From positions 62,001 through 126,000 of the forward strand of contig JAVHLM010000013.1 of NCBI GenBank assembly GCA_031082125.1: a stretch of 64,000 nt of DNA, given 5' to 3'. Below the pieces are notes generated by a model, which was given only the letters and a program-made list of their open reading frames with translations, was not told the origin of the DNA and searched no databases. This stretch comes from Candidatus Eremiobacterota bacterium. Its GTDB lineage: Bacteria > Vulcanimicrobiota > CADAWZ01 > Ess09-12. Below, piece after piece: positions 1 through 64,000 of the stretch. A program made the position numbers and the translations under genes. Positions within the stretch are counted from its first letter, which is position 1. Every line of letters begins with the position of its first letter.

Positions 1-751
1 CCCAGAGGTTTTTTCTGACCTGTTTGCCTGGAATGATGGCCTTGACGTTTTTTGAGAAAGTGTCATAGATGGCCTGGCGGTATTGCTGGAGGTTCCCGAT
101 GTCGCACCAGTACCCCTTTGAAATAAAGCCATACAGGGGCTTCCCCTCGTCAAGGAGAACAGGGAAGATATCCTTGCTGAAGTCATAGACCTTGCCCGGC
201 TCCATCGAGTCCAGCATCGCGGGCTCCAGGCAATAGATTCCCGTGTTGATGGTGTCGCTGAATACCTCGCCCCAGCTGGGCTTTTCCAGGAACCGCTTGA
301 TACGATGCTCCTCGTCAGTTATCACGACGCCGAACTCAAGGGGATTGGCGACCCTCGTGAGGGTGATGGTGGCCTGTGATTCTTTCTCCCTGTGGAACTG
401 TATGATCTCGCTGAGATCAAAGTCCGTAAGGGCATCACCGCTCAGGATAAGGAAGGTCTCGTCAAGGTATTGACGGACCTTTCTTACGCTTCCCGCCGTT
501 CCCAGAGGCTCATCTTCGACTGAATAGACCATGCTCACGCCGAATTCACGGCCGTCACCGAAGTAGCTCACGATCTCCTCTGCAAGATAGTGGAGCGTCA
601 CTATGATCTCAGTGATCCCATGGAGCTTGAGCAGATCGATTATGTGCTCCATTATGGGCTTATTACAGACGGGAACCAGGGGTTTGGGCCTGTTGATGGT
701 GAGAGGGCGCAGCCTTGTCCCTTCTCCTCCCGCCATTACCACTGCTTTCAT
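1..751 (-). CDS. Sugar-phosphate nucleotidyltransferase (partial, 3' end outside window)
   Basis: The product should join a sugar 1-phosphate to an NTP, making an activated sugar for glycan synthesis in the cytoplasm. Reading the complement from ATG at 751 gives a start of the form [18 protein letters not shown], the N-terminal nucleotide-binding signature of this superfamily, followed by [14 protein letters not shown] and a later [10 protein letters not shown] metal-binding segment. A GGAGG-like ribosome site lies just upstream. About 250 residues are visible and the frame is still open at base 1. The sequence resembles mannose-1-phosphate guanylyltransferases, some of which are fused to a phosphomannomutase domain, but that part would lie outside the window. 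The substrate is not determined. Confidence 0.88.
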
Positions 752-1237
752 GACAACCTCCGGGAATTGCCATAGGGTTCTGCCTGAGGCTTCGGCCCCT
801 TACCCCATTGAGGTTTTCTGCCGGTGATGAGGTGCGTGCCTTATGTGAGGATACTGGAGCAAGGGATTACCGCTCTGAGACCGTGAATCTTATATGCCTC
901 TCGATGCTGTTCTCTATGCAAAAGGAAAATCCTTCTCCTTCCCTGCCGTCCGGCTTCTCTTCCGGAGTCCCGTGGCAGCAGTTTCCCGCTGAAAGATAAT
1001 CCCCGGCAGCGGAATCAGGCGGCGGGAAGGGCATGATTTTAAGGTGGAGAAGGATTTTCATGAAATTCGGAGAAAAGTTTTCTAGTGGTATCTCCCTGTG
1101 ATAAAGATATATTCAACCCTCTCGAAGGGGAGTAGTGAAAGCCCGTCAAAAACCTGCAGAGACTGCAGGTTTTGCCGCGGGAATACCCCGGCGGGCAGAT
1201 GGTCCGACAGACACCCGAGTAGCGGGAAGGAAAGGCA
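752..1237. other. Intergenic region between divergent genes
   Basis: This 486-base stretch separates the divergently transcribed transferase gene and the next plus-strand gene, so it should hold both promoters. Short open frames on both strands have no ribosome sites or recognisable products. The only clear structure is a perfect inverted repeat near 1149-1173, listed separately. Confidence 0.5.
1149..1173. repeat. Perfect 11-bp inverted repeat with 3-nt loop
   Basis: The arms AAAACCTGCAG (1149-1159) and CTGCAGGTTTT (1163-1173) are exact reverse complements around AGA. The short T tract makes it at best a weak intrinsic terminator. It lies about 65 bases before the plus-strand gene at 1238, so it could be a leader hairpin or a protein-binding palindrome. 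Confidence 0.6.
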
Positions 1238-2839
1238 GTGGATCCTATGATGAAGATAAAACAGAAAAGAATCTTGCTCCAGATTACCCCTGATATACTT
1301 CACGCCTTCCAGAAAAGCATGCTGACCCGTTTTAACCCCCTCATCGCCGGCATGAAAAGAGAATACTGGAACAGGATCAACCTGCCCTCAGGCGATGTCG
1401 AAAAATGGCTTGTTGACGAGTTCGTGCCTGCCGGAGATACAAGGTTTTTGGGCGATCTGCTGATGATGGATCCTGATACGCTCTTCTATTACAAGTTTGA
1501 CAGGAGTGAGCAGTCGCTGGAAGTGGGCATTATGACCAAGGGCGATCCCCAGAACCTTATGACTTTCTGCACTCAGGTGAAGGAAATCCTGGAGGCGGGC
1601 AGGGCAAGTTTTTTTAATGACTGGAATGATATTGAGTTCTCAAGCGAGGCCCTCCAGACGATCATGGAGACTTCGATGGTGCTGCAGCCCTCCCCTCAGG
1701 AAGTGCAGGCAGCCCGTGCACTCGAGGATGAGAATGCCAGGAAATTCCTTGAGAAGATCAAGGGAGCCGATGCAACGTCCCTTTACAAGCTTGTGGACCC
1801 CAAGGAGCTTCCCAGGCTTGCCCCCACCGTGGACATGTTTGAGAAAATGGGCCTTCTCACGAAGGATTTCATCGTGCAATGCAGCAAGACAGGGCAGCCT
1901 ATTCTCAAGGTCTCCTCCAGGAGCGCTCTTGAGGAGACTCCGCAGGGTGCCAATAAATGCTTTATCTGCGGCAATCCCCTCTCCAAGGAGACCATTGATG
2001 AAATAGTCTCCTGTTCAGACTTCGGGAGAAAGCTCGTGGACAGGAATTACTGGTTCCCTGTGAGGGTGCTGAGCGCCCTGGAGAAGTACGGAATCCCGAC
2101 GGCGGCAGTGCGGGTATGGAACTCGGAAAATGATCTCATCAACCTCTTTTTCACCAAAAATGAGCAGTCATATCTTTTCATGCTCTGCAACAGGAAGCTT
2201 ACGCTTGATGATGCCTATTACATCAACGGCTATCTTTCTGCCTACGGGATAAGCCATGCCCTTGTCATAAGCACGGAGAAGATCTCTCTCATCATGAGAA
2301 AGCACATCGATGAGAATAACAAGGGCACCGCCATCAGCTACATCGATTCTTTCAGTGACTGTGATGATATGGTGGCCTATTTCCTGCTTGAGAGGGAAAA
2401 GGTCTATGTCTCAACGATCCTGGAGTCATTCTCACCTCTTACACCGGTGAGAATCCAGGACCTTGTGCTGAAGAGAGTGGGAAAGGATATCCCCTCCCTT
2501 CCTCATGAGAGCTTTGTACCCCGCCGCGCTGTCCATGAGGCCCCTCCCCAGGCAGCGCCTCCGCCGCCTCCTCCGCAGGTCCCGCCATCTGTGCCTCAGG
2601 CCCAGCATCAGTCTCCGTCTCCCTCCATAGAAGACGAAGAGGAAAAGGATCCGCTTCTGGAGGAGCTTACCTCCATCACGCCGGCACAGAAGCCCCAGGC
2701 AGCGCCTCCTCCTCCTTCGCCTCCTCCGCCGGCGACCCAGGAGTCAGTGAGCTTTCCCGATCTCTTCGGCAAGGATGACGGCGACGAGCCCTTCCTGATG
2801 GAGGAAGTGTTCCCCATAGACGACAGCATGGAGAAGTAG
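1238..2839 (+). CDS. Unrecognised 533-residue protein with proline-rich C-terminal tail
   Basis: I do not recognise this protein. About 430 residues look globular, with a possible metal-binding pair CFICG near residue 240. The last 100 residues are a low-complexity tail of Pro/Ala/Gln and acidic runs (PPPPPPQVPPS, EDEEEKDP), typical of a flexible linker or interaction segment. There is no signal peptide or membrane segment, so it is probably cytoplasmic. The start could be the GTG at 1238 or the ATGs at 1247 and 1250; a purine-rich GGAAGGAAAGG site precedes all three. It converges with the next gene, with only two bases between the stop codons. Confidence 0.75.
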   Translation: MDPMMKIKQKRILLQITPDILHAFQKSMLTRFNPLIAGMKREYWNRINLPSGDVEKWLVDEFVPAGDTRFLGDLLMMDPDTLFYYKFDRSEQSLEVGIMTKGDPQNLMTFCTQVKEILEAGRASFFNDWNDIEFSSEALQTIMETSMVLQPSPQEVQAARALEDENARKFLEKIKGADATSLYKLVDPKELPRLAPTVDMFEKMGLLTKDFIVQCSKTGQPILKVSSRSALEETPQGANKCFICGNPLSKETIDEIVSCSDFGRKLVDRNYWFPVRVLSALEKYGIPTAAVRVWNSENDLINLFFTKNEQSYLFMLCNRKLTLDDAYYINGYLSAYGISHALVISTEKISLIMRKHIDENNKGTAISYIDSFSDCDDMVAYFLLEREKVYVSTILESFSPLTPVRIQDLVLKRVGKDIPSLPHESFVPRRAVHEAPPQAAPPPPPPQVPPSVPQAQHQSPSPSIEDEEEKDPLLEELTSITPAQKPQAAPPPPSPPPPATQESVSFPDLFGKDDGDEPFLMEEVFPIDDSMEK

Positions 2840-2841
2840 GG

Positions 2842-4194
2842 TTACTCTTCGTAGACGAGGCTGAACTCGAAGGGAACAAGGGGGGCAATGTCTATCGAGG
2901 ATATCTCCAGGGTGGCGCGGCTTCCCCTGTAATGTACAGGCGGGAAGGAAACGCCTTTAATCACCATTCCATGCTTTTCGCTCCAGTGGGAGCTCTTGTC
3001 CAGGGGCTGGTACTCAAATCCTTCCTTGTCGATTATCTTCATCTCCCTCATCCTCACGTAATTCACGTTCCCGGTGAAGAGCTCCATGTGGTGGGAGATC
3101 AGGATATATTCCGTATCGTAGCGGATATCGTCAATGATCAGCTTCCCGCTCACATTGATGAAAGGGGAACTCACCTGGAAGGGGAGCTCCTTGTTCTGCT
3201 CGGAGTCCTTGAGGTCCAGCTCGAAGACCCAGGGCTCCTCAAGGGCAAGGTTGAAGACTTCTTCGATCCTGAGGCGGAGCTGCCTGATGTCGTCAAAAGC
3301 ATCGCAGAAATAATAGAACCTCGTGTTATATATCCCCCAGGGCCCGCTCCCTGAAGTGGGAAAGAGATACTGGTCCAGCTTGTTCTGAACGGTTATTTTG
3401 AAGAACATGGGCCTCAGGATATTGAGGCCGGACTGTTTGAGGCGCAGGGCGAAATCCATGGGATCCTTTGAGCGCCTGAGCACCTCGATGAAGCGGTGCT
3501 TCCACTCCTCATCGTCAGTCTCGAGGGTTCTGTGGTAGGAATCACAGTAGAGCATCGTGCCGGTGATTCCCGAGAGGGCTTTCGAGATCCTGAGGACCTG
3601 GTTCAGCAGGGGTATTAAAATATGGCAGGGATGAGAGCTCGTGAGCTTTTCCCTGAGAGAGAGATCGGGGGCAAAGACAAATCGCCACTGCCCCGAGCAT
3701 TCCCAGGTGGGCGGAAGCTCCATTGAAGGTGCCTGGAGCTCTTCCCGCCACCTTTCGATTTTTTCAAGCAGTGTGCCATCAATATCCAGGGGCGGTTCCC
3801 AGGGATCATTGATGGTGTTGATTTTTACCAGGGGAAGCTTTCCCTCCTCAACGATCTGGAGCTGCAGAACGGTGAGGGTGAGGAGTTTTGACTGGGGAAG
3901 GACAGGCTCGAACTCAAGAAACCATGGGAAGGGCTCTCCGCCTGTGATGCTCTTTACGCTCAACAGGCAGTAGCTGATGCCGTTCTCCTCGTCTGTGAGC
4001 GTGGCCTTCGACACCGTGTAGCCCATGGTATTGTCGCGTATCTCGAAGCCTATGACAGTCCTGATGATATCGCATACGAGATTCTTTACCAGTATCTTCA
4101 CACCGAGATCAACAGCGACCTGCTGGATCTGCTGGAGGGCGCCGAGTGATTCAGCCCTCTTCAGCAAGGCCACGAAATCCTCTTCTCTCTGCAT
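2842..4194 (-). CDS. Unrecognised 450-residue protein
   Basis: No family is recognised. The product has no signal peptide or membrane segment and is rich in alternating hydrophobic and polar stretches, suggesting mixed beta structure. The C-terminal part (about residues 330-450) contains several strand-like segments such as SGKLIIDDIRYDTEYILISH. A GGGGAGCC ribosome site precedes the ATG at 4194. It lies 49 bases downstream of the GerW-like gene in the same orientation and may be the last gene of the operon that starts near 7627. Confidence 0.75.
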   Translation of the reverse strand: MQREEDFVALLKRAESLGALQQIQQVAVDLGVKILVKNLVCDIIRTVIGFEIRDNTMGYTVSKATLTDEENGISYCLLSVKSITGGEPFPWFLEFEPVLPQSKLLTLTVLQLQIVEEGKLPLVKINTINDPWEPPLDIDGTLLEKIERWREELQAPSMELPPTWECSGQWRFVFAPDLSLREKLTSSHPCHILIPLLNQVLRISKALSGITGTMLYCDSYHRTLETDDEEWKHRFIEVLRRSKDPMDFALRLKQSGLNILRPMFFKITVQNKLDQYLFPTSGSGPWGIYNTRFYYFCDAFDDIRQLRLRIEEVFNLALEEPWVFELDLKDSEQNKELPFQVSSPFINVSGKLIIDDIRYDTEYILISHHMELFTGNVNYVRMREMKIIDKEGFEYQPLDKSSHWSEKHGMVIKGVSFPPVHYRGSRATLEISSIDIAPLVPFEFSLVYEE

Positions 4195-4243
4195 CGAAGG
4201 CTCCCCTGTGTATCAAGCGCGACTGTGCTGAGCGGTCACCGCC

Positions 4244-4858
4244 TCAGTCATTTTTCAGGTTGTCAGCCGGTATGTCAATAATGGTCACGCCGGGGGCGTT
4301 CCAGTGCCCGTCATCTTTATGTTCCTTTTCCTGCTGTGCCTCCCGGGCTTCCCGGACTTCCCTTGCAAGGGAATTAATCTTCTGCTGTATGGGGCCCTGG
4401 GTACTGCAGACCATCAAGCTGCAGCGGTCCGCAAGCTTCATCAGGCAGAGGGCCGTTGAAACAAAGGCTGCCGATATGCCGAAGAATTTAAGGACGCTGC
4501 ACAGGGCGTTCTGGCTTTTCTTCTCCTCTTCTTGCGGCGACCTTTTTGAGAGGTTTCTGCCGAGGGCATGGACAAGTGCATAAAGGCCAAGTCCGCAGGC
4601 GACGCCGGTTACGATAAGATCAGGAGTCTCGTAGAGCGAGATGAATTTCACCCTGTCATCTCTGAACTCGATGTAACCCAGAGGAGATTTCTCGCGGACT
4701 TCCCTCTCGGCCCCGTCCTCGTCGGTCATCACTGAGGTGACCATCCTTCCTACGGGGATAATGGTGACTGAGCTGTACACCCTTGGTTCTCCAAAAATTG
4801 TCGCAGTCTCAGTCGCCCTGTGGTGCTGCTGGAGCTTCTCAAGAAAGCCTTTTTTCAT
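4244..4858 (-). CDS. GerW/YtfJ-like protein with C-terminal membrane segments
   Basis: The N-terminal half has the pattern of the GerW (YtfJ) family found in spore formers and elsewhere: a helix, then TIFGEPRVYSSVTIIPVGRM, then PLGYIEFRDDRVKFI, matching the family's 'GEP...TIIPV' and 'P.G/A.[IL]' strands. Residues about 75-95 (TPDLIVTGVACGLGLYALVH) and 120-140 are hydrophobic and could be membrane segments, and the C-terminus is a charged helix. GerW proteins are poorly understood and are linked to spore germination in Bacillus; nothing here shows sporulation. It follows the transglutaminase-like gene by 21 bases. Confidence 0.6.
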   Translation of the reverse strand: MKKGFLEKLQQHHRATETATIFGEPRVYSSVTIIPVGRMVTSVMTDEDGAEREVREKSPLGYIEFRDDRVKFISLYETPDLIVTGVACGLGLYALVHALGRNLSKRSPQEEEKKSQNALCSVLKFFGISAAFVSTALCLMKLADRCSLMVCSTQGPIQQKINSLAREVREAREAQQEKEHKDDGHWNAPGVTIIDIPADNLKND

Positions 4859-4879
4859 GGGGAGGCCATCCTTTCCGGC

Positions 4880-7096
4880 TTATTTTTTAAGCTTGAATTC
4901 CGATTTAACCAGAGTAAACTCAAGCTCCTGGGGAGGCAGAGCTATTTTTACGACATTTCCATTGGGGTCTATGTAAAAGACCATGCCTTTCTTGGACTCG
5001 CAGCGGAAGGCATTGACCTCTTTGCCGCCTGCCTCTATCCTCTCGTAGTTTTTCACTTCCAGTTCAATCTCTCTTGTTCCGAGGTCCTCGGGAACAAAGG
5101 CGGTGAAGATATATTTCTTCCCGATCTGGAGCTTTGGTATCTGGCCTACCACAAGAGCCCATTGCGAGAGGAACCTCTGGTCAATGAGGTAAGTTCCCTT
5201 CGAGTACGGAATATCCCTCGTCTTCTCCGTGTCTGCCACTTTGAAGACCTGGGAGATCGTGTCCTTGCCGAACCGGAAGTGCTGGGTGACCAGGCTCCCT
5301 CCCATGCCGCTTTCCATCTGATATTCCAGGGGAAGCACGTTGGGCGTCATATGAAGCTTCCCTTCGGCCTTGAAGGTGTTATCGCCGATAGTGAGCGTTG
5401 AGGTGCTGGTGAAGATATAGGTCTCCCTTCCTTCCTGGAAGATGATGTCCTCTATCGCGGCCTTCTCCTCACCGATAATGTTCTCACCCTTCTTGATGGA
5501 GAATATTCTTTCCTCGCCTACAGGCCATGAAAGGTCCTTCTGGTAGTAAGAGACGGTCCTGGGGGGCCTGGGGGCGAAATCCAGTGATGTGATCTCGCCT
5601 GTCGTGATGTCACCGAATTCCCAGAGGCATATTCTTGTGGCGTCAATGGTCCCCTCGCCCGTCTCAGGGTCAAAGGGGAGCCAGCCATTGTTCTCAAGAT
5701 AGACTTCAACCCAGTTTGAGGGCACAAAGTCGCCATCCTTGAATGCCATCCCGCCCACCTTTTTGGCGGGAATGCCGAGGGTTCGGCACATCGCCACCAA
5801 CAGCATCGAGCGGCTTTCAGAGTTGCCTATGCCGTTCAGGAACGAAAAGAGGGCGCTGGGCATGGAGGTGCCGACCTTGATGTTGTCCTTTATCCATTTG
5901 CAAAGCCGCGAGGCGGCGGTGAAGGAGTCCTTTGACTTCCACGTGACCTCCATGGCCTTGTTCTTGATATACTCGTTATCGGTCTCGATGCCGGGCTCGG
6001 CCTTGAGGTAAGGCGCCAGGTCAGGGGGGATGGCGCGGGGCGGGAAGGGATTGGGCTTGTCCACGACAGGCTTTGAGGTCTTCACCTCAAATCTGCCTGC
6101 AGCGGAGAGCTCCGTCGCCTCGCCGGTGAAAATCTGCTCGAAGCCTATCACCTTGTGGCTGGTGCAGGTAATGCCCCGTCCGAAGAACTTGGCCTCCAGG
6201 GTGAGGCTCTCCACGCTTCTGGGATCAGGAAAGTAAAGGGGCGAGGGCACGATGTGGGTAGCCCAGAGATCGACGCCTTTCACTTTCTTGAACTCCTGCA
6301 CCACCGACCTGTTGCTCAGTTCAAAGGTAAGGGTTCCTCCCACTTCCTTCATCCTTATTATCCGCCCGGAGGACTGATCAAACCATACTGTCATAAGGGG
6401 GATCCCATAAAAATCGTTGATGGTGTAAATTCTGCAGGTAATGCCTGTGCCATTGTGATCGATTTTTTCCTCCCTCGAGGGGATGACCTGGATATCGCCT
6501 GAGGTGCGCAACACCGGGTCATAGACACGGATCTTCGTGGTGCCCTGACGGGCGATGAGGATCAGCAGCAGGTAATGCTCCACAAAAGTGTCCAGGCGGC
6601 CCCAGAGGTTGTTCACGAAGAGAAAGCAGGCACTGTCAACGGGGATGATGGAGCTTGAGGCTTCCTTGCCCACGACGTTTTTCTGGGCAATGAGGCCCTT
6701 GGAGAAGATGACTTCCGAGAGGAGATCTGTCTGGGGCGTGGTCTGCTTCAGGAGCATATAGGCCGGCGAGAGTTCCTGGCTCGCCACGGAGAAGTCCATC
6801 TGGAATAAGGAGTCTTCAATATAGCCCATTCCTGCTTTCAGGCGCGAGAGGGACTGGAACTTTATGAAGGACTCGCCGGCAAGCTGCATTTTTCTCTCTA
6901 CCTTGTAAACGCTGTACCCTATGAGGGTATCACCTGATTTCACGGCATAATAGATGTCATTGCCTTCTCGCAGAGAGGCGGCAGGGTCCTGGGGCTTTTT
7001 TCCTTTTTCCTGGGCAGGGAATGCCGGAACCGTGAGGAGGAGAATAATGCTTAGAGTGAGGAAGAATGCGAGAATTTTCCTGTGAAGTTCCGTCAT
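4880..7096 (-). CDS. Exported transglutaminase-fold protein lacking catalytic Cys and His
   Basis: This 738-residue protein begins with a clear signal peptide (hydrophobic run FFLTLSIILLLTVPAFPA, then AQEKGKK). Around residues 400-480 lies a transglutaminase-core domain recognisable from SRLCKWIKDNI, the helix MLLVAMCRTLGIPAKKVGGM, the strand NWVEVYLENNGWLPFDPETGEG and ATRICLW. In active members the helix is preceded by a catalytic Cys and the strand begins His-x-Trp; here these are Ser (in GNSESRSM) and Asn (SNWVEVY), with only the Asp retained. The protein is therefore probably a non-enzymatic member. AAAGGAT precedes the ATG. It follows the HExxH gene by 12 bases and is probably co-transcribed. 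Confidence 0.75.
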   Translation of the reverse strand: MTELHRKILAFFLTLSIILLLTVPAFPAQEKGKKPQDPAASLREGNDIYYAVKSGDTLIGYSVYKVERKMQLAGESFIKFQSLSRLKAGMGYIEDSLFQMDFSVASQELSPAYMLLKQTTPQTDLLSEVIFSKGLIAQKNVVGKEASSSIIPVDSACFLFVNNLWGRLDTFVEHYLLLILIARQGTTKIRVYDPVLRTSGDIQVIPSREEKIDHNGTGITCRIYTINDFYGIPLMTVWFDQSSGRIIRMKEVGGTLTFELSNRSVVQEFKKVKGVDLWATHIVPSPLYFPDPRSVESLTLEAKFFGRGITCTSHKVIGFEQIFTGEATELSAAGRFEVKTSKPVVDKPNPFPPRAIPPDLAPYLKAEPGIETDNEYIKNKAMEVTWKSKDSFTAASRLCKWIKDNIKVGTSMPSALFSFLNGIGNSESRSMLLVAMCRTLGIPAKKVGGMAFKDGDFVPSNWVEVYLENNGWLPFDPETGEGTIDATRICLWEFGDITTGEITSLDFAPRPPRTVSYYQKDLSWPVGEERIFSIKKGENIIGEEKAAIEDIIFQEGRETYIFTSTSTLTIGDNTFKAEGKLHMTPNVLPLEYQMESGMGGSLVTQHFRFGKDTISQVFKVADTEKTRDIPYSKGTYLIDQRFLSQWALVVGQIPKLQIGKKYIFTAFVPEDLGTREIELEVKNYERIEAGGKEVNAFRCESKKGMVFYIDPNGNVVKIALPPQELEFTLVKSEFKLKK

Positions 7097-7108
7097 AAAT
7101 ATAATCCT

Positions 7109-7627
7109 TTAGAGGGCCCTTTCCTGTTTGAGTTTGTTTTCAAGGCTGAGCGCGAAGCGTTCAGCGAATTTTTCTTTTCCGTAGCTTCTCCTGAGGGAAT
7201 GAAAATCGTCACTGTGATGTCCCAGCTCATGAAGAAGCACGTGCTCAAGGATATACTTCCTGAAATGCTCCATTCTCCAGTAGCAGTACCAGTGCTCGCC
7301 CAGGACTTCCCACCGGGCCCCGAACCTGCTGTATTCCCTGATCATTGAGTCAGGAGGCTTCTCATGATAGATGAACTTGAAATCCCTTGGTATTGAGTAT
7401 ATCGTGATGGTGCCGTCGCAGTATGATGCGTCGGCGTTAGTCACTTTCTGGTGCGAGAGCCTTATGCGCTTGATGCCGTTGGTATTCTCCACCGGGATTT
7501 CCATGAGGACCTCTTTGATATCCTGTATGGTGCAGGGATATATATAGCCCTCTGGAAGCCTGTCAACAACAAACTTTATGCGGGCAATCGAGCGCGCTCG
7601 ACGGTTTCCGTCTTCTCTCTTTTTCAT
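7109..7627 (-). CDS. Small zincin-like protein with HExxH motif
   Basis: The 172-residue product has HELGHHSDDFHSL near residue 137, followed about 12 residues later by KEKFAERFA, so the HExxH plus downstream Glu of a gluzincin-type metallopeptidase is present. The rest is not recognised. There is no signal peptide, so it is probably cytoplasmic. It is the first gene of a minus-strand set continuing with the degenerate transglutaminase-fold protein. A 33-bp sequence also found near 25.5 kb lies 15 bases before the start codon and may hold its promoter. The substrate is unknown. Confidence 0.7.
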   Translation of the reverse strand: MKKREDGNRRARSIARIKFVVDRLPEGYIYPCTIQDIKEVLMEIPVENTNGIKRIRLSHQKVTNADASYCDGTITIYSIPRDFKFIYHEKPPDSMIREYSRFGARWEVLGEHWYCYWRMEHFRKYILEHVLLHELGHHSDDFHSLRRSYGKEKFAERFALSLENKLKQERAL

Positions 7628-8105
7628 GGAGCCATCACAGTTTTATACTCCAGAGCATACCAGACGACATCATTATGAACTGAGAACTGCTGATTAATTC
7701 CAAGTTCCTGCCTACAGGGAACATATATTCTATAATGCGCGTAAGTATGCTTCTGGGAGATTGAATTTGACAGGGAAGGTTCCTAATCCTTCAATGACGC
7801 CTATAAAAAGAAATTGTCGGGTGTTGAGCACCCGACCACTGGGACTTTGGGGGAGGAGAAGCCCAAAGTTAATTGCTACTAACCTTACACTCATATTATA
7901 CGACCTCGGCAGGCCAAAAATCATTAACAGGATGCAACAATTGTTAACATTTTATGGCCGGTATATTAATTTTAGTTCATAAACCGGGAGGCCGGGGGAT
8001 ATTCTCCCGCCCCCGTCACCACAAGAAGAGGAATAAGAAAGGAAAGGAGAAAGTAAGGTTCTGTACAATATTGCGCCCATGGTCCCGTTATCCACAGTGA
8101 GGAAC
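7628..8105. other. Intergenic region before ECF sigma operon
   Basis: This 478-base region separates divergent genes. It holds the 33-bp repeat near its left end and a perfect inverted repeat at 7816-7836 (GTCGGGTG, loop TTGAG, CACCCGAC). On the minus strand that hairpin is followed by AATTTCTTTTT, which resembles an intrinsic terminator, although no minus-strand gene clearly ends here. The A+T-rich stretch 7870-7985 probably holds the promoter of the sigma operon. Short open frames here have no support. Confidence 0.5.
7642..7674 (-). repeat. 33-bp dispersed repeat, copy 1
   Basis: These 33 bases match 25519-25551 with a single difference (A at 7662, T at 25539). Both copies lie shortly upstream of a minus-strand gene, here the HExxH gene. 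On the minus strand both contain GGTATGCTCTGGAGTATAAA, which could include a -10-like element, but no convincing -35 is visible. The function is unknown. Confidence 0.6.
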
Positions 8106-8681
8106 ATGATGAAAAGCAACGATGACGATGCCTTGATGGAGAGCTTCAGGAAAGGAGACGCCTGTGCCTTTGAGACACTCTACGAACGTTACCGGCAGCC
8201 TCTCTTCAGGTATCTCTTCCTCATGCTTGACGACAGGGTTATGGCAGAAGACGTGTTCCAGGAGACTTTTCTCAAGGTTTTTCAGTTCCGCGGGCGCTAC
8301 CGGCCGGGAGAGAAATTCTCCCACTTTCTCTTCAAGGTGGCGAAAAACAGCGCTATTGATGTGCTCAGGAAGGTGAAGAAGACAGTGCCTTTTGAAAGCG
8401 TGACCAATGAGCCAGCCCTTGCCGGAAGCGAGGCCAGATCCCCTGAGGAAGAAGCCATCCTTCAGGAGGAAACAAGGGCCCTTCACGACGCAATCAGGTC
8501 TCTGCCGCCGGAGCAGAGGCAGGTGCTCCTCTTGAGGGAATACCTGGACATCCCTTTCAAGGAAATTGCCCATCTTACCGGATGTCCCCTTAATACGGCC
8601 CTGGGTAGAATGCACTATGCCATCAGGCGCATCAGGGAGGCATTCAGGAAAATACCATCATCACAGGGGGGAAGAGCATGA
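8106..8681 (+). CDS. ECF-type RNA polymerase sigma factor
   Basis: A sigma-70 family factor of the short extracytoplasmic-function class, which redirects RNA polymerase to a regulon when its anti-sigma partner releases it. Region 2 is visible as FETLYERYRQPLFRYLF and DVFQETFLKVFQFRG, with the region-2 basic segment FKVAKNSAIDVLRKVKK. Region 4 is LPPEQRQVLLLREYLDIPFKEIA with the helix-turn-helix ending RMHYAIRRIREAF. The ATG at 8106 (or 8109) follows GTGAGGAAC; a longer frame from 8079 has no ribosome site. The gene overlaps the anti-sigma gene by four bases (ATGA), showing translational coupling. Confidence 0.93.
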   Translation: MMKSNDDDALMESFRKGDACAFETLYERYRQPLFRYLFLMLDDRVMAEDVFQETFLKVFQFRGRYRPGEKFSHFLFKVAKNSAIDVLRKVKKTVPFESVTNEPALAGSEARSPEEEAILQEETRALHDAIRSLPPEQRQVLLLREYLDIPFKEIAHLTGCPLNTALGRMHYAIRRIREAFRKIPSSQGGRA

Positions 8682-9253
8682 ACTGCGAGGATTTTGAGAA
8701 AATGTGCGTGCTTCATTCTTATAATGAGCTTGATGCCCGTGATCAGGCAATCCTGGAGCGCCATATGGCCGGCTGCCCCCGCTGCAGGCAGTATATGGAT
8801 GATATGGGAGCCATAAGGAAAGGGCTGAAAAATCTGACGCTCCCTCAGCCTCCTGAGCTGGATCTTGCGGCGCTGAAACGCAGGGCAGATTCGGCAGCTC
8901 CTGAAAAGCTCTCCCTGTGGGATATTCTCACTCTTCCCAAGGCGAGGTATCTTGTGCCGGCATGTGCTCTCTTCGTGGCGGCGATTGCTATCGCCTTTGT
9001 GCTCACGGTGTCTCTTCATAATGGAGGCACGGGGGGGAGCCTCGCGGATTGCTCATGGACAACCGGTGATGAGAATTCCATCGAAGCGATACAGTCAGAA
9101 ACAGAAGCCCTGAGGGCCGGGCGCCAGGACCTCTACGAGCTTCATGAGACGGTGCAAAGGAGGTGTGATTCCGATACGGGCCATGAATTGAGAATGCTTG
9201 GCTCCTACGAGAGCCAGATTGCCGATATACGAATAAGGATAAATGAATTCTAG
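8678..9253 (+). CDS. Membrane anti-sigma factor with zinc-finger HxxxCxxC
   Basis: The N-terminus carries ILERHMAGCPRCRQYMDDM, the H-x3-C-x2-C motif of anti-sigma (zf-HC2/ZAS) domains that hold an ECF sigma factor inactive, often in a redox- or zinc-sensitive way. A single membrane segment (YLVPACALFVAAIAIAFVLTV, about residues 90-110) follows, then an 80-residue extracytoplasmic helical domain (SIEAIQSETEALRAGRQDLYELHETV). The arrangement fits a sensor that responds to envelope or thiol signals. It is coupled to the upstream sigma gene by an ATGA overlap, and its stop codon lies inside the ribosome site of the next gene. Confidence 0.88.
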   Translation: MNCEDFEKMCVLHSYNELDARDQAILERHMAGCPRCRQYMDDMGAIRKGLKNLTLPQPPELDLAALKRRADSAAPEKLSLWDILTLPKARYLVPACALFVAAIAIAFVLTVSLHNGGTGGSLADCSWTTGDENSIEAIQSETEALRAGRQDLYELHETVQRRCDSDTGHELRMLGSYESQIADIRIRINEF

Positions 9254-9261
9254 GAGGTGTG

Positions 9262-10059
9262 ATGATGAAGAAATACTCCATTGTAATCTGGACGGTACTT
9301 ATTACCTTGATGCTCTGCTGCCCCCTTTTCCTGGTGGTGCATGGCAGGCTTTCCCAGGAGAAGGCGCTCTCAGGCTCTTCATCCTTTTATGAGCTGGAGG
9401 CCAGAGAGAAGCAGGCAGCCTTTCCCGGCGGGGAAACCTCACGGCACGAAGGGGGCGGTCCCGGAGGCCCCGGCGGTGAGGAGCCTTGTGGAATGCAAGG
9501 TCCCGGCGGTCCCGGTGGTCCCGGCGGCCACGGTGGTCCCGGCGGAATGCAGGGACCTGGAGAAAGGCCTCCGATGGCACCGCCCACGCTTTCCAATGAG
9601 GATCTTGAGCGGGCGGAGAAGTTCGTCAAGGAAAATGACGAGGTGAAGTATAAGGACCTCCAGCAGATGAAGGCAAAGGACGAGATGATTTACAAGCGAA
9701 TAATGGCTGACATATTCAGGGACATGCTCTTCATGGAGAAGCTCAAGAAGGATAAGCCGGAGCTCTACAAGACCCTTATCGAGGAGCGCCGCCAGGAGTC
9801 TCAGTGCCACGAGATCATAAAGAAATTCAAGGAAGAGAAGGACGGCGCAAAGCAGAAGGCTCTCAGGGAGGAGCTCAGGAAAACGCTGGGCACGCTCTTT
9901 GAGCTTCGTCAGAAGGCCAAGGACGAGCGTGTAAAGGATATCGAGAAGAGCCTTGCCGAATTAAAGAAAAAGAGCGAGGAAAGAAAAAAGAACAAGGACA
10001 AGATCGTGAACCTGAGGCTTGAGGAAATGCTGGGAAGGGCACAGGATCTTGAATGGTAA
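9262..10059 (+). CDS. Exported Gly-Pro-rich protein with charged helical domain
   Basis: An N-terminal hydrophobic segment (YSIVIWTVLITLMLCCPLFLVV) should export or anchor the protein. Residues about 50-110 form a low-complexity Gly/Pro region (GGPGGPGGEEPCGMQGPGGP and similar), collagen-like in composition but without a strict GXY register. The remaining 150 residues are Lys/Glu-rich and predicted helical or coiled coil. This layout loosely recalls periplasmic sensors encoded with ECF sigma factors (Spy/CnrX-like), but no LTxxQ motif is evident. TAGGAGG lies a few bases before ATG 9262/9265. It is the third gene of the sigma operon. Confidence 0.75.
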   Translation: MMKKYSIVIWTVLITLMLCCPLFLVVHGRLSQEKALSGSSSFYELEAREKQAAFPGGETSRHEGGGPGGPGGEEPCGMQGPGGPGGPGGHGGPGGMQGPGERPPMAPPTLSNEDLERAEKFVKENDEVKYKDLQQMKAKDEMIYKRIMADIFRDMLFMEKLKKDKPELYKTLIEERRQESQCHEIIKKFKEEKDGAKQKALREELRKTLGTLFELRQKAKDERVKDIEKSLAELKKKSEERKKNKDKIVNLRLEEMLGRAQDLEW

Positions 10060-10062
10060 GGA

Positions 10063-11439
10063 ATGGCTGCTGAAAGAGGCACAAGGATAGTGGTAATCGG
10101 GGGAGGCGCCGCCGGCATGTCGGCGGCGGCCTCTGCCCGCCGGGCCGACAGTGAATGCGGGATAACAGTCGTTGAGAGGGGACCGTACGTGTCATCGGCA
10201 CATTGCGGGATCCCCTATTATATTTCCGGCCTCCTCGAGGATATCAGGGAGCTTACCGTCTATTCCCCCGAATATTTTGAGCGGGAGCGCCGCATCAGGG
10301 TCATGACGCATACAAGGGCGACAATGATTGAGCATAGTGCCCGGAGGGTCATAGTGAGGAGCGTGGCACAGGGCAACGAGGAATCTCTCGGTTATGACAG
10401 CCTTGTGCTTGCCACAGGGGCCCGCCCCATAGTCCCCTCCCTCGAAGGCGCCGATGGTCTGAATGTATTCACCGCAAGGAACCTGGAGGATGCCGTAAAG
10501 ATAAGGCAGTATGTGGACAACAACCCTGCAGGGACTGCAGTGATAGTCGGCGGGGGATGGATCGGTGTGATCATGGGCGGGGCTCTCTCCTCGAGAGGCC
10601 TGGAGGTTGTATTGCTGGAGCGCACGGATTCCCTTCTTCCCGGTTTTGATCGGAGTCTCAGCTGCGCCTGTGAAGAGAAGCTGAAGGAAAAGGGCGTCAA
10701 GATCCGCACTGGTGTCTCTGTCACAGGCCTTGCAAAGGAACGGAGCGGGCTTGTCAGCTCCGTATTCTTCTCAGGAGGCGCTGTGAAAGCTGGCCTGGTC
10801 ATTATGGCAGCAGGCGTGGCACCCTCCTCGGAGCTCTTCAGCGCTTATGGAAGCAAGCAGAAAGGCGCCATAGAGGTGAATGACCTCATGAAAACCGGCA
10901 TCGAGGGGATATTTGCATGCGGTGACTGCGCAACGGCCTATCATGTAGTGGCGGCGCGCCAGGTCTATCACCCCCTCGGCACGACGGCCAACCGCCAGGG
11001 CAGGGTAGCCGGCGCGAATGCTGCGGGAAGGTACTCCCTTTTCGGGGGCATTGCCGGGACTCAGGCCCTCAAGGTATTTGACCTGGAGATGGCAAGGACG
11101 GGCCTTTCTTCCGCCGAAGCAGCAATGTATGGCTTCAAGGCCTTTGACGTGCTCACCACTTCGCCCTCAAGGGCCCGTTATGCCCCTGGCGGATCGCTCA
11201 TCACCACGATGATCACCGTTGAGCAGGCTACGGGGAGGGTCCTGGGCGCCCAGATGGCGGGCCGGGAGTCGGTGGCTGCGAGGATCGACGCCTTTGTGCC
11301 GATTGTCTCTGAAGGCATGACGCTTCAGAGGGCTGTGGAGCTTGATATGAGCTATACGCCCGAGTGCTCGCCTCTCTGGGACCCCGTCATCTACTCACTG
11401 AGAGAGGCGCTCCGCCGTCATACTCAGGAGCACCGCTGA
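10063..11439 (+). CDS. FAD-dependent CoA-disulfide reductase / NADH oxidase family protein
   Basis: A class of pyridine nucleotide-disulfide oxidoreductase that uses FAD and NAD(P)H to reduce CoA disulfide, polysulfide or oxygen through one active-site cysteine. The FAD site is VVIGGGAAGMSAAASARR at residue 7 onward. The single redox Cys is in SSAHCGIPYYISG (about residue 47), characteristic of this family rather than of glutathione reductases. The NAD(P)H site is VIVGGGWIGVIMGGAL (about residue 162), the second FAD motif is IFACGDCA, and a C-terminal dimerisation domain follows. It lies three bases after the Gly-Pro-rich gene and probably belongs to the same sigma-controlled operon, pointing to thiol stress. 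Confidence 0.88.
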   Translation: MAAERGTRIVVIGGGAAGMSAAASARRADSECGITVVERGPYVSSAHCGIPYYISGLLEDIRELTVYSPEYFERERRIRVMTHTRATMIEHSARRVIVRSVAQGNEESLGYDSLVLATGARPIVPSLEGADGLNVFTARNLEDAVKIRQYVDNNPAGTAVIVGGGWIGVIMGGALSSRGLEVVLLERTDSLLPGFDRSLSCACEEKLKEKGVKIRTGVSVTGLAKERSGLVSSVFFSGGAVKAGLVIMAAGVAPSSELFSAYGSKQKGAIEVNDLMKTGIEGIFACGDCATAYHVVAARQVYHPLGTTANRQGRVAGANAAGRYSLFGGIAGTQALKVFDLEMARTGLSSAEAAMYGFKAFDVLTTSPSRARYAPGGSLITTMITVEQATGRVLGAQMAGRESVAARIDAFVPIVSEGMTLQRAVELDMSYTPECSPLWDPVIYSLREALRRHTQEHR

Positions 11440-12110
11440 TAACCGGCTGAAAGTTTACCCGCCCTTTGCCTTACGAAGAAGTGCGGCTTCCTGAGCAGAA
11501 AATCCTTGTCTGAGACATTTCCATACTCAATGCAATTTTTTCCCGCTCTTTTCGCTTCATAAAGAAGCAGGTCCGCGTGGACAATAAGGTCAGTTGATGA
11601 TTTCGTGCAGTCATCATAGAAAGCGACACCACAGCTGATGGAGGCCTTGAATGAGGTTCTTTTTACAGAATCCATATGGGACAGGCCCTGTATGTTCTCG
11701 AGAATCCTCTCAGCGACCTTGCTGGCATTTTCCAGAGAGGTATCGGGAAGCATGACCGCAAACTCGTCTCCACCGAACCTTGCGACGATGTCATAACCTC
11801 TCAATGCTTCCTTTATGCACTTTGTTGTCTCAATAAGTACCAGGTTTCCCATGTGATGGCCATAAGTATCGTTGATCTGTTTAAGGCCATCCAGATCCAG
11901 CATGATAAGGGAGAGATCCCTTGAGTATCGCACGGAGCGGCTCCGCTCCTCCTCCAGTCTGCTCATCAGGTAGCGGTAATTGAAAGTCCCCGTAAGTTCA
12001 TCAGTGAATACCTGCACCCGCAGTTTTTCAATCTCTGTCTTCAGGTTCCTGATGGTCTCCTGAAGAGAGAGAATCTGATTGTAATCGCCATACACAGTAT
12101 TTCCCGCCAT
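11424..12110 (-). CDS. Diguanylate cyclase (GGDEF domain)
   Basis: Makes the second messenger cyclic di-GMP from two GTP. An N-terminal coiled coil (LQETIRNLKTEIEKLRVQV) leads into a complete GGDEF domain: DELTGTFNYRYL, DLDGLKQINDTYGH, and FGGDEFAVMLPD with an intact active motif. An RxxD inhibitory site (RGYD) sits five residues before GGDEF, so product feedback is expected. There is no membrane segment or separate sensor domain; the coiled coil probably mediates dimerisation. GGAGCAT precedes the ATG. Its 3' end overlaps the convergent flavoprotein gene by 16 bases. Confidence 0.93.
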   Translation of the reverse strand: MAGNTVYGDYNQILSLQETIRNLKTEIEKLRVQVFTDELTGTFNYRYLMSRLEEERSRSVRYSRDLSLIMLDLDGLKQINDTYGHHMGNLVLIETTKCIKEALRGYDIVARFGGDEFAVMLPDTSLENASKVAERILENIQGLSHMDSVKRTSFKASISCGVAFYDDCTKSSTDLIVHADLLLYEAKRAGKNCIEYGNVSDKDFLLRKPHFFVRQRAGKLSAGYQRCS

Positions 12111-12464
12111 ATGCTCCGCTCCTTACTTACAGGATATCGTTCTGTATCATCTGCTCTCTGCCCTGAACACGGGGGCATGGAGCAGCAGCATGGATTTTGA
12201 TGACTTCCTGCGAGAGGCTGCCTCTCCACTACGAAGGTATCATCTTGGATTTTCCATGGGAAGGGCTGGTCCGCAAGGGGTATAAATTCACGGTGTGATG
12301 CATTTTTAAAGGGTTGAAACGAAAATGGCCCTGGAGTCAATGGAGGAGCATCCATTGACTCAGCCTGGTTCGACTTTAACATATAGTTTACAAAAGGTGA
12401 CTTCACATTGCTGCTGATTCGTGGTAGAGTAATATAGATAATATCTGACACAGGAGATGACCAT
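12111..12464. other. Intergenic region between divergent genes
   Basis: This 354-base stretch separates the cyclase and beta-propeller genes and must contain both promoters. I see no RNA gene, repeat or credible small gene in it. The A+T-richer end (about 12370-12450) is the likeliest promoter region for the plus-strand gene. Confidence 0.5.
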
Positions 12465-13919
12465 ATGGAGATAGATGGCCTTGGCTCCCTTCAGGGAGCT
12501 CACCTTCCCGGGAAGAAGCTCAAGAACGACCTGCCGGGGACCGCGGTGAATGACACCGTCACCCTTGGGGGCGCTCCCGCCTTTTCTTCTGTCACTTCAC
12601 AGTCCGTAGCGAACCAGCTTTTCAGCGCCAGGAACATTCTCTGGAGCACTACCTGGAAGAGTGACGGAGGCACGGGCAAGGGCCTCATAAAGCTTCCTGA
12701 CGGCGATCTCCTCGCAGGGACTTATTGTGACCTCACCAAGATAAGCACCAGGGATGGAAGCGTTTCCTGGACCAGGCCCATAATGGAGAAGAAGAAAATG
12801 CGGAACCTCAGTACTTCTCCTGCCCTCGTGGCAAAGGACGGCTCGCTCCTCATCGGCACCACCGACGGTGTCCTCTATTCACTCAATGCAGACACGGGAA
12901 AAGAGATCTGGTCGTACAAGAGCGGCGCCTACTCTACAAAACCCATGCAGGCCCCTGACGGCACGATATATGTGCAGAAAGACAAGGATATTGCCGCTCT
13001 CACTCCTTCCGGCAAGGAAAAGTTCACCGCGCCCATTGGCCGTGACAGGCAGGAGATCGAGTTCGTCGGTCACGATGGCGCCGTATATATAAAAAGCGAC
13101 AATGAACTCTTTGCTGTCAACGCCGACGGGAGCAGACGCTGGCAGGACAAGGGCAGCTCCGTCACCGGCTTTGACGGTGATCCAACACTTTACGTGACCG
13201 CCTCCAAGGATGTGCCCCATCCCCAGTATAAGAACTCCACAACGGTCCATACTCTCGTAAGCGCAAGGGATCCGAAGAGCGGCGGGAAACTATGGGAGAA
13301 CGAGTATGATTACGCCACCGTGGGCGGCTATTTCAACGGCAAGGTCCTGGTCTATGAGCATGACAGGGTTTCAGCCCTTGACGCATCAACGGGTAAGGCT
13401 GTCTGGGATTCGCCGGGGAAGTGGATGCGGAAGATAAACACCGTCCTCTCTGACGGGACAGTTATTCTCACCACTCATGGCCAGTTTGAGGCCCTCGACG
13501 GGAAGACGGGGCGGCAGAAATGGACCATGGACATCAAGTCCCTCCCCCTTGACACGCCTGCCCTCGAGACAAAGGACGGCCACATCATCATAGGCGACGG
13601 CAGCAATATCTACCGCATTGACCCCTCTGACGGAGCCCTCATTTACAAGGTCCACCTCGATAAGGACCTCCACGGTATCTCAGTGAGCGGCGACGAGAGG
13701 GTGGTCTATGCCGAGGAATCGGGAACGGGCGCCATCCACGCCGTGGATTTCCGCAATGCCGCCGAGATGGCGAAAGACCTCCAGGAAAAGCCTCCCGCGG
13801 AAGCAGGCGAGGGCGGGGGAGAAGGAAGCAGCGCCGGGGGGGTCACCGTGGAGGAAGACTACGTTATCATAGACGGCGTCAAGATCCCCAAGAAAAAACA
13901 GGGACAGCCAACTGATTAA
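12465..13919 (+). CDS. PQQ-type beta-propeller repeat protein
   Basis: The 484-residue product consists mainly of repeats of the PQQ/BamB kind: GVLYSLNADTGKEIWSYKSG, TIYVQKDKDIAALTPSGKEK, SALDASTGKAVWDSPGK, EALDGKTGRQKWTMDI, NIYRIDPSDGALIYKV. These build a blade-like scaffold that usually binds proteins or a cofactor. There is no obvious signal peptide, which is unusual for BamB-like proteins. The C-terminus is a Gly-rich linker followed by a short motif, VEEDYVIIDGVKIPKKK. CAGGAGATGACCAT precedes the ATG. The gene ends in an intrinsic terminator. The function is not identifiable from sequence. Confidence 0.8.
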   Translation: MEIDGLGSLQGAHLPGKKLKNDLPGTAVNDTVTLGGAPAFSSVTSQSVANQLFSARNILWSTTWKSDGGTGKGLIKLPDGDLLAGTYCDLTKISTRDGSVSWTRPIMEKKKMRNLSTSPALVAKDGSLLIGTTDGVLYSLNADTGKEIWSYKSGAYSTKPMQAPDGTIYVQKDKDIAALTPSGKEKFTAPIGRDRQEIEFVGHDGAVYIKSDNELFAVNADGSRRWQDKGSSVTGFDGDPTLYVTASKDVPHPQYKNSTTVHTLVSARDPKSGGKLWENEYDYATVGGYFNGKVLVYEHDRVSALDASTGKAVWDSPGKWMRKINTVLSDGTVILTTHGQFEALDGKTGRQKWTMDIKSLPLDTPALETKDGHIIIGDGSNIYRIDPSDGALIYKVHLDKDLHGISVSGDERVVYAEESGTGAIHAVDFRNAAEMAKDLQEKPPAEAGEGGGEGSSAGGVTVEEDYVIIDGVKIPKKKQGQPTD

Positions 13920-13932
13920 AAGGGACAGTCAG

Positions 13933-15492
13933 CTAGTTTTTGTCAAAACCCGGGAGGTCACCCGGGTTTTTTATTTTTATCACAGGGTAGGGGTACCCTT
14001 CCCTGAGCCACGTGCCCGCGAAGGCGCTCGGCACTTCTCCCGTGTCGGTCACGAGGCCCCATGACGACTCAGGCTCCAGCATAAGAGGGATGAGTAGACC
14101 TGCGCTCTGCTCGAGTCTCACCACGATGTCACCCCTGTGAAGGACCTCTTCACGGCTCAGTGTTTCGCAGTCCACATTGGGAAGCACTGTTTCTTCCTCC
14201 TTCCTGGCGGCAAGGTGGAGGATCATGGTGCGCTCCGCCATAACGGGCATATCGCTTTCAACAGAGACAAGATCAATGTGATGCCGCTTCATTATCTCGA
14301 TGGCGCCCGTTTCCCCGGCGGGAATGACGTAAGCCCAGGGCCTTGCCATGCTCTTCTTGATCTTCACGAGGGGCTCATAGTGCCGGAAAGCCCTCTCTTC
14401 AGGCGCCATCGTCGCAAGGTCCAGGATTGGCATGGTAAAGGTGCGGCGCAGGGGATCGGGGAAATAGTCCATCTGGATGAAGGCCCTTCCCTTGAGGAAA
14501 TCGGGAGATTTGAGGGAAGCCCTCTCCTCTCTTACAAGGCTCACGATCCTCGGGGCCTGCCGGGCAGAAGTTTCCAGCAAAGCCATTATGGCGGCCCTCT
14601 GGCCCTTTACCCGCTTCTCAATGTCGCCGGGCCTTTTCCCGCAGTTTCTCCCCTCCAGGATATAGGAGAGGGTGTTGTAGATTCCAAAGGACTGGCGGCC
14701 GTCACAGATATCTGTCGTGCTGTGGCGGATCCTCCCTCCGTCAAAGGGCGTGCCCACCACGTACCTTGCATAGGTAAAGCCTTCCCGGCGGACCCCGCGC
14801 TCCACCGCGGGGAGCATTACCGATTGGCTGAAAGCGAAGATCCGCGGGGAGATATTCACGTTGCTCACCATGTCGAACATCTCGTCGGCATTCTTGACCA
14901 TCCTGCGCTTTACCCACTGCTGGCTCCCGGGCCCGTACTCGTGGACGTCAAGGGTCACCTCGGGCATCAGCTCCCAGAAGATGCTGTGGAGGGCCTGCAC
15001 TTCGGGCTCCGTGAGGATCACGTGGTTCCTGTTGAGGTCGCGGTCATTGGCATTGGTACGGCTCTCTTTCTCTGCGCCATCAGGGTTCACCATCGGGATG
15101 ATTGCGATATCAACCTTCTCCAGCAGGGCCTGAGGCCCTGTGGCAAGCTCACTTGCGATCATGAGGGCGGCTTCCTTGCCTGAAGGCTCGTCGCCGTGCT
15201 GCTGGCAGAGGATCATCACCACCGGCTTCCTTTCCCTGTCAGATGCGAAGGCGCCGGAGCTGAGGAAAAGGGCAGGGATGTCTCTCCCCTTCACTGATTT
15301 TCCGATTATCCTCACCGTGAACTGAGGACTCGCTCCGTCAAGCTCTTTTATGAATGGGAGCATCTCGTCGTAAGGGGTGAATCTCTGAAAGGCGTGCCTT
15401 TCGACGGGCGTGGCTGCAGGAGCGCCGGCGTTGGCGGCAGGTAATCCTGCGCAGAGGGTGATGAAAAGTATCAGCAGCGTAAAGGTTTTCAA
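13933..15492 (-). CDS. Exported M14-family zinc carboxypeptidase
   Basis: The 519-residue protein starts with a signal peptide (FTLLILFITLCAGLPAANA). The M14 domain follows: zinc ligands in CQQHGDEPSGKEA (HxxE) and LDVHEYG, and the substrate-binding segment NANDRDLNRNH with its Arg. M14 enzymes remove C-terminal residues from proteins or peptidoglycan peptides outside the cytoplasm. The roughly 200-residue C-terminal region after the peptidase domain is not recognised. The stop codon is embedded in the terminator of the convergent propeller gene. It follows the 150-residue gene by 13 bases and may be co-transcribed. Confidence 0.87.
   Translation of the reverse strand: MKTFTLLILFITLCAGLPAANAGAPAATPVERHAFQRFTPYDEMLPFIKELDGASPQFTVRIIGKSVKGRDIPALFLSSGAFASDRERKPVVMILCQQHGDEPSGKEAALMIASELATGPQALLEKVDIAIIPMVNPDGAEKESRTNANDRDLNRNHVILTEPEVQALHSIFWELMPEVTLDVHEYGPGSQQWVKRRMVKNADEMFDMVSNVNISPRIFAFSQSVMLPAVERGVRREGFTYARYVVGTPFDGGRIRHSTTDICDGRQSFGIYNTLSYILEGRNCGKRPGDIEKRVKGQRAAIMALLETSARQAPRIVSLVREERASLKSPDFLKGRAFIQMDYFPDPLRRTFTMPILDLATMAPEERAFRHYEPLVKIKKSMARPWAYVIPAGETGAIEIMKRHHIDLVSVESDMPVMAERTMILHLAARKEEETVLPNVDCETLSREEVLHRGDIVVRLEQSAGLLIPLMLEPESSWGLVTDTGEVPSAFAGTWLREGYPYPVIKIKNPGDLPGFDKN
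13945..13978 (+). terminator. Intrinsic terminator inside the 3' end of the convergent gene
   Basis: A perfect stem AAAACCCGGG / CCCGGGTTTT around AGGTCA is followed on the plus strand by a T-rich run (TTATTTTT). It should stop transcription of the beta-propeller gene. It lies wholly within the last codons of the convergent carboxypeptidase gene. Confidence 0.85.
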
Positions 15493-15505
15493 GGCTTACC
15501 ACTCC

Positions 15506-15958
15506 TCACAGATAGTCGAAATAGCGCAGCCACCACGAGGCGCCCTGCTCCCTGAAGGGCAGCCCGCCGGTGTAAAGCTCGTAAAGGATATTTTCAGGGA
15601 TATAGACGTAGCCCATTTCCTCCAGGACCGGTATGAGAAGGGAGAGATGCTTTTCAGGGACTTCGGCGCTGTAGCACCCCACGGTGGCAAAGCCCCCGAA
15701 GTTGCTCACCCTTATGAAGATGCCGTCGCCGTCGGCATTCCAGAATTCCCTGGGAACCACGATTTCTCCATGAAAAGAGGCATCCTGTATATAAACGCCA
15801 GTCTCGCTGAAGCATTTCGTGGCGAGAAGCTCCTCGACTTTTCCGGCGAGCTTTATGAACTTTTTTTCTGCCCCTTCACGGTCAAATCCGGGCGGGTACT
15901 CGCCTGAATCAGGATTGTCGGCGTTCCTCAGCAGATCAAGGTACTGTTCTCTTGTCAT
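15506..15958 (-). CDS. Unrecognised 150-residue protein
   Basis: No family is recognised. The chosen start, MTREQYLDLLRN at 15958, has a GGAG site upstream; an in-frame extension to 16015 lacks one. The product is acidic and soluble, with aromatic strands (GGFATVGCYSAEVPE, WWLRYFDYL). Its size and style recall small immunity-like or SMI1-type proteins, but I cannot support that. It probably forms an operon with the carboxypeptidase gene downstream. Confidence 0.65.
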   Translation of the reverse strand: MTREQYLDLLRNADNPDSGEYPPGFDREGAEKKFIKLAGKVEELLATKCFSETGVYIQDASFHGEIVVPREFWNADGDGIFIRVSNFGGFATVGCYSAEVPEKHLSLLIPVLEEMGYVYIPENILYELYTGGLPFREQGASWWLRYFDYL

Positions 15959-16361
15959 CAGAGTGAGCTCCTTGCAGGCCTCAGGGTGGAGATGGCGCCC
16001 GGGGGGGCCTTTCATGGATCAAAGGGGTGTACCAAGAGATTCTCGGGAAGGAGCCCCACTCCTCTTCTCTGGCACCAGGCAGAAGCACGAGAGGTGGCAA
16101 TGGTAAAAATGACATTGAGGCCTCGCAATGCACTTCCAACGGCTAGTTTGAAGGGTATCCCGTGTCTTCGCTCCCGCTGGCGTGAGGGAATTTTGTTTTA
16201 GAATTTTTTTCGCCGGTCAGCACCGGGGCAGATCCCTGATGATGCGAGAGCACATATCTGCTGAAGGAAATTCAAGATGAGGTATTCTTTGCAGCGAGGA
16301 GTTTTAAAGGCTTATGGGCTCGGGCCAAAGAGTTCCTCGTCAGGCTCAATGCTCCACGTCC
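15959..16361. other. Intergenic region without recognisable features
   Basis: These 403 bases lie between two minus-strand genes. Open frames on the plus strand have no ribosome sites or family resemblance. The region should include the promoter of the 150-residue gene. No hairpin with a T tract is evident. Confidence 0.45.
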
Positions 16362-16613
16362 TCAGATTTCGTTCAAATTATCTTGTTCCCGGCGTTTTTC
16401 TGCCTCGGCTGATTGATTTTCCTTCTGCATATCGCTTTGGGCCACAAGAGCAAGGAGTATTCCGAAAACTCCCCCAAAAAAGCCCAGGCAGGCGTAGACA
16501 TTAATTCTGAACTTATTAGCAGTCTTATTCTGCATTATGGCGATGCTTCCCAGGGAGCCAGCGACACTCCAGACAAAAATTCCAATCTTTACCAATAAAG
16601 AGCTGTCATCCAT
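16362..16613 (-). CDS. Small two-helix membrane protein
   Basis: An 83-residue frame with two hydrophobic segments: VKIGIFVWSVAGSLGSIAIM and INVYACLGFFGGVFGILLALVA, followed by a charged tail (KENQSAEAEKRREQDN). The hydrophobicity pattern supports a real membrane protein, although the ribosome site (GGTGGG) is weak. No family is recognised. Confidence 0.5.
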   Translation of the reverse strand: MDDSSLLVKIGIFVWSVAGSLGSIAIMQNKTANKFRINVYACLGFFGGVFGILLALVAQSDMQKENQSAEAEKRREQDNLNEI

Positions 16614-16717
16614 GTTCCCACCCGCTTATTAGATTCCTGGCAGCATTGAATTTCTGTGGTTTCGTCTTAATGCCCCTGTGCAGATAACTCCACAGCAGTA
16701 ATACAATCATTCAATCA

Positions 16718-17422
16718 TCAATTGCGGAGCGCTCCCTGCTGTCTTGAAGGAGCATCGATTTCTTCGATCCTGCCGCCAGCGAGCCTCATATGCCGAGTCG
16801 CTTCTCCGGCAATATCGTGATTATGAGTCACCATTACTATAGTGACAGAGCCCTCGACAGTAAGCTTCTTGAGATAATCCATCAACTCCCTGGTCATGTC
16901 AGGATCGAGATTTCCTGTGGGCTCGTCAGCAAGAATGATCTGGGGATCATTGGCAAGCGCGCGTGCCAGGGCGACTCTCTGCTGCTGTCCCACGCTCAGC
17001 TTCGGGGGCCTGTGATTCATTCTGGATGCAAGGCCGAACCTATCCAGCAGCTCCTTCGCTTTCTTTTCCTGCGCATCTTTGGATTTATCGGCCATATAAA
17101 GCGGGATCTGGACATTTTCAAGCGCAGTGAGATATGGAATAAGATTAAAGGTTTGAAAAAGGAAACCTATGGTGTTTCTGCGGCATTCGGCTTTTTGGAT
17201 GGCACTCAAGTCATAAACAGATTTTTCTTTAATATAGATTTTCCCCGAATCAGGCTGGTTGAGGCCTCCCATCGTGAGGAGCAGGGTTGTTTTGCCGCCG
17301 CCGCTTGGCCCGGTGATGGAAACAAACTCTCCCTGTGCTATCTGCACAGAGACATTAATCAGGGCATTTACTGTGACTTTATCTACTGTGTAGGATTTGC
17401 TTACATTTTCCAGGATTATCAT
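16718..17422 (-). CDS. ABC transporter ATP-binding protein, LolD/MacB type
   Basis: Energises the adjacent FtsX-type permease. The nucleotide-binding domain is complete: Walker [12 protein letters not shown] (about residue 39), Q-loop [19 protein letters not shown], signature [15 protein letters not shown], Walker [13 protein letters not shown] and switch His in VMVTHNHD. The 234-residue length and sequence style match LolD/MacB/FtsE-type ATPases, which power mechanotransmission rather than classical import. It begins two bases after the permease stop codon. It is the last gene of the ArsR-headed unit beginning near 20630. Confidence 0.92.
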
Positions 17423-17424
17423 CG

Positions 17425-18630
17425 TTACACCTCTTGAAATATTTCGACGGGATCAACGTGTGCGGCACGGCTTGCCGGGATGAGGCTGGAGAGCACGGAA
17501 ACAACCACCGCTATTGAAACGGCCCATAACAGCAGGTTCCCGATAGGGTTTACACTGACTCCTGTTATTTTTGGACCCAGAAATAACGCCATAATTGTTC
17601 CGGCAGCGTATCCCAGAATCCCTCCCGTGAAGCCCAGAATGAGCGCCTTGAGCAGGAAAATATGAAGGATGCGGTTCGGTACAGAGCCGACGGCTATCAT
17701 GATGGCTATTTCTCTCCGCCTCTCATGCACGTTGGAGAACATATAGTTGGCGATGCCGATGCCGCCGACAAGCACGATGACGATGAAGAAGATCATCGAG
17801 AATTTATCGAGCATTTCATTGGTCTTCTGCTGAGTTTTCACAAGCTGCGTTATTGTCACCACCTTGGCGTCAGGTAGAAGCTTGTTGAGGCTGTCAAGCA
17901 TTCCCTTCTTAATCTCGCTGCAGCAGCCGACAAGCTCTATCATATTGATCACTTTTCCCGTATTGAACATATTCTGGACTACATGGAGACTTGCAATTAT
18001 GCGGGTATCATCGATTGTTCCCGTCTCGGGGTAGACCTCCTTTACCCTGAACTTTCTGCCTTTAATCTCAATGGCCGAATCCTTTTGAAGGCCGAAGAGC
18101 CTTGCCGCTTCGCTTCCTACTATCACCTCGTCAGCACCGAGGGCTTCGATGATTTTCCGGCGCATCTGGTTTTCTTTCGTCAAAGGAGGGGGTTTTGGCC
18201 CGCAGGCCGCTGGTTCTGTAAAAATATTCGCAGAAGCCTTCCACGAGGGGGGCATTTTCAGCTCATTCTTGGGAAGAACTCCCGTGAAATTTACTGTTTT
18301 TCCTTGAAGAGCAATGGGTTTTGTCAGTTTCGGGGAGAGGTTGAGGATTCCCTGGATTGATGATAAGGTGATGGTGTCCACATAGCTTTCCGGAATAACG
18401 TCCTCCTCAAAATCCGAGCGGTAGTAATCATTCACCGTCGCGGATTTGGGAATGATAAGGGCATTCGCCCCGAGGTTATCAAGCTCCTCAGCTACTGCCA
18501 CCTGGGAAGAATGGGACATGGTCCTGGTTGCGACAATAACCGTTATTCCAATGAGAATGGCAAGAAAACTGGTGATAAGCTGATTCTTCTTTTCAAACAG
18601 CTCTCTCATAACTATTTTGAGTGTGGTCAT
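17425..18630 (-). CDS. FtsX/MacB-type ABC transporter permease
   Basis: The topology fits a type VII ABC (MacB/LolC) permease: one N-terminal membrane helix (NQLITSFLAILIGITVIVA), a large extracytoplasmic domain (about residues 40-270), and three C-terminal helices (MIFFIVIVLVGGIGIANYMF; LLKALILGFTGGILGYAAG; LLLWAVSIAVVVSVLSSLI), ending in the conserved PASRAAHVDPVEIF. The extracytoplasmic domain contains cysteines (EPAACGPK, LVGCCSEI) that could contact thiols or metalloids. Position between a thioredoxin-fold lipoprotein and its ATPase suggests a tripartite envelope system. The cargo is unknown. Confidence 0.88.
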   Translation of the reverse strand: MTTLKIVMRELFEKKNQLITSFLAILIGITVIVATRTMSHSSQVAVAEELDNLGANALIIPKSATVNDYYRSDFEEDVIPESYVDTITLSSIQGILNLSPKLTKPIALQGKTVNFTGVLPKNELKMPPSWKASANIFTEPAACGPKPPPLTKENQMRRKIIEALGADEVIVGSEAARLFGLQKDSAIEIKGRKFRVKEVYPETGTIDDTRIIASLHVVQNMFNTGKVINMIELVGCCSEIKKGMLDSLNKLLPDAKVVTITQLVKTQQKTNEMLDKFSMIFFIVIVLVGGIGIANYMFSNVHERRREIAIMIAVGSVPNRILHIFLLKALILGFTGGILGYAAGTIMALFLGPKITGVSVNPIGNLLLWAVSIAVVVSVLSSLIPASRAAHVDPVEIFQEV

Positions 18631-18690
18631 CAGATGCTCCTTACTTCATAAATTCAGCAGAATGCACACACGGTGCAGGTGAAATCATTG

Positions 18691-19506
18691 TCAGCCTGAT
18701 GAGCAATTGCTGCAGCTCGAAAGCAGGGCATCAATTTTTGCGCTGTCCACGGTGCCTTTAAGAGTTCCCGCCAATGCGCCCTGGTTCAGAATGGTCACGG
18801 CCGTCTGCGGAGCTTTTCCCGGAGCCATTTTGAACATTGAGAAGAGAGGCATGTCGTTTTTATCTTCGGGATCCACGCGGATCACCACGCTGTTTTCTTT
18901 CTTGCTGGCGTAGCCGTCCACTTCTTTCATGGCTTTCTCAAACTGGGCAGAGTCCTGGCCGGGAAAACAGACAAATATGAGTCTTCTTTCCTGCGCTGAT
19001 TTGAGAAAAGAGAGGACCTTTTCTGAAAGAAATGATTCTTTTATCGCGGAAACCGAAACGTCTTCAACAAAGCCGTTTATTACTGTGCCTTCCGGTGAAA
19101 GAACCAGCAGGACTGGCTTGTTTACCTTGTCTATCTCATATTTCCTCACTACCGGGAGCTCCTTTTCATCGTTTACATTGACAGTGACAAAATGAGCCGT
19201 CTCTTTCCCATATTTATTCTCTGCTTCCTTGTACACTGATTTCATTTTGCCGGTGGGCTCGTCATCCTTTTCAAAAAACAATACCACCAGAAATTTCTTC
19301 TTTCCCGAAGAGCTTTTAAGCATTTCAGCAACTGAAGAAGTGTCGTCCAGCGGTGCCTTCAGAATATTTTCCTCAACTGTATTCGTTGGATTGCCTGTTA
19401 CAGAGACATTTTCATCTGCCTTTCTACCGCACGAGGTGAGGGCAATCAGTAGCCCGAAAGCAATTACTGCGAGGTAATATGCCCTTTTGAAAGTTGTATG
19501 TTTCAT
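18691..19506 (-). CDS. Thioredoxin-fold lipoprotein
   Basis: The chosen ATG at 19506 follows GAAGGGAAAATACCT. The N-terminus is a lipoprotein signal ending ALTSC-GRK, so the mature protein should be lipid-anchored outside the cytoplasm. Two thioredoxin-like halves are visible: FLVVLFFEKDDEPTGKM...VNKPVLLVLSPEG and RRLIFVCFPGQDSAQFEKAM...APQTAVTIL. The usual CxxC is missing from both, but the C-terminus ends in CSNC, which could be a relocated thiol pair. It lies between the selenocysteine-peptide candidate and the ABC permease in the same operon, suggesting delivery or reduction of substrate for that transporter. Confidence 0.72.
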   Translation of the reverse strand: MKHTTFKRAYYLAVIAFGLLIALTSCGRKADENVSVTGNPTNTVEENILKAPLDDTSSVAEMLKSSSGKKKFLVVLFFEKDDEPTGKMKSVYKEAENKYGKETAHFVTVNVNDEKELPVVRKYEIDKVNKPVLLVLSPEGTVINGFVEDVSVSAIKESFLSEKVLSFLKSAQERRLIFVCFPGQDSAQFEKAMKEVDGYASKKENSVVIRVDPEDKNDMPLFSMFKMAPGKAPQTAVTILNQGALAGTLKGTVDSAKIDALLSSCSNCSSG

Positions 19507-19590
19507 AGGTATTTTCCCTTCATTGATATAATGAGAACCCTGAAGACCTGACTTCCTCAATCCTGCCATTCTCCATTGTCTCTTATTACT

Positions 19591-19719
19591 TCAGGCCTGC
19601 TTTTTTTCGCTGCTTTTGGAATCGGCTGAATCCTCAGGTGGTGGGGGATTCTTCTTGCTTTCTGCGGCCGAACTGCCGCATGCCCCACCTGGCGCTCAGC
19701 AACAGCTGGTCTTTTTCAT
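19591..19719 (-). CDS. Candidate 42-residue selenopeptide (Cys-Cys-Sec)
   Basis: Reading UGA at 19698-19696 as Sec gives MKKTSCCU-APGGACGSS followed by a charged Pro/Ser/Lys tail, ending at TGA 19593-19591. ATG 19719 follows GAGAATGGAG; ATG 19725 is an alternative. The Cys-Cys-Sec plus a further Cys (C14) in an ArsR-headed operon suggests metalloid binding or redox chemistry. A hairpin (19663-19680) has its loop 21 nt after the UGA, matching the geometry at three other UGA genes in this island. If UGA is a stop, only a seven-residue peptide would be made. I know no named family for it, so this is the least certain of the four. Confidence 0.55.
19663..19680 (-). promoter_or_regulatory. Candidate SECIS hairpin of the 42-residue selenopeptide
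   Basis: On the minus strand TGCGGC-AGTTCG-GCCGCA forms a perfect 6-bp stem with a 6-nt loop carrying G at the second position. The loop starts 21 nt after the UGA, inside the 16-37 nt range known for bacterial SECIS elements. Confidence 0.6.
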
Positions 19720-19780
19720 CTCCATTCTCAGTGATTTTTCAAAGCATTTTGTCAGCTTTTAATGCACGCCACCATGCTGT

Positions 19781-20176
19781 TTAGCTGGTGTGAGCTTTTC
19801 CCTGAACCGGTATCCAACGAATCAGGCCCACCATGTATTCAGGGTAAGCCCTCAGAAAGACAATTGCGAGGACAAACATCAGTATGGGACCGATGATCCA
19901 GTTCTGCACCAGGGAGAGTGACAGGACCTTCACGTCGCGGAATACTTTCCCCATCTCTTCATACTTCACCTTGGCCAGGGGCGGATACATCATCAGGATG
20001 AGGCCGATGGCGATGGAAGTGGTTCCCACCTGGAATGCCGAGAGCACCTTGTTTACCCCGGGGAAAAGAAACCCGGCGCCTACGCCCACGAACATTGCCA
20101 GAAAAATCCAGAGGGTGAGATAGGTGTAGAGGAACGAGAGTTTTTTCTTTACTTTGCCGGCATCAGCTGCTGTCAT
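19781..20176 (-). pseudogene. Truncated duplicate of the acr3 arsenite exporter
   Basis: The 131-residue frame matches the first ~120 residues of the intact ACR3 at 30609-31706 almost residue for residue (for example [20 protein letters not shown] in both). The DNA is also nearly identical over about 320 bases. It lacks two codons (TTSIAIG against TTSIPIAIG) and ends in an unrelated tail, [15 protein letters not shown]. Over half of the membrane helices, including the thiolate-bearing ones, are gone, so arsenite export is not expected. Its own N-terminus ([12 protein letters not shown]) differs from the intact copy, so this is a decayed paralog rather than a simple copy. Confidence 0.85.
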
Positions 20177-20222
20177 AGATTCCTCCTGCCTGTTTTATTG
20201 ATGTAAGGCCTGCTGCAAATAG

Positions 20223-20630
20223 TTATTTATGCAATTGCCCGGTGTGGTAGCCTCTTTTGCTGTTTTGCATCCTGCACAATGGATCCAGCCCCTGTGCAAT
20301 GATGCACTTCAGTCTATTGTCGTCGTTTTCAAGCTCTTTCGACTGCGCCAGTGACTCTTTAAGCCATTTAAGCAGGGATGGCGGGAAGCAGTCCGAAAGC
20401 CTGTAATATACCCAGCGGCTGTCCTTTCTGCTCTTTACCAGGTGAGCATTCTGGAGGACACTCATGTGGCGGGATACGGTGGCCGGGGCGAGTTTAAGCA
20501 TCTCTGTAATCTGGCAGACACAGAGCTCATCTCTCTTTGTCAGGGCAATAAGCACCCTTAACCGGTTCCCATCTGCCAGGGCTTTGGTGACGGCCAGTGT
20601 TTTCTCCATGGATTCCGCCTTTGTTTGCAT
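20223..20630 (-). CDS. arsR: ArsR-family metalloregulator
   Basis: A winged-helix repressor that leaves DNA when arsenite or antimonite binds. The DNA-binding region contains ELCVCQITEMLKLAPATVSRHMSVLQNAHLV, with the classical C-x-C of the ELCVCDL metalloid site directly ahead of the recognition helix. Further Cys residues near the C-terminus (CIIAQ, PLCRM) may add ligands. The start is 20630 or the internal ATG at 20609. A palindromic TAATTA pair lies eight bases upstream and is a candidate operator. It heads the unit acr3 fragment, selenopeptide, thioredoxin-fold lipoprotein and FtsX/LolD transporter. Confidence 0.9.
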   Translation of the reverse strand: MQTKAESMEKTLAVTKALADGNRLRVLIALTKRDELCVCQITEMLKLAPATVSRHMSVLQNAHLVKSRKDSRWVYYRLSDCFPPSLLKWLKESLAQSKELENDDNRLKCIIAQGLDPLCRMQNSKRGYHTGQLHK

Positions 20631-20637
20631 ATTTTGC

Positions 20638-20655
20638 TAATTAACGAAATAATTA
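20638..20655. promoter_or_regulatory. Candidate ArsR operator
   Basis: TAATTA-N6-TAATTA, an inverted repeat in an A+T-rich patch directly upstream of arsR. Position and symmetry suit autoregulation by a dimeric ArsR, but its sequence differs from the ATATC-N10-GATAT pair near the other arsR. Confidence 0.4.
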
Positions 20656-20712
20656 TATGATAAAGTGCAGAAGATGTCAAGGAAAATGGGTGGATAACAA
20701 AGCGCATTTCCC

Positions 20713-23002
20713 TCATCCGTGAATCTTCACACCCTTTTCATAGACCAGGAAAGGAGTGCCTTCCGAGAGGGAGCCGAAGGTGAAGGTAAGATCATAGGGC
20801 GCCCTGCCCTTCACGGTGAGGGTCCGCAGGCCGTGGAGGAGGTGGAGGTGGCAGGCCCCGCCGGCACCGGCAGCCGGGGGTCTGGCAGCGGAAGCGGTCC
20901 CGCTTCAGGATCCTGTGATGATGGGCCGCTTTTTTCAAGGTTCCCTCGGTCTTGAGATAGTCGGCAAGGAGTGCCACGAGAAATTTTTCTTCCGGGAGGA
21001 TTAGGCTTTCGGCGCCTTCCGGCAGGGCAAGACAGCCGAGAAAGGTATGGGCTGCTAGGTTCCAGACCTTCTGGAGCTCCCGGGGTAGGAAGAATTTGAT
21101 GGTAATGGAGCCCCCTGCCGCTGGCGAGGTGGCTTTTGACGTGAGGATGTCCACCAGGAAAGTCTCCTCGGGATTCTCGCCCCGGGGAATGGTACAGAGT
21201 TCCCGGGCCTTTTCAGCTGCACAGAGGGCTGACTCAGAATCCTGCCCCTGGTTCTGAGGCGCTGCGAGCCTCGCACACAGCCTGGAATTTCTTTCAATTT
21301 CATGGGAAGCCTCAGAGGCCATCATCTCATCGAGATCGCTGAAATACTTCCAGGGCTCATCGAGGCGCCTGTCGCGGGATACCATGAGCTCCTCGTCGTC
21401 TGAAGCGAGAGGCCACGAAGATTTGAGAGAGGGGCCTTTATACCAGGACCCTGCCCTTATGCAGTCCTGCACCTCCTCCGAGAGGCCGTGGAACCTCTCG
21501 TCGGTGACGTAGCGGAAGCCGGGAAGAAGAGTATAATTGTGAGGGACAAGGCAGTCATATTCCACAATCCTCGCACAGCGCTGAGACTCTTCCCGCAGGT
21601 CAACAGTGGGCACACTCGCGGCATAGGCAATCCATTGCGATTCATTTTTCCCGTCCACGAGGGGGAGGATGAGGCGTGCCTGCTCCCTGGTGATGACGCC
21701 CTTCATGAAGGCGTCTTCGGTGAGGGAATGGCGCCGGAAGCCCTCGGCGAGCCTTATGAGCTGGCGGGTCTGGGCCATCGAGAAGCCGCAGCGCTCCCCT
21801 GCGTAGTCCTCGATGAACTCATAGCCGAGAAGGTGGTGGAGCTGCCTCTCGTCCATCGCCCGGAGAAGCATCCCCGCGGCTACGTCGAGCCTCTGGCGGA
21901 TAGAGGCGGCCCTCCGGAGCCTCCCCGCAACCGCCCTGGCGGAGACCGCGCCGGCATCTTTTTCTGGCCGGCACTCTTCCAGCCATGAGGGAAAGAAGAT
22001 GCTCCAGGGTGATGCCCACGGATCGCACCCGGGGCATTCATGCCCTTCACCGCCCTGCCCGTTTAGTTCGTCGGGATCGCTGATGCGCCGGTTTCCTATC
22101 CTTCTCTTCATGAGGGGCACCCGTGAGAAGAGGGGGCGATTTCCCTTGGCATCAAGGGCCGGAAGCTCCGGGGCGGCTTCCCCTGAGGCAAGGAAATTCG
22201 CAAGGAGAGCCTCGACAAATCCTGAGACAGGCCCGTCATAGTGCTCTTTGTCCCGGAAGAGGGAGAGGGCGAAGTCCCAGGTGAGGGCAAGTGAGGGCGG
22301 TACGCTGAAATACATCATTGTGCCTTCGGACCCGGCTTCGGGACCATCGCCGGAAGGGGTCGCCGATCCGGCCTTCCCTTCGGCGAGAGCCCTTTTCACT
22401 TCCCTCTCGAGGCCGCACAGGGAGCGCTCCCGCGCAATGGCGAGCCACCAGGACTCATTCTCAGGCGTGATGACTCTCGAGAGATGCCTGAGGGCGCTCT
22501 TTGCGATCCTGCCCTCAAGATAGGCCTCCCGCGTGAGGGGGAGCGCCCTGAGAAGCTCGAAGTTGTGCATCAGCTCCGACGCGGTGCGCCCCGAGAACGA
22601 GAGATGCTCCGTGGCGAAGGTGCCCATGGAGCGGTATCCTAACTGATCAACCCCTTTCGTTTTCAGAGTGACGATAAGGCCGCCGAGAGTAAGATCAAGT
22701 GCCAGGCGGCTGCGGACTGCCTCGCAGAGCAGAAAATCAATGCGCGCTGCCCTATTCTCCCTGTCGATTGAGCCGAAGGAGATATCCTCTGTGAGCTTTT
22801 CCGCTTCGGGGATGAGGCCCTCCCTGGTGATCTTGACTATGTGCTCGGGCCTAAAGAGGGTTCCCCCCGGGAGCTCATAAGGCTCGGGGATGAGGAGCAT
22901 GTCCTCGTGGTCCTTAAGACAGCAAGGCTCTGCGAGGTGAAGAAGCTCTTCTTCATCCGGTAGGAACAATGAGTGAATGGTGTGGGTCTCAAACGTATCC
23001 AT
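20713..23002 (-). pseudogene. Broken HNH-type protein gene (frameshift and lost nuclease core)
   Basis: A paralog of the intact gene at 37045-39399: shared features are a DUF222-like helical body (LGYRSMGTFATEHLSFSGRT; SALRHLSRVITPE) and the terminal KRDRFRCQTPGCRCRRGL. In the intact copy that segment continues into the His-Asn-His nuclease core. Here the frame runs into a proline-rich stretch and stops at 20792, while the next frame resumes homology (CHLHLLHGLRTLTVKGRAPYD) and ends at 20713. The central SHHIIF...NRITLC part of the motif is absent. The likely start is MDTFETHT at 23002. The protein made would lack nuclease residues. Confidence 0.8.
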
Positions 23003-23205
23003 GTAATAATGATACCATATTGATAGAGAAAAAGCAAAGAGGCCCCCCCTATAGAAGCTCATTCTGAAGGTGTTTTTATGCCATCGAAGGATGCCCCGTG
23101 AAGGGCGGAAAAGAGGCGCGGATGATAAAAATGACCCTGAAGGCTCTTAAAGAATCGCCACGGCCTGTTTCTGCCCTCTCCCGGCCATTGCCCATACCGG
23201 TGGGG

Positions 23206-23590
23206 TCAGCGAGTGGCCCTCTTGCAGCTGCAGAAAAAATTTTTCCGATGGGGAATCCCCTTTAAGGTCCGAGGTGAAGCGGTAGAGCGGGGAATAAATT
23301 CTGGATTGCTGTTGACAAGGGGGCACTCATGGAGTATGGCAGTGGCGGCGGCAAAGGCATCGGCAAGAGAAATCCTGTAATCGGCTTTGAGTTCTCCCGC
23401 TGCGAGCGCTTCTTTTTCTGCCGCAGGAATGAGAGTGACAGGCCAGTTCTTCATGGCGGTGAGAAGAGAATGTGCTTTTGCTGAGCCTTTCTTTCGCTTG
23501 ATGAGGTAGTAAAGCTCGCAGAGGTTCACCCAGCTCACAAGGAGCTCAATCTCACCTCGGCTTGCATCGATGAGGAAGCCTTCGCCTTTT
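23206..23590 (-). pseudogene. VapC-like PIN-domain toxin remnant
   Basis: The frame contains the middle and end of a PIN-domain ribonuclease: SWVNLCELYYLIKRKKGSAKAH, ELKADYRISLADAFAAATAI, ECPLVNSNPEFI. These resemble VapC toxins (the 'NLxExxY' helix, 'SLADAFAAA' and 'PLVTxDPEF' segments). The first 35-40 residues, with the first catalytic Asp, are missing, and the tail after NPEF does not look native. The remnant joins out of frame with the 3' end of the CopZ-like gene, so a deletion or insertion probably fused the two. No VapB antitoxin is present. Confidence 0.65.
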
Positions 23591-23777
23591 CCGCAACACG
23601 GCGGACATCGGCATGACATCACGTGCCTCTGGGATTCCTGGTGCTGCACTCACAGGTGCCGGCCTGCCTTTCAGCCATTATTCTTTCCATAATCAGGGAG
23701 CGTCCGGCATTTTCGATGACATCGCGGATGATGTCTTCTTCTCGGTATTCAAGGCAGTAACAGACTAATTCATTCAT
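23535..23777 (-). CDS. Selenocysteine-containing CopZ-like [2Fe-2S]/zinc protein
   Basis: Reading UGA at 23621-23619 as Sec gives 80 residues: MNELVCYCLEYREEDIIRD, then GRSLIMERIMAERQAGTCECS, then TRNPRGT-U-CHADVRRVAEKAK. This matches the Fe-S/zinc domain of CopZ-type proteins (CYCF...C-x-C...NPKGR-C-C-L-x-DV), with Sec replacing the first Cys of the conserved pair. Ligands would be C6, C8, C42, C44, U53 and C54. A hairpin follows the UGA. The last ~15 residues come from the fusion with a VapC remnant. It starts 13 bases after arsC and is probably co-transcribed. If UGA stops translation, the conserved ligand pair would be lost. Confidence 0.82.
23590..23605 (-). promoter_or_regulatory. Candidate SECIS hairpin of the CopZ-like gene
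   Basis: TCCGC-CGTGTT-GCGGA on the minus strand: a 5-bp stem and a 6-nt loop with G at the second position, starting 18 nt after the UGA. Confidence 0.6.
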
Positions 23778-23790
23778 TAACTGGTCCCCA

Positions 23791-24210
23791 CTATCCAGGA
23801 AGCGATTCCGGGAGGCTTTCCACGTAGGCTCTTATCTCGTCGCGCACCTCGCGGAAAACCTTGAGCCGATCCTCATGAGAGCCTTCAGCCTTCGCGGGAT
23901 CCCTGAAACCATGGTGTAATACTTTCACCTGCGCGGGGAAGAAAGGGCACGAGGCCCTGGCATCGTCACAGAGTGTGACCACATAATCTACTTTGACGCC
24001 CTCTTTCAGGAGCTCGAGAGAGGTCTTTGAACGCTGGCCGCTTATGTCAATCCCCGCCTCCTTCATCACCTCGACGGTGAGGGGATTGATGCCGTGAGCC
24101 TCGATGCCTGCAGAATAAGGCTCGAGGATACCGCCTTTCAGGTGCCTTGTCCAGGCTTCGGCCATCTGGCTCCGCGCCGAGTTCCCGGTGCAAAGATAGA
24201 GTATTTTCAT
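23791..24210 (-). CDS. arsC: Arsenate reductase, low-molecular-weight phosphatase (thioredoxin) type
   Basis: Reduces arsenate to arsenite for export, using a cascade of three cysteines. The N-terminal P-loop is ILYLCTGNSARSQMAE; the nucleophilic Cys is residue 7. The second and third catalytic Cys are in VVTLCDDARASCPFFP. The usual CTGNSCRSQ has Ala at the non-essential position here. The pattern HHGFRDPAKAEGS is also typical. ATG 24210 follows GAGGAGG; a longer frame to 24225 adds five residues. It lies 11 bases after the Sec-ArsM gene and just before the CopZ-like gene. The enzyme would feed arsenite to ACR3 or ArsM. Confidence 0.93.
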   Translation of the reverse strand: MKILYLCTGNSARSQMAEAWTRHLKGGILEPYSAGIEAHGINPLTVEVMKEAGIDISGQRSKTSLELLKEGVKVDYVVTLCDDARASCPFFPAQVKVLHHGFRDPAKAEGSHEDRLKVFREVRDEIRAYVESLPESLPG

Positions 24211-24221
24211 CGCATTCCTCC

Positions 24222-25055
24222 TCATTTTTCCGGCTTGTATGCACGGACCTTGATGCTCACTATGGAGTCGGCAGCCTTCCTTATCTCATCCATGGGGATC
24301 TTTGCATCTTTAATAATTGCCTGCACCGTGGGATCACTGGCCATGTAGTCGAGGGGGAATACGCACTCTTCAAGCACCGCCACCTCGATGAATCCAGCAT
24401 CTCTGATGGCGGCGAGATAAGCCTCCTTCAATGAGGCTCCCGCAATGCAGCCGATATAGGCGTCCACTGATTTCCTTATGCTTTCGGGGAGCTCTCTCAG
24501 GAGCACGATATCAGAGATCATGAGTCTCCCGCCCGGTCTGAGAACCCTGTGAGTCTCGCGGAACACCTGTGTCTTGTCTGGCGAGAGGTTTACCACGCAG
24601 TTTGAGATCACCACATCAACGAAGTTATCGGCAACGGGGAGGTGCTCGATCTCTCCCAGCCTGAACTCTATGTTACCCAGCCCCGATGCCTTGGAATTTT
24701 TCCGGGCATTTTCCACCATCTCGGGCGTCATATCGACGCCGATGACTTTTCCTGTGCCGCCGACCTTCTTCGCCGCGAGAAAACAGTCAATCCCCGCTCC
24801 GGCACCGAGGTCAAGTACATATTCTCCTTCCGCGAGAGAGGCGAGGGCAACGGGATTTCCGCATCCGAGCCCGAGGTTGGCCCCCTCCGGAAGGGAGGAC
24901 AGCTCTTCACTGCTGTACCCTATATTTTTGCTCAGGTCTTCCGCCAGTGTGCTGGTCCCGCAGCACGATGACTTCGGCCCTCAGCAGCTTCCAGAATCCT
25001 GCGCGATGGCCCCGTATCCTTCCCGTACTGCTTTTCTGATGTCTTCCTGGTCCAT
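24222..25055 (-). CDS. arsM: Selenocysteine-containing arsenite methyltransferase
   Basis: Transfers methyl groups from S-adenosylmethionine to arsenite. ATG 25055 follows AGGAGGACATC. In-frame UGA at 24983-24981 (codon 25) falls in QDSGSC-U-GPKSSCCG, the Cys-rich N-terminal segment of ArsM; the island's other ArsM has GGSCGCGCSC there. The core is intact: GLGCGNP, the SAM site VLDLGAGAGIDCFLAA, VISNCVVNLSPDK, YIGCIAGAS, so all three arsenite-binding Cys are present. A SECIS-like hairpin has its loop 20 nt after the UGA. A conventional call would start at an internal ATG (24731) and lose the SAM-binding motif, so read-through explains the gene better than decay. Confidence 0.85.
24949..24966 (-). 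promoter_or_regulatory. Candidate SECIS hairpin of the Sec-ArsM gene
   Basis: GTGCTG-CGGGAC-CAGCAC on the minus strand: a perfect 6-bp stem and a 6-nt loop with G at position 2, starting 20 nt after the UGA. Confidence 0.6.
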
Positions 25056-25127
25056 GATGTCCTCCTTTGTGACTTATTTCAGCAATATCAGTGATCCTGA
25101 TTGATCCGACATGTCTTCCTTCCGTGG

Positions 25128-25472
25128 TTACCTCTTCTCCCGGTCTGCCGGCTTACCCTTATGGAGGCCGGTGGAGTCTTCAGCAAGCCGGAGGGTGAAC
25201 CTGCCGTAGCCTTCAATGCGCATGAGAAGCTCTCCCTTTGCCATGTCATAGGTATTCCATATCTCTTTGTGGATATAAAATTTAAGCTCCCCTGAAGAGT
25301 ACTCTTCAAAGTCGCCAGGATTTTCCGGTTTTCCCATCAGACCTGATGGCGCCTTGAATATCTGTCATCACCCGAGGGTCACATAGCGCTCCGTGATGTT
25401 CATTATCCCGCCATGCTCCTGCATATACTCCTCAAGCCAGAGCGAGTCAAAGGTGAGCGATTTGTCTGGCAT
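25128..25472 (-). CDS. CC/Se-motif family protein with two adjacent selenocysteines
   Basis: ATG 25472 follows a strong AAAGGAGG. Translation through two consecutive UGA codons (25370-25365) gives 114 residues: WLEEYMQEHGGIMNITERYVTLG-U-U-QIFKAPSG, then GKPENPGDFEEY, KFYIHKEIW, and ELLMRIEGYGRFTLRLAE. From memory, this matches the small HesB-like family that NCBI calls 'CC/Se motif family (seleno)protein', where the site is Cys-Cys or contains Sec. Residues before and after the UGAs form one homologous domain in one frame, and the second half alone has no good ribosome site. The hairpin beyond the UGAs contains CAGGTCTG, the apical sequence of the E. coli fdhF SECIS. The function of the family is unknown; a diselenide redox site is an inference. 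Confidence 0.82.
25334..25349 (-). promoter_or_regulatory. Candidate SECIS hairpin of the CC/Se-motif gene
   Basis: CCATCA-GGTC-TGATGG on the minus strand: a perfect 6-bp stem and a GGUC loop starting 21 nt after the second UGA. The apex CAGGUCUG equals that of the E. coli fdhF SECIS bound by SelB (from memory). Confidence 0.7.
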
Positions 25473-25518
25473 TGTTGCACCTCCTTTGTCGGATAGGCCC
25501 TTTTCGCGATATTCCAGC

Positions 25519-25551
25519 TTTATACTCCAGAGCATACCTGACGACATCATT
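25519..25551 (-). repeat. 33-bp dispersed repeat, copy 2
   Basis: Matches 7642-7674 with one base difference. It lies between the arsG stop and the CC/Se-motif gene start, about 47 bases upstream of that start codon, a promoter-like location as in copy 1. Confidence 0.6.
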
Positions 25552-25576
25552 GTAATTAACAATGTGCGTCAGTATA

Positions 25577-26269
25577 TCAGAATAATCCCCCGATATGCTT
25601 GAGGGAGAGGTAGATGCCTGCCAGAATGAAGACGCCCCCCGTGATGCGCCGCGCCCACCCCTCGATTTTTGCCAGGCTGTTGAAAGCTTTCCCTACGGAC
25701 TGTGCGGAAAAAGCGATAAGAAAGGCAAAGCCAATGACGGGCAGGGCTGTCCCCAGGCCGTAAAGTGCGGGGTACAGCACCTTGGAGGCCGCGCCGAGGC
25801 AGAGGGGGATGAGGCTTCCGAAGTAGAGGGCCGCCGAAACGGGGCAGAAGGTAAGGGCAAAGACGATGCCCAGCAGCGCCGCTCCCCAGATGCCGCTTTT
25901 TTCCACTTTCTCCTTCAGGGAATCGCTTATGCCACGTCCCTTGAACATGCTGAGATTGATCACCTCGAGAAGCACGAGCCCTACGAGCACGAGGAGGGGG
26001 CCTGTCACCTTGTTCATCCATTCCTGCAGAAACATTGAGACTTCAGGTATGGACAGCAGGCTTGAGACGATGAACATGGTGAGGAGCACGTAAGTAAAAG
26101 CCCTTCCCAGTGTATAGAAGAGCCCCGCGAGAATGACATTCCTCGTGCTGCCTACGTTCTTGCCGATAAAGGAGATGGCGACGATGTTGGCGGCGAGCGG
26201 GCAGGGGCTTATGGACGTCAGAATCCCCAGCCAGAGGGCCGAGAGCACTCCTGCTGCGCCGGATTCCAT
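25577..26269 (-). CDS. arsG: ArsG-family organoarsenical efflux permease (CcdA/DsbD-like)
   Basis: A polytopic membrane protein with six or more hydrophobic segments. It has the paired-Cys signature of the CcdA/DsbD superfamily: LTSISPCPLAANIVAISFIG at the start and ALTFCPVSAALYFGSLIPL in the second half. ArsG proteins of Shewanella-type arsEFG operons export aromatic arsenicals after ArsE/ArsF reduce the nitro group. Here the gene directly follows arsE- and arsF-like genes, which supports the assignment. ATG 26269 follows GGGAGGCTCGTG; GTG 26272 is an alternative. The arsF stop overlaps it. Confidence 0.82.
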   Translation of the reverse strand: MESGAAGVLSALWLGILTSISPCPLAANIVAISFIGKNVGSTRNVILAGLFYTLGRAFTYVLLTMFIVSSLLSIPEVSMFLQEWMNKVTGPLLVLVGLVLLEVINLSMFKGRGISDSLKEKVEKSGIWGAALLGIVFALTFCPVSAALYFGSLIPLCLGAASKVLYPALYGLGTALPVIGFAFLIAFSAQSVGKAFNSLAKIEGWARRITGGVFILAGIYLSLKHIGGLF

Positions 26270-26706
26270 CACGAGCCTCCCTTGAAGGCTTTAATCTCAT
26301 TTTCAATATAGGCGCTGAATTTCGCCTTGTCACTGTGGAGATTCCAGATCTTATCGAGATTCTTCCAGCGCGTCTGCGCCCCGTTTTTCGTCTCCACCAG
26401 CACGACCTGCTTGGTGAAAATCTTGTATTCCTTGATGAAATGCTTGTTGGCGGGCTGGTCTACATTCACCATCTGCCAGGTGATGAGCCCCTTTTTCATG
26501 GCATCGGCGAATTTTGAAGTGAGCGTCTCGCTTGTATAGGCTTCAAGCTTCTTGCATGTCGGGCAGCGGTAATTGTTGTAGAAGTAATAGACAATAATCT
26601 TTGAATTGGAAGGGGCGACGCTCTTTGAGGGCTTCTGGGCCCATGCCGCGGCGGTGATGGATAAGAGAAGTGATACTGAAAGAATGAGGATCAACAATTT
26701 TTTCAT
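26269..26706 (-). CDS. arsF: ArsF-family protein, exported thioredoxin-fold
   Basis: A signal peptide (KKLLILILSVSLLLSITAAAWA) leads into a thioredoxin-like domain with IIVYYFYNNYRCPTCKKLEAYT, a redox CPTC motif near residue 50, then WQMVNVDQPANKHFIKEYKI and QVVLVETKNG. ArsF in arsEFG operons is described as a subunit for reduction of nitro-aromatic arsenicals; the CxxC and neighbours fit that family. It may pass electrons through the CcdA-like ArsG. Its stop codon overlaps the arsG start. The exact substrate cannot be told from sequence. Confidence 0.8.
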   Translation of the reverse strand: MKKLLILILSVSLLLSITAAAWAQKPSKSVAPSNSKIIVYYFYNNYRCPTCKKLEAYTSETLTSKFADAMKKGLITWQMVNVDQPANKHFIKEYKIFTKQVVLVETKNGAQTRWKNLDKIWNLHSDKAKFSAYIENEIKAFKGGS

Positions 26707-26766
26707 GGAGCTCTCCTTTGCGTGCAGAGTAAGGAACAGGCCTGCGACACCACTCTCTTTACTCTC

Positions 26767-27003
26767 TCAGGCTGAGAGGATCTTCTTTATCTCTTCAGCG
26801 TCAGGGATCCTTCCCGCGACCTTCACGATGCCGTCCACGACAAGTGCAGGCGTGGCAAGGATATTATATCCAAGGATCCTGCCCATGTCCTTCACTTTCT
26901 CAATCTCACACTCGATGCCGAGGCTTGTCGCAATCTGCTTTGTTTCTTCATAGAGCTTCGTGCAGTTGGGGCATCCCGGGCCCAGAACCTCGATCTTTTT
27001 CAT
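26767..27003 (-). CDS. arsE: ArsE-like small redox-active disulfide protein (TM0996 family)
   Basis: A 78-residue cytoplasmic thioredoxin-like protein: MKKIEVLGPGCPNCTKLYEE with a CPNC redox site near residue 11, then IEKVKDMGRILGYNILATPALVVDG with the conserved cis-Pro. It belongs to the TM0996/MJ0307 family, which includes ArsE. ATG 27003 follows AAAGGAG; an upstream in-frame ATG adds six residues. Position between arsM and arsF supports a role as electron carrier for arsenical reduction, but a general thiol carrier function is possible. Confidence 0.8.
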   Translation of the reverse strand: MKKIEVLGPGCPNCTKLYEETKQIATSLGIECEIEKVKDMGRILGYNILATPALVVDGIVKVAGRIPDAEEIKKILSA

Positions 27004-27017
27004 TGTTTTTTCTCCTT

Positions 27018-27806
27018 TCAATTCTTTGGTTTGTTTGCGGTCACCATAATGCTCCGCGCAGAGTCGCAGGCTTTCTGAGCCTCCGCCTGCGGGACACCGG
27101 TGCGCTCCACGGCCTCGTAAGGCAGAGGCGACTCATTGACCAGCTTTATTGACGTAAAACCGGCTTTCTCAACAAGCTTCATATACTCGTCCCTGAGAAG
27201 GGCGCCGGCAATGCAGCCTATATAGAGCGTGACCGACTCCCTCACCTGGGGTGAAAGATCTTCCACGAGCACAATGTCGCTCACATAAAGGGCCCCGCCC
27301 GGCTTGAGCACCCGGTATGCCTCGCGGAACACCCGCTCCATGTCCGGCGAAAGGTTGATCACGCAGTTTGAGATAAGCTTGTCGGCGTAATTGTCTGCCA
27401 CGGGGAGGTTTTCAATCTCGCCGAGGCGGAACTCCACGTTGCCATACCCTCCACGGCGGGCATTTTCCCGTGCGCGCTCAAGCATCTGCGCCGTCATATC
27501 GACGCCGATCACCCTGCCTTTCGGTCCTGTTTTGCGGGCTGCAAGGAAGCAGTCAAAGCCTGCACCCGAGCCCAGGTCGATGATGACCTCGCCTTCCTTT
27601 ATGGCGGCGTGAGCCGTAGGATTGCCGCATCCCAGGCCCAGGTTTGCGCCTTCGGGCACGGCCTCCATTTCATCCCTGGAGTAGCCTATCTTTTCCCCGA
27701 TCTCCCCCGTGGAGGTGCAGCTGCACCCGCAGCCACAGGAGCCGCCGCTCTCCGCAATCTTTCCGTATTCCTCACGCACCGTCTGCCTGATTTTTTCTTC
27801 CTTCAT
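27018..27806 (-). CDS. arsM: Arsenite S-adenosylmethyltransferase
   Basis: Methylates arsenite with S-adenosylmethionine. The Cys-rich head ESGGSCGCGCSC precedes IGEKIGYSRDEM, then GLGCGNPTAHA, the SAM motif VIIDLGSGAGFDCFLAA, GVDMTAQM, LISNCVINLSPDM and YIGCIAGAL. All arsenite-binding Cys seen in characterised ArsM are present. This copy has no UGA, unlike its paralog at 24222, and so serves as an internal control. AAGAGGTGTGGTAAT precedes the ATG. It lies between the DGC-GcvH gene and arsE in one transcription unit. Confidence 0.93.
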   Translation of the reverse strand: MKEEKIRQTVREEYGKIAESGGSCGCGCSCTSTGEIGEKIGYSRDEMEAVPEGANLGLGCGNPTAHAAIKEGEVIIDLGSGAGFDCFLAARKTGPKGRVIGVDMTAQMLERARENARRGGYGNVEFRLGEIENLPVADNYADKLISNCVINLSPDMERVFREAYRVLKPGGALYVSDIVLVEDLSPQVRESVTLYIGCIAGALLRDEYMKLVEKAGFTSIKLVNESPLPYEAVERTGVPQAEAQKACDSARSIMVTANKPKN

Positions 27807-27887
27807 ATTACCACACCTCTTTCTTTAATATTCCCGATATAACCGCAGCAAGTTATTCGAGCCACGCATTTCTATGAGCTTTAAAGG

Positions 27888-28772
27888 CTAGTGTCGGCCT
27901 GCAATTTCCCTCTGCGCTTTATCTATCATATTCTTGAAATAGGCTTCGCTTTCCAGCAGGAGCTCCCGGTCCTCTTCAAGCTGAGTGAGGCGCAGCTCAG
28001 CGATCCATCCCCGCCGGTAAGGGTCTTCGTTAAGAAGCTCAGGATGCTCCTTCAATGCCTCATTGATGCGCACGACAACTCCTGAGACCGGCGAGATGAC
28101 CTGCAGCACGGACTTGCTCGATTCAAAGTCGCCGGCCTCGTCGAACTGGGAGATTTCCTTCCCGGGATCGGGATGGCCCACGTACATGATATCGCCGGCC
28201 CTGGTCTGGAGATAATCACTGATGCCTATGAGGGCTGTCGAGCCTCTCACGAAAGCCCAGCAATCGTTCTCATTGAAGAGGTATCCCTCTTTCGGGACTT
28301 TCAGCACGAACTTATCGACCATGGCCTCTAAGAAGTCGAGCTCCCGGCGGTTCCAGTCTTCAATACCGGCCTCGGTAGCTTTTTCGGATTTTTTCTCAGA
28401 GCAGTGACTCATAATGAGCCGTGATATTTCACCTGCCACCTTCAGGCCCCCGGGGCCGGGCTCAAGAGAAGCCTCGGGCCTGCTGCCGGTGCTTTTCACC
28501 ACATCAGGGACATAGAGCTTCAATGCAATGCCTGCCTGAAGAGCCGCCGCCGTTTTTGTCGCGCACCTTGTGCCGCAGCCGTCTATCACGATCAGCTTTT
28601 TCTTTTCGGCACTCTCCTTGTACCGGCCGGGGTCCTGCGAGCATACCATGGGGCAGAGAAGCTCCAGCTCCGGCAGGGCAGTACAGGCATTGAGTGCCGC
28701 CGCTCTTGTGATCTGCCCGAGAGACTTGTCCAAGCCGTTGCAGGGGAGAAGGGCAAACTCGGATCCGCTCAT
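27888..28772 (-). CDS. DGC-domain protein fused to a GcvH-like lipoyl domain
   Basis: Residues 1-130 form a DGC domain (Pfam 'putative zinc-binding'): a leading LLPCNGLDKSLGQITRAAAL and the motif IVIDGCGTRCATKTAA. Residues about 165-260 resemble glycine-cleavage H protein: YLFNENDCWAFVRGSTALIGIS, then GDFESSKSVLQVISPVSGVV with a Lys where lipoate is attached, then EALKEHPELLNEDPYRRGWIAEL. Lipoyl carriers shuttle electrons or acyl-type adducts; fusion to DGC is unusual. It overlaps the ferredoxin gene by four bases. A redox or metalloid-carrier role is inferred; glycine cleavage is unlikely since no GcvP or GcvT is nearby. Confidence 0.82.
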   Translation of the reverse strand: MSGSEFALLPCNGLDKSLGQITRAAALNACTALPELELLCPMVCSQDPGRYKESAEKKKLIVIDGCGTRCATKTAAALQAGIALKLYVPDVVKSTGSRPEASLEPGPGGLKVAGEISRLIMSHCSEKKSEKATEAGIEDWNRRELDFLEAMVDKFVLKVPKEGYLFNENDCWAFVRGSTALIGISDYLQTRAGDIMYVGHPDPGKEISQFDEAGDFESSKSVLQVISPVSGVVVRINEALKEHPELLNEDPYRRGWIAELRLTQLEEDRELLLESEAYFKNMIDKAQREIAGRH

Positions 28773-29056
28773 TTCGCTTCCTCCTCCTTGCGTATTTGTT
28801 TAATGAGTGCCGTTGTCTCCTGCTTATTGGGGAATGAGAGGGCGTCGGGCTCGCAGGTCTTTGCGCAGGCACGGCAGAACACGACGCAGTTCTCTTTGTT
28901 TTTCACCACGAGCTTCCTCTCACCCTCGTTGCGCTCAAAGACCTTGTGGGGGCAGAACTTATCGCACTCCATGCAGAAATTGCATTTTGTATAGTCTATA
29001 ACGGGATACCAGGGAATCCTCTCCCTCGGCACTCCCATGAAGGTGCTTTCAGACAT
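28769..29056 (-). CDS. Ferredoxin with two [4Fe-4S] sites
   Basis: About 95 residues. The Cys patterns YTKCNFCMECDKFCPHKVF and CVVFCRACAKTCEPDAL are 4Fe-4S-type motifs, the second slightly atypical. The chosen start MSESTFMGVPRE at 29056 overlaps the stop of the HdrA-like gene by eight bases; a longer frame to 29095 lies inside that gene. It probably passes electrons between the HdrA-like and DGC-lipoyl proteins encoded on either side. Confidence 0.88.
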   Translation of the reverse strand: MSESTFMGVPRERIPWYPVIDYTKCNFCMECDKFCPHKVFERNEGERKLVVKNKENCVVFCRACAKTCEPDALSFPNKQETTALIKQIRKEEEAK

Positions 29057-29441
29057 CTTTCGCCTCCATATCGGCAAGCTTTTTCTCCACCGCATTAAAG
29101 GCCTGGTCGGTAGTCATATCCCTCACGTCGAGAGGCGCCAGGTGTTTTTTCACATCGAGCCCCATTTCGCTGAAGGCATCCCTGAAAAGCTTGTACTGCA
29201 TCGAGGGAGCGCATCCGCCCACCACATAGGTCCTGCCGGGCTGGATAAAGTCTTTCCAGAAACGGTCGCCGTCCTCTTCGCAGAGCTGGGGATGGATGAA
29301 GGCATACTCGACGGGAAGCTCCACCCGGACCCTGTTAATAAAATCCCACATATCCATTTTAGAGAAACCGGGGCATTTACCGGTGCAGACACACATGATG
29401 AATCCTGGTTTTTTGTCTTCCATAACATCCGGGTCTTTCAT
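29049..29441 (-). CDS. HdrA-like iron-sulfur protein (short)
   Basis: A 130-residue protein similar to the N-terminal domain of heterodisulfide reductase subunit A: FIMCVCTGKCPGFSKMD (Cys cluster ligands), HPQLCEEDGDRFWKDF, and VVGGCAPSMQYKLFRDAF, which matches the HdrA motif 'VVAACSPRTHEP'. It lacks the FAD domain of HdrA, so it is a stand-alone cluster-binding module. It shares one base with the DGC gene upstream and overlaps the ferredoxin gene downstream, so tight co-translation is likely. Function in arsenic handling is inferred only from context. Confidence 0.78.
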   Translation of the reverse strand: MKDPDVMEDKKPGFIMCVCTGKCPGFSKMDMWDFINRVRVELPVEYAFIHPQLCEEDGDRFWKDFIQPGRTYVVGGCAPSMQYKLFRDAFSEMGLDVKKHLAPLDVRDMTTDQAFNAVEKKLADMEAKDV

Positions 29442-30136
29442 TATTTTTTCCGTCCTTTCATATATTCCCGCAGGAGCGCCTCTCCAAGGGAAGCACTGCT
29501 TATTGCTTCAGGAATGGCGTTATAGATCCCTGCCTGTCGCGCGAGCTCCTGTCCCCTCTCTCCGTCAGAGAGTTCTCCATTTTTTGACACCAGCGAGAAT
29601 ATGCCGTCGAGAGCCACAAGCTCGAGAGTCTTTCCCTGAACCTTCACTGAAACGGTGCGGGGGCCTGAGGAACTGCAGGAGCATTCGGGGAGGGGAGCAC
29701 CGCCTGCTGTTCCTGCGCGGCCTTCCTGCGCGGCCTTTGCCAGCACGAGATCCACTTTGCGGGCTATCTCCAGGGCCACCTTTTCGGCAAGCTCCCAGTC
29801 CTTTTCCGTGAAATCCCTTCTCGAAGCAGGAGCTTTTTCTCCAAGTTTTTCAAGAAGCTCATCGATAACCACCACGTCATCGACCTTGCCGCTGTATTTT
29901 TCGGTGCCTTGCTGGGCGCATCGCTTACCGCAGCCATCGACGGCGATGGTGGGATAGCGCTCGACAAAGGCGCGCTCTCCCCCGTCGCCGGCAAGGAAGA
30001 GAGGCAGGCAGATGGTGACAGTCTGCAGTGGCCTGAGCTTTTCCAGCACGATGCGGACAGCGGCCCGGGAGAGCGTTCCCTCGGCGATCTCTTCACCGCT
30101 GCAGGAGATAAGCCCTACTTTCACGTCATTTCCCAT
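29441..30136 (-). CDS. DGC-domain putative zinc-binding protein
   Basis: The 231-residue protein carries a DGC domain: VGLISCSGEEIAEGTLSRAAV at the start and TIAVDGCGKRCAQQGTEKYS. Residues about 110-150 are helical, then a Cys patch PECSCSSSGP precedes a short beta-rich tail (TVSVKVQGKTLELVALDGIF). The conserved Cys residues could bind zinc or a metalloid. It is one of three DGC proteins in a row, with 11-base overlap to the first. No biochemical function is known to me for the family. Confidence 0.8.
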   Translation of the reverse strand: MGNDVKVGLISCSGEEIAEGTLSRAAVRIVLEKLRPLQTVTICLPLFLAGDGGERAFVERYPTIAVDGCGKRCAQQGTEKYSGKVDDVVVIDELLEKLGEKAPASRRDFTEKDWELAEKVALEIARKVDLVLAKAAQEGRAGTAGGAPLPECSCSSSGPRTVSVKVQGKTLELVALDGIFSLVSKNGELSDGERGQELARQAGIYNAIPEAISSASLGEALLREYMKGRKK

Positions 30137-30548
30137 GGTCCTTCCCCTCCTCTCCCAGGATCCGCTCTATCTCTTTTTCAACTTTGTCGGCAAGAGCCTC
30201 CACAAGCTTTTCTCCGCCCTCGCCGATGTGGAGCACCGATTCCGGTTTATATCCCCGGTGCTCCTTGAGGATATCCATCACTCGGAGCTTGCTTTTCACG
30301 AGGCCTCCCGCGAGGGTGATATTCTTGCGGGCACATTCCTTGGGGCACCCGTCAAGGGCGATGCAGGGGTTCTCCCTTACCAGGCGCACCGCCTCATCAT
30401 CGCCCGATACCAGAAGGGCAAGGCAGGTGGTGGTGCTTGTTTCCTTACAGCGTTTTTCGACAATATCATAGGTCGCCTGGCGGCCTACGGTGCCCAGGGG
30501 CTTGCCGATGCCGCTGCAGGGGATGACCACTACTCTGGGCATATTCAT
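30126..30548 (-). CDS. DGC-domain putative zinc-binding protein (short)
   Basis: A 140-residue, single-domain member of the DGC family: VVVIPCSGIGKPLGTVGRQATY and CIALDGCPKECARKNITLAGG. The C-terminus is a helix rich in Glu and Lys. It is the first gene after acr3 and overlaps the second DGC gene. The two starts ATG 30548 and 30542 are both possible. Confidence 0.82.
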   Translation of the reverse strand: MNMPRVVVIPCSGIGKPLGTVGRQATYDIVEKRCKETSTTTCLALLVSGDDEAVRLVRENPCIALDGCPKECARKNITLAGGLVKSKLRVMDILKEHRGYKPESVLHIGEGGEKLVEALADKVEKEIERILGEEGKDHGK

Positions 30549-30608
30549 TTCAGTCTTCCTTTCTTACCTCTTTAAAAATCGGTGGAGCATAGAATGTGGG
30601 GCTCCAAT

Positions 30609-31706
30609 CTATGATGAGCAGCAGGGCGTGACGGTCATGTCGTCATCTTCTCCGGCGAACCACTTCTTCCTGAACCAGAAGGCCACGTTCACCAGCGAAA
30701 TAAGTACGGGCACTTCCACGAGGGGGCCTATGACGGCGGCGAAGGCCTGACCTGAGTTGATGCCGAAGACTGCAATGGCCACGGCGATGGCAAGCTCGAA
30801 ATTATTGCTTGCCGCCGTGAACGAGAGTGTCGCAGTCCTGGTATAGCCGGCTTTGAGCTTGTATCCCATAAAGAAAGAGATAAAGAACATTATTACAAAG
30901 TAAATGCAGAGGGGCACCGCTATTCTCAGCACGTCAAGGGGGAGCTGCACGATATAGTTTCCCTTGAGAGAGAACATCACGACTATGGTGAAGAGCAGTG
31001 CTATCAGGGTGATGGGGCTTATCTTCGGGATGAACTCCTTCTCGTACCATTCCTTGCCCTTTGCCTTGATGAGGCTGAAGCGGGTAATCACCCCCGCGAT
31101 GAAGGGGATTCCAAGGTAGATGAAGACAGACTGGGCGATCTGACCGATAGAGATGTTGACGACAGCGCCTTTCAGGCCCACAAGCGGGGGGAGTATGGTG
31201 ATGAAAAACCATGCATAGACCGAGAAGAAGAGAAGCTGGAACACTGAGTTGAAGGCTACGAGCCCGGCGCAGTACTCGGTGTTGCCTTCGGCAAGCTCGT
31301 TCCACACGATGACCATGGCGATGCAGCGGGCAAGGCCGATAAGAATGAGTCCTACCATATACTCGGGATAGGGGCGGAGAAAAACAATGGCCAGGACGAA
31401 CATCAGTATGGGACCGATGATCCAGTTCTGCACCAGGGAGAGTGACAGGACCTTCACGTCGCGGAATACTTTCCCCATCTCTTCATACTTTACCTTGGCC
31501 AGGGGCGGGTACATCATCAGGATGAGGCCGATGGCGATGGGTATGGAAGTGGTGCCCACCTGGAATGCCGTGAGCACCTTGTTCACTCCGGGGAAGAGGT
31601 ACCCTGCACCTACGCCGATGAACATGGCAAGAAATATCCAGAGAGTGAGATAGGTGTCCAGGAATGAAAGCTTCTTCTTCGCAGGACTGGTGCAGCATTG
31701 TGCCAT
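30609..31706 (-). CDS. acr3: ACR3-family arsenite efflux permease
   Basis: An inner-membrane arsenite exporter of about ten helices, 365 residues, normal for ACR3. Helices include [55 protein letters not shown] and [21 protein letters not shown]. The thiolate of LARCIAMV, conserved and needed in characterised ACR3 proteins, is present. The N-terminus has a Cys pair (MAQCCTSP) and the C-terminus CCSS. AGGAGGCGAATGT precedes ATG 31706. It lies downstream of arsR with an inverted repeat between them. A truncated relative lies at 19781. Confidence 0.95.
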
Positions 31707-31742
31707 ACATTCGCCTCCTGTCGTATGATGCTATTTATTTAC

Positions 31743-31762
31743 ATATCTGCAAATATAGATAT
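31743..31762. promoter_or_regulatory. Candidate ArsR operator upstream of acr3
   Basis: ATATC-N10-GATAT (ATATCT...AGATAT) in the A+T-rich gap between arsR and acr3. The same half-sites and spacing occur at 32126-32145 on the arsR promoter, suggesting one repressor controls both. Confidence 0.5.
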
Positions 31763-31776
31763 AAATTCAAAAAAAA

Positions 31777-32136
31777 TTATTCGCTCTGGCAGAGAGAACT
31801 CCTGTCAACGGTTTTAAGGCTCTTGAGGTCAGTCCCGGTCTGGCGGTCTTCCTCGAGCCATTTTCCAAGCATCTGGAGCATTCCCTTTACTTCGCGGTTT
31901 TTTGTCCTGTCATTCAGAAAGCAGTTGATCCACTTCCCCTCACGCACGGTGTAGATAAGGTCTGCTTCCTCAAGGATTCTCAGGTGCCTTGACGTAGTGG
32001 ACTGCCCGACGCCAAGGATCTTCTGGATCTCGCATACGCAGGCTCCGTCTTTGTGCTGCAGAATCTTTAATATCCTGATGCGGTTCCTGTCTGCCGCGGC
32101 TTTCAGTATTTTAACAGCTATTCTCATATCGCTCAT
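31777..32136 (-). CDS. arsR: ArsR-family metalloregulator
   Basis: A winged-helix arsenite-responsive repressor. KILKAAADRNRIRILKIL leads into GACVCEIQKILGVGQSTTSRHLRILEEADLI, with the C-x-C metalloid site just before the recognition helix. The chosen ATG at 32136 lies almost at the transcription start predicted from a strong -35/-10 pair, so the mRNA may be leaderless; ATG 32127 is an alternative. An in-frame TTG at 32172 is actually the promoter -35 box. It heads the large arsenic unit running to about 23.2 kb. Confidence 0.9.
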   Translation of the reverse strand: MSDMRIAVKILKAAADRNRIRILKILQHKDGACVCEIQKILGVGQSTTSRHLRILEEADLIYTVREGKWINCFLNDRTKNREVKGMLQMLGKWLEEDRQTGTDLKSLKTVDRSSLCQSE

Positions 32137-32145
32137 GATAGATAT
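32126..32145. promoter_or_regulatory. Candidate ArsR operator on the arsR promoter
   Basis: ATATC-N10-GATAT overlapping the -10 box and the start codon of arsR; same half-sites and spacing as 31743-31762. Confidence 0.5.
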
Positions 32146-32172
32146 GATATCACGGCTGAAAGGGATTGTCAA
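32144..32172 (-). promoter_or_regulatory. Sigma-70 type promoter of arsR
   Basis: TTGACA (32172-32167) is followed after exactly 17 bases by TATCAT (32149-32144), a near-consensus pair. The expected transcription start is at about 32137, one base ahead of the ATG at 32136. Confidence 0.75.
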
Positions 32173-32193
32173 CTGCCCGGGAAGGTGCGCTGC

Positions 32194-33087
32194 TCAGCAG
32201 GTGAGGGCCGGTTTTTTCATTGATGAGAAAGGAATCGAGAGCAGGAGGCCCAGTCCCAGGGTGCGGAGCGACATTTTCAGGATTTCCGATGCATAGGCTC
32301 CCACTGAGGGCACAAAAGCAAGTAGTACCGAGAGTGCCACGAGCCCTGAAAAGGCAATAAGTGCTCTCAGCAGTGGTGAGCGGATCAGCGCGGGAGATAT
32401 TCTCTCGCCAACAAGGCATGCCATGCTCGAGAATCCCAGGGCAAATCCCGCTGACGAGAAAACCGCAAGGATCGTCAGCATGATCAGGGATGCCGTGCCC
32501 CCCAGAAGAGATGCCGGGACAAAGAGGAGGAGCCCTGCAAAACCAAGCAGGAGCACCAGGGCAGGCTTTTTTGCACCCCAGAGCGAGAGGTTTTTCAGCG
32601 AGCCGAATGTTGAGAGGAGGAGCACCAGGGCAAGGAGAGGCTCCCATAAGGTCACCATAAAGCGGAGGAAGGGTGGAAAGTGAGATATATCTATAGTCCC
32701 CAGGCTCACGATCCTGCCTGAGACCAAGGGCTCGGCCCTTTTTTCCAGGATGCTGAAGAGGGTGACAAGATCGCCTTTCACCTCCGCATTTCCTGCGATG
32801 GTGAGGCGGCTCCCCACTGCGATGCAGTGCCCCGCAACCTCGCCGCTCACTGTGCCTTCGTTCAGGATCAGCAGCACGTTATTCACCTTCTGGCCGCTTT
32901 GCAGCCCGCATGTGCATCCCATGCGCACCATGTCACAGCGCCCGCCGCACTCCCCCTTGCAGCAGGGGCAGGAGGGAGGGCAGCTGCATCCTTTCTCATG
33001 GCGCGCGCTGCAGCTTTCAGAAAAAGAGGCCGTGGCACAGGCAAGGAGGGCCAGCAAAAGGAGCAGAAGTATTTTCAACGCCTTCAT
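32194..33087 (-). CDS. Membrane protein with Cys-rich head and bactofilin-like segment
   Basis: A signal peptide (ALKILLLLLLALLACATASF) is followed by a Cys-rich stretch of about 45 residues (CSCPPSCPCCKGECGGRCD and more, about 12 Cys in all). Then comes a beta segment reminiscent of polymer-forming bactofilins (GEVAGHCIAVGSRLTIAGNAE). The second half has about five membrane helices (LWEPLLALVLLLSTFG; ALVLLLGFAGLLLFVPASL). It is the last gene of an ECF sigma/anti-sigma operon, overlapping the anti-sigma gene by four bases. Likely a metal- or thiol-binding envelope protein; the family is not recognised. Confidence 0.7.
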   Translation of the reverse strand: MKALKILLLLLLALLACATASFSESCSARHEKGCSCPPSCPCCKGECGGRCDMVRMGCTCGLQSGQKVNNVLLILNEGTVSGEVAGHCIAVGSRLTIAGNAEVKGDLVTLFSILEKRAEPLVSGRIVSLGTIDISHFPPFLRFMVTLWEPLLALVLLLSTFGSLKNLSLWGAKKPALVLLLGFAGLLLFVPASLLGGTASLIMLTILAVFSSAGFALGFSSMACLVGERISPALIRSPLLRALIAFSGLVALSVLLAFVPSVGAYASEILKMSLRTLGLGLLLSIPFSSMKKPALTC

Positions 33088-33593
33088 GAGGTCTTACCCC
33101 CTGTAATGCCATTCCGGAAGGGAATGGCAGTTTTCCCCCGCCTCACTCTTACGAGGATGAGGTAGAGAAGGAAGAGCGCCAGGCTGTAAAAGACGAGAAA
33201 AAGGCCGTTCTGTGACAGGAAGGCTCCCGCCATGCCGGGGAACAGGAGCTTTCCCGGCATGCCCTGGAGGAGCGGGAACCCATGCCCTGCCTGGGAAAAG
33301 AGGAGAGACAGGGCAAAAAGGATAAGGAAGAAAGCGCATTCCACAGAAAGCACGGGAAGGATGCTCCGCCAGAGGGATGCCGAAGGGATGGCACTCATGA
33401 CCCTGGCGGTGAACTGCAGGGGCAGAGGGATCTCGGATTTCACCGCGTGCTCGATGTTTTTTGAGAACTCATAATATTTACGGCATTCCTCGCAGCCCTC
33501 CAAATGGTCATTGATTTCCTTGAGGTCCTCGCCGCTCAGGGTGCCTTCCAGACGGGCCGTCACCTTTTCAATCCATTCGCCATGATCCTTCAT
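33084..33593 (-). CDS. Anti-sigma factor with zinc-finger motif and membrane helices
   Basis: Residues 28-40 read INDHLEGCEECRKYY, the H-x3-C-x2-C motif of anti-sigma domains. Two to three hydrophobic segments follow (VECAFFLILFALSLLF; LFLVFYSLALFLLYLILV), anchoring the protein in the membrane. It overlaps the sigma gene upstream and the Cys-rich membrane protein gene downstream by four bases each, so the three are translationally coupled. It should hold the sigma factor inactive until a signal arrives. Confidence 0.87.
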   Translation of the reverse strand: MKDHGEWIEKVTARLEGTLSGEDLKEINDHLEGCEECRKYYEFSKNIEHAVKSEIPLPLQFTARVMSAIPSASLWRSILPVLSVECAFFLILFALSLLFSQAGHGFPLLQGMPGKLLFPGMAGAFLSQNGLFLVFYSLALFLLYLILVRVRRGKTAIPFRNGITGGKTS

Positions 33594-34162
33594 ATGAGGA
33601 CCTCCTTTGCGATCCCGGCAAGCTTCTGCCTTCCCCTGAAAAGGTAATTCTTTACCTGTGCTGCTGTGGTCTCCATAACACGTGCAATGTCATCATAGGT
33701 GAGATCCTCCACGAACCGGAGAATCAAGGCAGTCCTGTACGGTTCATCAAGCTTTGACAGGAGCTCCTGGGCCGATATGTTCCCAATCACTGAGTCCTGC
33801 CAGTGGCAGCCCTGCAGTCCCTCACCGGGGCCTTCTGCACTCTCGAGGGGCTCCTCTCCCTTTGCCCGCTTTTTTGCAATGAAATCACTCGCTGCATTTG
33901 CCGCTATTTTGAAAAGCCAGGGCGTGAAAGGCCTCTTCCTGTCATATGCCTTTCTTGAGCGCCAGGCCTTGATAAAAGTCTCCTGGGCCACCTCAAGGCT
34001 CCCTTCATAATCACCTGTCATACGGTAAACAAGCTTCATCACCGGTTTCTTGAAGCGCTCTACAAGCTCCTGGAAATCATCGGGATCTCCCGATACAAAG
34101 AGCCTGCCCATAACCTCCTGGTCGGGGGAGAGGCGAGTGGTGTTCTCCTGTGCTTCTGTCAT
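33590..34162 (-). CDS. ECF-type RNA polymerase sigma factor
   Basis: A short sigma-70 family factor. Region 2 shows FQELVERFKKPVMKLVYRMTGD, EVAQETFIKAWRSRKAYD and PFTPWLFKIAANAASDFI. Region 4 shows LDEPYRTALILRFVEDLTYDDIARVMETT with the helix-turn-helix ending NYLFRGRQKLA. It lies just after the arsenic island and downstream of a Cys-rich exported protein gene, which it may control. It is the second sigma/anti-sigma pair of the window, distinct from the one at 8.1 kb. Confidence 0.92.
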   Translation of the reverse strand: MTEAQENTTRLSPDQEVMGRLFVSGDPDDFQELVERFKKPVMKLVYRMTGDYEGSLEVAQETFIKAWRSRKAYDRKRPFTPWLFKIAANAASDFIAKKRAKGEEPLESAEGPGEGLQGCHWQDSVIGNISAQELLSKLDEPYRTALILRFVEDLTYDDIARVMETTAAQVKNYLFRGRQKLAGIAKEVLI

Positions 34163-34222
34163 TTCATGGACTGTCTGTGGATAGCTGCCACAGGCTCCTC
34201 CCCCGGCCGTACATCAAGGTTT

Positions 34223-34663
34223 TTATTTCGGCTGAGCGCAGCGGCACGGTGCGCATTTACATGGGCTGCATCTGCATGCAGCTCCCTGCTGCTTCGGCTG
34301 GGCGCAGCGGCATGGCGCGCATGTGCATGGATTGCAGCAAGTGCAGCACGCAGCTCCCATCTGTTTCTGACCCTGTATGCCAGGGGCGCACTGTGTTCCC
34401 GCCGGGCAGCAGCTTTTGGCCTGGTTGCCCGTGCAGCCTTTGCATGAGCAATTTCCGGGCTTGCAGTCCTTGCAGCTCTGCGGAGGGCAGCTGCAGCCGG
34501 GGCCGCAGGGGCATTTTGTCCCTGCAGATGCCTGGGGGCTCACTGACTGCGATGCCTGAGTGGCTGCCGCCTGCTTTGCCTGGGCAATGTCGGCGAAGCC
34601 GCCCGAGATGGCGATGCAAAGTAATGCTGCAAGGGCTATGGTGAGTAGTTTCGTTCTGTGCAT
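34223..34663 (-). CDS. Exported metallothionein-like Cys-rich protein
   Basis: ATG 34663 follows GGAGGTG. After a signal peptide (KLLTIALAALLCIAISGGFA) and a short Gln/Ala/Ser linker, the mature protein has about 26 Cys in roughly 100 residues, in CxC and CxxC clusters. It ends in a repeat, CTCAPCRCAQPKQQ then CKCAPCRCAQPK. No aromatic residues occur in this part, as in metallothioneins. Being exported, it could bind metals or arsenite outside the cytoplasm. It lies 60 bases upstream of the second ECF sigma gene. It matches no classic metallothionein I know. Confidence 0.78.
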   Translation of the reverse strand: MHRTKLLTIALAALLCIAISGGFADIAQAKQAAATQASQSVSPQASAGTKCPCGPGCSCPPQSCKDCKPGNCSCKGCTGNQAKSCCPAGTQCAPGIQGQKQMGAACCTCCNPCTCAPCRCAQPKQQGAACRCSPCKCAPCRCAQPK

Positions 34664-34733
34664 GATATCACCTCCTTTCATCTCTCATGGAAGACTACCG
34701 CTCAGGCGGGGAAAAAGTTTCAACGGGACCGGG

Positions 34734-34768
34734 AAAAATAAAACAGGCGCGCCCGGGGGTGACGCGCC
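34734..34768 (-). terminator. Intrinsic terminator after the FliF-like gene
   Basis: On the minus strand a GGCGCG / CGCGCC stem is followed by TGTTTTATTTTT. It lies about 60 bases past the stop of the FliF-like gene. Confidence 0.75.
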
Positions 34769-34826
34769 CGCTTTCAGCACGGGGAGAGGTGGATGCCGCC
34801 GTGCCATCTTGGGGGAGGACAGGGGA

Positions 34827-36467
34827 TCAGGGATTTTTTTCTGAGATAATGGTGCTCTTGAGCATCCTGGCGAAAGCCGCGGGGTTGTGGGCTGCCAGTT
34901 TCTCCAGTGAGGCCGAGGTGCCTACGAGGGTTTCACGAGGCAGCGATGCCCGGCCGGAGCGATCGTTGATCAGATCGGTGATGTCGCTTGCGGTGGCCGT
35001 GGGCCCCGGTGCAAGGACGAGCCGGGAGCGCTCGAGCTGGAGCTTGTTCTGCCCGAGGAGAAAGAGCACAAACCCTATGATGAGTGTAATGACCGGTATG
35101 AGCAGAAGGGCAGGCGGGAAGGAGAGAGCCGCGTGGCCGCTCCTTTTTCCTGTCTTGAGGGAGGTACCGATGGGGAATATCACAGCCTGCATGCCCTGAT
35201 GGGGTATGGGGATGCTCACGACGCTCACAGAGTCGCCGCGGCTTCCGTCGTAACCTATGGCGTTCTTTACCGTCTCGGAGATCTTTTCCACGACAGCGGG
35301 CTTGAAATTGTCCACCACCACGCTGGCGGTGATCCTCTCCACTCTCCCCGCAGGGATGGTGATGAGACTCTCCACCGTGTCAATGTCTGACATTCTCACA
35401 ATCTCTTTTCTCCGGTAGTTCATCCCCTTCCCTGAATTGATGGGGCCTGATGCCACCTGGAGAGCGCCGTTCCTGTCACTCTCAGCTTTTGAATCATAGG
35501 ATTCCTCAATTATCTTTGTTTTCTGATCGGCTGTGCCAGTAGTGTTTCCAATGCCGCCCACCCTCTTTATCTTTCTCGTGGATGTTGAGAAATCAAGCGT
35601 CGCATTGACGGCCACTTTTGTCCTTCCCTGGCCGAAAGTCTTGTCAAGGAGATCCTGCACACTGGCCTCGAGATCACCTTCGAAAGCAGCCTTCTGCTGC
35701 CGGAACTGCCCACAGGCCTGGGCCTGCTCGCCCGGGCCCTGTGACAGGGCGGCGCTCCTGTTGAGAAGAATGCCCTTGTCATCGACTATCTTGATTTTTG
35801 CAGGCCTGAGGTTCTCTACCGATGAAGAGACAAAGTCCTCAATGCCTTTCACCTGGGCCGAGCTTATGGCTGCCCCCGGCTCGGGCTGCACCATGATGGC
35901 CGCCTGGGGCTCGCGGCTCTCGGTATCAAAGTAATCCTTCTCGGGGATCACGAGAAGCACTGATACGTCGGCCACGCCCTGGAACTGCCTGATTATCTCG
36001 GTGAGCTGCTCCTCCTTTTCCCTGTGACGGATATACCTTTTGTCGCCATCTGTCAGGGGCGTCAGCGAGGAGCCAGTGTCGGCCTGCGCGGCCTGCTTTC
36101 TCGGGAGCCCGTAGCACTGGAGCTCCAGGCGCGTCTTGATGAGCATTGCCGGAGGCACAAGAATCGCGCTGTCACCTTTGCCCGTGGCGTAAGGGATACC
36201 CAGCTCCGAGAGCTTGAGAGTGATCTGTTGCGTATCCCTGGCGGTGAGCTTGAAATCATAGAGTGGCACATATGCCGAAGCTTTGCCATAGAGTGAGACT
36301 GCAAGGATTACGATGATAAGTGCCGCCGCTGCGATCATGATAAGCCTCTTGGTCGCCGCGGGTATTGATTCTATGAGCTTCAACATTTTCGCCCATGAAG
36401 GTGCCGCGGTGCTTCCCTGCTGCTCCCTCGTGGCGGTTCTCATTCCTGTCTGTATGCCTGTCGCCAT
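34827..36467 (-). CDS. fliF: FliF/YscJ-family ring protein
   Basis: FliF forms the MS ring of the flagellar basal body. The 546-residue product has one membrane helix near the N-terminus (LIMIAAAALIIVILAVSLYG), then YVPLYDFKLTARDTQQITLKLSELGIPY and the ring-building segment GVADVSVLLVIPEKDYF. Around residue 190 AAIMVQPEPGAAISSAQVKGIEDFVSSSV is typical, as is ITASVVVDN later; a second membrane helix lies near residue 450 (ALLLIPVITLIIGFVLFLL). ATG 36467 follows GGTGGAGGAG. No other flagellar or secretion gene lies in this window, so its system is elsewhere or absent. Confidence 0.88.
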   Translation of the reverse strand: MATGIQTGMRTATREQQGSTAAPSWAKMLKLIESIPAATKRLIMIAAAALIIVILAVSLYGKASAYVPLYDFKLTARDTQQITLKLSELGIPYATGKGDSAILVPPAMLIKTRLELQCYGLPRKQAAQADTGSSLTPLTDGDKRYIRHREKEEQLTEIIRQFQGVADVSVLLVIPEKDYFDTESREPQAAIMVQPEPGAAISSAQVKGIEDFVSSSVENLRPAKIKIVDDKGILLNRSAALSQGPGEQAQACGQFRQQKAAFEGDLEASVQDLLDKTFGQGRTKVAVNATLDFSTSTRKIKRVGGIGNTTGTADQKTKIIEESYDSKAESDRNGALQVASGPINSGKGMNYRRKEIVRMSDIDTVESLITIPAGRVERITASVVVDNFKPAVVEKISETVKNAIGYDGSRGDSVSVVSIPIPHQGMQAVIFPIGTSLKTGKRSGHAALSFPPALLLIPVITLIIGFVLFLLGQNKLQLERSRLVLAPGPTATASDITDLINDRSGRASLPRETLVGTSASLEKLAAHNPAAFARMLKSTIISEKNP

Positions 36468-37044
36468 CTCCTCCACCTCTCTTTGTTTTATTTTTCCCCA
36501 GGTGTATCGGGCTTTCTATCATTACTGCCCAGGCTGATTCTGTACACACCTTGATAAGGCCTCAATTGTGCAGGTTTTTCTTCTGACGCACATTGTAAAT
36601 CTCCTTATTTACAATGATGCCGTCAGTGATGCTCCTGAGTATGAGATCCTGATGGGCACTGTCATTCCTGGGGGTATCGTGCGGGCTTTGTGGTTCTCTC
36701 GGCGGGGTCAGGAATTGACCATCAGGCGCTGTTCCGGGAAAATAATTAGACCTGGTTGTGACACGAGCACACCGGCCTAGATTTTTTCCATCCCTCCTGA
36801 TAATTCCTTACTCTCAGTATGACAGATATTCATTGCCATATTGTTGCCGGGATGTAACAACTATATTGACCTTTTGTTAAGAGAATGTTAAAACGGCGCC
36901 GGGCCTCCTCTCCTCGGGCGGTTTCGGCGTCTTCTTCCCGAGATGGTGGACCGGGGGTGGTACCCGGGGGATCAGGGCGCGGGCAAAAGTCCTGCAGCAG
37001 AGGTACTCCCATGACCTCCAGGCAAAATTCCTGACGACTCAGTT
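36468..37044. other. Intergenic region upstream of the FliF-like gene
   Basis: Some 577 bases contain no supportable gene. The notable element is a perfect 10-bp inverted repeat at 36591-36616. Part of the sequence (36820-36900) is A+T-rich and promoter-like. An open frame at 36568-36780 has no ribosome site and is not called. Confidence 0.5.
36591..36616. repeat. Perfect inverted repeat upstream of the FliF-like gene
   Basis: CATTGTAAAT-N6-ATTTACAATG, exact 10-bp arms. No T tract follows, so an operator for a dimeric regulator is more likely than a terminator. It lies about 125 bases from the start codon. Confidence 0.55.
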
Positions 37045-39399
37045 TCACCGGGATTTAAGGCACTCATTGATTCTCCTGCCGCGTGGGAAGATGATGGTGA
37101 GGCCGTGAGGAGCCCTGCCCCTGATGACGAGGTGGCCCTCGTGGACGCACCTGAGATGGTGAGCCATACAGAGGGTGATTCTGTTGTGAAGCTTGTCGCT
37201 TCCCCCGTGGGAGCGGAAGATAATGTGATGAGACTGAAGGTTGCGCCGGCACCGGCAGCCCGGGGCCTGGCACTGGTAATTATCACGGGCCAGAGTGCGG
37301 TGGTGGAGGTCCCTCTTTTCGGGGAGGTCCCAGGCGGAGAGGAAGGCGTCAAGGAGCGCCTCGATGAAGAGGGGGAGTTGCTGACCGTCATCGACGGCCT
37401 CTTCTGGTCTGCCGGTGGCCCAGAGCCTCACGGCATGGTTCCAGAGAGGTATGAGGTCCCGTTTCATGAAGAAGCGAATGAGGGCGCCCCTCTCCTTGGG
37501 GTTTGACCCGAAGGTTCCGTCTTTGTGGGAGTCCCCAGAGAGGATTGACAGAATTTCGGGGAGTTCGGGGTGCTCACCGCCCTGGGTGACCTGCCAGATG
37601 ACGGCTCCCCCGGAACTATGTCCCCCTTCCCTTGTTTTTTGCTGTGCGGAAATCTGGACTGCGACATCCAAACCCTTATCCCCACTGGGTTCCGTGGCAT
37701 TAGAGATTGCGGGGGAAACCCTTCTGACGGACCTCCCCATGACGGCCACCTCGAAGGCCTCGGGATGGATGTCCCACTTTTTGTGGACAGCCCTCTTTGC
37801 GAAGCGGAGGAATCCCTCGACCGAGGCCATGAGGGTGGCGACAGGGACTTCCTGGGCGTAGGAGAGCCACGCCCCCTGGACGCGGGTCCCCTCAATGAAG
37901 ACCCTGGTAAGATGTCGCGCCTGCTCGGGGCTGAGCTTGCCCACCTTCACGAGGTCCAGCATATCGGGATACTCCAGATACCACCTTTCCTGTTTGATGA
38001 GAGAATACGCGGTGCTGCGGGACATCCCGAGGCGCTCCCTGGTGTAGTGGCCCAGGCTCAGGAAGAGCATGTCCCTGTAGAGGCCGAAATTGTTGAGAGT
38101 CCGAAGGAGCCTCCCCTGGTAGAAGGAGAGGGAGTGGCGCAGGGAAGCCATCGACCTCAGGCGGGCGACCGTCTCGAAGGGATCGGCGGGAGGATGCACC
38201 TGGGTCCCGTCCGGGGTCCCGACGGCGGTATCGGCATCGGAGCAATAGCCTGCGGGAGCCTGGAATTCAGAAGGAAGATCCACCGTGACGGGCTTCCAGG
38301 GGAGAAATGCCCAGAGGTGCGACACCTCTTCGAGATCCTTGTGGACCTGGCGGGCAAGCTCCTTGTCCCGCTCGCCGAAGGAGGCCTCGTCATCGAGGGA
38401 GCCGATGGCACCCGCCAGGGCGCCAAGGAGAAGGGCTTTCTTCTCGATGGCGGGATCGGTTCCGTTCTCCTTGGTGCCGGAAGCATCAAGGCTATTCCGA
38501 GAGTATGCCCCCTCGCCGTGGGTGACGCAGGCTCCCTGGGAGTCTTTCCCCTGCGAGCGGCAGAGAGAAGCTCCCGCGGCCTCCCGAGCCTCAGGCTTCC
38601 CTGTCCCGGAATCGGAATCCTCCGGAGACTGCACCGTTGTGCCAGGATCCCCGATACCCCCGAGCGGCGCCGAAGCGGCGAACTCCGCAAGAAGGGCCTC
38701 CACGAACGACTCCGAAGGGAGCTCCGCCTCCTCACACCTGCGGAAGACCTCGATGGCCCGATCCCATTTCGCGCCAACGGAAAAAGGAACCCGCACGCTT
38801 ACCGCGAGGCTCCCTGTATCCTCTTCGTCATCATCTTTGGCCCCGAATGTGTTGATGCCGGCCTCCCCGGCACCGGCTTTAAAACGCTTCACCTCCTCTT
38901 CTAGATCTCTTATGGTGGACTGCATGGCTTTTGAAAGCCACTCCGCCTCGGTCTCAGGAGTGACGACCTGGAAAAGATATCGCAGCGCGCTCTTGCGGAG
39001 CCTCCCGCTCTCAAGGGCTTCCTTGATGAGGGGGAGCTTCTGAAGCTCCTTGGCGTTCCTCATCAGCTCACAGCCGCTCCTGGAAGAGATCCCAAGCTCC
39101 TCGCGCACAAAATCGCCGATACGGACGTAGCCGAGCTTATCGAGCCTCCCGTTAAGGGAATGAAGAGCCTCCCCTATGAGAAGGTCGAGCCTGTTGCCGG
39201 CAGAAGAGAGGCACCAGAGGTTCCAGTCCAGGACCTCCCCGGTGAGATCGCGGAATATATGCCGGCAGTTCGACCGCGAGAGCACCTCGTCGGCGCCGTG
39301 CGTGACCAGCGGGAGGCCGGGGACTGCCTTGAAGACCTGCCCGCCTTCCATGGTGGCCTCATAGCCGGGATACTCGCGGATCACCTCGGGAAATGGCAT
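37045..39399 (-). CDS. HNH-type endonuclease-like protein (intact member)
   Basis: The 784-residue protein has a DUF222-like helical body with two similar halves (RLDKLGYVRIGDFVREELGI; SALRYLFQVVTPETEAEWL; then LGHYTRERLGMSRSTAYSLI) and a C-terminal HNH nuclease motif: RDNYQCQAPGCRCRRNLQSHH, then HGGSDKLHNRITLCMAHHL. The His-His, Asn and final His are present, together with four zinc-binding Cys. ATG 39399 follows AAAGGAGGAGTT. A broken relative lies at 20713-23002 and an N-terminal relic at 40398. Such proteins are often mobile or repeated; function is not established. Confidence 0.8.
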   Translation of the reverse strand: MPFPEVIREYPGYEATMEGGQVFKAVPGLPLVTHGADEVLSRSNCRHIFRDLTGEVLDWNLWCLSSAGNRLDLLIGEALHSLNGRLDKLGYVRIGDFVREELGISSRSGCELMRNAKELQKLPLIKEALESGRLRKSALRYLFQVVTPETEAEWLSKAMQSTIRDLEEEVKRFKAGAGEAGINTFGAKDDDEEDTGSLAVSVRVPFSVGAKWDRAIEVFRRCEEAELPSESFVEALLAEFAASAPLGGIGDPGTTVQSPEDSDSGTGKPEAREAAGASLCRSQGKDSQGACVTHGEGAYSRNSLDASGTKENGTDPAIEKKALLLGALAGAIGSLDDEASFGERDKELARQVHKDLEEVSHLWAFLPWKPVTVDLPSEFQAPAGYCSDADTAVGTPDGTQVHPPADPFETVARLRSMASLRHSLSFYQGRLLRTLNNFGLYRDMLFLSLGHYTRERLGMSRSTAYSLIKQERWYLEYPDMLDLVKVGKLSPEQARHLTRVFIEGTRVQGAWLSYAQEVPVATLMASVEGFLRFAKRAVHKKWDIHPEAFEVAVMGRSVRRVSPAISNATEPSGDKGLDVAVQISAQQKTREGGHSSGGAVIWQVTQGGEHPELPEILSILSGDSHKDGTFGSNPKERGALIRFFMKRDLIPLWNHAVRLWATGRPEEAVDDGQQLPLFIEALLDAFLSAWDLPEKRDLHHRTLARDNYQCQAPGCRCRRNLQSHHIIFRSHGGSDKLHNRITLCMAHHLRCVHEGHLVIRGRAPHGLTIIFPRGRRINECLKSR

Positions 39400-39776
39400 A
39401 ACTCCTCCTTTCATTGGATTTTTATTGTTAATGGGTTTCTTATGTATCCCATATTAATTATACCTCAGAATAGATGGCATGTCAAAATAGCCACATGCTA
39501 AAAAGCCTGTCATTATTGAGATTGACGGTCATTACAGGATGCCCTCCCGAGAGCCTGAAAGGCTTGAAATGCGTTTTTATTGCCCGAAACCTCAGAAAGC
39601 CCCTCCAGCGCAGAGAAAAGGCGCCCTGCGGCAGTGCAAAGACCGCGCCATGGTGTTCACATTCTTTTAACAGAAAAACCTTTTCTTGTCACCTTTTCTC
39701 CATATACCGGCAATCTCTCCCCGCTATAATTATGTCAGGACGGAAATCCGGCAGAGACGGGAAAGGCGGTGAATCG
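39400..39776. other. Intergenic region with decayed sequence
   Basis: Between divergent genes lie 377 bases without a supported coding feature. The missing first half of the Rpn gene is not found here in any frame, so the region is probably a deletion scar plus the promoter of the HNH-type gene. Confidence 0.4.
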
Positions 39777-40379
39777 ATGGACCCGCGGGAAATAAGAGAG
39801 CTGACCACTATAAGCCTCAGGAAGTCCATCTCGATATCGATTCTGAACTTTCGGCTTTTCAGCGAGGAAGGGGATTTACACAATATATACCGGTATGCTA
39901 ATATTAAATCAAAGAGAGAGCTCACGGACCTGAAGGAGCTTCACTTCATCGAGCTTCCGAAGTTCAAAAAGGATAAGCCGCGGTACTTGCGGACTCGCTT
40001 TGAGAAATGGCTCCACGTGCTGAAGTTCGGCGAGCACTATGCCTTTGACTCCGGGAAAGTCCCCGAAGTGCTGAGGAACGAGGAGGAGATGATGATGGCC
40101 ATGCGTGAGATGAAGAAGGCGTCATCGGACAGAATGGTGAGAGAGATGATGGAGGTCTGCGAGAAGGCCCTTCTAGACGAGGCCACGCTGCGCATCGAAG
40201 GTGAGAGGGAGGCCATGGAACGCGGCATTGCTCAGGGTATCAAGCAGGGCAGGCAAGAAGGCCGTGTAGAGCAAGCCCGTGAGATTGCCATCAGGATGAG
40301 AGAGCGGGGCTCAGACGCACTGACCATCGCCGATCTCACGGGTCTCTCTGTCGATGAGATAGCAAAGCTCACCTCCTGA
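39777..40379 (+). pseudogene. Rpn-family nuclease/transposase, N-terminus missing
   Basis: The 200 residues match the second part of Rpn (PD-(D/E)XK) recombination-promoting nucleases: SLRKSISISILNFRLFSEEG, then LTDLKELHFIELPKFKKDKP, a long helix rich in GIAQGIKQGRQEGRVEQAR, and the terminal TIADLTGLSVDEIAKL. The catalytic domain that should precede it (about 120 residues with the Asp and Glu-x-Gln) is absent. ATG 39777 follows GGCGGTGAATCG, so a truncated product may still be made. It lies next to an HNH-type relic, in a region of gene decay. Confidence 0.78.
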
Positions 40380-40397
40380 TCGGACCGGCCTTATCCC

Positions 40398-40553
40398 CTA
40401 CCGGCACCGCACATTCCCCCCGGGTGGTTCTCCAGCACTCCCTGTGCGCGCCTCACCGTCGCCGTAGGTCACCCGTGGCATACCAGGGCCTGCCTGGAAG
40501 TTCTGCCCGTTCGCTATCACCGCCTCGCAGCCGGGATATTCACATAGTCCTCC
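40398..40553 (-). pseudogene. N-terminal relic of an HNH-type gene
   Basis: The minus-strand reading EYPGCEAVIANGQNFQAGP then RVTYGDGEARTG resembles residues 9-40 of the intact gene at 37045 (EYPGYEATMEGGQVFKAVP, VTHGADEVLSR). Nothing of the remaining 740 residues follows. A TCCTCCTTT-type site lies upstream as in the intact copy. It is a leftover of a third copy. Confidence 0.6.
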
Positions 40554-40702
40554 TTTCGTCTCATTGTTTCTTCCCATGGTGATGGCGAAAATTTTTATCA
40601 ATTCCTGGTATTGTCTCCCGGATATTCCATTCCTCTTCCAGGGTCAAGGGTTTCATGAATACTGCGGGTTATCCCTGTCCGCGCGGCACGCCTTTCTTGC
40701 GG

Positions 40703-42943
40703 TCAGCGGTATTCGTAGATGAAGCACGCGCCGGGAACATGGTACCCATCGGAGAGCATGCAGCGGATCTGGAACCGCGATCCCCTGTTTCCCTCGGGAA
40801 CAGTATATCTGCAGCTCCCCGAAGCCTGGCGCACACCTTTGCTGTAATCGGTCCCCACGCTCCCGATGCGGATCATCGAGGCGGTTCCGCTGCCCGGCGC
40901 GACACCCTCCTTCTCCTGGTCGATGTTGACGGTCGCCCCTATGTATGCGCCGTGGGCAGTGCTTCTCTCGGTGAAGCTCACGGCCATCTTGAAAATGAGG
41001 GTCTCACCGGGAATCATCTCGGCAGGCGGGGTGCTCCAGGCACCTTGCCAGGAATAGGTCTCATAATTGATTTCGGCATTGTTCCTCGCGATTTTTCTCC
41101 CCTCTCCTCCATAAAGCTTCGTATCGACAAGCACCCAGCCGCCCTTCGTTCCTGTATTCCGGCTGTCTCCAGGCGCGGCGCCCGTGGAGGTTGATGCGGG
41201 CGCTCCTGTGGAAGAAGAAGCAGGTTCCATCGATTTCACCTCGATAGAGAGGCGATCCATCTGCAAATTCTTTGCGTCATCGGTGACAGTGACCTCGAGA
41301 ATGGCCTGGCCCAGTTTTGACCAGGTAATATCGACCACCTTCTCTGTCGGTCGCAGCGGTCTGCCGTTGAGAGCCCACGCGAACCGGTAGTCTCCCACGC
41401 CTCCCTCGACAGAGACTTCATACCGCGAACGTTCTCCCACCTTCGCGCCCCGGGGGCCCTTGAGCCTGGCAATAAGGGGCTTCGCATCAACCGTCACGGT
41501 GATAGAATGCTCCGCAAGTTTCTTCTCCTTTTGGAGGAGAATCGCCCTGAGCTGCCGCGCACCTGCCGTGGCCCAGGTGACTGATATCCTCCTGTTGTCT
41601 ATAACCTGCTTCCTGCCGTCAATGAACCATTCCATGGCCTGTCTGCGTTCTGAGCCCGCCGCGCCTGCACCCTGAGGGCCTTCCAGGGCAAACTCATATA
41701 TACACTCGGTCCCTGCGACGGCCTTCAGGGGACCGTTGATTTTGCCTCTCAGCAGAGCGGGGAGCGCCTGGGTGGCGGCAGGCGAGGGAACGGGCGTGGT
41801 GGTGATCGGAGGCGGTGATTTGCCGGGCTTTGCAGAAGGCCTTGCCGCTCTTTTTTCCGCCGTGAACTGCAGAGCTGCCGCATTGCGCCACCGGGGATCC
41901 CGTGGAGAGGCTCCTCCCTCGCGCACAAACTTGTCGAACTCGCTCCCTGACTTCGTGGAGCCCCGGTATTTCTGGTATTCCTTGATGGTGAGAGGCCTGA
42001 TAACGCGGTCTGCATTTTCGGATATATAAGGTTTCCCCGTTTCGAGATCCTCCAGGCCTCCTGGATTCTGCAGCACGAATTGCGTATGGCCGCCAATCGT
42101 GGTCGCCATGTCGTACGCGCCTGTCATATCAGTCCCGGTCCCTGCAATGACATAAGGATCGCCGATATGCCCCCGATTGACATCACCTACCGGATCGCGG
42201 GTTGCCTGCACAAGGTTGACAGGCCCCCTCTCCTCGGTGCGCATCCGGTGGACAAGGGTCGTGTTGTCTTCATACCGCTTCGCAGTCTCCAGGTCTACGC
42301 CGGGGCTTTGGACAAGCGTAGTCCTGGCAATCTTTTCAGGATGAAAGGAAAGACAGATCTGCGCTTTCCCTGCGCCAAGGCTGTGGCCCGCCACTTCAAG
42401 CTTTCCATTACGGCCATATTTCTCCACCCAGCCATCGTAAAGCTCCCGGTGGTTCATGTATTGAGTGGTGCCGATGGTCTTCCCTGCCTCCCATTCCTTC
42501 TTATCGCTCTCCCTGTCCTTCTCATCATCGGTGCCGCGGAATGCGATGATGTACCCGCCGTTTCTGTCATCTCTGAGCACAATGGCTGCTGCTCCGTCAC
42601 GGGCATGAAGGCTCTCGACCGGAGTAAGGTTCTCGGCGCGCAGCCGGCGGATCAGGCGGGGATCAGTAAAACTGCCCTTTACTCCGTATGCATAGGTATG
42701 GGCGATTCTCTCCTTACGGGCGCCCGGGTGCTCTCCCTTAGTCTTCAACCTGACATTGGCGTTTTCATCCGCCTGGGCGGAGTCACCGGCCGGCACGCTG
42801 TCCAGGATCTTCTGCCATTGCGCCGGGGTATTGACTTCATCCTTTTCCGCTCCACAGGCCTGCATCGCCTGCATGGAGAGGAGCAGGGCGATCAGTGCGG
42901 TAAAGCATAGAAAGAGCCTCGTTACCCGAACCAGTGTATTCAT
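40703..42943 (-). CDS. Lipase-like lipoprotein with C-terminal Ig/PKD-type domains
   Basis: The N-terminus is a lipoprotein signal (LFLCFTALIALLLSMQAMQAC-GAE). Residues about 90-290 resemble a class-3 lipase (alpha/beta hydrolase): IIAFRGTDDEKDRES then KLEVAGHSLGAGKAQICLSF with the nucleophile in GHSLG, and TTLVQSPGVDLET. Two Ig- or PKD-like repeats follow (LRGKINGPLKAVAGTECIYEF; LKGPRGAKVGERSRYEVSVEGG), and then a beta-rich C-terminal domain with Ser/Thr-rich linker. It probably acts at the cell surface on lipid or ester substrates. The catalytic Asp and His are not securely identified. Confidence 0.75.
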   Translation of the reverse strand: MNTLVRVTRLFLCFTALIALLLSMQAMQACGAEKDEVNTPAQWQKILDSVPAGDSAQADENANVRLKTKGEHPGARKERIAHTYAYGVKGSFTDPRLIRRLRAENLTPVESLHARDGAAAIVLRDDRNGGYIIAFRGTDDEKDRESDKKEWEAGKTIGTTQYMNHRELYDGWVEKYGRNGKLEVAGHSLGAGKAQICLSFHPEKIARTTLVQSPGVDLETAKRYEDNTTLVHRMRTEERGPVNLVQATRDPVGDVNRGHIGDPYVIAGTGTDMTGAYDMATTIGGHTQFVLQNPGGLEDLETGKPYISENADRVIRPLTIKEYQKYRGSTKSGSEFDKFVREGGASPRDPRWRNAAALQFTAEKRAARPSAKPGKSPPPITTTPVPSPAATQALPALLRGKINGPLKAVAGTECIYEFALEGPQGAGAAGSERRQAMEWFIDGRKQVIDNRRISVTWATAGARQLRAILLQKEKKLAEHSITVTVDAKPLIARLKGPRGAKVGERSRYEVSVEGGVGDYRFAWALNGRPLRPTEKVVDITWSKLGQAILEVTVTDDAKNLQMDRLSIEVKSMEPASSSTGAPASTSTGAAPGDSRNTGTKGGWVLVDTKLYGGEGRKIARNNAEINYETYSWQGAWSTPPAEMIPGETLIFKMAVSFTERSTAHGAYIGATVNIDQEKEGVAPGSGTASMIRIGSVGTDYSKGVRQASGSCRYTVPEGNRGSRFQIRCMLSDGYHVPGACFIYEYR

Positions 42944-43528
42944 CAGAGAACCTCCTTGTGAGTGACATCTGGAAGAACATGGACAAACAGCTCCCCTGGT
43001 TTATGAGAAAAGAAAATCCGTGTAAAAGAATCACGTGCTTTCACCCGTCTGTTCACGAACGGCCGGCAGTCACCTTTGACGGTGGCTCCTGCCGCCTGTC
43101 GTAGCGCCTGTGGCCTCCCACCTGCGGGGCAGTCTCCGGGAGACTGTCCCCGCGGGAGGAGGGCTGAAGGACAGGAAGCTTGATTCCAGCGCCCCCGGCC
43201 TCCGCAGAAATTATACCGCAAATCTCCGGAAAAGTCCAAAGATTTCCTGGCGAAGAGCAGTGAAGGAGGCCTAAAATCTAGAAAATTCCGGGAAGCGGTG
43301 CGTCAGTGCGAAGAAAAAGGCGGGAGCGAGAGCGAAACACCCCTGTCCTTTACGCGCAGGACCGGAGCCCATCTTATGTCTTCAGTTGCATCCGAGAGCC
43401 ACATCGAGGAAATAGCAGTCGGCATAGGGGGCTTTGTTGCGCATATGTACTGATGCCAAATCTATGATCGGAAAAAACAATCATTTTTCCAGGCAATTGC
43501 TTCGTTCAGAGGTACCGATCCGAAGCCG
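42944..43528. other. Intergenic region with strong hairpin
   Basis: No credible gene is seen in these 585 bases. A hairpin at 43124-43153 (GCGGGG-CAGTCT / AGACTG-T-CCCCGC, one bulged T) is G+C-rich but has no T tract. It resembles an extragenic palindrome; no second copy was noticed in the window. Confidence 0.45.
43124..43153. repeat. G+C-rich hairpin of 12 bp with one bulge
   Basis: The arms GCGGGGCAGTCT and AGACTG-T-CCCCGC pair around CCGGG. There is no adjacent T tract, so intrinsic termination is unlikely; it may be an extragenic palindrome. Confidence 0.5.
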
Positions 43529-43768
43529 CTACTTCTCTTCCCCATCTCGGTTTTTTGCATGGCTGATTTTCCAGATCATATCTTTACACTTTTTGCATGT
43601 CACTTTCTCTGGGCGTTCTGTGGCTATTCCTTCAACCTCTGCCCGGTGAGCGGCTTCGCGATATCGCGGATTACAGGCAACCGTGCCGTCTTCATTCAAC
43701 CAGGCCTGCCGTTCCAACCATCCGAAATCGCCTCTGAAGGTGAGCATGGTGATCAGTTCCTTTGCCAT
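43529..43768 (-). CDS. Unrecognised 79-residue protein with CxxC
   Basis: A short frame starting MAKELITMLTFRGDFGWLE and containing VTCKKCKDMIW, a possible metal-binding pair. The ribosome site is weak (CTCGGACTG) and no family is recognised. An in-frame extension to 43957 is rich in Ser/Pro and probably not coding. The call rests mainly on plausible composition. Confidence 0.35.
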   Translation of the reverse strand: MAKELITMLTFRGDFGWLERQAWLNEDGTVACNPRYREAAHRAEVEGIATERPEKVTCKKCKDMIWKISHAKNRDGEEK

Positions 43769-44138
43769 CAGTCCGAGAGCCATACGAATAGCTTCTGAGA
43801 GAACATGGGAAGGGAAGTTGCTGCTGCTCGCTCTGCCGCAAAGATTCCTGTCCACGTCACTTTCAGCGAGGGAAGATGAAGGTAAGATCGTGGGGTCCGG
43901 AGGCCCTCCAGAAGGCGAAGGAGCTGAGGTCCATGAAGAGCCACTTTCAAGGTCCATAAGAGATCACAGGCGATTCTTGCCATCAGCATTAGACAAAGAA
44001 AAGAGGCTTTACGGCAGCAAAGGATGCCTGTAATCATCCTGCAGTGCGAAAAGCGGTCGGGCATTCTCACGGTGCATCAGAGGATTCGCGCAGCCTCCGG
44101 AGAAATGCATGGGAAATACCGGTGAACAAGGAGCCCCC
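43769..44138. other. Intergenic region without recognisable features
   Basis: These 370 bases separate divergent genes. Frames on both strands are low in plausibility. The promoter of the PHP gene should lie near 44050-44120. Confidence 0.4.
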
Positions 44139-44948
44139 ATGACGGAGCATCACGACTGGCATATGCACACCACCGTCTCCGACGGCAAGGACAGCCCCGC
44201 CCTCATGCGTGAGGCGGCGAAGGATCTGAAGCTCACCTCAATAGCCATCACTGACCACGACGCCCTTGACGCCCACGTGATGCTTTCAGGAGAGCCCATG
44301 GACGGCATCGAGGTCGTAAAGGCAGTGGAGATTGACTGCAGCTTCAACGGCAGGAATATCGAGATCCTGGGGTACTACATCGATGTAGAGAATAAGGATC
44401 TTGCGGGGTACCTCGCGGCGGTGCAGAAAGAGCGCCGCGAAAGGGCACTGCGCTATATCGACTGCGTCAACGATCATTTCGGCAAGGTCGTGATAAAAGA
44501 GCAGGACGTGATGCCCGAAGGGCGCGTCACCATACTGAAGCCCCACATCCTTCAGCCCCTCGTCAGCAATGGGCTCTTCGCGAACTACGGCGAAGCCAAG
44601 AAATTCCTCAACAGCAGTCCCGTGAAGGGCTTCAAGCGCGCCACGGCCCCCGAAGCCATAACAATGATAAAGGGAGCCGGCGGCATGGCGGTCCTCGCTC
44701 ATCCCGGTGTCTATGACATCCCGCCCCTTGAGGCCTTTGCCATGATAAAGACTCTCAGGCAGGACGGGATAGACGGCGTCGAGACTTATTATCCATACCA
44801 TCTTCACATGCCTGACCGCTATGATTCTCCCGGTGAGGAGAGGCAGTTCGTGGAGAAAGTGGAAAGCCTTGCGAAGGATCTCGGCCTTAAAGCCACCAGG
44901 GGCTCAGACAGCCACAGCATCAGCGATCTTGTGAAATATAACAGCTGA
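44139..44948 (+). CDS. PHP-domain phosphoesterase
   Basis: The 269-residue protein begins HHDWHMHTTVSDGKDSP, the first metal-binding motif of the PHP superfamily, followed by SIAITDHDALDAHV, AVLAHPGVYDIPP and ATRGSDSHSIS with the remaining metal ligands. Enzymes with this layout (YciV/RNase AM type) hydrolyse 3',5'-nucleotide phosphates or trim RNA 5' ends. ATG 44139 follows AAGGAGCCCCC; the upstream in-frame ATG at 44109 has no ribosome site. It stands alone, so the substrate is not indicated by context. Confidence 0.88.
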   Translation: MTEHHDWHMHTTVSDGKDSPALMREAAKDLKLTSIAITDHDALDAHVMLSGEPMDGIEVVKAVEIDCSFNGRNIEILGYYIDVENKDLAGYLAAVQKERRERALRYIDCVNDHFGKVVIKEQDVMPEGRVTILKPHILQPLVSNGLFANYGEAKKFLNSSPVKGFKRATAPEAITMIKGAGGMAVLAHPGVYDIPPLEAFAMIKTLRQDGIDGVETYYPYHLHMPDRYDSPGEERQFVEKVESLAKDLGLKATRGSDSHSISDLVKYNS

Positions 44949-45005
44949 AAGGGAACAGAGGGTTACCCCGGTCACGCTCCCGGTCAGGGGAAAAAGGCGC
45001 CTCCG

Positions 45006-45596
45006 TCAGGGCCGTTCCGGAGCTTCCGAGAAGAGAGATGCAAGGTCAATGGCAAGGTCCGGAAAGAGGCCGGCTTTTACAGTATCCTCGCTGGAGTAGA
45101 CGGCAGGCCTTCCGTATTCACCGCTGTCGTTGAGCGTGAAGACCATCACGGTCCTGTCATCCTGGTGAACCACCCAGTACTCGCGGACGCCGTGCCTCTC
45201 ATAGAGGGCGAGCTTCTTCACATAGTCCCTTGAAGCGCTCCCCCGTGAGGCGATCTCTATGATGAGATCGGGGCTCCCGAGGCACCCCAGGTCATCGAGC
45301 TTGCCGGGGTCGCAGATCACCGATATATCGGGCTGCACCACCGTTCCCGCCTCGTCATCCTTCTCGCCCCGCGCGGGCAGCCTCACATCGAAGGGAGCGC
45401 AGTATACCCTGCAGGCATGCCCTCTCAGGTGATTATGGAAGGCCGTGAACAGTCCGCCCAGCAGATCCTGGTGCCTTCTTGAGGGAGCGGGCGTCATCTG
45501 ATAAAGAATCCCTTCGATGACCTCGTACCGCTCTTCGCCGGGTATATCGCAGTAATCTTTATAGGTATATCTGTCTCTTCTCGCAAGGGGCTCCAT
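45006..45596 (-). CDS. Uma2-family (DUF820) putative endonuclease
   Basis: The 196-residue protein has the standard family pattern: YEVIEGILYQMTPAPSRRHQ, then VVQPDISVICDPGKLDDLG, PDLIIEIASRGSASRDYVKK and YERHGVREYWVVHQDDRTV. The acidic D...E-x-x and Lys residues form a PD-(D/E)XK-like core. Uma2 proteins are widespread and poorly characterised. The coding region is single-copy in this window. Confidence 0.85.
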   Translation of the reverse strand: MEPLARRDRYTYKDYCDIPGEERYEVIEGILYQMTPAPSRRHQDLLGGLFTAFHNHLRGHACRVYCAPFDVRLPARGEKDDEAGTVVQPDISVICDPGKLDDLGCLGSPDLIIEIASRGSASRDYVKKLALYERHGVREYWVVHQDDRTVMVFTLNDSGEYGRPAVYSSEDTVKAGLFPDLAIDLASLFSEAPERP

Positions 45597-45674
45597 GGAC
45601 CGAGGCTCCTTTCCTCTCTCATCTCATTATACCATCAAGGGGGAAATCACGCCAGCAGGGAAGCATCGCAACAG

Positions 45675-48044
45675 CTAGGCCAGGGTGACGACGGTGACGC
45701 CCCAGCTCCCCTCGCGGGCTTCTCCGGGGCGGAAATTCAGGACCTTGGGGTGCTTCCTGAGGAAAAGGTGCACCGCTTTCCTGAGCGCCCCTGTCCCCTT
45801 TCCATGGACTACCTGGAATGACGTGATTCCCGCTGCCAGGGCATCGTCCATGTACTTTCCGAGCCGGAAGATCGCCTCGTCCACATAGGCGCCGAGGAGC
45901 TCAATGCGCTCGGGAAAATCACTTCTTTCCGGGGTATCGCTCTGCAAGGGCTTCTCATCCCTCTTCCTGGTCCCGCCCGGGCGCCGGATACTCCAGAGGG
46001 GAAGCTTCATCTTTATCTTTTCCACCTGCAGGTACACCTCATCCTCCCTGATGTCAATTATGGCGGCCTCCTTGTTCATTGAAGGGATGAAGACCACGTC
46101 GCCGGCCTTGAGAGATTCGAGAGCTCCATGGAGGCCAGGCACCTCCTTCTTCTTTCTGAATCCCTCGAGGCGCCCGAGGATGGCGTCAAACCTGCTGAAG
46201 GTCTCCTGTGCAATAGTCTCGGCATCTTCCTTTGACGGCTTCGTGCTCTTTGCCAGCAGGCTCATACGTTTCCTGAAATCCTTGAGGCTCTGTTTTATCT
46301 CGTTTTTCGCCGAGCCGATGATCATCTCGGCCTCTGAAAAGGCCTCGGTAAGGATCTCCGACTCCTCCGTCTTTACCTGCGAGAGCTCTTCTTCATACCT
46401 GCTCTTGAGGGCCTGGGCCTCTTTCCTGAATTTCTCCTTTAGAAAGAGCTCCTGCTCCATCTTTTTCTCCTTGGCCTCAATATCCTCAAGGAGCCTGTCA
46501 AGCTCGACGTAATCGTGGGTAATGAGCTCCTCAGCGCGCTTTACCAGCCCGCCGGGGAGGCCCAGCTTTCCGGCGATGGTGAGGGCGCAGGAGCGTCCAG
46601 GGATGCCCACGATCACCCTGTACGAGGGGAGGAGGGTCTCGCTGTCAAATTCCATGGCGGCGTTCCTTGCCAGGGGGTGGTTCGCCGCAAAATATTTCAG
46701 CTCTCCGTAATGGGTTGTCACTACGGACCTGATGCCCCTGGAGGCCAGGTGCTCCAGGATGGCTATTCCCAGCGCCGTGCCCTCCTTGGGATCGGTCCCC
46801 GCACCCAGCTCGTCGAGGAGGACCAGGGAGCGCTCATCAACACTTCTGATGATGTGGATTATCTGGCTCATATGGGAGGAGAAGGTGCTCAGGTTCTGCG
46901 TGATGCTCTGCTCGTCTCCGATATCGGAGAATATTGACGAGAAGATACCTATCTCCGTGCCCTCGTCGGCGATGAGGGGCATTCCCGAGAGGGCCATCAT
47001 CGCGAAGAGCCCGACGGTCTTGAGCGTGACTGTCTTTCCGCCCGTGTTGGGCCCTGTGATAACGAGAGCCGAGTAGTCCCTTCCCAGCTCGATGTCAATG
47101 GGGATGGCTTTTTCTCCCAGAAGGGGATGGCGCGCCTTTTTCAGGTTGATGTACCCCGAGCTGTTGAGGGCAGGGAGGACTGCCTTGTGTTTTTTTGCAA
47201 AGAGCGCCAGGGCGTTCACCATGTCCAGGTGGGCAAGCACCTCGTGGTTTTTTGCAAGGGCTCCGCTGTTTTGCGCCACCATCGCGGAGAGGCTCCTGAG
47301 TATGCGGCTGATCTCTTCCTTCTCCTCGTTCTTTAACTGGCGGAGCTCGTTGTTGGAGGCCACAACTTCCATGGGCTCCATGAAGACCGTGGCGCCGCTC
47401 GTGGAGCTGTCAAGGACAAGCCCTTCAAAGACACCCCGGTATTCCTGCTTGACAGGAATGACATAACGGCCTTCCCGCATGGTGACAAGGTGCTCCTGGA
47501 ACATTTTCTGGAGCCCGTGATCTCTCAGCAGCGAACCTATCTTGTGATGGATCCTCTCCTCGAGTCCTGCCATGCGGTACCTTATGTCGGAGAGCTCGGG
47601 GCTCGCAGAGTCAAGGATAAGCCCCTGGTCGTCAAAAGTCCTGTCCAGGGCCTCCCTGAGGGGAGGAATGAGGGTCAGCTCCTGGAGCGTTTTCAGGATG
47701 AAGGGGAGGTGAGCCCATGTGAGAAGGGATTTTTTGAGGGCGGTGACGACGGCGAGATTTCTCCTGAGGCAGATGAAGTCCTGGGGGCCGAGCACGATAT
47801 CCTTTGTGGAGGCAAGGATTACATCCCTCAGGTCGCTGAGGCCCGCCATCTCGGGAGAATAGCCCTCCTCGAACAGCTCCAGGACCTGGCGGATCTTGTT
47901 CTGCAGCTCGTATATCCCGTCGGGAGCATCCATGGGCTCGAGGCGCAGGAGGGCCTGGGAGCCAGGCTCCCACTGGGCATACTTCGAGACAAGGGCTTTT
48001 ACCTCGCTGAACTCAAGAACTTTCTGGGCATGGCCGTCAACCAC
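45675..48044 (-). CDS. mutS2: MutS2-family endonuclease/ATPase
   Basis: A 789-residue MutS2, which acts on recombination intermediates and on stalled, collided ribosomes. Core helices are followed by VITGPNTGGKTVTLKTVG (Walker A), LVLLDELGAGTDPKEGTALG (Walker B) and TTHYGELK. A long coiled coil (LLEDIEAKEKKMEQELFLKE) leads to the C-terminal Smr nuclease domain with FQVVHGKGTGALRKAVHLF. The domain order and length are normal. It lies 17 bases after surE in the same orientation and may be co-transcribed. Confidence 0.95.
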   Translation of the reverse strand: MVDGHAQKVLEFSEVKALVSKYAQWEPGSQALLRLEPMDAPDGIYELQNKIRQVLELFEEGYSPEMAGLSDLRDVILASTKDIVLGPQDFICLRRNLAVVTALKKSLLTWAHLPFILKTLQELTLIPPLREALDRTFDDQGLILDSASPELSDIRYRMAGLEERIHHKIGSLLRDHGLQKMFQEHLVTMREGRYVIPVKQEYRGVFEGLVLDSSTSGATVFMEPMEVVASNNELRQLKNEEKEEISRILRSLSAMVAQNSGALAKNHEVLAHLDMVNALALFAKKHKAVLPALNSSGYINLKKARHPLLGEKAIPIDIELGRDYSALVITGPNTGGKTVTLKTVGLFAMMALSGMPLIADEGTEIGIFSSIFSDIGDEQSITQNLSTFSSHMSQIIHIIRSVDERSLVLLDELGAGTDPKEGTALGIAILEHLASRGIRSVVTTHYGELKYFAANHPLARNAAMEFDSETLLPSYRVIVGIPGRSCALTIAGKLGLPGGLVKRAEELITHDYVELDRLLEDIEAKEKKMEQELFLKEKFRKEAQALKSRYEEELSQVKTEESEILTEAFSEAEMIIGSAKNEIKQSLKDFRKRMSLLAKSTKPSKEDAETIAQETFSRFDAILGRLEGFRKKKEVPGLHGALESLKAGDVVFIPSMNKEAAIIDIREDEVYLQVEKIKMKLPLWSIRRPGGTRKRDEKPLQSDTPERSDFPERIELLGAYVDEAIFRLGKYMDDALAAGITSFQVVHGKGTGALRKAVHLFLRKHPKVLNFRPGEAREGSWGVTVVTLA

Positions 48045-48061
48045 GGGATTTCTCCCTCCCT

Positions 48062-48838
48062 TCAGGATTCTTTAAGGATACGGGGGAGATCCCATTCCTT
48101 GAGGCTGCCCATGGTGGCATGGCATGTAAGGTCAAGCTGCAGGGGTGTCACAGAGACATAGTTCCTGGAAAGGGCATCGAAATCAGTACCCTTTTCCTTG
48201 TTGCCTGAGGGATTGCTGTAGTTAAACCAGAAATAATCATGGCCGCGGGGATCCCTTCTCTTCAGGAAGCTCTGGACATAGGAGCTCCTGCCCTGGCGGG
48301 TGATGGCGATTCCCTTTATATCGTCAAGTTCCACGCTGGGCACATTGACGTTCAGCAGGGTCCGCGGGGGAAGCCCGTAAGACAGGACGAGGGGCACGAG
48401 CCTTAAGGCTATGACAGCTGCAGTATCATAGCGCGGATCCTGGAATTCGCCCACCGATACGGCCATAGAGGGAATTCCCCTGAGGGCGCCCTCCATTGCC
48501 GATGAGACCGTACCGGAGTATGTGATGTCATCACCGATGTTGGGACCCCTGTTGATGCCCGTGATGATGATGTCGGGCCGCTTTTTTTTCATGAGGTGAG
48601 TGAGGCCGAGGAGGATGCAGTCCGTGGGCGTGCCTGTCGATGAGTATATCTGGCAATGTTTCTCCCTTACGACCCGGTGCATCCTGAGAGGGTGGAAAAA
48701 AGTGATCCCATGGCCTATGGCGCTTCTCTCCTGGTGGGGAGCGACGGCGATGACATTGCCAAGCCTCTTTGCTTCATCAATAAGTGCGATGAGTCCCGGG
48801 GCGTTTATCCCGTCATCATTGGTAATAAGTATATCCAT
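48062..48838 (-). CDS. surE: 5'/3'-nucleotidase SurE
   Basis: A metal-dependent nucleotidase that dephosphorylates nucleoside monophosphates and short polyphosphate. The start MDILITNDDGINAPGLIAL has the NDDG metal motif; APHQERSAIGHGIT and GTPTDCILLGL are the next conserved blocks; GINRGPNIGDDITYSGTVSSA completes the active site. The length of 258 residues is normal. It precedes mutS2 by 17 bases. Confidence 0.95.
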   Translation of the reverse strand: MDILITNDDGINAPGLIALIDEAKRLGNVIAVAPHQERSAIGHGITFFHPLRMHRVVREKHCQIYSSTGTPTDCILLGLTHLMKKKRPDIIITGINRGPNIGDDITYSGTVSSAMEGALRGIPSMAVSVGEFQDPRYDTAAVIALRLVPLVLSYGLPPRTLLNVNVPSVELDDIKGIAITRQGRSSYVQSFLKRRDPRGHDYFWFNYSNPSGNKEKGTDFDALSRNYVSVTPLQLDLTCHATMGSLKEWDLPRILKES

Positions 48839-48885
48839 CCTTCACCTGACACGTCCTCAGAGGCACAGTGAATTCAGGGCGTCTG

Positions 48886-49122
48886 TCAGCCGCGGTTCTG
48901 CTTGGGGCAGTAAGTGCCGCGCTTCCCCTTTTCAAGAAGCTGCTCCGCTTCGTGAATGAGCTCCTTTACCTTTTCGCTCCTGGGATCACTGTCGGGATCG
49001 AGGGAGTGGCAGTAGGAGATAAGCGCGAATATGCTTATCGAGAGCAGGATACCTATCCCCATCGCCCCGAGGAACCAGCACATCTTCTTCTCGCTGTTGT
49101 CGTTCAATGTCCATACCCCCAT
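48886..49122 (-). CDS. Small membrane protein
   Basis: A 78-residue frame with one membrane helix (MCWFLGAMGIGILLSISIFALI) followed by a charged helix (SEKVKELIHEAEQLLEKGKRG). It faces the kinase gene divergently. The ribosome site is not strong, so confidence is moderate. No family recognised. Confidence 0.5.
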   Translation of the reverse strand: MGVWTLNDNSEKKMCWFLGAMGIGILLSISIFALISYCHSLDPDSDPRSEKVKELIHEAEQLLEKGKRGTYCPKQNRG

Positions 49123-49255
49123 CTGTGATGTCTCTCACATGTTCTCGCAAGGCGAGGAAAAACCTTCTCCCGTGAGAGGCTCCCGGGGGAATTTCTTTGA
49201 AATATTTACCTTGCTACGCCTTCGTGATATAATGAAATTTAATGGAGCATGCCCT

Positions 49256-52200
49256 ATGGACAGCAAAGTGATGAAAATTCACAAGATACTCAGGGTGCTG
49301 AGCGGATCGTTCACCCCCATGGAATTGAGCATCCAGCATGACTATGGCGCTGAGACCATGGCATGGAAGTCCCTCACCCACCTCTTTGGTGTGCGCTTTA
49401 AAAAGGGGGAGACCGTGCCTTCCCTCCTTTTTTTCGTGAAGGGGAAAGATCCGCTCTACTGCATAGAGGCGAATTCTTTCAATTACAGGGCTTTTTTGAA
49501 GGATGATTTCTCGACCCGCAGGGAAGCGAACTTCCTCAGCCTTGTGAAATTCTTCAATTATCATGCCGACGAAGCTTACGTGGACTGGCCCCTCAGGGAT
49601 TGCATGAAAGGCGGCCTCAACCTGCTCCCCCTTTTTTCCGATCAGAAGAAATTGACGGAATACTGTTATTCGTCCAGGGAAAAGGTGCTGGAGAAGAAGC
49701 CCGAAAAGGCTGAGGCCCCTAGAGAGGACAGCCTGATCGCGGTCTTCAGGAGAAAGCTGGACATCTTCGCCACCCGCAGGAAGGAAGCCATGAAGTTCTT
49801 CTCCAGGGGGCAGGCCCTCCTGGCAAAGATGAGAAAGAGCGAAGAGGAACAGGAGCTTAAGGGTGATGAGCACCTCTCGGTGATGCTGAAGGCAGCCGAT
49901 GAATTCGAGCGCTCCCTCCAGGTTGACCCCTTCACGCTCCATTCCTGCATAGCCCTCGGCGAGATATACCAGGACCTCGAGGAATATGAGAAGGCCCTGG
50001 AAAACTTTCTCAGTGCCGTTGAGATGAATCCCGATTTCGACGGTCAGAAGGAGGTGGCATACCTTGTCTACTCGATGGGGATCGCCTCCATATACAGGGC
50101 CATGGGAAACAAGGAGGGCGAGCGCTGGGCACTTTCCGAATATCTCGGTTATTTCCCCAGAGGAAAGGATGCGGCGGCAATTGCCGAGTTTTTCTCCCAG
50201 TGCGACTCCGTGAAGAGCGACTGGTACCAGTTCTACAGCCATGGAATCGATCTCATCCACAAGAAGCAGTATCAGCAGGCCCTGGACATCCTCGGCACCT
50301 CCATCTCAATCTATCCTGTATTCAGGTGGTGCCATCACTGGAAAGCCCAGGCCCTCATCGAGCTGGGGAAGGTGAAGGAGGCCTTTGACTCATTTATAAT
50401 CGCCAACAAGTATTATTATAATGTATTTACCGACATGGATCTCGCAAAACTTTTCCAGGGCCAGGGAAAGCACGAGCAGGCACAGGAGTATCTGAGAAGG
50501 GTTGTGCAGATTGTCCCCCGCTTTGCTCTCCCCCATATGCAGCTCGGCAGGTTCCTTTACCACGTTGACAGGGATGAGACAGAAAGCTTTGAATCCCTGA
50601 TGAAGGCCGTGGAAATCAACCCGAATGGTGATTTTGTCGCCGAAGCCGAGCAGATAGTGAGCCAGATAAGCGAAGCGCAGAAGGAAAGAAGGGAAAAAGT
50701 AATCACCTCCCGCAAGGAGTGGCATAAAGGCGACATCATTGAGAAAAATTACGAGGTTCTTGAAAGTCACAAGGGGGGAATGGGCATTGTCTATATCGTG
50801 AAGGATCTCTCAAGCGGGCAGGTATATGCCCTCAAGAGCTTCCAGGAGCAGTTTCTCTGGAATGAGAGGATCCTCAAGATGTTTATCAAGGAGGCCGAAA
50901 TCTGGGTCAAGCTGGGAAGCCACAGGAACATAGTGCAGGCCCGGACTTTCAAGAACCTTGACGGGAAGCCCTACATTTTCCTTGAATACATCGACGGCAC
51001 AGATCTGGAGCACATGCTCTACGAGGGTGTATTCGACGTGCAGATGGCCATGGAATATGCCCTGCAGTTCTGCGAGGGGATGAATTACGCCTCCAAGAAA
51101 CTGGGGATAGTGCACCAGGACATCAAGCCCTCCAACTGCCTCATCACCAATGAGGGAGTGCTCAAGATAACAGATTTCGGCCTGGTGAAGGTTTTCTCTG
51201 AGGACGCCGGGGAGAAAATAGAGAGGATAAGGTCAAAGAAGAACGATGATGACCCTATCTCCAGCGGCGGAGCCGTGGGGACATTTCCTTACATGTCACC
51301 CGAGCAGTTTTCAAGAGCCACGGGGGTGAGCACCTCGTCAGACATATACTCCTTCGGCGCCATGTTCTTCGAAATGCTCCTTGGCACCCCTCCATTCGGC
51401 GATGAAAGCATTGAGGAGTGCATCCATGGCCACCTCAATAAGGCTCCCGCCGATCCCTGCAGAGTCCGCAACGATATCCCCCATGAAGTCTGTGAGATCA
51501 TCCTGAGATGCCTGAAAAAACACCCCCATGAGCGCTTCGGCGATTTCGAGGAGCTGATTCTGGCCCTGAACGTGGCATACGAGAATATCTTCGGGATAAG
51601 TTACAGCTTCAGCGGAGCCGCCGGAGAGACCACCATCGATGAGCTTATCCACCGCGGCGAATCGCTTATGACCCTCATGCGCTACAAGGAGGCCCTGGAG
51701 ATCTTTGACGAAGGCCTGGAGCTTGAGCCTGAGATGGCAAAGCTCATCGTGGCAAAGGCGGAATGCCTTTACAGGGTGGGCCAGACAGAGGAGGCAATGA
51801 AGTATTTTGATATTGCCGTGGCAAAAGAGCCCGAAAATGCAGATATATGGCATAACCGAGGGAATCTGTATGCCTCTATGAAGAATTACAGGGAAGCCCT
51901 TTACTGCTATGACAAGGCGCTGGCCATTGACTCCGAAAGAGCCGAGGTATGGTCAATGAAGGGCGTCCTCTACGATCTTCAGGGCTACAGGAAGGAGGCT
52001 CTCAGGTGCTATGACCGCGCCCTCAAGAGCAATCCGAGGCTTTCCGAGGCCTGGAACAACAAGGGAAACCTCCTTAACAAGATGGACAAGATACAGGAGG
52101 CTATCGAGTGCTACACCAAGGCCATTGAGATAAATCCGCGTTACCTGATGGCATGGTTCAACAAGGGAGTGCTTCTGCAGAAGATAAATTCCCACAAGGA

Positions 52201-54952
52201 TGCCATTGAATCCTTCGTGAGAGTCACCGAGATAGATTCCACCTTTGTAAATGCCTGGGTGGGCTGCGGCGTCTCCTCATTCAAGCTCAACGATATCGAG
52301 AAGGCGCTTGAATACTACGATATGGCCATTGAACTGCAGCCCGGCAACCCGCAGTTCTGGATCTTCAAGGGAAACTGCCTCTATGAGATGGGCCGGCTGG
52401 AGAGTGCCACAAGCTGCATAGACAGGGCTCTCAGGCTGAACCAGGCTGATATAAGGGCATGGATAAGCAAGGGAGTCATCATGGGAGAGCTCCATTATTT
52501 CGATCATGCCATCAAATCATATGAAAAGGCGCTGGAGCTCAATCCCCATAATGATTTTGTCATCAAGGCGCTGGAGAGGCTGAAGTCAAAGGAGAGCAGG
52601 GTCCAGCAGTTCCTGCTGGTCGCGGCGGGCTCCCCGGTAATTGCAAGATTCCAGGATGAGGAGCTTGAAGTGTGCGAGGGTGACTGCGAAAATATCCTGC
52701 ACCATCACGATTCGCTCCTTGAGATGTATCCTGACGATCCGATAGTGAAATACAGGAAGGCCCTCGTGCTGCTCCTCACGGGAAGGGACAGCGAGGCGCT
52801 GGAGCTTTTTGAGCATATCCAGGCATACTGCTCCGAAAAGCCTATCCCCAATCTCAAGGAGGAGCGCGTTAAGTATGCCCAGGTGCAGCATGAGAAGACT
52901 TCCAGGAAGGGCGGTATCCTTGAGCGCCTTACGGGCAAGGAGAAATTCACCCATACCCAGTGGTTCAGCGAAGGGATGAAATTTTATCAGAGCGGGGACC
53001 ACGTGCAGGCGGTAAAGAGCTTTGAAAACTGCCTGCGCACCCATCCTGAGGTCATAGATGCCTGGAAATTTGCCGCCCTCTCCCTTATCGAGCTGGGATA
53101 TTCCGATGAGGCTCTGGATACCGTGGCCAAAGGAATAGCAAGGGCGCCTCTCTCTCCAGAGCTCTGGGCAGTCAAGGGAGCCATTCATGAGAGGTCCCAC
53201 AGGATATCTGATGCCATAGAAGCTTATGACATTGCCCTTCTCATTTTTCCAGGCTACTTTGAGGGATGGCTCAAGGCCATACTCTGCCTGGAAGGGGTCA
53301 CTCACTACAGCCTGGCCAAGGAATACGCGGTAAAGGCCCTCAGGTACGCCGAGGCCCGCCATGACAGGAAGGGCCCCCGCGATCCCCTCCTTTATCAGAC
53401 GATAAGCAAGTTTTCATCGGTCCTGGAGAGGTACGAGATCTCGAAGAAATACCAGGATGTCGTCTTCTCCGGGGGCCAGGATGATTACCATCTGTGGATA
53501 CTTCGCGGTGATGCCCATTTCCGCCTTGGTGAGTTCCCTGAGGCGGTGAAATTTCTCAGGCGCGTCATCGAGAGTTATCCCGAAAACAAGGGGGCGCTCC
53601 TGCGCCTTGCCCTCTGCTACCGCGAGACCGGTGAATATGACGATGCCCTTGCCACCCTGCAGAGACTCATTGAACAGGCCCCCTCTTTTGAGTACGGCCT
53701 CTTTTACATGGCCATCATGCTGGGGGAGCTGAACGAGAAGGAGGAGGGGAACAGGTTCCTGAATGAGGCAATTGAGAAGGCGCCTCATCTTCCCCTGCTC
53801 TGGGAGGCACGGGGAATCTTCCTGTTCCTCCAGGGCAAGGAAAAAGAAGCCCTCTGGTGCTTTGACAAGAGCCTTGAGCTGAATCACTGGGACGTGACCA
53901 TATGGCTTAACAAGGGCATCGTTCTCAACAAGGCGTGCAAGCCCTCAGATGCCGTCTACTGCTTTGACAGGATATTGAAAATTGACAGGGAGAACTTCCG
54001 CTCCCTCTTTTTCAAGAGCCTTTCCCTGCTGATGATGAAGGAATGGACTGCAGCCATTGAATGCTGCAACAAGGTCCTGGAGATTAATCCCCGGGTCGTT
54101 GACCCATGGATTTTCAAGAGCGTCGCCCTTTACAGGACCGACAAGTTCCAGGAGGCCCTCCATTCTCTTGACAGGGCCCTTGAAATAGATCCTGAAAGGG
54201 CGGAGATATGGAACAACAGGGGTGTGCTCCAGAGAAAGATGGAAAAGCTCGAGGACGCCATCAAATGCTACAACAAAGCCATTGATATTGATTACAAGTG
54301 TGTTCTTGCCTGGTATAACAAGGGCTGCTGGCTTTCAGAGATAAACAGGCTCGAGGAAGCCATTGAATGCTATGACTCCGCTCTGGAGGCAGAAGCACGC
54401 CACGCCCTCTCGTGGAGGGAGAAGGGTCACTGCCATTTCGAGCTGAAAAGATACCAGGAGGCCCTTCGATGCTATGAGATGTGCCTCAAGCTTGACCCGG
54501 CCTCTGCAGAATGCTGGAACAGCAAGGGGCTCACGGTGTTCCAGGGGGGGCGCCTGGAGGAGAGTCTCTTCTGCTTTGAGAAGTCAATCGAGCGTGACGG
54601 GCAGAATGCCGATGTGCTCAACAACAGAGGGGTGGTGCTTGGGCTTCTTAACAGGCGCAAGGAAGCCCTGGAGGTCTTCTCACGCGTCTTCGCCATTGAT
54701 GATGAGCATCAGGGCGCCCTCTACAACAGGATCCTTATCCTGGCCAAGCAGAATTTTTCTGAGGAAGCTGAAAACGAATACAGGCGCCTCAGGGAGATAC
54801 ATCCGGATTTCGTACGCCCTCTCCCGGGGCTTGAATCCAATGACTTCATCATATCGTCTCTGAAGCGCTCATCGGCATCCCACATTCTGATAGAGTACAA
54901 GCTTGATTACAAGCTCTATATCAGAAAGCCCCCTCATTTCTTCCTTGTCTGA
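49256..54952 (+). CDS. Very large serine/threonine protein kinase flanked by TPR arrays
   Basis: The ATG at 49256 follows GGAGCATGCCCT, giving about 1898 residues. Residues 1-490 contain an unrecognised head and several TPRs. Residues about 495-780 are a Hanks-type kinase: SHKGGMGIVYIVKDLSSGQ (Gly loop), YALKSF (Lys), IVHQDIKPSNCLITNEG (catalytic loop, His-Gln-Asp in place of His-Arg-Asp), KITDFGLVK and PYMSPEQFS. Residues about 795-1860 are some 25 TPR-like repeats (for example AWNNKGNLLNKMDKIQEAIE), many with Cys near the end of helix B. It is probably a scaffold coupling phosphorylation to protein binding. The kinase should be active, as Lys, Asp and DFG are present. It overlaps the convergent exporter gene by 32 bases. 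Confidence 0.92.
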   Translation: MDSKVMKIHKILRVLSGSFTPMELSIQHDYGAETMAWKSLTHLFGVRFKKGETVPSLLFFVKGKDPLYCIEANSFNYRAFLKDDFSTRREANFLSLVKFFNYHADEAYVDWPLRDCMKGGLNLLPLFSDQKKLTEYCYSSREKVLEKKPEKAEAPREDSLIAVFRRKLDIFATRRKEAMKFFSRGQALLAKMRKSEEEQELKGDEHLSVMLKAADEFERSLQVDPFTLHSCIALGEIYQDLEEYEKALENFLSAVEMNPDFDGQKEVAYLVYSMGIASIYRAMGNKEGERWALSEYLGYFPRGKDAAAIAEFFSQCDSVKSDWYQFYSHGIDLIHKKQYQQALDILGTSISIYPVFRWCHHWKAQALIELGKVKEAFDSFIIANKYYYNVFTDMDLAKLFQGQGKHEQAQEYLRRVVQIVPRFALPHMQLGRFLYHVDRDETESFESLMKAVEINPNGDFVAEAEQIVSQISEAQKERREKVITSRKEWHKGDIIEKNYEVLESHKGGMGIVYIVKDLSSGQVYALKSFQEQFLWNERILKMFIKEAEIWVKLGSHRNIVQARTFKNLDGKPYIFLEYIDGTDLEHMLYEGVFDVQMAMEYALQFCEGMNYASKKLGIVHQDIKPSNCLITNEGVLKITDFGLVKVFSEDAGEKIERIRSKKNDDDPISSGGAVGTFPYMSPEQFSRATGVSTSSDIYSFGAMFFEMLLGTPPFGDESIEECIHGHLNKAPADPCRVRNDIPHEVCEIILRCLKKHPHERFGDFEELILALNVAYENIFGISYSFSGAAGETTIDELIHRGESLMTLMRYKEALEIFDEGLELEPEMAKLIVAKAECLYRVGQTEEAMKYFDIAVAKEPENADIWHNRGNLYASMKNYREALYCYDKALAIDSERAEVWSMKGVLYDLQGYRKEALRCYDRALKSNPRLSEAWNNKGNLLNKMDKIQEAIECYTKAIEINPRYLMAWFNKGVLLQKINSHKDAIESFVRVTEIDSTFVNAWVGCGVSSFKLNDIEKALEYYDMAIELQPGNPQFWIFKGNCLYEMGRLESATSCIDRALRLNQADIRAWISKGVIMGELHYFDHAIKSYEKALELNPHNDFVIKALERLKSKESRVQQFLLVAAGSPVIARFQDEELEVCEGDCENILHHHDSLLEMYPDDPIVKYRKALVLLLTGRDSEALELFEHIQAYCSEKPIPNLKEERVKYAQVQHEKTSRKGGILERLTGKEKFTHTQWFSEGMKFYQSGDHVQAVKSFENCLRTHPEVIDAWKFAALSLIELGYSDEALDTVAKGIARAPLSPELWAVKGAIHERSHRISDAIEAYDIALLIFPGYFEGWLKAILCLEGVTHYSLAKEYAVKALRYAEARHDRKGPRDPLLYQTISKFSSVLERYEISKKYQDVVFSGGQDDYHLWILRGDAHFRLGEFPEAVKFLRRVIESYPENKGALLRLALCYRETGEYDDALATLQRLIEQAPSFEYGLFYMAIMLGELNEKEEGNRFLNEAIEKAPHLPLLWEARGIFLFLQGKEKEALWCFDKSLELNHWDVTIWLNKGIVLNKACKPSDAVYCFDRILKIDRENFRSLFFKSLSLLMMKEWTAAIECCNKVLEINPRVVDPWIFKSVALYRTDKFQEALHSLDRALEIDPERAEIWNNRGVLQRKMEKLEDAIKCYNKAIDIDYKCVLAWYNKGCWLSEINRLEEAIECYDSALEAEARHALSWREKGHCHFELKRYQEALRCYEMCLKLDPASAECWNSKGLTVFQGGRLEESLFCFEKSIERDGQNADVLNNRGVVLGLLNRRKEALEVFSRVFAIDDEHQGALYNRILILAKQNFSEEAENEYRRLREIHPDFVRPLPGLESNDFIISSLKRSSASHILIEYKLDYKLYIRKPPHFFLV

Positions 54953-57125
54953 CTCCCAGTCCCGCCTCTGCGAGGAAGCCTTCAGGTGTCTTTGAGGGCA
55001 GGGGACAGGCCCTGAGCACCTCTTTTTGGGAGGGATCGGCCAAGCTGCCGATGCCCTGCGCTGCGAAGAGGTAAGTGATCAGGCCCAGGAAGAGGAGGCA
55101 TACCGCAAGAGCAAGGAGGGGAACAGTGGGGATGTTGAGAGAGCTGAAGGCGGGATTGTTGAGAAGCGACGGCATGAAGGTGAAGGGAGCCGTAAGGGGC
55201 GAGACTGCCCATACGGCGAAGAGAGTGAAGAAGCAAATGCCGAATGCCGTCAATATCTTGGGAAGATTAGTGTTCTTCTTCGCAAGCAAAAGGGTGACCA
55301 TGATAAAGAGCAACAGCGCAGGAGTGAGAAGTACCGAGATCGCCATGAAAAGCGGCGCTATGAGGGGAACTATGAAAAACGCCAGGAAGATGTACTTGAG
55401 GCCCTTGCTGTGAGCCTCATTGCTTGTGGCTGAAGTCGCCGAGGCCCGGAAGCCGAGCACCGCCGACGCGATAAGGAGCAGAACCGAATAGAGGTAAAAG
55501 CTCACGACCTCCATGAAATGAAGGTTCCCCGTCACCACGAAGAAAAGGAGCACAGGGAACACGACAGTCATCTGGATAAGGGGGAGAATGAGAGCTCCCA
55601 GAATCTTGCCGGTGAAAAGCCGGATCGGCGTCATTCCAGAGAGGGCCAGGTCGTCCCACACACGGCGCTCCTTTTCGCCCGTAACCGATGAGACGGTGAA
55701 GCAGCAGCCCCTTATGGAGATATAGAGGAGGAAGAGCCAGATTGCCCCGATGAGCCCGCACCTTATGGTTTCCTGGTTTACTGCGAGATACTCGTCGCGG
55801 GAAAGTGAGGCTGTCCGAGTATTGGAAGGTTTTTCAGTGAGCATGGCGCTCCCGGTGCCTGCCACCGGAGAAGAGCCGTAGTGCTGCGCATGGGTCCGGT
55901 AAGCCACAGGCTCCTCTTTCACAAGCTTTTTGGGAAGAGGGATACCTGCGGACTTGTACATGGTCCACCGGAGACACCCGATAAGGGTATGCCTGCTGAG
56001 GGTGAACACCGTTCCCTGGTATGTTCTGATGACAGGCTTTATTGAGAGCTGAGATGAGTTCCCCGGGTCTGATGATGCCGGGGCGCTCACCACGAATGAA
56101 GTGTTCCGCGGCTGAGCCCTGGGATTCTCGAAATTGCAGAGGGCCCATGAGCGGGCATAAAGATAGGGCGCCAGGAAGAGCACGATGAAGACCAGATAAC
56201 CGGGAAGCCTTCCGGCGCCGTGGCGGATCTGGTAGGATATCTCCCGGAGAAATGCGGGGTTCCTCAAGTATTGGACGGCACCCGGAAAGGCGTCATAGAA
56301 CCATTTCGGCCCCCAGCCCTTCAGGAAGACATCGGTCGCCTTTCTCCTCAGGTAGACCCATGAAGGCCCGCCCTGCTCGTAAACGGTCACGGAGAAGTGC
56401 CATATCATGCAGAGGAAAAGGGGAACAAGCAGGAAGAATGACCAGGGAAGGATCATCCAGGCACCGTTCATCGCCTGGGGAAGGACAAGGGCATAGAGGG
56501 CCACGAGGGGGCTCACGGAGCTGAAGACAGGGGGCATGGAGCCTGTCACAAAGACTGCCGAGAGCACAAGGTCCAGGAGGGGAGTCCCCAGAACCCAGAG
56601 AAGCTTCAGTATCCACCCCAGCACAATGGCCTGGGAGCTGCTCCGCGAGAGGGAGGAGATCAGGAACCCCCCAAGCAGGGAGACGCATCCCGAGAGAAAG
56701 GCGATGAGCAGTACTGCCATGGCTCCGGAGAAACCGTATTCCGACGTGAGGCCCAGCAGCAGTATCGTGGGAGAGACGGCAAGGAGCAGGCGGCAGAGCG
56801 CCATGAACTCCGGCAGCAGCTTCCCGGAGATTACCGCGCCAGGATCCAGGCAGGTGAGCCTCAGGCTGTCGATGGTCTTCTTTTCTCGCTCGCCGCTCAT
56901 TGAGGTAAGGGCTGTCGAGCCTATCAGGAGCACAGAGAGCAGAATAAGCGCCGCCGAGGCCACGGTAAAAACCGTGCAGCTGCAGAGCTGCATGAGTCTC
57001 AGTGCCAGGGCGGGGACGGCGAAGCAGCACGCGATACGCAGGATTGAGAGGCCTGACAGCCATGCGAGCCTGGGCTGTGCGAGCTTTTCCGAGGTCAGGT
57101 AAACAGGATTTTCCTTATAGGCCAT
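54921..57125 (-). CDS. ABC-2 type exporter permease, internally duplicated
   Basis: A 734-residue membrane protein with at least twelve hydrophobic helices. Two related halves are visible: GEREKKTIDSLRLTCLDPGA then GKLLPE, and GEKERRVWDDLALSGMTPIR then GKILGA. These match the cytoplasmic coupling segment of ABC-2 permeases (NatB/GldF type), which normally work as homodimers or pairs. Fusion of two permease units in one chain would form a complete membrane part. It overlaps the ATPase gene by 11 bases. The transported substrate is unknown. Confidence 0.85.
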   Translation of the reverse strand: MAYKENPVYLTSEKLAQPRLAWLSGLSILRIACCFAVPALALRLMQLCSCTVFTVASAALILLSVLLIGSTALTSMSGEREKKTIDSLRLTCLDPGAVISGKLLPEFMALCRLLLAVSPTILLLGLTSEYGFSGAMAVLLIAFLSGCVSLLGGFLISSLSRSSSQAIVLGWILKLLWVLGTPLLDLVLSAVFVTGSMPPVFSSVSPLVALYALVLPQAMNGAWMILPWSFFLLVPLFLCMIWHFSVTVYEQGGPSWVYLRRKATDVFLKGWGPKWFYDAFPGAVQYLRNPAFLREISYQIRHGAGRLPGYLVFIVLFLAPYLYARSWALCNFENPRAQPRNTSFVVSAPASSDPGNSSQLSIKPVIRTYQGTVFTLSRHTLIGCLRWTMYKSAGIPLPKKLVKEEPVAYRTHAQHYGSSPVAGTGSAMLTEKPSNTRTASLSRDEYLAVNQETIRCGLIGAIWLFLLYISIRGCCFTVSSVTGEKERRVWDDLALSGMTPIRLFTGKILGALILPLIQMTVVFPVLLFFVVTGNLHFMEVVSFYLYSVLLLIASAVLGFRASATSATSNEAHSKGLKYIFLAFFIVPLIAPLFMAISVLLTPALLLFIMVTLLLAKKNTNLPKILTAFGICFFTLFAVWAVSPLTAPFTFMPSLLNNPAFSSLNIPTVPLLALAVCLLFLGLITYLFAAQGIGSLADPSQKEVLRACPLPSKTPEGFLAEAGLGVRQGRNEGAF

Positions 57126-58137
57126 GATTTTTATCCTCCCATCCTCCGTATGCCTTGGTGATGTTGAGATAGGCTGTCTGCAGAGTCGGATGCTCCTCGT
57201 AGAAAGAGCTTATGGGGAAGCCTTCGTTTACAAGGCTCCTGAGAAGGTTCACCGGCGTGTCCCCCCTGTCATCCCTGAGGTGAAAGAGTATGGTTTCGCC
57301 GTCCCACCTTATGTCCTCGACAGCCCCGTTTTTCCTGAGCTTCTCGAAGAGCTGATCCTTGCTCGAGGTGGCGGAGAGGCGTATCCGCCTGCTGCCCCGC
57401 TCGTCAATCATTCTCCTGGTGCTTTCCGAGCAGATGAGGCAGCCTTTCTTGATGACGCCGATGGTGTCGCTTATGTCGGCCAGGTCATCAAGGACATGGG
57501 ATGAGATGATTATCGTCACCTCCCTCGAGGCGAGGCCCCTCAGGAGCTCCCTGAGCTCGAGGCGGGCGAGGGGGTCAAGGCCGCTCGCAGGCTCATCGAG
57601 GAGCAGGAGCTTCGGCTTGTGGATCAGGCACCTCCCCAGGCTCAGCCGCTGCTTCATTCCCCTGGAAAGGCTCTCAACGACGGCCTCCTGCATCTCGGTC
57701 ATTCCCACAAGGTGCATGGTCTCATCTACTGCGTAAGGGCGAAGATTGTCGGGGATAAAATATGCTCTCGCAAAAAATTCAAAATACTCCCTCACCGTCA
57801 TGTCTTCATAAACCCCCAGAAAGTCCGGCATAAAGCCGATGATGGAGCGGATTTTCACTTTTTCTGAGAGGGGGTGGCCGCATATCGTCACCATCCCCGA
57901 ATCGCAGGGGATCAGGGTGGCAAGAATTCTCAGGAGCGTTGTCTTGCCTGCCCCGTTGGGTCCCACGAGGCCGAGAATCTCCCCCCTTGAAAGCTCAAAG
58001 CTTATGTCGTTCAGGGCAATCACAAGGCCGTAGCGTTTGACAAGGCCTCGCACGGAAACGGCAGGTCCGTCTCCCGGGGGGGGCTCACCATCGCTCTTCT
58101 CTCTGTGGTAAGGACGTTCATCCAGTTTTTTCATCAT
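57115..58137 (-). CDS. ABC transporter ATP-binding protein (exporter type)
   Basis: Energises the duplicated ABC-2 permease encoded just downstream. The start chosen is ATG 58137 after AGGAAGTACC; an ATG at 58152 is an alternative. Domain motifs: GLVGPNGAGKTTLLRIL (Walker A), FMPDFLGVYEDMTV (Q-loop region), ESLSRGMKQRLSLGRCL (signature), LLLLDEPASGLDPLAR (Walker B), IISSHVLDDLADI (switch His). A C-terminal domain of about 90 residues is typical of CcmA/NatA-type ATPases. The substrate is unknown. Confidence 0.92.
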   Translation of the reverse strand: MMKKLDERPYHREKSDGEPPPGDGPAVSVRGLVKRYGLVIALNDISFELSRGEILGLVGPNGAGKTTLLRILATLIPCDSGMVTICGHPLSEKVKIRSIIGFMPDFLGVYEDMTVREYFEFFARAYFIPDNLRPYAVDETMHLVGMTEMQEAVVESLSRGMKQRLSLGRCLIHKPKLLLLDEPASGLDPLARLELRELLRGLASREVTIIISSHVLDDLADISDTIGVIKKGCLICSESTRRMIDERGSRRIRLSATSSKDQLFEKLRKNGAVEDIRWDGETILFHLRDDRGDTPVNLLRSLVNEGFPISSFYEEHPTLQTAYLNITKAYGGWEDKNHGL

Positions 58138-58269
58138 GGTACTTCCTGACATGCTATTCCCTCAGATTTGTTTTTTCTACGCTTCAGTCGCCGGCCGGGA
58201 AGAGTTATTTCTATTATAGCAGAAAAATTTTCTCCGTAACAGACTCCCGCCTCCCCCCGCCCTGCAAGA

Positions 58270-59388
58270 TCAATAAGGAGGGAGCAGTCTCCTGAATCCG
58301 TGGAGAAGCACGATAAGGGCAAAGAAGAGATTTCTTGGGAGAATCCCCCACAGAGGGAGAGAAAGGGGCCTGGCCTTTCCAGGGGCCTCGCAGGCATCGC
58401 CGAGTCTCTCCCCAAGTTTTCTCATCCATGCCGGTGAGCGGGGCCACTCGAGCAGATCCTCAATCCATGGTGAGGGAATTCCCTCGAGGCCCACGTGGGA
58501 TCCGATGATGCCTCCGAGTATGGCTGCTGTGGTGTCCGTATCTCCTCCGCAGCGGATAATCCCCGTGATCCCGCCCTTGAAATCCTGCTGGTGGCTTAGC
58601 CAGGCATGGATCACCACGGGCACCGTATGGCAGATATAGCCGCTCACCCCTTTGGGGGGGCATATCAGGGAGGCGAACTCTGCGGTGCTGATGCCTTTAT
58701 CCACGCTTTCCAGCCCCTTCTCAATGAGGGGGAGGAGTTCCCCGCCCTCTTCAGTGATGACATTTTCCAGTGACGAGCGGTACGTGGCTGTTGATACAGG
58801 CTCTTTCCGCCCTGAAGCGAGAGAAGAAGCGCAGGCTACTGCCAGGGCTCCCATATGAGCCCTGGCGTCACGGTGGGTGATCCCGGTGGAGAGCTCGGTG
58901 AGCTTTCTCAGCCTCCGATAGTCATTCCCGCAGAATACGCCAATAATGGGGCTTCTCATCGCCGGGCCGTTCCCTGCCGAGCTGACGCCGCTCCTCTCGG
59001 GTGAGATCCCTGCAATCAGCCTGAGCCCCGACCTGAGGGTCGCGAAACCCACACCGGCAGGGAGAAGAAGGAGCCATACCTTGATGAGCCTCGCCAGTTC
59101 ATGGATGAAAGCTTCCTCGCTTGCTCCCGCGGTGAGAAGGGCCTGGGCAGTCATCGAGGCATGCTCAGAATCGTCGGAGCACATCCCTTTCCCCAGCAGA
59201 AAGGAGTACCGTTCAAGGCTGGGGAAAAGGCGGATCTGTCTTTCCCTTGAGAGGCCCTCCATGGGGAGGCCCATGGCATCGCCTACTGCAGTGCCGATCA
59301 GGCAGCCCCTGAGTGCGTCAGTTTTTGCCGAGAGAGCTTCCTCTTCCACCTTGTTCTCCCCTCCAGAAGAAATATTCCATTTCTCCAC
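58270..59388 (-). CDS. ADP-ribosylglycohydrolase-family protein
   Basis: Removes ADP-ribose from modified targets or hydrolyses related compounds. The motif GCLIGTAVGDAMGLPMEG leads, followed by GKGMCSDDSEHASM (first metal-binding Asp pair) and GGDTDTTAAILGGIIGSHVG (second metal site). The alpha-helical length of about 370 residues is normal. The C-terminus has a hydrophobic segment (NLFFALIVLLHGF) that may be an anchor. It stands between the ABC exporter and a divergent TPR gene. Confidence 0.88.
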   Translation of the reverse strand: MEKWNISSGGENKVEEEALSAKTDALRGCLIGTAVGDAMGLPMEGLSRERQIRLFPSLERYSFLLGKGMCSDDSEHASMTAQALLTAGASEEAFIHELARLIKVWLLLLPAGVGFATLRSGLRLIAGISPERSGVSSAGNGPAMRSPIIGVFCGNDYRRLRKLTELSTGITHRDARAHMGALAVACASSLASGRKEPVSTATYRSSLENVITEEGGELLPLIEKGLESVDKGISTAEFASLICPPKGVSGYICHTVPVVIHAWLSHQQDFKGGITGIIRCGGDTDTTAAILGGIIGSHVGLEGIPSPWIEDLLEWPRSPAWMRKLGERLGDACEAPGKARPLSLPLWGILPRNLFFALIVLLHGFRRLLPPY

Positions 59389-59503
59389 AGGCCCCTCCTC
59401 TCCCGTCCCGCCTGCAGGACCCTGTCAAGTGACTTTGCCCCATGGGAGGATTTGCAGCAAAATATGAAGAAACCTATTTTTGAATTCCAAGTGAGGTCAT
59501 GAA

Positions 59504-59989
59504 ATGAACGAAGAGGAATTAACAATAAAATTACATCACCGGAGGGCCACGACTTTTGTCAAGGAAAAGAAGCTGGCCGAGGCTATCCGTGAGCTCCAGG
59601 AAGTCATCAGGATCAATCCCAAGGATTTCACCTCTTATTTCATGATGGCCCAGATTTACTTTGCCTCCAAGAAATATGACGTGGCAGACAAGTTCTGCCA
59701 GCAGGCAATCATTGTGAACCCCCAGGATGTGCGTCCCTGGCTCATACTCGGGAACATCTACATCGCCCGCCAGGACTATGACACTGCCATTTCCCAGCTC
59801 CCCAAGGGCATCCAGACCGATCCAAAGAACTACCAGCTCAAATATCTCCTTGGTTACAGCTATGCCAAGAAGAAAGATTACCCCAAGGCGAAGCAGTATC
59901 TTGAAGAGGCGCTGACAATAGAGCCTGGAAACAAGCAGGCCCAGCAGGCACTTGAAGTGGTGCAGAAAGCCCTCGCGAATCCCCAGTAG
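59504..59989 (+). CDS. Short TPR-repeat protein
   Basis: A 161-residue protein of about four TPRs: AIRELQEVIRINPKDFTSYF, KYDVADKFCQQAIIVNPQDV, DTAISQLPKGIQTDPKNYQL and YPKAKQYLEEALTIEPGN. It probably binds another protein; no partner is indicated. GAGGTCATGAA precedes the ATG. It resembles the TPR units of the giant kinase at 49.3 kb in style but not closely. Confidence 0.88.
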   Translation: MNEEELTIKLHHRRATTFVKEKKLAEAIRELQEVIRINPKDFTSYFMMAQIYFASKKYDVADKFCQQAIIVNPQDVRPWLILGNIYIARQDYDTAISQLPKGIQTDPKNYQLKYLLGYSYAKKKDYPKAKQYLEEALTIEPGNKQAQQALEVVQKALANPQ

Positions 59990-60023
59990 GACCTTCCTTC
60001 ACCCTGCGGCTTTTTCCATTATG

Positions 60024-61067
60024 CTATGACGGATCGATGTCGAGAAACCTCATCTCTTCCTTGAGATGCTTATTGTTTTTCGCCCCTGCCTTGTGGTGGA
60101 GCAGCACCCTGTCCATTATGAAGCGCTTTATGGCTTCATCGGTGGCCGGAAGGTATTCCGGGGGGATGTTCTTCAGGGGCACTTCTGCCCTTGAAGCAAA
60201 GCGGTGGCCTCCTGCCCTGCCGAATTTCTGAAAGGCCCTTGTGGCGATTTTTCCCACATCCTTGCGCTCCTTCCACGATCTCATCGTGATGATGACACAT
60301 TTCTGGTGCAGCTGGGAGACGATGCTCCAGTAAGTGCCCCGCACCCTGAGCAGAAAGTCGGCGATGACGGCGGAGAACTCACTCCTCTCAATGATGCCCA
60401 GGTGAACATATGCCATGGTGTGGGAGAAGGTCACCTCCTGGAGGGCCTTGATAAAATATTTCAGCTGCTTGCGGAGTATTTCGGACCCTTCGATTATCCT
60501 GAGGGTCTCGACCTTTATCCTGGGGAGGAGATGGCTGAGGACATTGAGATCTTTATCGTTGCTGATCCTTCTGAACATGTCCGTGTCCGTCTTTATGGCA
60601 TAATAGAGGGCTGTGGCAAGCCGGGGCGTTATGGGTATCCCGGCTTCTATAAGATATTCCGTGAGGATGGTGGCCGTTGCCCCGTAGGAGGGCCTTATGT
60701 CCCTGAATGGAATGGATGGGTCGTGTTCATCGGGGTGGTGGTCGATAACGGCCGTTATCTTGAGGCTGCCTGTGGCGGGATTATGGGAAGGCTGCCCGTC
60801 AAGCATCACAAGCTTTGAGTACCAGGTCAGGTCAGTCTGGCGCAGGTACAGGTGCCTGAGCCTCAGAAGCCTCAGCATGGTCTGGTTGTCGGGACGGCGG
60901 GTCTCGCCGATGTGAATGGTGTCAATATGGGCTGTCCTTGGCTTCAGAATGGCCTGAAGCGCCATAGCGCTCGCTATGGCGTCGGGATCGGGCACTATCA
61001 GGATGGCCACTCTGTCCCTTTTTTTGAAAAGCCTGAAAAGATGCTGCAGTTTTTCCTTCGTGGGCAT
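60024..61067 (-). CDS. DHH/DHHA1-family phosphoesterase (NrnA-like)
   Basis: The 347-residue protein carries VPDPDAIASAMALQ (motif I, DxD), KITAVIDHHPDEH (DHH motif), then helical segments and the DHHA1 end GRAGGHRFASRAEV (GGH). Members degrade short oligoribonucleotides, nucleotide second messengers or pyrophosphate. The usual His before the first Asp pair is Leu here (ILIVPDPDA), a deviation that could affect metal binding. GGAGGAC precedes the ATG. It ends 34 bases from the convergent TPR gene. Confidence 0.85.
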   Translation of the reverse strand: MPTKEKLQHLFRLFKKRDRVAILIVPDPDAIASAMALQAILKPRTAHIDTIHIGETRRPDNQTMLRLLRLRHLYLRQTDLTWYSKLVMLDGQPSHNPATGSLKITAVIDHHPDEHDPSIPFRDIRPSYGATATILTEYLIEAGIPITPRLATALYYAIKTDTDMFRRISNDKDLNVLSHLLPRIKVETLRIIEGSEILRKQLKYFIKALQEVTFSHTMAYVHLGIIERSEFSAVIADFLLRVRGTYWSIVSQLHQKCVIITMRSWKERKDVGKIATRAFQKFGRAGGHRFASRAEVPLKNIPPEYLPATDEAIKRFIMDRVLLHHKAGAKNNKHLKEEMRFLDIDPS

Positions 61068-61079
61068 TGTCCTCCGCGA

Positions 61080-61631
61080 TCAGGCCTTCACTGTTTTCCC
61101 GTCAAGAACAAAATGGCTCCCGCCAAGGTGGTGAATCGTTCGGTATTCTTCCCTGTCGAGCTTCCATATCTCCTCGAAGGCCTCCTTTTCCACGGAAACA
61201 GCCTTGACATGGGCAAGGAAAAGGTTATAGGTCTCTATCAGGGAAGGGTCGTTTATTATTTCGCATTCAAGGTGGCCGATGCACTCCCTGATAAGGGGAG
61301 CTTTCACCGCTGATGCCTTTTCGGCCGTGAGGCCGTACTTCTCGAATTTGTCAAGATCGGCTCCTGTCACGGAGCCGCAGGCGTTCACGACGGTGAGAAG
61401 GCCCGCCGGGGGAATGTTCACGGTAAATTCCCTGTGTTTCCGTATCCATTCAAAGGAATAATTCCCCTTCCCAATGACGGCACCTATTATTGGCGGATCG
61501 TGCCTGACGGGCATAATCCAGGCTATCGGCAGGCAGTTTACCCGGTTTTTTTCCGTCTGGCAGGCTACGAGGACCAGGGGGCCGTGGTTGATGAGCCTGT
61601 TCGCATTTCTCAAGGGGATCTTCACTTTCAT
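61080..61631 (-). CDS. Flavin reductase-like (FMN-binding) protein
   Basis: The start MKVKIPLRNANRLINHGP at 61631 follows GGGAGGTGCTGCC. The pattern VLVACQTEKNRVNCLPIAWI, DPPIIGAVIGKGNYSFEWIR, EFTVNIPPAGL and IGHLECEI is that of the flavin reductase/flavoredoxin family, which binds FMN and reduces it or transfers electrons. In anaerobes such proteins serve as flavoredoxins. It is 12 bases upstream of the DHH gene and co-oriented with it. Confidence 0.88.
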   Translation of the reverse strand: MKVKIPLRNANRLINHGPLVLVACQTEKNRVNCLPIAWIMPVRHDPPIIGAVIGKGNYSFEWIRKHREFTVNIPPAGLLTVVNACGSVTGADLDKFEKYGLTAEKASAVKAPLIRECIGHLECEIINDPSLIETYNLFLAHVKAVSVEKEAFEEIWKLDREEYRTIHHLGGSHFVLDGKTVKA

Positions 61632-61806
61632 GGCAGCACCTCCCTTTTCGGTGAAAGGACTCACATCACTTTCTCTATGGAATGGAAATCTCCTTCAGTC
61701 CAGGTTCTGATGCTTCCGGGCCGCCTGGAGCCCATGGCATAAAGAGCCTGGAAGGAGGTCCCGGGGCTCATGGCATATATTATTCTTTCAGGACGGCAGC
61801 TTCAGC

Positions 61807-63645
61807 ATGAATAAATTCCACAGGACAGCAGAGAAGGGGCAGGCATCGCTCATCATTATTGAGCTCATGCTCTTGATGATCATATTCGCATGCATTCCGC
61901 CCGGTGAAGCAGGCCTGCAGCGCCGGCCTCCCGAGGCAGGCGAGACATTTCGCTCCCATCTCACCTTGATGGTGACGATTCAGAACATGAGCAGCAGCGA
62001 AAAAGTGAAGGGGCACCTTCTGCTGCCTCTTCCTTCCAGCTATGCTCCCTTCCAGCAGGTGGAGCACCTGGAGTCCAGGCCCTGCCCCTGCTTTGTGACG
62101 GCTCTCGAAGATAACAGGCCTGCCGGAGTGTATGAGGTCCGGCTTGATCCCGGCGCCGAAGAGAAGATTCTGCTTTCTTTTGATGCCGCTGCGGCGAGTG
62201 TGAGGATTCCTCTCTCTGAAGCTTCTTCCCGCAGAGACAGCCGGCCGCCGGAGGCACTGTATCTCAGGCCTGACGGCGAAGTGCGGCCTGACATCCAGGC
62301 GATCAGAGCCCTTGCCCTGTCGGCAGTTGAAGGGGAAAGGAACCCTTATTACCGGATGGTGAAAATCTATGATTACATGAGAAAGAATTTCACTTTCAGG
62401 GAAGGGAACATGCGGCGTTCCCTTGAGGAGATCCTGAAGGACCGCACGGTCCAGTGTAGTGACGCCATCATCCTTTTCGTATCGCTGTGCAGGGCTGCGG
62501 AAATTCCCGCCCGCATCGTGGGAGGGCTTTATATCTCCCACGAGAAAGTTTATTTCCCCCAGACCCATTCGTGGGCTGAAGTCTATCTCCAGGGCCCGGG
62601 GTGGGTTCCTGTCGATCCTACCCTCGGGAGGTTTGACAACCGCTCAAGGCTCCTCTCCCTCGGGGGGAGGAACTGCTTTTACCTGCAGCTCTTCAGCAAC
62701 CAGGCTGATCTTGGAGTATTCACGGCCGAAGGCGGCCAGGGGGCCATTCCCCGCATGAGGGTCCAGATGGCCCTCTCTTCAGCTTATCTTGAGCACAGGA
62801 AAAAAGGAAGATCGATCGGCCTTGTTCCCGCGACGAGTGGCAGAGCCTCTCCTGCAAGATTCAGGGAGGAATGCTGCCCTGCCGCAATGAAGGCCTATGA
62901 GAGAGGGCTGACGCTTTACCGGCAGGGGAAGCGCAATGATGCATACCCGGAGCTCCAGGCGGCAGCCAATGATTCGCCGAGGTTTATCAGGGCGCACCGC
63001 CAGCTTATCACCTGTGCTTTCGAGCTCTCAAGGGGCCGATCCCTGTCAAGGCACTATGAGGCCATGGCATCGGCCGATCCTTCCAGCGTCTATGCCAGAT
63101 ACTACCAGGGCCTCTGCGCACTCCACATGGAGCACTATGGCAGGGCTGAAGATCTTCTCCTCGGGTGCGAAAAGGATGGCCTTGTCTCATCGGACATTTA
63201 CCACAGCATCGCTTATCTCTACCTTTCCACAGGACAGCTTGAAAGAGGCGAGTCCTATGCCTCCCGGGCCCTCGGGGCCGAGGGGGACCATTTCCCTGTG
63301 CTCGTGAATCTTCTCAGCATGCTCCAGGATGCCGAGGAATGGGAGAAAGTAGTGTACTGGTCCAAAAAAGGGCTTGTGGAATACCCCGGAAACTTTCTGC
63401 TGATGGGCCAGGCCGGTTATGGCCTCATTATGCAGGGGAAGCCCTCTGAAGCTCTTTATTTCCTTGAGGGAGCGGCACAGAAAGAGCCCTCCATGGGATG
63501 GTTCCATGCTCTGATAGGATGGGCTTACAGGGATCTTGGCGACAGGGAGAGAGCCCGGGAGTGCCTGGAGAAAGGGCTGGCTCTCAGGAAAGGAATAGCT
63601 GACGACCGGTTTTACCGGAATATGCTCGAGGAGCTCAGGAAATGA
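61807..63645 (+). CDS. Exported transglutaminase-TPR protein with intact catalytic triad
   Basis: Residues 1-30 contain a hydrophobic segment ending IIFAC, which may be a lipoprotein signal. A beta-rich N-terminal part follows, then a transglutaminase core: DRTVQCSDAIILFVSLCRAA (catalytic Cys), HSWAEVYLQGPGWVPVDPT (catalytic His and Asp). After residue 340 come several TPR-like units (AMKAYERGLTLYRQGKRNDA; GRAEDLLLGCEKDG). Members act on peptide bonds or as transferases outside the cytoplasm. Here the active residues are present, unlike the related domain at 4.9 kb. It overlaps the next gene by four bases. Confidence 0.88.
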   Translation: MNKFHRTAEKGQASLIIIELMLLMIIFACIPPGEAGLQRRPPEAGETFRSHLTLMVTIQNMSSSEKVKGHLLLPLPSSYAPFQQVEHLESRPCPCFVTALEDNRPAGVYEVRLDPGAEEKILLSFDAAAASVRIPLSEASSRRDSRPPEALYLRPDGEVRPDIQAIRALALSAVEGERNPYYRMVKIYDYMRKNFTFREGNMRRSLEEILKDRTVQCSDAIILFVSLCRAAEIPARIVGGLYISHEKVYFPQTHSWAEVYLQGPGWVPVDPTLGRFDNRSRLLSLGGRNCFYLQLFSNQADLGVFTAEGGQGAIPRMRVQMALSSAYLEHRKKGRSIGLVPATSGRASPARFREECCPAAMKAYERGLTLYRQGKRNDAYPELQAAANDSPRFIRAHRQLITCAFELSRGRSLSRHYEAMASADPSSVYARYYQGLCALHMEHYGRAEDLLLGCEKDGLVSSDIYHSIAYLYLSTGQLERGESYASRALGAEGDHFPVLVNLLSMLQDAEEWEKVVYWSKKGLVEYPGNFLLMGQAGYGLIMQGKPSEALYFLEGAAQKEPSMGWFHALIGWAYRDLGDRERARECLEKGLALRKGIADDRFYRNMLEELRK

Positions 63646-64000
63646 CAGAGATTCTTGTCAAGGCGGGAAGAAGGGAGAAGTCCGCCCTTTACGGCAATAT
63701 CGGGGCTGAGGCACCTCCTCCTCAGCTTTCACGGCACGCCATTGAACAGAGTGCCCTCCATCTGGTGCTCTCGCCCTTCGTGCATTTCTGGAAAAAAAGG
63801 GAGAGGGCTTTTGCATTTCATTCGCTGCTGCTGAAAAGAATCTATGGAGACCCTGCCCTGTATGTGCTCCTCCAGTTTCTCTCCAGGGAGCCCACCACAA
63901 GGAGCCTTGAGCACCTGGAGCCCCATGCGCGGAATGCCCTGGCCAGGTATATTCCCGCCTTGGTGGAGAGCTCTTTTCTCGTCACTGCCTCCCCTGATCC
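63642..64000 (+). CDS. Partial protein, open at window edge, possibly a radical-SAM maturase N-terminus
   Basis: ATG 63642 overlaps the preceding stop (ATGA). The 119 visible residues include LHLVLSPFVHFWKKRERAFA, GDPALYVLLQFLSREPT and NALARYIPALVESSFLV. The order 'LSPFV.xW...LL...L' and 'LV..GFLV' recalls the N-terminal wing of some peptide-modifying radical SAM proteins, but no CxxxCxxC motif lies within the window. Therefore the family is a guess. Confidence 0.55.
   Translation, partial: MTEILVKAGRREKSALYGNIGAEAPPPQLSRHAIEQSALHLVLSPFVHFWKKRERAFAFHSLLLKRIYGDPALYVLLQFLSREPTTRSLEHLEPHARNALARYIPALVESSFLVTASPD

Follow-up and report, generated by a model that had tools for sequence, protein, structure and literature searches.

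Among the small proteins encoded in arsenic operons, the arsenite chaperone ArsD is folded, carries a vicinal Cys pair, serves ArsA and passes As(III) to the pump. Prokaryotic selenoproteins have been tabulated in 119 families, Cys-Sec proteins such as SaoC and MbdU among them, in a review (PMC13188914). SaoC (NF040734), going by Table 1 of that review, is a selenoprotein with a CU motif, encoded next to ABC transporter genes and thought to bind metal, and MbdU (NF045648) is described as a metal-binding double selenoprotein whose CU motif is the presumed metal ligand. The subject of this report is a short frame with an inner UGA in a window of 64,000 nucleotides (the whole stretch of DNA that was analysed) from a Candidatus Eremiobacterota bacterium, which we regard as a candidate for a small, metal-binding selenopeptide that belongs to no family, set in an unusually Sec-rich arsenic island. 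In SaoC the Cys-Cys pair is C-terminal, judging by the family name, whereas the U of the peptide is residue 8 of 42, and MbdU has two Sec where the peptide has one; neither profile is matched by it, that of SaoC at E values up to 10, and nor is the CC/Se motif family NF041239, to which a neighbouring frame (25472-25128) has a weak match. ArsD, unlike the peptide, which is probably disordered, is folded and about three times longer. The N-terminus of ArsM (NF008823) shares the SC(C)UxPxxxC spacing, the island and the hairpin form with the peptide, but there the motif is part of a methyltransferase; that the peptide is a copy of this N-terminus was rejected, the resemblance being non-significant (P 0.05 to 0.08), and an origin as a copy of other DNA in the window was rejected by comparison within the window. 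The neighbouring permease and ATPase match MacB and LolD and so recall MacAB/LolCDE-type exporters, yet the module has a thioredoxin-type lipoprotein in place of the MacA adaptor as well as extra Cys pairs, and its matches fall below equivalog cut-offs. The initial annotation knew of no family for the peptide, and none was matched in NCBIfam, Pfam or PADLOC; in the paper library searched, none was found on a selenoprotein with a Cys-Cys-Sec or CCU motif.

The genes lie on one strand in the order promoter, arsR, acr3 remnant, peptide, lipoprotein, permease and ATPase (Table 1), with gaps from arsR onward of 46, 61, 84, 60 and 2 nt, which is the setting first described for the peptide (arsR and a truncated acr3 upstream; a lipoprotein, an FtsX-type permease and an ATPase downstream). 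The 42-residue frame with an inner UGA, reported initially with its strand unstated, was recovered on the minus strand, where positions 19719-19591, with UGA read as Sec, translate as MKKTSCCUAPGGACGSSAAESKKNPPPPEDSADSKSSEKKQA and end in a UGA stop; an in-frame AUG at 19725, two codons upstream, is an alternative start, and translation of the plus strand of this interval gives no comparable frame. Over 121 aa the acr3 remnant shares 88% identity with an intact Acr3 (30609-31706, minus strand, with CC at both ends), after which the residues of the remnant are unrelated, and the homology to Acr3 stops before the peptide. At the DNA level the two copies are 83% identical over 392 nt, and the one next to the peptide is cut after 119 residues. 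Since this adjoining copy is a decayed duplicate, the proximity of acr3 is a weaker context than it looks. An AlphaFold model of the lipoprotein made without an alignment had a pLDDT of 39.8 and was set aside.

Table 1. Positions of the peptide, its neighbours and the three reference Sec frames in the window.
Feature	Position	Strand	Details
Promoter-like site before arsR	20652..20680	-	12/12 consensus bases, 17-nt spacer
ArsR/SmtB-type regulator (arsR)	20223..20630	-	NF033788, 86.7 bits, cut-off 55
acr3 remnant	19781..20176	-	N-terminal 119 residues, then unrelated end, without Cys
Cys-Cys-Sec peptide frame (candidate)	19591..19719	-	42 residues, Sec8, UGA stop
Inner UGA, proposed Sec codon of peptide	19696..19698	-	Frame translation and hairpin scan
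SECIS-type hairpin of peptide	19663..19680	-	6 bp, loop AGUUCG
Thioredoxin-type lipoprotein	18691..19506	-	271 aa, lipobox Cys26, C-terminal CSNC; Thioredoxin_6 1.6e-7
MacB/FtsX-type permease	17425..18630	-	401 aa, vicinal Cys236-Cys237
ABC ATPase, LolD/MacB type	16718..17422	-	Profile matches
Seleno-ArsM, reference	24222..25055	-	GSCUGPKSSCC, UGA 24983, loop CGGGAC
CopZ-type (2Fe-2S) protein, reference	23535..23777	-	NPRGTUCHADV, UGA 23621, loop CGUGUU
CC/Se-type protein, reference	25128..25472	-	Adjacent UGAs 25370, 25367; VTLGUUQIF; loop AGGUCU

The host has the machinery for Sec and clearly makes selenoproteins: its genome encodes a tRNA-Sec (70 bits, over the cut-off) with a SelB gene adjoining it, and a SelD that is itself read through a UGA (HAAGUASK). 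Two proteins score over the SelB cut-off (C6:170366-172246 and C8:16892-18754), one beside the tRNA-Sec and the other on a different contig. In the window, the arsenic island occupies about 16.7-32.1 kb of the minus strand and comprises arsR, the intact Acr3, two ArsM, a thioredoxin of the MTH895/ArsE type, ArsF, ArsG and ArsC, with the ArsR, ArsM, ArsC and ArsE-, ArsF- and ArsG-type genes all within 11 kb; a second ArsR-like gene was recognised by eye near 31.8-32.1 kb, also on the minus strand. The interval between acr3 and arsM (27888-30548, minus) contains a ferredoxin-like frame and a number of small proteins with Cys; two of these (29441-30136 and 30125-30548) have no NCBIfam match. ArsF has no detectable relationship to the lipoprotein.

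Three other in-frame UGA sites are found in this island 4-6 kb from the peptide, in an ArsM, a CopZ-like protein and a protein of the CC/Se family. The ArsM is firmly a selenoprotein: a full-length match to NF008823 (358.7 bits, cut-off 263) is obtained only if its UGA is read, and a homolog of 58% identity, from another phylum genome, carries Cys at the UGA position (SCCVQKSSCC). A plain six-frame ORF call starts this gene too late, at 24731. The CopZ-type protein (NF047645 at 3.5e-12, below the cut-off) has its Sec in a context of the GxUC kind, which figures among those listed in the review (PMC13188914). The CC/Se-type protein matches NF041239 at 3.4e-6 (27 bits against a cut-off of 40), its two adjacent UGAs possibly encode a Sec-Sec pair, and it has no homolog beyond itself in 148 genomes of the phylum and none in plasmids.

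Behind the inner UGA of the peptide, as claimed from the start, a strict 6-bp hairpin begins after 21 nt, with the stem UGCGGC/GCCGCA and a 6-nt loop, and the 49 nt from the UGA onward fold at -17.2 kcal/mol (z -2.2 against shuffles). This hairpin conforms to the published bSECIS model as worded in the legend to Fig. 2 of PMC13188914 (loop of 3-9 nt, stem of 4-16 bp, distance from the UGA of 16-37 nt, G in the first two loop positions, MFE of -7.5 or lower), but so do 25.8% of 2582 UGAs in the window, for which reason it is informative only in its strict form. Even when the hairpin must have at least 6 bp, a G within the first two loop nucleotides and a suitable distance from the UGA, 32 of 2583 window UGAs have one. 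The strict form, a 6-nt loop NG[G/U] closed by 5 or 6 pairs, is common to the three reference Sec frames and, although set down after the loop of the peptide had been seen, is also given by those three genes alone; the hairpin of SelD, with a 6-bp stem and a 3-nt GGC loop, is unlike it. Seven of the 2583 window UGAs have the strict form, five of them belonging to the three reference genes and the peptide and the other two (19327 minus and 50799 plus) lying in no likely gene; with the full 6 pairs it is confined to two, those of seleno-ArsM and the peptide. Elsewhere, among other loci retrieved, it occurs at 87 of 32,639 UGAs with at least 5 pairs and at 15 with at least 6, both counts being upper bounds because parts of the same genome and island are among these loci. 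A screen took the 833 window UGAs that have a start upstream, among which 12 have Cys directly before them and at least 20 open codons behind; a hairpin of at least 6 bp follows only those of the peptide and seleno-ArsM, the other ten having at most 3 bp, and the number of such candidates expected by chance is 0.006 to 0.03. The stop UGA of the peptide, by comparison, has only 3 Watson-Crick pairs behind it, and read-through of this second UGA into the lipoprotein was rejected, as there is no hairpin and the lipoprotein has its own signal sequence (by eye). The initial assignment of Sec to the inner UGA is thus supported both by the Sec machinery of the host and by the strict hairpin, and we hold it to be quite probable.

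Other observations speak against coding, and bear on the alternative that there is no gene here: the acr3 duplication would have left behind a degenerating spacer, and CC-UGA and a hairpin would coincide there by chance. The initial annotation had the peptide preceded by an overlapping ribosome site: a GGAG is indeed present at the AUG, but it abuts the AUG with no spacer, and 47% of the AUGs in the window show equal or better anti-SD pairing over the region -17 to -4, so that the site is weak, or ordinary at best, whereas strong ones stand before many genes of the island. A codon model trained on 22 window genes gives -2.8 bits to the part of the peptide behind the UGA, a value as low as which is reached by 1.8% of coding windows (mean 9.9, sd 5.6) and as high as which by 40% of wrong frames (mean -7.4, sd 11.1). 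Part of this low score reflects an odd composition; with synonymous codons alone the score is neutral, and codon usage is best called uninformative or slightly adverse to coding. Behind 26% of window UGAs the frame stays open for 34 codons or more, and the window has nine CC-UGA sites in any case. Since the neighbouring acr3 has decayed, the stretch could be decaying too. These observations, together with the lack of homologs described below, speak for a mere spacer; set against them are the rarity of the strict six-pair hairpin and the small chance expectation given above, the three other Sec frames of the island, the end of Acr3 homology ahead of the peptide, and the finding of no second copy of the peptide in the window DNA. 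We rate the absence of a gene as unlikely.

Relatives of the peptide were sought with a query that included the final stop as a 43rd residue. In tblastn searches of 58 phylum genomes, among them that of the host, the peptide found its own locus at 3.5e-20 and a next best match at 0.0057, with no homolog; a second phylum (377 genomes) and a third (398 genomes), whose sets contain no positive control, gave none, nor did 72,556 plasmid records. Eleven of the weak matches, when re-aligned, proved to be driven by the proline run or by low complexity, none of them having Cys-Cys-[Cys/UGA] in register. The DNA pattern CC[C/U]xPGGxCG was found in 5 viral contigs, each with a Cys codon and none of them convincing, and a slightly looser pattern in at least 119 stretches of genome contigs, where 21 of the 80 loci listed had UGA, the best hairpin had 4 bp and no good candidate appeared among these 80; these matches are taken as chance. 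The initial annotation had made it a touchstone that homologs carry Cys or Sec at this codon, and on this point the result goes against it: these limited searches found none in 833 genomes of three phyla and none in plasmids. The neighbours fare similarly. Scans with the permease as a single protein gave no relative, and no close full-length one turned up anywhere searched (none of 377 genomes at 1e-22, with 4 candidates per genome scored among the matches listed); in plasmids the only match was a permease of 27% identity encoded on pPRO1 of Pelobacter propionicus, where DUF2318 and heavy-metal genes adjoin it. The lipoprotein was found in no other of 149 phylum genomes, nor in plasmids or solved structures. 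It is the whole module, and not the peptide alone, that is rare or newly acquired, and missing homologs of the peptide consequently carry less weight than if the operon were widespread.

What such a peptide might do has to be read from its motif and surroundings, from which a role as metalloid or redox carrier is proposed. In the reading we prefer, a small selenopeptide would be transcribed from the arsR promoter within the unit arsR - acr3 remnant - peptide - lipoprotein - permease - ATPase, SelB would read the inner UGA as Sec with the aid of the hairpin behind it, and the Cys6-Cys7-Sec8 patch (with Cys14), on a soluble and probably disordered chain, would bind trivalent arsenic through its thiols and selenol. 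The peptide could then be a cytosolic carrier or buffer of arsenite or methylarsenite that feeds export, with the MacB-type transporter, which has Cys pairs in permease and lipoprotein, perhaps replacing the broken copy of Acr3. Arsenic binding and hand-over are guessed from chemistry and context, and we give this arsenite-carrier explanation as a whole slightly less than an even chance.

The same evidence for Sec, from the hairpin and the Cys-UGA screen, would serve equally well if Sec were inserted but the peptide were a redox or selenium-handling factor and no arsenic carrier, for instance a reductant for ArsC or for the partners of the thioredoxin-type lipoprotein, or a buffer of selenium, and genes of the thioredoxin and arsenate-reductase kinds are nearby. 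Yet the peptide has neither a CxxU nor a UxxC redox motif, and the lipoprotein lies outside the cytosol whereas the peptide has no signal sequence; we consider such a factor rather unlikely. The position of a short frame directly before transporter genes, with a hairpin immediately behind the UGA, also brings to mind a Sec-dependent leader, in which passage of the ribosome over the UGA would report the supply of selenium (or its blockage by arsenite) and tune the transporter genes. This appears improbable, as the 84 nt between the stop of the peptide and the start of the lipoprotein leave no direct coupling, and a 236-nt fold of the region (z -0.6) is no better than shuffles and contains no obvious switch.

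Should the arsenite-carrier explanation hold, its fullest version would make the peptide a dedicated, selenol-based miniature seleno-metallochaperone, serving a MacB-type exporter that succeeded a lost Acr3, in an arsenic island with four Sec-using neighbouring genes, one of them with a Sec-Sec pair; we find this version conceivable but doubtful. The island itself, with four Sec frames and one kind of hairpin within six kilobases, allows three of the frames to be used as internal standards for the fourth. If real, the peptide would be a very small bacterial selenoprotein outside every profile library, in which a Sec that belongs to no folded redox domain would act as ligand for a metalloid. 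The peptide would, in addition, exemplify how annotation loses tiny selenogenes: with a UGA at the eighth codon, no callable frame is left.

Follow-up and report, generated by a model that had tools for sequence, protein, structure and literature searches.

A small gene in the 64,000-nucleotide stretch of Candidatus Eremiobacterota DNA that we analyzed (hereafter the window) carries two adjacent in-frame UGA codons; the reading frame beyond them and a hairpin behind them are conserved, and the genome encodes the full selenocysteine machinery. As the UGA-UGA pair is kept among relatives, the frame behind it is conserved, the hairpin covaries and the sel genes are present, two consecutive selenocysteines are the best reading of these codons. 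We have high confidence that both UGAs are decoded as selenocysteine by way of a single SECIS element, which would result in a 114-residue protein with Sec35-Sec36. Since relatives in several bacterial groups retain the double UGA, this looks like a real and so far undescribed family of twin-selenium proteins.

The gene is located on the minus strand, a fact absent from the preliminary description of this DNA, and extends from an ATG at position 25472 to a TAA ending at 25128 (25128..25472). All elements listed in that description were found on this strand: a strong ribosome site (Shine-Dalgarno sequence AAAGGAGG, 25480..25487), 34 residues, UGA-UGA and a further 78 residues, 114 in total; read on the plus strand, the region is nonsense. 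The tandem UGAs (25365..25370, minus strand) constitute codon 35 (25370-25368) and codon 36 (25367-25365), and translation with TGA as Sec gives MPDKSLTFDSLWLEEYMQEHGGIMNITERYVTLG-UU-QIFKAPSGLMGKPENPGDFEEY...REKR, 114 residues in length. Elsewhere in the window UGA acts as a stop, terminating 27 of the 44 long ORFs. Twin-UGA genes, about 100 codons long and interrupted by two in-frame stops, are lost in standard annotation. In a single sequence the pattern is not significant, because four of the 97 TGATGA hexamers on the two strands of the window are equally open (33 or more open codons on the 5' side and 60 or more on the 3' side) and because the statistics of the lone hairpin are weak: its 41-nt fold has an energy of -7.7 kcal/mol with a z-score of -0.45 against shuffles, and a stem of this length arises in 6% of synonymous-recoding trials. 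The observation gains its significance from the homologues, 16 of 17 of which share the UGA-UGA.

These 17 relatives were identified among about 1,900 genomes using queries with Cys at both sites or the NF041239 model, with stops read through, so that the searches were unbiased towards UGA. Sixteen carry UGA-UGA at the identical place and one (L102/L049) carries UGA-UGG, while no Cys-Cys counterpart of the clade occurs among the relatives found; the Sec-Sec pair predicted in the preliminary description is thereby supported by homologues, as it is by the conserved frame, the hairpin and the sel genes. By their inferred phylum names, the UGA-UGA relatives span Bacillota, Acidobacteriota and Chloroflexota. 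The L049 copy was found by an arsM-based scan and lies directly 3' of arsM; a two-sequence profile including it led to L103-L106 in the same phylum, all of which read G-UGA-UGA. Searching 398 genomes of the L047 phylum (Bacillota) with NF041239 returned a large canonical family, mostly with a single UGA, together with 11 divergent members with two UGAs, all 11 being UGA-UGA. One more UGA-UGA relative occurs in the phylum of L023, which, L023 being labelled Dehalococcoidia, we take to be Chloroflexota. One genome (G671) contains two twin-UGA paralogues (L145 and L150), one of them much diverged, both beside genes for the tungsten aldehyde:ferredoxin oxidoreductase (AOR). A search of 147 genomes from the phylum to which the window belongs returned no copy besides that of the window, and none came from 395 genomes of the phylum that includes the Syntrophaceae locus. 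The window protein alone as query retrieved no relative from genome contigs or viral contigs, a phage search gave no match, and among plasmids the only match was weak and unrelated (E 0.2), while a relative used as query matched none. With E-values at genome scale, not even the window copy is recovered by the NF041239 model.

Behind the UGA pair the transcript can form a SECIS-like hairpin, CCAUCA[GGUC]UGAUGG (25334..25349, minus strand), described earlier from the window alone. Its loop lies 21 nt past the second UGA and 24 nt past the first, and for this reason one element could serve both codons. In 13 gap-free sequences 98.9% of the positions are paired, three of the seven pairs are altered on both sides, and the covariation score is reached by no shuffle; slid controls, with partners shifted by 1-3 columns, are 30-46% paired. 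The loops are mostly GGUC or near variants at a distance of 21 nt (17 nt in L103, L106 and L102), and a three-base insertion in the L145 hairpin leaves the stem intact. The window hairpin falls within the published bSECIS model, which places the loop 16-37 nt from the UGA, with a G in the first two loop positions and an MFE <= -7.5 (PMC13188914). The stem overlaps the codons of a conserved P-S-G, the hairpins of some GC-rich copies fail to beat synonymous recoding, and those of L179, L102 and L106 are no better than recoded sequences. An Rfam search of the window returned no SECIS; RF00031 (SECIS_1), tried as a control, is a eukaryotic model without a match in any control genome and was set aside. 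We consider the conserved hairpin a SECIS candidate.

The window's genome was inspected for selA, selB, selC and selD, and all are present. In addition to selA, it encodes two copies of selB, both with the SelB winged-helix domain, a tRNA-Sec with anticodon TCA just upstream of a selB, and a selD with a UGA of its own in the customary position, G-U-ASKIGP. SelB with Sec-tRNA-Sec would bind the hairpin and deliver twice, as the ribosome reaches the first UGA and then the second. Two successive insertions directed by one SECIS should be inefficient, and this counts against Sec-Sec decoding. The two SelB-like factors (G000:C6:170366-172246 and G000:C8:16892-18754; L010 and L011), only the first of which adjoins selC, raise the question whether the second could have a bearing on the tandem UGA.

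The preliminary description had assigned the gene to the CC/Se-motif family (NF041239) and taken the family site to be Cys-Cys. Homology at the family's Cys/Sec site is confirmed: in an hhalign comparison with the canonical family the probability is 98.4% over about 84 columns, with U-U aligned on U-C, and canonical relatives have Sec or Cys at the first position and sometimes Cys at the second. Membership and the Cys-Cys site call for correction. With 27.1 bits the window protein stays under the family cut-off of 40 bits, below which L104 (35.7 bits) and L106 (31.1 bits) also fall, while L103 and L102 give no match, and in 26 NF041239 members (including L134) the site reads U-A in 18, U-C in four, U-G in three, C-G in one and U-U in none. 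In the phylogenetic tree the 18 genes of the twin-UGA clade, the window copy included, are split from the canonical members by a branch with 100/99 support. By sequence, the twin-UGA protein is thus a distant sister of NF041239 in a separate, well-supported clade, and as U-U is absent from the 26 canonical members and present in 17 of the 18 genes of the clade, the pair is the rule of the sister clade rather than the oddity of a single gene. The canonical family itself occurs in 92 of the 398 genomes searched in the L047 phylum, with a thioredoxin-like gene as frequent neighbor (L113-L142).

In order to place the clade structurally we relied on predicted models. For the window protein, AlphaFold2 gives a model (pLDDT 82.7) composed of a strand, a helix, four strands, a helix and two strands, for which IscA and SufA are the top PDB matches, at weak levels (E 0.014, TM about 0.4). 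The model of a canonical relative (pLDDT 92) matches SufA/IscA strongly in Foldseek (probability 1.00, E 1.4e-4, TM up to 0.65) and shares the order of elements with the window model, which has one extra helix. Canonical NF041239 proteins are thus predicted here with an IscA/SufA fold, on which the NCBI family name is silent. In a sequence alignment the Sec pair falls on Cys35 of E. coli IscA (the sequence used differs from PDB 1s98 in one residue). A Pfam search with the window protein returned no family, and its score for PF01521 stays below gathering; nine of 14 canonical members match PF01521 weakly, the best with an E-value of 0.0023, again below the gathering score. Sequence searches of the PDB gave nothing useful. 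With moderate confidence, the models point to a small protein of the IscA/HesB fold whose Sec pair occupies the position of IscA Cys35, a metal-ligand site, and the product would present two side-by-side selenols at the metal-binding corner of this fold. We regard Sec-Sec decoding and the IscA/HesB-like fold, taken jointly and leaving any arsenic role aside, as very probable.

The preliminary description likewise made no mention of the arsenic operon in which the gene resides, nor of the in-frame UGA in a neighboring arsM. All genes of this run lie on the minus strand, in the order acr3 (arsenite efflux transporter, 30609..31706), two genes for DGC-domain proteins (30126..30548 and 29441..30136), an unknown gene, a gene for a 4Fe-4S ferredoxin-like protein (28769..29095), one for a DGC domain fused to a GcvH-like domain (27888..28772), a second arsM in Cys form (27018..27806), arsE (MTH895-family thioredoxin-like protein, 26767..27021), arsF (26269..26706), arsG (aromatic arsenical efflux permease family, 25577..26272), the twin-UGA gene, the UGA-bearing arsM (24222..25055) and an arsC-like arsenate reductase of the thioredoxin type (23791..24225; 154 bits, cut-off 174). 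The product of the UGA-bearing arsM is an arsenite methyltransferase by its match to NF008823 (358.7 bits, cut-off 263). The UGA is codon 25 (24981..24983), where 57 of about 80 homologous regions have Cys, and a putative SECIS, GUGCUG[CGGGAC]CAGCAC (24949..24966), has its loop 20 nt past it. Two neighboring candidate selenoprotein genes, this arsM and the twin-UGA gene, are accordingly found in one arsenic operon. Elsewhere in the window, a truncated second acr3 (19781-20176), whose N-terminal part is near-identical to the complete gene, apparently is a broken duplicate; it adjoins an arsR-like gene (20223-20630).

Vicinal thiols and selenols are tight binders of As(III) and other soft metals, and metalloid binding by a diselenol therefore fits the arsenic loci. 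We tentatively propose that the vicinal diselenol might be a soft-metal or metalloid ligand or a very reactive redox pair. In the window, the protein would deal with As(III) or organoarsenicals together with ArsM and the efflux pumps; elsewhere among bacteria it would serve the tungsten AOR system, perhaps, speculatively, by handling metal, sulphur or electrons. Four of the 18 copies (window, L108, L112 and L181) are found among arsenic genes, the L181 locus having acr3, DGC, GcvH-like and arsE-like genes in common with the window, while 11 lie beside AOR genes and three (L143, L144 and L152) beside neither. That most relatives are tied to AOR rather than to arsenic counts against an arsenic role. 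At one locus (L111:4297-9429) the AOR gene that follows the twin-UGA gene is hit in two separate segments, residues 36-267 and residues 274-738, which lie about 3 kb from each other and enclose a ferredoxin-like match, indicating either a split gene or an insertion.

A Sec-Sec protein could equally assist AOR-type tungsten enzymes as their partner in redox reactions or cofactor assembly, in which case its copies at arsenic loci were recruited or are passengers. The adjoining AOR genes come from two phyla, seven Bacillota loci share the order ferredoxin, AOR, twin-UGA gene, FeFe-hydrogenase-like gene, and the IscA-like predicted fold would suit such a task; on the other hand, the four arsenic loci belong to different phyla and have no AOR nearby, and the window copy is flanked by arsG and arsM within a gene run that continues unbroken on one strand. 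We consider this partnership a serious contender, if somewhat short of an even chance. The same reserve applies to the complete proposal of a conserved Sec-Sec clade with an IscA-like fold, decoded through one SECIS, whose diselenol would be a ligand for As(III) or soft metals both in arsenic operons and together with tungsten oxidoreductases: it is plausible, though we would not yet bet on it.

The structural resemblance also suggests an A-type iron-sulphur carrier like IscA with Sec ligands, in keeping with the predicted fold, the weak PF01521 matches of the canonical members and the alignment of the Sec position with Cys35. The C-terminal CxC ligands of IscA (CGCG) are, however, absent from all UU members, and the clusters examined contain no iron-sulphur assembly genes save a NifU-like ORF, recognized by eye, upstream of the L152 copy, which makes this role unlikely.

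Whether the second UGA, too, is read as Sec can be judged from the 18 genes together. If only the first were Sec, the second would be a true stop or be read as Trp by a near-cognate tRNA, amounting to a leaky or regulatory stop; the TGG at the second codon of L102/L049 and the single SECIS available for two codons would be in line with this. All 18 members, however, show protein-level conservation of the frame past the second UGA: over the full length, the part after the UGAs included, the relatives are 26-44% identical to the window protein, and codon differences downstream of them (190, 146 and 381 at positions 1, 2 and 3) show a third-position excess, with 281 synonymous and 252 non-synonymous differences. 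An in-frame UGA followed by a conserved coding frame is what is looked for in a bacterial selenoprotein. The second codon is TGA in 17 of the 18 genes, and no other stop is found there, while the loop at 21 nt from it is well within the published range of 16-37 nt. As the TGG copy nests within the UU clade, sister to a UU copy (99/92), its TGG is probably a secondary loss. Decoding of the first UGA alone is consequently improbable, and Sec-Sec remains our reading. A decayed frame with two chance stops, for which the four equally open TGATGA sites and the non-significant lone hairpin might be cited, is already refuted by the homologues and has a negligible probability, given identical codons at the aligned place in 17 genes from several phyla, protein conservation on both sides of the UGAs and a covarying hairpin.

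As a compact bacterial system in which two UGAs are followed by a single SECIS, the gene would offer a direct test of SelB delivering twice in a row, and a natural vicinal diselenol, if formed, would be a chemically interesting motif for the binding of arsenic and mercury. No adjacent Sec-Sec motif appears in a 2026 inventory that covers 119 families of prokaryotic selenoproteins. Our literature search, which mostly did not extend to subscription papers and so leaves priority uncertain, found one report of consecutive Sec, the algal PDI_e selenoprotein (GUGUU motif), the first such case according to its authors (PMC7539508). It shares the consecutive Sec-Sec with the twin-UGA protein, but is a PDI of thioredoxin fold from a eukaryote, decoded through a eukaryotic SECIS, and has no relation to it in fold or decoding system. 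The neighboring arsM is an arsenite methyltransferase selenoprotein of the known kind (NF008823, UxxG), without adjacent Sec-Sec. The IscA/SufA/HesB carriers (PF01521), including the HesB-like selenoproteins (TIGR01911, UxGP), resemble the twin-UGA protein in predicted fold, element order and the Cys35 position; in contrast to them, it lacks the C-terminal Cys pair and a Pfam match and has two adjacent Sec instead of one. The NF041239 proteins of the Moorella thermoacetica type are likewise small, have Sec where the twin-UGA genes have their first UGA, and share a downstream G-x-P motif with the twin-UGA protein. Known members contain one Sec, given as CxxU (PMC13188914), followed by Ala, Cys or Gly and never by Sec in the 26 members compared, whereas the UU clade has a P-[SV]-G-L motif of its own.
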